The notes below the pieces were generated by a model. That model was not told where the DNA came from. It did not search any database and was given only the letters and a program-made list of their open reading frames with translations. A stretch of 10,449 bases of DNA, taken from assembly GCA_002730985.1 (NCBI GenBank), contig PCBP01000051.1, positions 1-10,449 on the forward strand, read 5' to 3'. This DNA comes from Flavobacteriales bacterium. GTDB lineage: Bacteria; Bacteroidota; Bacteroidia; Flavobacteriales; BACL11. This document shows, one piece after another, positions 1-10,449 of this stretch (position 1 is the stretch's first letter; the number at the start of each line of letters is the position of its first letter). The translations under genes were made by a program, and so were the position numbers.

Positions 1-1237
1 CAAAATTACTCATTAATCCATTTCTTGCATCCTCAGGAGTACGAGAAGATCGGATCAACTTAATTACAGCGTCTAAATTCTCTAATGCAATTAGCAGTCC
101 TTCTAATATATGAGATCTTGCCTCAGCTGCAGCTAACTCAAACTTAGTCTTTCTTATTAGAACCTCATGCCTATGATCAACAAAATACCCTATTAATTGT
201 TTCAAATTTAAAAGCATAGGACGACCCTTTACAAGGGCAATGTTATTTACTGAAAATGAAGACTGTAGGGACGTGTACTTAAATAATTTATTCAGAACTA
301 TATTAGGAATAGCATCTCTCTTTAAATCATAAACAATACGCATTCCATTCCTGTCAGACTCATCTCTAATATCAGCAATCCCATCCAACTTCTTGGAATT
401 AATCAACTCTGCAGTCTGAGTAATCATTGTAGATTTATTAATCATGTAAGGAATCTCTTCCACAATAATCCGATCTCTAGTGGCGGTCTCTTCAAAGCTA
501 ACCTTCCCTCTTATGACAATCCTTCCTCTACCCGTCTCAAAAGCAGACCTTACTCCATCATAACCATATATAGTCCCTCCAGTAGGGAAGTCGGGTGCTT
601 TTACATACTCCATTAAATCAGAAATCTCAACTTCTCCTCTTTTATCGATATATGACAAGATGCCATCTATAATCTCTGAAAGGTTATGTGGCGGCATATT
701 AGTAGCCATACCAACAGCAATGCCAGTTGTCCCATTTAGAAGTAAAGCAGGCAATCTAGAAGGTAAGACAGACGGTTCCTTTAATGTGTCGTCAAAATTT
801 AACCTCCAATCAATGGTCTCTTTGTCAATATCAAGGAGCATGTCTTCTGCTGTTTTACGCATCCTAGCCTCTGTGTAACGCATTGCAGCTGGATTATCCC
901 CATCAACAGATCCGAAATTACCCTGTCCATCTACAAGCATGTATCGCAAACTCCATTCTTGAGCCATACGCACCATAGCATCATATACTGATGTATCACC
1001 ATGAGGATGGAATTTACCAAGCACCTCCCCCACAATCCTAGCAGACTTCTTATATGATGAATTTGATTTTACCCCTAACTCATGCATTCCAAATAAAACC
1101 CTTCTATGAACTGGCTTCAGACCATCTCTTACATCTGGCAATGCTCTTGAAACAATTACTGACATTGAATAATCAATGTACTTTGATTTCATCTCCTCTT
1201 CAATATTAATTGGGATAATTCTTTCTCCTAGCGTCAT
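1..1237 (-). CDS. gyrA: DNA gyrase subunit A, N-terminal part (3' end outside window)
   Basis: GyrA is the breakage-reunion subunit of DNA gyrase, which with GyrB introduces negative supercoils using ATP. The frame is open for 412 codons from the ATG at 1237 to the window edge, so about half of a typical protein is present. Visible landmarks are PINIEEEMKSKYIDYSMSVI near the N-terminus, RALPDVRDGLKPVHRRVL at 31-48, the winged-helix region and the active-site Tyr121 in AAMRYTEARM. The quinolone-determining region reads HPHGDTSVYDAMVRMAQ, with Thr82 and Asp86 at the E. coli Ser83 and Asp87 positions. Later landmarks are LPALLLNGTTGIAVGMATN and the tower/coiled-coil region with KGRPMLLNLKQLIGYFVDHR. 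The start is the first Met before the conserved N-terminus. No Shine-Dalgarno is seen, but the leader is A-rich, as is usual in Bacteroidota. ParC is the main alternative; the motif set and the divergent clpC favour GyrA. Confidence 0.96.
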   Translation of the reverse strand, partial: MTLGERIIPINIEEEMKSKYIDYSMSVIVSRALPDVRDGLKPVHRRVLFGMHELGVKSNSSYKKSARIVGEVLGKFHPHGDTSVYDAMVRMAQEWSLRYMLVDGQGNFGSVDGDNPAAMRYTEARMRKTAEDMLLDIDKETIDWRLNFDDTLKEPSVLPSRLPALLLNGTTGIAVGMATNMPPHNLSEIIDGILSYIDKRGEVEISDLMEYVKAPDFPTGGTIYGYDGVRSAFETGRGRIVIRGKVSFEETATRDRIIVEEIPYMINKSTMITQTAELINSKKLDGIADIRDESDRNGMRIVYDLKRDAIPNIVLNKLFKYTSLQSSFSVNNIALVKGRPMLLNLKQLIGYFVDHRHEVLIRKTKFELAAAEARSHILEGLLIALENLDAVIKLIRSSRTPEDARNGLMSNF

Positions 1238-1264
1238 ATTTTATGTCTTTTTTAAATTAAGTAA

Positions 1265-1272
1265 CAAATCTA
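1265..1272 (-). promoter_or_regulatory. Putative gyrA promoter, -7 box TAGATTTG
   Basis: On the minus strand the bases read TAGATTTG, an exact match to the TAnnTTTG -7 consensus of Bacteroidota primary-sigma promoters. It lies 28 bases before the gyrA ATG, which predicts a leader of roughly 20 nt. No clean TTG -33 element is found at the expected spacing; the nearest candidate is the degenerate CTGTTA (rc of 1291-1296). The call therefore rests on the -7 box and its position. Confidence 0.5.
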
Positions 1273-1334
1273 AAAAAAATTCGTATTTTATAACAGTAAT
1301 ACACCTCTTTTTTAAGTAGTTAGTTATAAACAAT

Positions 1335-1364
1335 TTTTGTTTAAAAAAATCAAGTATAACATTT
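1335..1364 (+). promoter_or_regulatory. Weak candidate clpC promoter
   Basis: TTTTG at 1335-1339 could act as the -33 element. A partial -7 match, TAACATTT, follows at 1357-1364 with 17 bases between. Only part of the TAnnTTTG consensus is met. A second partial -7 match, TATCTTGC, lies at 1389-1396 without a clear partner. No CIRCE-type operator was found upstream of clpC, so HrcA control is not indicated. Confidence 0.2.
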
Positions 1365-1407
1365 AAAAATACTGCAATTTTAGTAGGTATCTTGCAAACA
1401 ATTTTAA

Positions 1408-1423
1408 TGATATAAAAATATCA
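1408..1423 (+). promoter_or_regulatory. Small inverted repeat just before the clpC start
   Basis: TGATAT-AAAA-ATATCA is a perfect 6-base inverted repeat with an AAAA spacer. It ends four bases before the clpC ATG. As RNA it would be a weak, mostly A-U hairpin over the ribosome landing site; as DNA it could be a small operator. AT-rich leaders produce such repeats by chance, so function is uncertain. Confidence 0.25.
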
Positions 1424-1427
1424 AGTT

Positions 1428-3950
1428 ATGAAAACAGAATTTTCAAATAGAATGAAGGATGTATTTACATATGTAAGAGAAGAGGTTCTTAGGTTAGGCG
1501 ACAGTAGTATTGGAGTCGAACATTTATTTTTAGGCATACTAAGGGAAGGAGAAGGGACAGCCATAAGAGTGCTGAAAAATCTTGGTATTAATCCTAAGGA
1601 TTTAAGGGTGATTATTGAGAATAAGATCACAAGAAGAGGCAGCCGAACAAATGCCGAAAAAGACAGTGTCGAATTTAAAAAACAGACTGAAAGAATTCTC
1701 AAAAAGTCTATAATGGAACAGACAAATCTAAACGATACTGAAATTAAAACAATCCATGTTCTACTTGCCATCTTACTAGACCCTAATAATATTGTTACAA
1801 GTTCCTTTGAACACATTCATATTAATTATGAGATTGTCCTTGATGAATACGAAAGAGAAACGGGGAGTAACATCTCATCAAGTCTAGATGATATGGATAA
1901 GATTGAGGATGATGATAACATTTTTGGACCTCCTTCAACTGAAAAATCAAAGGCAATATCAAAAAGCGCAACACCAGTATTAGATAGTTTCGGTAGGGAC
2001 CTCACCCAGTATGCTATAGAAGACAAATTAGACCCTATAGTAGGGAGACAAAAAGAGATTGAAAGAGTGTCACAAATTCTTAGTAGAAGAAAGAAAAACA
2101 ATCCTATACTAGTAGGAGAGCCTGGCGTTGGCAAATCTGCTATTGCAGAAGGGTTAGCTCTAAGAATAGTACAAAAGAAGGTCTCAAGAGTACTCTTTAA
2201 TAAAAGGGTCGTAATGCTTGACCTTGCAGCATTAGTTGCAGGAACAAAGTACAGAGGACAGTTTGAAGAAAGAATGAAGGGAGTGATTAATGAACTAGAG
2301 AAAAACCCTGATATCATTTTATTTATTGACGAAATTCATACTTTAGTAGGAGCCGGAGGTGCTACCGGATCATTAGATGCATCAAACATGTTTAAACCTG
2401 CACTTGCCAGAGGCGAATTACAATGCATCGGCGCAACTACACTAGACGAATACAGACAGCATATTGAAAAAGACGGAGCTCTAGAGAGAAGATTCCAGAA
2501 AGTTATGATTGACCCTACATCTATTGAAGAAACAATAGAGATATTAAACAACATCAAGACAAAATATGAAAAACATCACAATGTAACTTATACTGATGAT
2601 GCTATCCAATCATGTGTAATTCTTACGGATAGATATATGAACGATAGATTCTTGCCAGACAAAGCAATTGATGCATTGGACGAAGCCGGATCTCGTGTTC
2701 ATATTACAAATGTTGAGGCACCAGATCATATTACGAAACTAGAAGCAAAGCTTTCAGATCTCACTAAAAAAAAGAAAGAAGCAATAAAAAAACAGAAATT
2801 TGAAGCTGCTGCCGAACTAAGAGATTCTGAAAAGAAACTTCAAGCTCAATTAACACACGCACAAGATATCTGGGAAAAAGAATTGACACTAAACAAAGAG
2901 ACTGTATCAGAAAACAATGTGGCAGATGTTGTCTCAATAATGACTGGCATACCTGTTAATAGAGTAGCCTCAAAAGAAAGAAAAAAGCTTTCCTTAATGA
3001 CTGATAATATTAAAGAACGAATTATTGGACAAGATGAGGCTGTAGAGAAAGTTGTAAGGGCTATCAGAAGAAATCGTGTTGGACTCAAAGATCCAACTAA
3101 GCCAATTGGATCATTCATCTTTTTAGGGCCTACTGGAGTCGGAAAAACCCAACTAACCAAGGCATTAGCTGAAGAGATATTTGACTCCCAAGAAGCACTT
3201 ATTAGAATTGATATGAGCGAATTTATGGAGAAATTTGCGGTAAGTAGACTGGTTGGAGCTCCCCCAGGATATGTTGGCTACGAAGAGGGAGGGCAGCTAA
3301 CTGAACAAGTTAGAAGAAAACCTTACTCCGTTATTTTACTTGATGAAATTGAGAAAGCACATCCTGATGTGTTTAATCTACTATTACAGGCATTAGATGA
3401 CGGGCAAATGACTGATAGTTTAGGGAGAAAGGTCAGTTTTAAAAACACCATAATCATTATGACATCTAATATTGGCGCAAGAGAGCTAAAAGACTTTGGA
3501 CAAGGAATAGGCTTTAACACTTTATCCAAACAAACAAATAAAGACAATAATAACAAGGGGGTAATCGAAAAAGCATTGAAGAGAGCCTTCTCCCCTGAAT
3601 TTCTAAATAGAATCGATGATATAATTATTTTTAACAGTCTAGACAAAGAAGATATTAATCAAATCATTGATATTGAAATGAACAGCCTATTAAAGCGTAT
3701 TGACACTTTAGGATATATAGTCAGAATATCTAAAAGAGCAAAAGATTTTATTGCCGAAAAAGGATTTGATTCTAAATTTGGAGCAAGACCTCTAAAACGC
3801 GCTATCCAGAAATACTTTGAAGACCCTTTGTCTGAAGAGATTATCAATGCACAAATTAAAGAAGGAGATAATATTAAAGTAAGCTTAAATAAAGAGGAAA
3901 CTAATTTGGAAATTAATATAGTTAAACCAAAAGTAAAAAAAACAACTTAA
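1428..3950 (+). CDS. clpC: ATP-dependent Clp protease ATP-binding subunit ClpC (Hsp100 unfoldase)
   Basis: This 840-residue protein is a cytoplasmic AAA+ unfoldase that feeds substrates to the ClpP peptidase. The N domain (about 4-145) has two Clp-N repeats. The first ATPase module has Walker A GEPGVGKS at 230-237, the pore-loop Tyr275 in KYRG, Walker B ILFIDE at 297-302 and arginines in LERRF near 352-356. A short, Lys-rich coiled-coil middle domain follows at about 435-480; this is ClpC-like and much shorter than in ClpB. The second module has Walker A GPTGVGKT at 567-574, pore loop GYVG at 614-617, Walker B ILLDE at 636-640 and sensor-2 GARPLKR from 785. An IGF tripeptide at 694-696 fits the ClpP-docking loop, so ClpP partnership is expected although no clpP is present here. 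The gene is complete, divergent from gyrA, and overlaps the last codon of the convergent aminotransferase. Confidence 0.96.
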   Translation: MKTEFSNRMKDVFTYVREEVLRLGDSSIGVEHLFLGILREGEGTAIRVLKNLGINPKDLRVIIENKITRRGSRTNAEKDSVEFKKQTERILKKSIMEQTNLNDTEIKTIHVLLAILLDPNNIVTSSFEHIHINYEIVLDEYERETGSNISSSLDDMDKIEDDDNIFGPPSTEKSKAISKSATPVLDSFGRDLTQYAIEDKLDPIVGRQKEIERVSQILSRRKKNNPILVGEPGVGKSAIAEGLALRIVQKKVSRVLFNKRVVMLDLAALVAGTKYRGQFEERMKGVINELEKNPDIILFIDEIHTLVGAGGATGSLDASNMFKPALARGELQCIGATTLDEYRQHIEKDGALERRFQKVMIDPTSIEETIEILNNIKTKYEKHHNVTYTDDAIQSCVILTDRYMNDRFLPDKAIDALDEAGSRVHITNVEAPDHITKLEAKLSDLTKKKKEAIKKQKFEAAAELRDSEKKLQAQLTHAQDIWEKELTLNKETVSENNVADVVSIMTGIPVNRVASKERKKLSLMTDNIKERIIGQDEAVEKVVRAIRRNRVGLKDPTKPIGSFIFLGPTGVGKTQLTKALAEEIFDSQEALIRIDMSEFMEKFAVSRLVGAPPGYVGYEEGGQLTEQVRRKPYSVILLDEIEKAHPDVFNLLLQALDDGQMTDSLGRKVSFKNTIIIMTSNIGARELKDFGQGIGFNTLSKQTNKDNNNKGVIEKALKRAFSPEFLNRIDDIIIFNSLDKEDINQIIDIEMNSLLKRIDTLGYIVRISKRAKDFIAEKGFDSKFGARPLKRAIQKYFEDPLSEEIINAQIKEGDNIKVSLNKEETNLEINIVKPKVKKTT

Positions 3951-4843
3951 AAGGGCAGTCTCTCTCCCTTCTTTTCTGTTAATTCTCTAAATAAAGTTTG
4001 GATTTTACGAAACACCTCTCCTTTATTCTCTATTTTTCTTTTATCAATTTCATTTACTCTAGCTAACTCCCCCATTGTCCCAGTTGTAAAGACTTCATCT
4101 GCATTATAAAGCTGAGTTACTGAGAGATCCTGTTCAAGAATTGGAAACTTGTTCTTTTTGCAAATTTGAAAAATCAAACCTCTAGTTATCCCAGGCAAAC
4201 AGGCCTTAGCAAAAGGTGTGATTAGGACTCCATCTTTTATCATAAATATATTAGTAGAATTTGTTTCAGCTACAAATCCGTCTAGATCAAGCATTAGAGC
4301 ATCATCAGCACCAGCATGATTAGCTTCAATTTTTGCTAAAATGTTATTTATTAGATTAGCATGATGTATTTTCGAATCTAAACATAAAGGTGAGTTTCTT
4401 CTAATACTAGATGTGACTAAACATAAATCCTTACCATAAAAGATTGGGGGTTTCCATTCAGCTAGTACAATTAGAGAGCAACCAAATTGATTTAACACTG
4501 GATTCATCCCTGAAGTAATCTTTTCTCCTCTGGTAAGAGTTAACCTGATATGAGCATCATCCTCCATTCTATTAGCTTCAAGTGTAGAAAAAACAGCATT
4601 TCTAACCTCTATAAGACAAGGAATATTTGTAAAGGCCATGCTTTTTGCAGACTCCACTAGTCTATTCAGGTGCTCCTCAAAGCAAAAAATCCTGCTTTTA
4701 TATACTCTTATCCCTTCCCAAACAGCATCTCCTCCCTGTACCGCACTATCAAAGACAGATATCTTTGCGTGATCTCTATGAAGCAGTTTGCCATTAATCC
4801 AAACTTTAATATCTTTATTTCTCTTATCAAATTTTTGTATCAT
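3947..4843 (-). CDS. Class IV (fold-type IV) PLP aminotransferase, substrate unknown
   Basis: A 298-residue enzyme of the BCAT / D-amino-acid transaminase superfamily. The N-terminal part has the AVWEGIRVY segment (40-48), as in branched-chain aminotransferases. The likely PLP-binding lysine is Lys158 in DSKIHHANLINN. Glu193 in VAETNSTNIF, the phosphate-binding LPGITR at 216-221 and TTGTMGE at 253-259 complete the cofactor site, so catalysis looks intact. A general homology call would be branched-chain aminotransferase, but no ilv or leu gene is nearby. The closest relatives I recall are the C-terminal domains of plant 'BCAT-like' fusion proteins. The start overlaps the stop of the upstream sulfotransferase-like gene as ATGA, implying translational coupling and shared function. 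The stop overlaps that of clpC. The superfamily is secure; substrate and pathway are unknown. Confidence 0.9.
   Translation of the reverse strand: MIQKFDKRNKDIKVWINGKLLHRDHAKISVFDSAVQGGDAVWEGIRVYKSRIFCFEEHLNRLVESAKSMAFTNIPCLIEVRNAVFSTLEANRMEDDAHIRLTLTRGEKITSGMNPVLNQFGCSLIVLAEWKPPIFYGKDLCLVTSSIRRNSPLCLDSKIHHANLINNILAKIEANHAGADDALMLDLDGFVAETNSTNIFMIKDGVLITPFAKACLPGITRGLIFQICKKNKFPILEQDLSVTQLYNADEVFTTGTMGELARVNEIDKRKIENKGEVFRKIQTLFRELTEKKGERLPF
3951..3976 (+). terminator. Weak possible terminator for clpC, inside the opposing gene
   Basis: AAGGG (3951-3955) and CCCTT (3966-3970) can pair across a 10-base loop directly after the clpC stop, followed by the short T-rich run CTTTTC. The stem has only 5 pairs and the U-run is poor. 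It is the only hairpin I see here, because the convergent genes leave no intergenic space; it lies in the 3' coding end of the aminotransferase. Confidence 0.22.
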
Positions 4844-5556
4844 AATTGTATTGATTTAACAGTTAAAAACTCATAATAAGGAAGACACTCCCTAGATAGC
4901 TCCAAATTACTCTCTCTAAGTATAATATTCTGTATTTCATAAGGATGAAAACCCGTGGAATTATGAATATTTTTATACCAATACTTTGCCCAGACACCAT
5001 CTTCCTTTATTCCTCCTCTCTTCCACGTCAACATATTCTTGTCAAAAGATATATCTAAAAGAAGACAAATCTTTCTAAGAATCAGTTCTGGATTCTGTAA
5101 TAAATATTTTGCATCTAAGACAATAGGAGTTTCGCCCCTGCTCTCCAGATCTAAATATAACTCATATTGCTTTTTGATGCCAATATCATCTATGGATGGA
5201 TTTGCAATAATTTTGCTATATGAATAAATAATCTCTTGAGGATTCCTAATAAAAATAATATTCTTAACCGATGACAAGAATTGGGTGTTTATTCCAACCA
5301 GAAAATGAGTCATTAATTTATGGAATAACAACTTTTTACTCTTCTGTAAAATAACTTCTTTAACAACCTTATTACCATTGTTATCTAAAGTAGCTAGAAC
5401 CAGATCTCTTGCGGGATGATTAGCTCCGCTTACTTTAAGGTAGTGTGCATAAAGAGGCTCATCAAATACAGAAGTGTCTTCTCGTTGAGCAAATGCATAC
5501 ATTAATGCTGTAGAGACATTTCTGGGACAAGACCATAAACAAATTACCTTATTCAT
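4840..5556 (-). CDS. Sulfotransferase-like P-loop protein, partner of the class IV aminotransferase
   Basis: A 238-residue, probably cytoplasmic protein with no signal peptide or membrane segment. The N-terminal SCPRNVSTALMYAFAQR (9-25) sits where PAPS-dependent sulfotransferases have their 5'-phosphosulfate loop, just after the first beta strand. DEPLYAHYL (32-40) follows. FIRNPQEIIYSYSK (102-115) resembles the 3'-phosphate-binding strand and helix, with Arg104 and a Ser at the usual places. The C-terminal EDGVWAKYWYKNIHNSTGF (185-203) is a distinctive conserved-looking block. The 5' loop differs from the classical PKSGTT form, so PAPS binding is plausible but not shown. It precedes and overlaps the aminotransferase by 4 bases. 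It begins 15 nt after the U-run of the fabI terminator, and no convincing promoter of its own was found; it may depend on read-through. No activity is claimed. Confidence 0.8.
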   Translation of the reverse strand: MNKVICLWSCPRNVSTALMYAFAQREDTSVFDEPLYAHYLKVSGANHPARDLVLATLDNNGNKVVKEVILQKSKKLLFHKLMTHFLVGINTQFLSSVKNIIFIRNPQEIIYSYSKIIANPSIDDIGIKKQYELYLDLESRGETPIVLDAKYLLQNPELILRKICLLLDISFDKNMLTWKRGGIKEDGVWAKYWYKNIHNSTGFHPYEIQNIILRESNLELSRECLPYYEFLTVKSIQL

Positions 5557-5564
5557 ATTTTTTT

Positions 5565-5597
5565 AAAACAAAAAAGGAAGAATCTACTCTCCCTTTT
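5565..5597 (-). terminator. Intrinsic terminator of the fabI transcript
   Basis: In the minus-strand RNA, AAAAGGGAGA pairs with UCUUCCUUUU over 10 positions (one G-U wobble) around the 6-nt loop GUAGAU. The stem runs into UUUUUUGUUUU. It lies 26 bases after the fabI stop. On the plus strand the wobble becomes an A-C mismatch, so the structure is directed to the minus transcript. It separates the rpoZ-fabI run from the downstream sulfotransferase-like gene. Confidence 0.7.
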
Positions 5598-5615
5598 ATA
5601 TATTAACTAATATAT
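5598..5615. repeat. Perfect 18-base AT palindrome between fabI and its terminator
   Basis: ATATATTA-AC-TAATATAT is an exact 8-base inverted repeat with a 2-base centre. It directly abuts the terminator stem and ends 7 bases from the fabI stop. It could be a first, weak RNA hairpin ahead of the terminator, or a protein site for the gene starting at 5556. It consists only of A and T apart from one central base, so chance is not excluded. Confidence 0.4.
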
Positions 5616-5622
5616 CAAAATC

Positions 5623-6459
5623 TTATCCTTTTTTCTCATCTTCTATTACTTTCATGTATGTATCCATTGCCGTCTCACTCATGCCAGTAAATGAGAAGCC
5701 GCCATCATGAAATAAGTTTTGCATAGTCACTTTCTTTGAATAGTCAGAAAATAATGAGATGCAATAATCAGCACACTCATCAGCTGACGCATTCCCTAAA
5801 GGAGATAAATCATTAGCAAACCTATAGAAGCCATCAAAACCAGCGACCCCACTACCAGCAGTAGTCTCAGTTGGAGACTGAGAGATAGTATTTACCCTTA
5901 CCTTCCTTCTTAATCCATAATGATAACCAAAACTTCTAGCAATAGACTCCAAAACAGCCTTATTATCTGCCATGTCATTATAGGTATGAAATACTCTCTG
6001 TGCGGCAATATATGAGAGCCCTATAACAGACCCCCACTCATTTAAAGCATCTAGCTCCCAAGCAGCTTGCATGGTTTTATGAAATGACATTGCTGACACA
6101 TCATACCCCTTCATGGTCCAATCATAGTTTTGCTTATAGTAAGGCCTTCCTTTCCTAACATTTACTGACATTCCAATAGAATGAAGCACAAAATCAATCT
6201 TACCACCGAGCTCTAACATTGCACCTTCATAAAGCGACTTTAGATCTTCCATTGAAGTAGCATCAGCAGGTATAACTTTAGAACCTGTTTTATTAGCCAG
6301 TTCTTTAATATCTCCCATACGCAAAGCAATAGGAGCATTTGTTAAAACAAATTTAGCTCCCTCATTGTGAGCATGTTCAGCAACTTTCCAAGCAATAGAC
6401 TTATTGTCCAATGCTCCGAAGATAACACCTCTCTTTCCTTTTAAAATATTGTTTGCCAT
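5623..6459 (-). CDS. fabI: Enoyl-[acyl-carrier-protein] reductase (NADH) FabI
   Basis: FabI performs the last step of each type II fatty acid elongation cycle, reducing trans-2-enoyl-ACP with NAD(P)H in the cytoplasm. The 278-residue protein has the nucleotide-binding start GKRGVIFGALDNKSIAW (8-24), with the alanine and aspartate spacing of divergent SDR enoyl reductases. HSIGM at 93-97 covers the region of E. coli Gly93. Catalytic Tyr150, Tyr160 and Lys167 occur in SYIAAQRVFHTYNDMADNK, matching E. coli Tyr146, Tyr156 and Lys163. The substrate loop region NTISQSPTETTAGSG (190-204) and the C-terminal NLFHDGGFSFTG complete the fold. The segment after HSIGM and the MADNK form are typical of Bacteroidota FabI. 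It lies 29 bases after recN with its own putative -7 box and ends before a strong terminator. It is the expected triclosan target class; no resistance change was identified. Confidence 0.97.
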   Translation of the reverse strand: MANNILKGKRGVIFGALDNKSIAWKVAEHAHNEGAKFVLTNAPIALRMGDIKELANKTGSKVIPADATSMEDLKSLYEGAMLELGGKIDFVLHSIGMSVNVRKGRPYYKQNYDWTMKGYDVSAMSFHKTMQAAWELDALNEWGSVIGLSYIAAQRVFHTYNDMADNKAVLESIARSFGYHYGLRRKVRVNTISQSPTETTAGSGVAGFDGFYRFANDLSPLGNASADECADYCISLFSDYSKKVTMQNLFHDGGFSFTGMSETAMDTYMKVIEDEKKG

Positions 6460-6477
6460 TTTATTTAATTTATTTTA

Positions 6478-6485
6478 CAAATATA
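6478..6485 (-). promoter_or_regulatory. Putative fabI promoter, -7 box TATATTTG
   Basis: On the minus strand TATATTTG matches TAnnTTTG exactly and lies in the short recN-fabI spacer, 18 bases before the fabI ATG. That predicts a leader of only about 12 nt. The -33 element is poor: TGTT (rc of AACA at 6502-6505) at about the right distance, inside the last recN codons. It would let fabI be expressed apart from recN and the upstream genes. Confidence 0.42.
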
Positions 6486-6488
6486 AAA

Positions 6489-8126
6489 TTATTGACTTAA
6501 TAACACCCTCGCATTCTCAAATGCCTCTGATGTAACTTCTTTTCCACTTAATAATTTTGCAATCTCCTCTATCCTAGCTTGTTTATCTAAATTTTTTACA
6601 TTTGAAACAGTTTCAATACCAATAACTGATTTTACTACCTTAAGATGTTCATCTGCCTTTGAGGCAATCTGAGGCAAATGAGAAATTGCTATAAGCTGAG
6701 TTGACTTACTAATTTCCTGCATCATTTTCCCCATTAATGCTGCTATCTCTCCACTAACCCCTATATCTATTTCGTCAAAAACTAGAATATCTACTTCCGA
6801 AATTGTTGCAGAAATATACTTTATGGCCAACATAAGTCTTGATAATTCACCACCAGAAGCCACTTTTGACACCTCCAGTAATTCACCTCCTCTATTTGCT
6901 GAAAAAAGGAAAGATATTGATGTATTTCCAAATTTATGATAACTATCACTCACATTAATAGCCGCCATAAAGTTTGCATAAGGCATTCCTAAATTTATTA
7001 AATTGCTTTCTACCTCTTTCTTTAGAAAAGGGAGAATATTATTACGTTTAATATTTAAGTCAGATGCCTTCCCTTGCAAAACCAAAAATTGATCTTCTAT
7101 CTCAATCTTCTTGTTTTTCAACTCCATCTCAGATGATAATGAAAGTTTAATTCTGGATTTAATCTCCTGCTGATAAATAAGTAAGCCCGCCACAGTATCC
7201 TTTCTGTGTTTTTGCAATAATTTATTAATTACATCTAACCTATTATTAAGAACAAGCAACTCAGACGGATCCAATCTAAGTTTGTTGTCTAGAGAAGCTA
7301 GATTAGAACTCACATCATTTAATTCAATAATAACACTCGCTACTCTTTCATAAAGCTCAGTAAAAGTTTCAAATTCCAACAACTTTCTTTTTACAGAAGA
7401 TAACTGAGATAAAATACCCTGCTCATTATTTAAATATTTCTCACTCTCAGAAACTACATTCATAACCCCTTCAATATTTTCTAAAATTGAGATCTTCTGC
7501 TCAAGCTTCTCTTTCTCCCCAGCTTCTAAATTGCAATTCTCCAACTCCTCAAGTTGGTACTGCAAAAAGTCTAATTCATTCTCTGGCAAACTTCCTGATC
7601 TCTGGATAAGATCTAACTCCATCTTGAGCTGATTGTATTTCTGTAATTCTTCCTGATATGAAAGAAGCTCCTTTTCTGATTTAGCTAATCTGTCAATTAA
7701 AGCGAACTGGGCAGTCTCATCTTTTAATAGAATTGACTGATGCTGAGCATGAATCTCAATTATCTTATTTCGAAACTCTGATAGAACATTAAGTAAAACC
7801 GGAGTGTCATTTATAAAAGCTCTACTTTTCCCATCAGAATTAAATTCTCTCCTAATAACCGTTAATTCTTGAAAATCAAGATCATGCTTCTCGAAAAAAT
7901 CCAGCTTTGATTTTTGGATACTAAACTCTCCCTCAATTATTGTCTTGGCAGAAGTCTTATCTATAGAATACCTCTCTATTCTTTTGCCTAATAGCAATGT
8001 CAGTGCATCAAGCATAACTGATTTTCCAGCACCTGTTTCACCAGAGATAACAGTAAAACCTTTTTTGAAATCTATACTTACATCTTTTAATAAAGTGTAG
8101 TTCCTAATTTTAAGGTTTCTAATCAT
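6489..8126 (-). CDS. recN: DNA repair protein RecN (SMC-like ATPase)
   Basis: RecN is a cytoplasmic SMC-family ATPase recruited to DNA double-strand breaks to support RecA-dependent repair. The 545-residue product has the SMC plan. The N-terminal head carries Walker A GETGAGKS (29-36) and the RecN-type SRAFINDTPV (101-110). The Q-loop region IEIHAQHQ follows at 123-130. Two coiled-coil arms rich in Leu, Glu and Lys span about 145-370. The C-terminal head has signature SGGELSR (424-430), Walker B LVFDEID (448-454) and the H-loop His483 in AISHLPQIASKAD. Length is typical. The start overlaps the DUF4835 stop as ATGA. It is preceded by GGAGGAG four bases upstream, an unusually good Shine-Dalgarno match for this phylum. 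No SOS box was recognised, and expression from the upstream operon is likely. Confidence 0.97.
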   Translation of the reverse strand: MIRNLKIRNYTLLKDVSIDFKKGFTVISGETGAGKSVMLDALTLLLGKRIERYSIDKTSAKTIIEGEFSIQKSKLDFFEKHDLDFQELTVIRREFNSDGKSRAFINDTPVLLNVLSEFRNKIIEIHAQHQSILLKDETAQFALIDRLAKSEKELLSYQEELQKYNQLKMELDLIQRSGSLPENELDFLQYQLEELENCNLEAGEKEKLEQKISILENIEGVMNVVSESEKYLNNEQGILSQLSSVKRKLLEFETFTELYERVASVIIELNDVSSNLASLDNKLRLDPSELLVLNNRLDVINKLLQKHRKDTVAGLLIYQQEIKSRIKLSLSSEMELKNKKIEIEDQFLVLQGKASDLNIKRNNILPFLKKEVESNLINLGMPYANFMAAINVSDSYHKFGNTSISFLFSANRGGELLEVSKVASGGELSRLMLAIKYISATISEVDILVFDEIDIGVSGEIAALMGKMMQEISKSTQLIAISHLPQIASKADEHLKVVKSVIGIETVSNVKNLDKQARIEEIAKLLSGKEVTSEAFENARVLLSQ

Positions 8127-9037
8127 CTGTCTCCTCCTGATTCTTGCTGGGAAATTGATTCATACTTAGTGGAATGGGAAGGGTCTATTTCAAGTAAAGT
8201 TTTAATAATTCTAGCCTGTTCATTAGGAAAAGCTCCAGAGTAAATATTAACTATTTCATCTGATTTCGCATCAAAAAATAATTGCAAAAGAAATGCGGAA
8301 GAATTTTCTCTATAGATACTTTTTAGACTTTCTAAAGCTTCTGTGATTTCAAATCTAGCATCTTCTGACTCCTCCCCTAATTTATCTAAGCCTTGTCTAT
8401 GATAAAGATACATGACTGTATGAAAATCTGAATACCTTTGATCCATTAGATCATGAGCTAACCAATAACGATTTTTATCACTCTCAAAGGCTTTCCAACC
8501 TGGTTCTGGCGCATTCTGAGCGTTAGTTACTATCCTCTGGGCTATATTAAAGTATTCATTACCCCCCTCTTCTGAAAAGGTTGCAAAATCTAAACCCAAA
8601 ATGATATTCACATAAAATGCTAATACAGATGTTAGATTTGACATATGTGTTGCATCAGAAAACTCTAAAGATTGATATTCTAGATACTTAAACCTGAATT
8701 TGTTATCTAGATAATTAAATAACGTAGACTTATATGAAGTGCCAAAAACAGGCCTAGTACTCTGAATCTGGATAGAACCTTCATACTCATCATTAGATAT
8801 CTTCCTTGTAATATTAATTCTTATAGTACATTCAATCCTCTCTTCATTTTCTATTTTAGTAGATGTCCATATTTTATTATTAATAAAATCATAGATTTCT
8901 GTTCGCATTGTCTGAAAAACTTTTCTATCACTAGTCTGAACTTGCGACGAACTAACACTTACATTACATAAGAGCTCTTGAGCATGAGCCATGAATGAGA
9001 ATCCTAAAAACACCAGTAAGAGGAATATTCTTTTCAT
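8123..9037 (-). CDS. porD: Exported DUF4835 / PorD-family protein
   Basis: A 304-residue protein with a clear signal peptide: MKR, a hydrophobic run to Phe15, and a predicted AHA|QE cleavage after Ala19. The mature part begins QELLCNVSV, typical of DUF4835. Other family-like stretches are STRPVFGTSYKSTLFNYLD, the segment around LAFYVNIILGLDFATFS and AQNAPEPGWKAFESDKNRYW. It has no later membrane segment, so a periplasmic or outer-membrane-associated place is inferred. From memory this family is now labelled type IX secretion system protein PorD in databases; no other type IX gene is in the window, and the mechanism is not evident from sequence. Its ATG directly follows the coaBC stop (TAAATG) and its stop overlaps recN. 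The family call is firm, the functional label less so. Confidence 0.85.
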   Translation of the reverse strand: MKRIFLLLVFLGFSFMAHAQELLCNVSVSSSQVQTSDRKVFQTMRTEIYDFINNKIWTSTKIENEERIECTIRINITRKISNDEYEGSIQIQSTRPVFGTSYKSTLFNYLDNKFRFKYLEYQSLEFSDATHMSNLTSVLAFYVNIILGLDFATFSEEGGNEYFNIAQRIVTNAQNAPEPGWKAFESDKNRYWLAHDLMDQRYSDFHTVMYLYHRQGLDKLGEESEDARFEITEALESLKSIYRENSSAFLLQLFFDAKSDEIVNIYSGAFPNEQARIIKTLLEIDPSHSTKYESISQQESGGDR

Positions 9038-10234
9038 TTAGTATAATTCTATAATCTTTGTAATAATATCTTTAGCAACTTCTGACTTATCTTTTAACTC
9101 AAAATCAAAGATATTATTTTTTCTGTCAATAATAGTAATCTTATTTGTACTATGCCCAAAACCAGACCCTCTATCATTTAACGAATTAAGCACAATCATA
9201 TCAAGATCCTTATTTTTAAGTTTTTCTTTAGCATTTCTTAATTCATCTTTTGTCTCTAAAGCAAAACCAACTATAAATTGTTTTTCTGTCCTTTTTGATG
9301 CCAAAACTGACAAGATATCAATAGTTCTTAGAAGCGGTATTGTAAGATCTTTATCTGTTTTTTTAATCTTATCATTTGAAAAAGAACTAGGCTTATAATC
9401 TGAAACAGCTGCAGTGAATATTGATATATCTGAACTTGGAAAGCAATTATCTGCCATCTTAAACATTTCATTAGCCGATTCTACCTTATGCACAATAATA
9501 TTAGAATGTTCTACATCAATATGTGAGGGGCCCAGTATAAGTGTAACCTTTGCCCCATTATTAGCACATTCTAAAGCTAATGAAATACCCATTTTGCCTG
9601 AAGATCGATTCCCAATAAAACGAACAGGGTCTATTGCCTCATAAGTGGGGCCTGCTGTAATTAACACTTCTTTACCTGACAACAACAATTTCGTGGATAG
9701 ATCTAAATTAATGTGTTCAATAATCTCCGAAGGTTCAGCCATCCTACCTTCCCCAACTAAACCGCTAGCAAGTTCTCCAAAACCAGAAGGAATAAGAATG
9801 TCCCCAAAAGACTTCAGCTTCTCAATATTCTTGACTGTAGTTGGATGCCTATACATATCTAAATCCATAGCAGGCGCAAAATAAACAGGACATTTTGCTG
9901 ACAAATAAGTTGCTAAAAGTAGATTGTCACATTCTCCAGTTGTCATCTTAGCCATAGTATTTGCAGTAAGCGGAGCGATAACCATAAAATCAGCCCATAA
10001 ACCCAGATCAACATGACTATTCCATTCTCCACTTTCGGCATCAACCATTTCTGAAAGAACTGGATTCTCAGATAAAGTAGCAAGTGTAAAAGGAGCAACA
10101 AAAAGTAAAGAAGCCTCAGTTTGAATTACCTTAACTGAAGCTCCTTCTTTCTTAAACAAACGCACAAGCTCTACACTCTTATAAGCTGCAATACTAGCTG
10201 ATACTCCTATTAATACCTTTTTTCCTTTAAGCAT
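9038..10234 (-). CDS. coaBC: Bifunctional phosphopantothenoylcysteine decarboxylase / phosphopantothenate-cysteine ligase CoaBC
   Basis: CoaBC makes 4'-phosphopantetheine in coenzyme A synthesis: the C-terminal CoaB half joins 4'-phosphopantothenate to cysteine using CTP, and the N-terminal flavoprotein CoaC half decarboxylates the product. Residues 1-180 show the FMN-binding GVSASIAAYK (10-19), active-site His74 in WNSHVDLGLW, the PLTANTMAK stretch (88-96) and PAMDLDMYRHP (121-131). CoaB spans about 188-398, with AGPTYEAIDPVRFIGNRSSG (194-213), FTAAVSDYKP (273-282), KIKK near 289 and GFALET (323-328). The length of 398 is normal. Two residues differ from E. coli: the motif Asn125 equivalent is Asp124, and the Cys158 equivalent is Ser157 in GELASGL. 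I believe both are usual in Bacteroidota. The ATG overlaps the end of rpoZ by 8 bases. Confidence 0.96.
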   Translation of the reverse strand: MLKGKKVLIGVSASIAAYKSVELVRLFKKEGASVKVIQTEASLLFVAPFTLATLSENPVLSEMVDAESGEWNSHVDLGLWADFMVIAPLTANTMAKMTTGECDNLLLATYLSAKCPVYFAPAMDLDMYRHPTTVKNIEKLKSFGDILIPSGFGELASGLVGEGRMAEPSEIIEHINLDLSTKLLLSGKEVLITAGPTYEAIDPVRFIGNRSSGKMGISLALECANNGAKVTLILGPSHIDVEHSNIIVHKVESANEMFKMADNCFPSSDISIFTAAVSDYKPSSFSNDKIKKTDKDLTIPLLRTIDILSVLASKRTEKQFIVGFALETKDELRNAKEKLKNKDLDMIVLNSLNDRGSGFGHSTNKITIIDRKNNIFDFELKDKSEVAKDIITKIIELY

Positions 10235-10449
10235 CTATGTCTTCATCTTCCGACTTATCCCCATCTCTCATGTAAAGAGCATCATCTAAAAGTTCTTGCA
10301 TTGCAATAGCCCAAGGTTTTGGCAAGCCTTCATAAAACTTTGATACTGCAATCTGCTCTTTATTCTCAAAGACTTCATCAAGTTGGTCCTGTGAGATTTC
10401 GAATTCTTTTAATTTCTCCATTAACTCTTCTTTCATATTTTCATTTACC
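10227..10449 (-). CDS. rpoZ: DNA-directed RNA polymerase omega subunit, Bacteroidota type, C-terminal part (5' end outside window)
   Basis: Omega is a small RNA polymerase subunit that helps assemble and stabilise beta'. The visible part contains EVFENKEQIAVSKFYEGLPK followed by an acidic tail, a pattern I associate with the C-terminus of Bacteroidota omega-like proteins, and it sits directly before coaBC as expected. The frame remains open upstream of the Met at 10436 (preceding codons V-N-E-N) to the window edge. That Met is therefore probably internal: the family is around 100 residues and its N-terminal half should lie beyond 10449. Treating the 69-residue ORF as a complete gene would be wrong. 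The stop overlaps the coaBC start (ATGCTTAA shared). The conserved omega core that would settle the call is not in this window. Confidence 0.8.
   Translation of the reverse strand, partial: VNENMKEELMEKLKEFEISQDQLDEVFENKEQIAVSKFYEGLPKPWAIAMQELLDDALYMRDGDKSEDEDIDA

What the first reader, a model, noticed from the sequence alone, without database searches (positions are those of the whole stretch)
3947..5556. Sulfotransferase-like and class IV aminotransferase pair that mirrors a plant fusion protein
The two genes overlap by ATGA and are transcribed alone, fenced by the fabI terminator and by convergent clpC. From memory, Arabidopsis 'branched-chain-amino-acid aminotransferase-like' proteins of about 555 residues carry an N-terminal P-loop sulfotransferase-like domain and a C-terminal class IV aminotransferase. 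That is the same order, and close to the summed length here (238 + 298). Separate genes in a bacterium and a fusion in plants are classic evidence of a shared reaction path. No pathway for either form is known to me, so this is the best candidate for an undescribed system in the window.
Basis: partly seen in the sequence, partly recalled or inferred. Interest (0 to 1): 0.7.

Follow-up and report, generated by a model that had tools for sequence, protein, structure and literature searches.

The report
Sulfotransferase paired with lysine-less aminotransferase
Two neighbouring genes of a marine bacterium match the two halves of a single protein found in plants from liverworts to grasses, and the half that databases call an aminotransferase lacks the lysine that aminotransferases work with, so this widespread pair probably does something not yet described.

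Summary
The pair is real, and the plant parallel holds. ST (4840-5556) is a PF19798 sulfotransferase; AT (3947-4843) is a class IV aminotransferase-fold protein. Plants, a charophyte, a chytrid and some bacteria carry the two domains fused in the order ST-AT. Of 395 genomes of the phylum, 55 have ST. AT lies beside it in 51, and gene order follows AT subtype: ST-AT for type A (25 of 25), AT-ST for type B (26 of 26). Of 22 other genomes with no AT in the fetched flank of ST, 19 hold one elsewhere. ST keeps its PAPS motifs; 53 of the 55 genomes have APS kinase, against 153 of the other 340.

It is His in 48 of 48 type A and Asn in 34 of 34 type B; the 128 type A fusions checked keep the His. Type A keeps the rest of the cofactor pocket. 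An ordinary transaminase is therefore unlikely. Best reading: a PAPS-dependent small-molecule sulfotransferase working with a lysine-less, probably His-based PLP/PMP partner on one shared, unknown substrate. The plant 'BCAT-like' proteins belong to the same family.

The parts
4840..5556 (-). ST: PAPS-dependent-type sulfotransferase (PF19798), 238 aa; motifs PR..ST (P11 R12 S15 T16), D32-E33, R104...S112
   Evidence: model pLDDT 96 matching solved sulfotransferases
3947..4843 (-). AT: class IV aminotransferase-fold protein, 298 aa, with His160 where canonical members have the PLP lysine; R61, E193, T220, T256 kept
4840..4843 (-). ATGA overlap of ST stop and AT start
5572..5597 (-). terminator-like hairpin between the fabI-like gene and ST
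   Evidence: consensus and fold only

Best explanation
ST and AT form one functional unit acting on the same small metabolite. ST transfers a sulfuryl group from PAPS. AT is an aminotransferase-fold protein that is not an ordinary transaminase, because it lacks the lysine for the usual PLP internal aldimine. In type A (the window, plants) it most likely holds PLP or PMP non-covalently, with His160 as acid/base in place of the lysine, comparable in principle to the dehydratases ColD and E1, and handles an amino- or keto-acid-like substrate or product of ST. Shown: the pairing, the motifs, the fold, the loss of the lysine. Inferred: PAPS use, cofactor use, a shared substrate. Unknown: the substrate and the net reaction.
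For: Coupling: 51 of 55 ST genomes have AT beside ST, and gene order follows subtype (25 of 25 type A ST-AT; 26 of 26 type B AT-ST), so the two were probably brought together more than once or kept together through rearrangement. Of 22 genomes without AT in the fetched flank, 19 have one elsewhere: 16 with His (one of them a fragment) and 3 with Asn at the lysine site. Fusions in plants, a charophyte, a chytrid and bacteria. Lysine loss: His in 48 of 48 type A, Asn in 34 of 34 type B (ORFs of 200 aa or more in L001-L111). The same position is N174 in the solved Variovorax protein 7z79, whose N174K mutant was deposited as 9j32. The window genome's two other class IV proteins keep a lysine there or one column away. 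Cofactor pocket in type A: R61, T220, G255 and E193 in 48 of 48, T256 in 44 of 48 with Ser in the other four. ST: P11, R12, S15, T16, R104 invariant and S112 at 90% or more in 65 sequences. APS kinase in 53 of 55 ST genomes against 153 of 340 (Fisher p 1.4e-14; related genomes are not independent). His-for-Lys precedent: PMC8987622, passages.
Against: Type B has also lost the Glu (Thr in 34 of 34), yet on a quick ST tree type A and type B partners interchange about five times. If they do the same job, PLP chemistry may not be the point at all. No structure with bound cofactor or substrate was examined. Eight genomes have an AT-like match without ST, seven of them at 53-55% identity (type A) and all eight in one family, so type A can serve without ST. 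3 of 22 genomes with ST gave no AT at 1e-30. Single proteins join ST to other domains (GNAT P0012, ASCH P0016, luciferase-like P0028). The chytrid fusion P0027 has Ser at the lysine site. The fusion model leaves the His segment at low confidence (395-399, pLDDT under 50).
Confidence: 0.5

Rival explanations
1. AT is a catalytically dead or ligand-sensing subunit: it binds an amino-acid-like ligand or the ST acceptor and positions or regulates ST without chemistry of its own.
For: Lysine lost in both subtypes, Glu also lost in type B; the two subtypes exchange with the same ST family on a quick tree; fusion and adjacency fit a subunit role.
Against: Type A keeps R61, His160, Glu193, T220 and G255 in all 48 ORFs, and His and Glu in the 16 further copies, which is more than a scaffold needs. 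Seven genomes keep type A without ST; in four of the five of these loci mapped (L134, L135, L138, L140) a permease-like ORF lies directly upstream (Pfam run on L134 only).
Confidence: 0.27
2. AT is an ordinary transaminase after all, with another lysine (Lys158, two residues earlier) forming the aldimine.
Against: Type B has Arg there in 29 of 34 and one type A copy has Thr (L201), while His160 stays. The alignment across the lysine is ungapped against 5mqz and 5cm0.
Confidence: 0.12
3. The adjacency is incidental or a hitch-hiking cassette, and the two proteins have unrelated roles.
For: No third family lies near ST in more than 12 of 80 loci. Some genomes keep only AT.
Against: Two opposite gene orders, fusions, and co-occurrence without adjacency.
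Confidence: 0.04

Closest known systems
[quoted passage not shown]
   Same: Same two domains in the same order; ST part 38-41% identical, AT part 54% (P0017); same His at the lysine position
   Different: One fused chain instead of two genes; no function found by the searches made
'Aminotransferase-like protein' from Variovorax paradoxus, PDB 7z79 and N174K mutant 9j32
   Same: Same fold; falls with type B in the tree; lacks the lysine (Asn174)
   Different: Asn and Ser instead of His and Glu; its gene neighbourhood was not examined; no relevant paper found under 7z79 or 9j32 (two unrelated CYP9J32 papers)
Canonical branched-chain aminotransferases (5mqz, 5cm0, 5e25)
   Different: They have the PLP lysine; AT has His. 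AT types A and B form a separate clade (SH-aLRT 95, quick tree with long outgroup branches)
CurM and olefin-synthase sulfotransferase domains (4gbm, 4gox)
ColD / E1 / SpnQ nucleotide-sugar 3-dehydratases
   Same: His replaces the catalytic lysine of an aminotransferase relative (PMC8987622)
   Different: Relatives of a different aminotransferase group (fold type I, recalled); nucleotide-sugar substrates; no sulfotransferase partner known to me

Membership tests
Class IV aminotransferase (BCAT/DAAT type) | Pfam family and fold | tested here: met
Class IV aminotransferase (BCAT/DAAT type) | Catalytic lysine forming the PLP aldimine | tested here: not met
   His160 in the window and 48 of 48 type A ORFs
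Class IV aminotransferase (BCAT/DAAT type) | Phosphate-binding residues and the Glu facing the pyridine nitrogen | tested here: met
   R61, T220, G255, T256, E193 present in the window; roles of the positions recalled from E. coli BCAT
Class IV aminotransferase (BCAT/DAAT type) | Transaminase activity | not testable with these tools
   needs purified protein
PAPS-dependent sulfotransferase | Family profile and fold | tested here: met
PAPS-dependent sulfotransferase | 5'-phosphosulfate loop and 3'-phosphate R...S motif | tested here: met
   P11 R12 S15 T16 and R104 invariant, S112 at 90% or more in A3; motif meanings recalled
PAPS-dependent sulfotransferase | Host makes PAPS (APS kinase) | tested here: met
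   G000:C12:16253-16699, E 1.1e-57; 53 of 55 ST genomes
PAPS-dependent sulfotransferase | PAPS binding and sulfuryl transfer | not testable with these tools
   needs assay
ColD/E1-type PMP dehydratase | His in place of catalytic lysine | tested here: met
   His160
ColD/E1-type PMP dehydratase | Homology to the aspartate-aminotransferase-type (fold I) dehydratases | tested here: not met
   AT's only Pfam match at 0.01 is class IV PF01063 and its fold matches are class IV; similar in principle only, not a member
Plant ST-AT fusion family | PF19798 + PF01063 with His at the lysine site | tested here: met
   all 128 type A fusion proteins checked keep the His pair, 124 as DSKIHHNNL and 4 as variants; the window has both domains and the His in two genes

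The most novel reading that the evidence does not exclude
The pair is a sulfate-activated eliminase. ST sulfates a hydroxyl of a small keto- or amino-acid-like molecule to make a leaving group, and the lysine-less class IV partner, with PMP or PLP held non-covalently and His160 as base, expels the sulfate (a deoxygenation or dehydration) or passes an enamine back to be C-sulfonated. This would be ColD-like chemistry reinvented in fold type IV and kept from marine bacteria to land plants.
Probability: 0.17. Interest if true: 0.92.

Novelty: new variant of a known kind. Interest (0 to 1): 0.7.

Why it matters
A protein present from liverworts to cereals is annotated as a branched-chain aminotransferase although it lacks the catalytic lysine and carries a sulfotransferase domain. 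The bacterial two-gene form in culturable strains makes its reaction directly testable. The 2025 survey of plant sulfotransferases used PF19798 among its nine profiles but has no occurrence of 'aminotransferase' in its main text (PMC12506393; passages and two sections seen), so the link seems to have been overlooked there.

Tried and rejected
Looked for a third pathway gene: in 80 loci with up to 10 kb flanks (many shorter) the most widespread other family is in 12 loci; the clusters of 10-12 loci appear, from their representatives, to be shared gene order of Winogradskyella-like flavobacteria (top 25 clusters shown). Tight neighbours that were scanned are mixed: LysE exporter, ROK, Gfo/Idh/MocA, PhyH, antiporter, DAO, FMN reductase, two without a match, and AA_permease in the AT-only family. 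Only 10 proteins were scanned there (9 of the 90 operon-like neighbours listed, plus L134), chosen for small gaps.

'Reverse fusions' P0025, P0026 and P0029 were rejected as evidence: their sequences look frameshifted. A single origin of plant and bacterial type A fusions is not rejected (AU p 0.23), so I do not claim three fusion events; chytrid P0027 joins ST to a type B domain, so at least two are likely. Cysteate formation from 2-aminoacrylate was considered as the net reaction; the one paper search (one unrelated listing) gave nothing useful and it stays speculation. Paper searches returned nothing; two gave background, of which I saw passages of PMC8987622 and PMC10003956 (not used in the argument). 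A regular expression for the 3' motif failed (0 of 128) and was not used; its 5' motif pattern missed 18 of 128, not looked into. PDB sequence search with ST alone found nothing up to E 1.

Full report
What is there. On the minus strand, ST (4840-5556, 238 aa) and AT (3947-4843, 298 aa) overlap by ATGA. ST is PF19798 Sulfotransfer_5 and AT is PF01063 Aminotran_4. NCBIfam gives AT 21 matches, all below their curated cut-offs, best PRK08320 branched-chain aminotransferase at 250 against 363 bits, and gives ST none. Upstream on the same strand are a fabI-like gene with a terminator-like hairpin behind it and a DUF4835 gene further up. The window is a contig of a 1.37 Mb, 68% complete genome.

Is the pairing more than chance? 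I searched 395 genomes of the same phylum. PF19798 is in 55 (25 of 171 genera; two of the 55 are weak: G108 a fragment, G147 under the cut-off). An AT relative at E 1e-45 or better is in 61. Joined by coordinates, 51 of 55 have AT next to ST on the same strand (largest gap 1022 bases), 2 have it elsewhere (G231 about 330 kb away; G203 on another contig, 43% identical and not classified), and the two weak ones have none. Gene order follows AT subtype: ST-AT in 25 of 25 with an AT at 50% identity or more (type A), AT-ST in 26 of 26 at 38-41% (type B). Subtype was called by identity here; the active-site residue was read only for those among L001-L031. Eight genomes have a match without ST, all in one family: seven at 53-55%, five of which were read and carry the His, and one at 37% of unclear type.

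Of the 58, five are fragments or lie apart (L067, L069, L084, L104, L106). I searched the genomes of the 22: 19 have an AT at 1e-30 or better elsewhere and 3 do not. Some of these flanks end with the contig, so not all 19 are shown to be unlinked; L096 with fragment L205 may be a broken pair. By record title the 80 come from Bacteroidota, Planctomycetota, Poribacteria, Proteobacteria, Chloroflexota, Verrucomicrobiota and others, and include isolates such as Fulvivirga kasyanovii and Winogradskyella echinorum.

Among 60 genomes drawn as the window genome and its relatives, 15 have ST, two with a stop inside the match. In 11 of the 15 AT lies beside ST (10 plus the window itself), and one more genome (G401) has a 70% identical AT on another contig. 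In the other three no AT was seen in the fetched DNA. The gene pair is thus patchy in the family but mostly travels together.

The plant link. A query made of ST plus AT, scored on the ST part only, found 29 proteins of fusion-compatible length; 14 carry both domains. These include ST-AT proteins of Lactuca, Mikania, Diplodiscus, the charophyte Mesostigma and the chytrid Gonapodya, and bacterial 539-aa fusions. A search with the Mesostigma protein listed 120 of 5623 hits; [quoted passage not shown] A planctomycete locus, L078, also has both domains in one ORF.

The missing lysine. Pairwise alignment to archaeal BCATs 5mqz and 5cm0 is ungapped across the lysine: 5mqz reads IKSLNYLNNILAKIEAN and the window reads IHHANLINNILAKIEAN, so the PLP lysine is His160. 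In a multiple alignment of ORFs of 200 aa or more from L001-L111 (shorter fragments dropped), His stands there in 48 of 48 type A and Asn in 34 of 34 type B. The further copies agree: 16 rows with His and Glu, 3 with Asn and Thr, and one canonical paralogue with Lys in a genome that also has a His copy (L206, L188). All 128 type A fusion proteins examined keep the His pair, 124 as DSKIHHNNL and 4 as variants. The type B fusion P0027 has Ser there, P0025 and P0029 have Asn, and the frameshifted P0026 is unreadable. Of the window genome's other two class IV proteins, L113 has Lys in the same column and L114 has it one column earlier in the motif GFAKAAGNY. Independent support comes from PDB 7z79, titled 'aminotransferase-like protein from Variovorax paradoxus', and 9j32, its mutant N174K: the changed residue is the one my alignment places at the lysine. 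No relevant paper was found for these entries.

What is kept. In type A, R61, T220, G255 and Glu193 are unchanged in 48 of 48 and T256 is Thr in 44 and Ser in 4, so a PLP-like cofactor site without the lysine is likely. Type B keeps the phosphate-cup residues (T256 is Thr in 20 and Ser in 14) but has Thr for Glu193 in 34 of 34. Types A and B share residues that 5mqz lacks, among them R23, H98, K108, E129, K131 and D156. In a quick tree of 75 rows both subtypes are single groups (SH-aLRT 97 and 99) within one clade apart from canonical enzymes (95); some outgroup branches are very long, so that node is provisional. On a quick ST tree of 119 rows the partner type changes about five times, which suggests that A and B partners are interchangeable.

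How it may work. The fold and pocket speak for a ligand site related to PLP enzymes; the absent lysine speaks against ordinary transamination. In ColD and E1, His in place of the lysine goes with PMP-dependent dehydration (PMC8987622, passages read), which is a model for type A in principle, not a relationship. Because type B lacks both Lys and Glu and yet pairs with the same ST family, a cofactor-free or binding role remains a serious rival. The fused homologue's model (pLDDT 92, pTM 0.70) does not fix the domain arrangement, and the His segment is at low confidence in it.

In print. Searches for the two Arabidopsis loci (recalled names), for the plant protein name, for PF19798 and for domain combinations gave 12 papers holding the protein name; in the one whose passage I read it stands in a table of proteomics hits, and the rest I saw as listings. 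Two papers list PF19798 (passages; outline and sections 5 and 18 of PMC12506393). The library lacks most subscription journals, so earlier work cannot be excluded.

Verdict. The 'aminotransferase' label is the part that fails, and its failure in both bacteria and plants is the more interesting result.

Noticed in passing
L134 126-1496 with AT 1501-2403; also L135, L138, L140: In one Bacteroidota-like family (f31 in the draw) type A AT stands without ST, directly after an amino acid permease (AA_permease_2 by Pfam for L134; the others by similar sequence start; L142 not resolved): a hint that the AT ligand is amino-acid-like.
   Followed up: partly
L038, L046, L049, L052, L055, L060, L061, L063, L083: Poribacteria carry ST without AT in the fetched flank; eight of these nine genomes have the AT elsewhere.
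   Followed up: yes
P0012, P0016, P0028: ST fused to GNAT, ASCH or luciferase-like domains in single proteins; real or assembly joins not settled.
   Followed up: partly
G436:C196 (L185), G421:C3 (L186): Relatives whose ST match holds one stop codon, perhaps decay; left as found.
   Followed up: no
G395: The other genome of the window's own genus (94% complete) has no ST; its better class IV protein (L151) is only 24% identical to AT, and its second match was not fetched.
   Followed up: partly
window 10227-10436 (-): 69-aa ORF upstream of the 398-aa ORF 9038-10234 with no Pfam match.
   Followed up: no
[quoted passage not shown]
   Followed up: no
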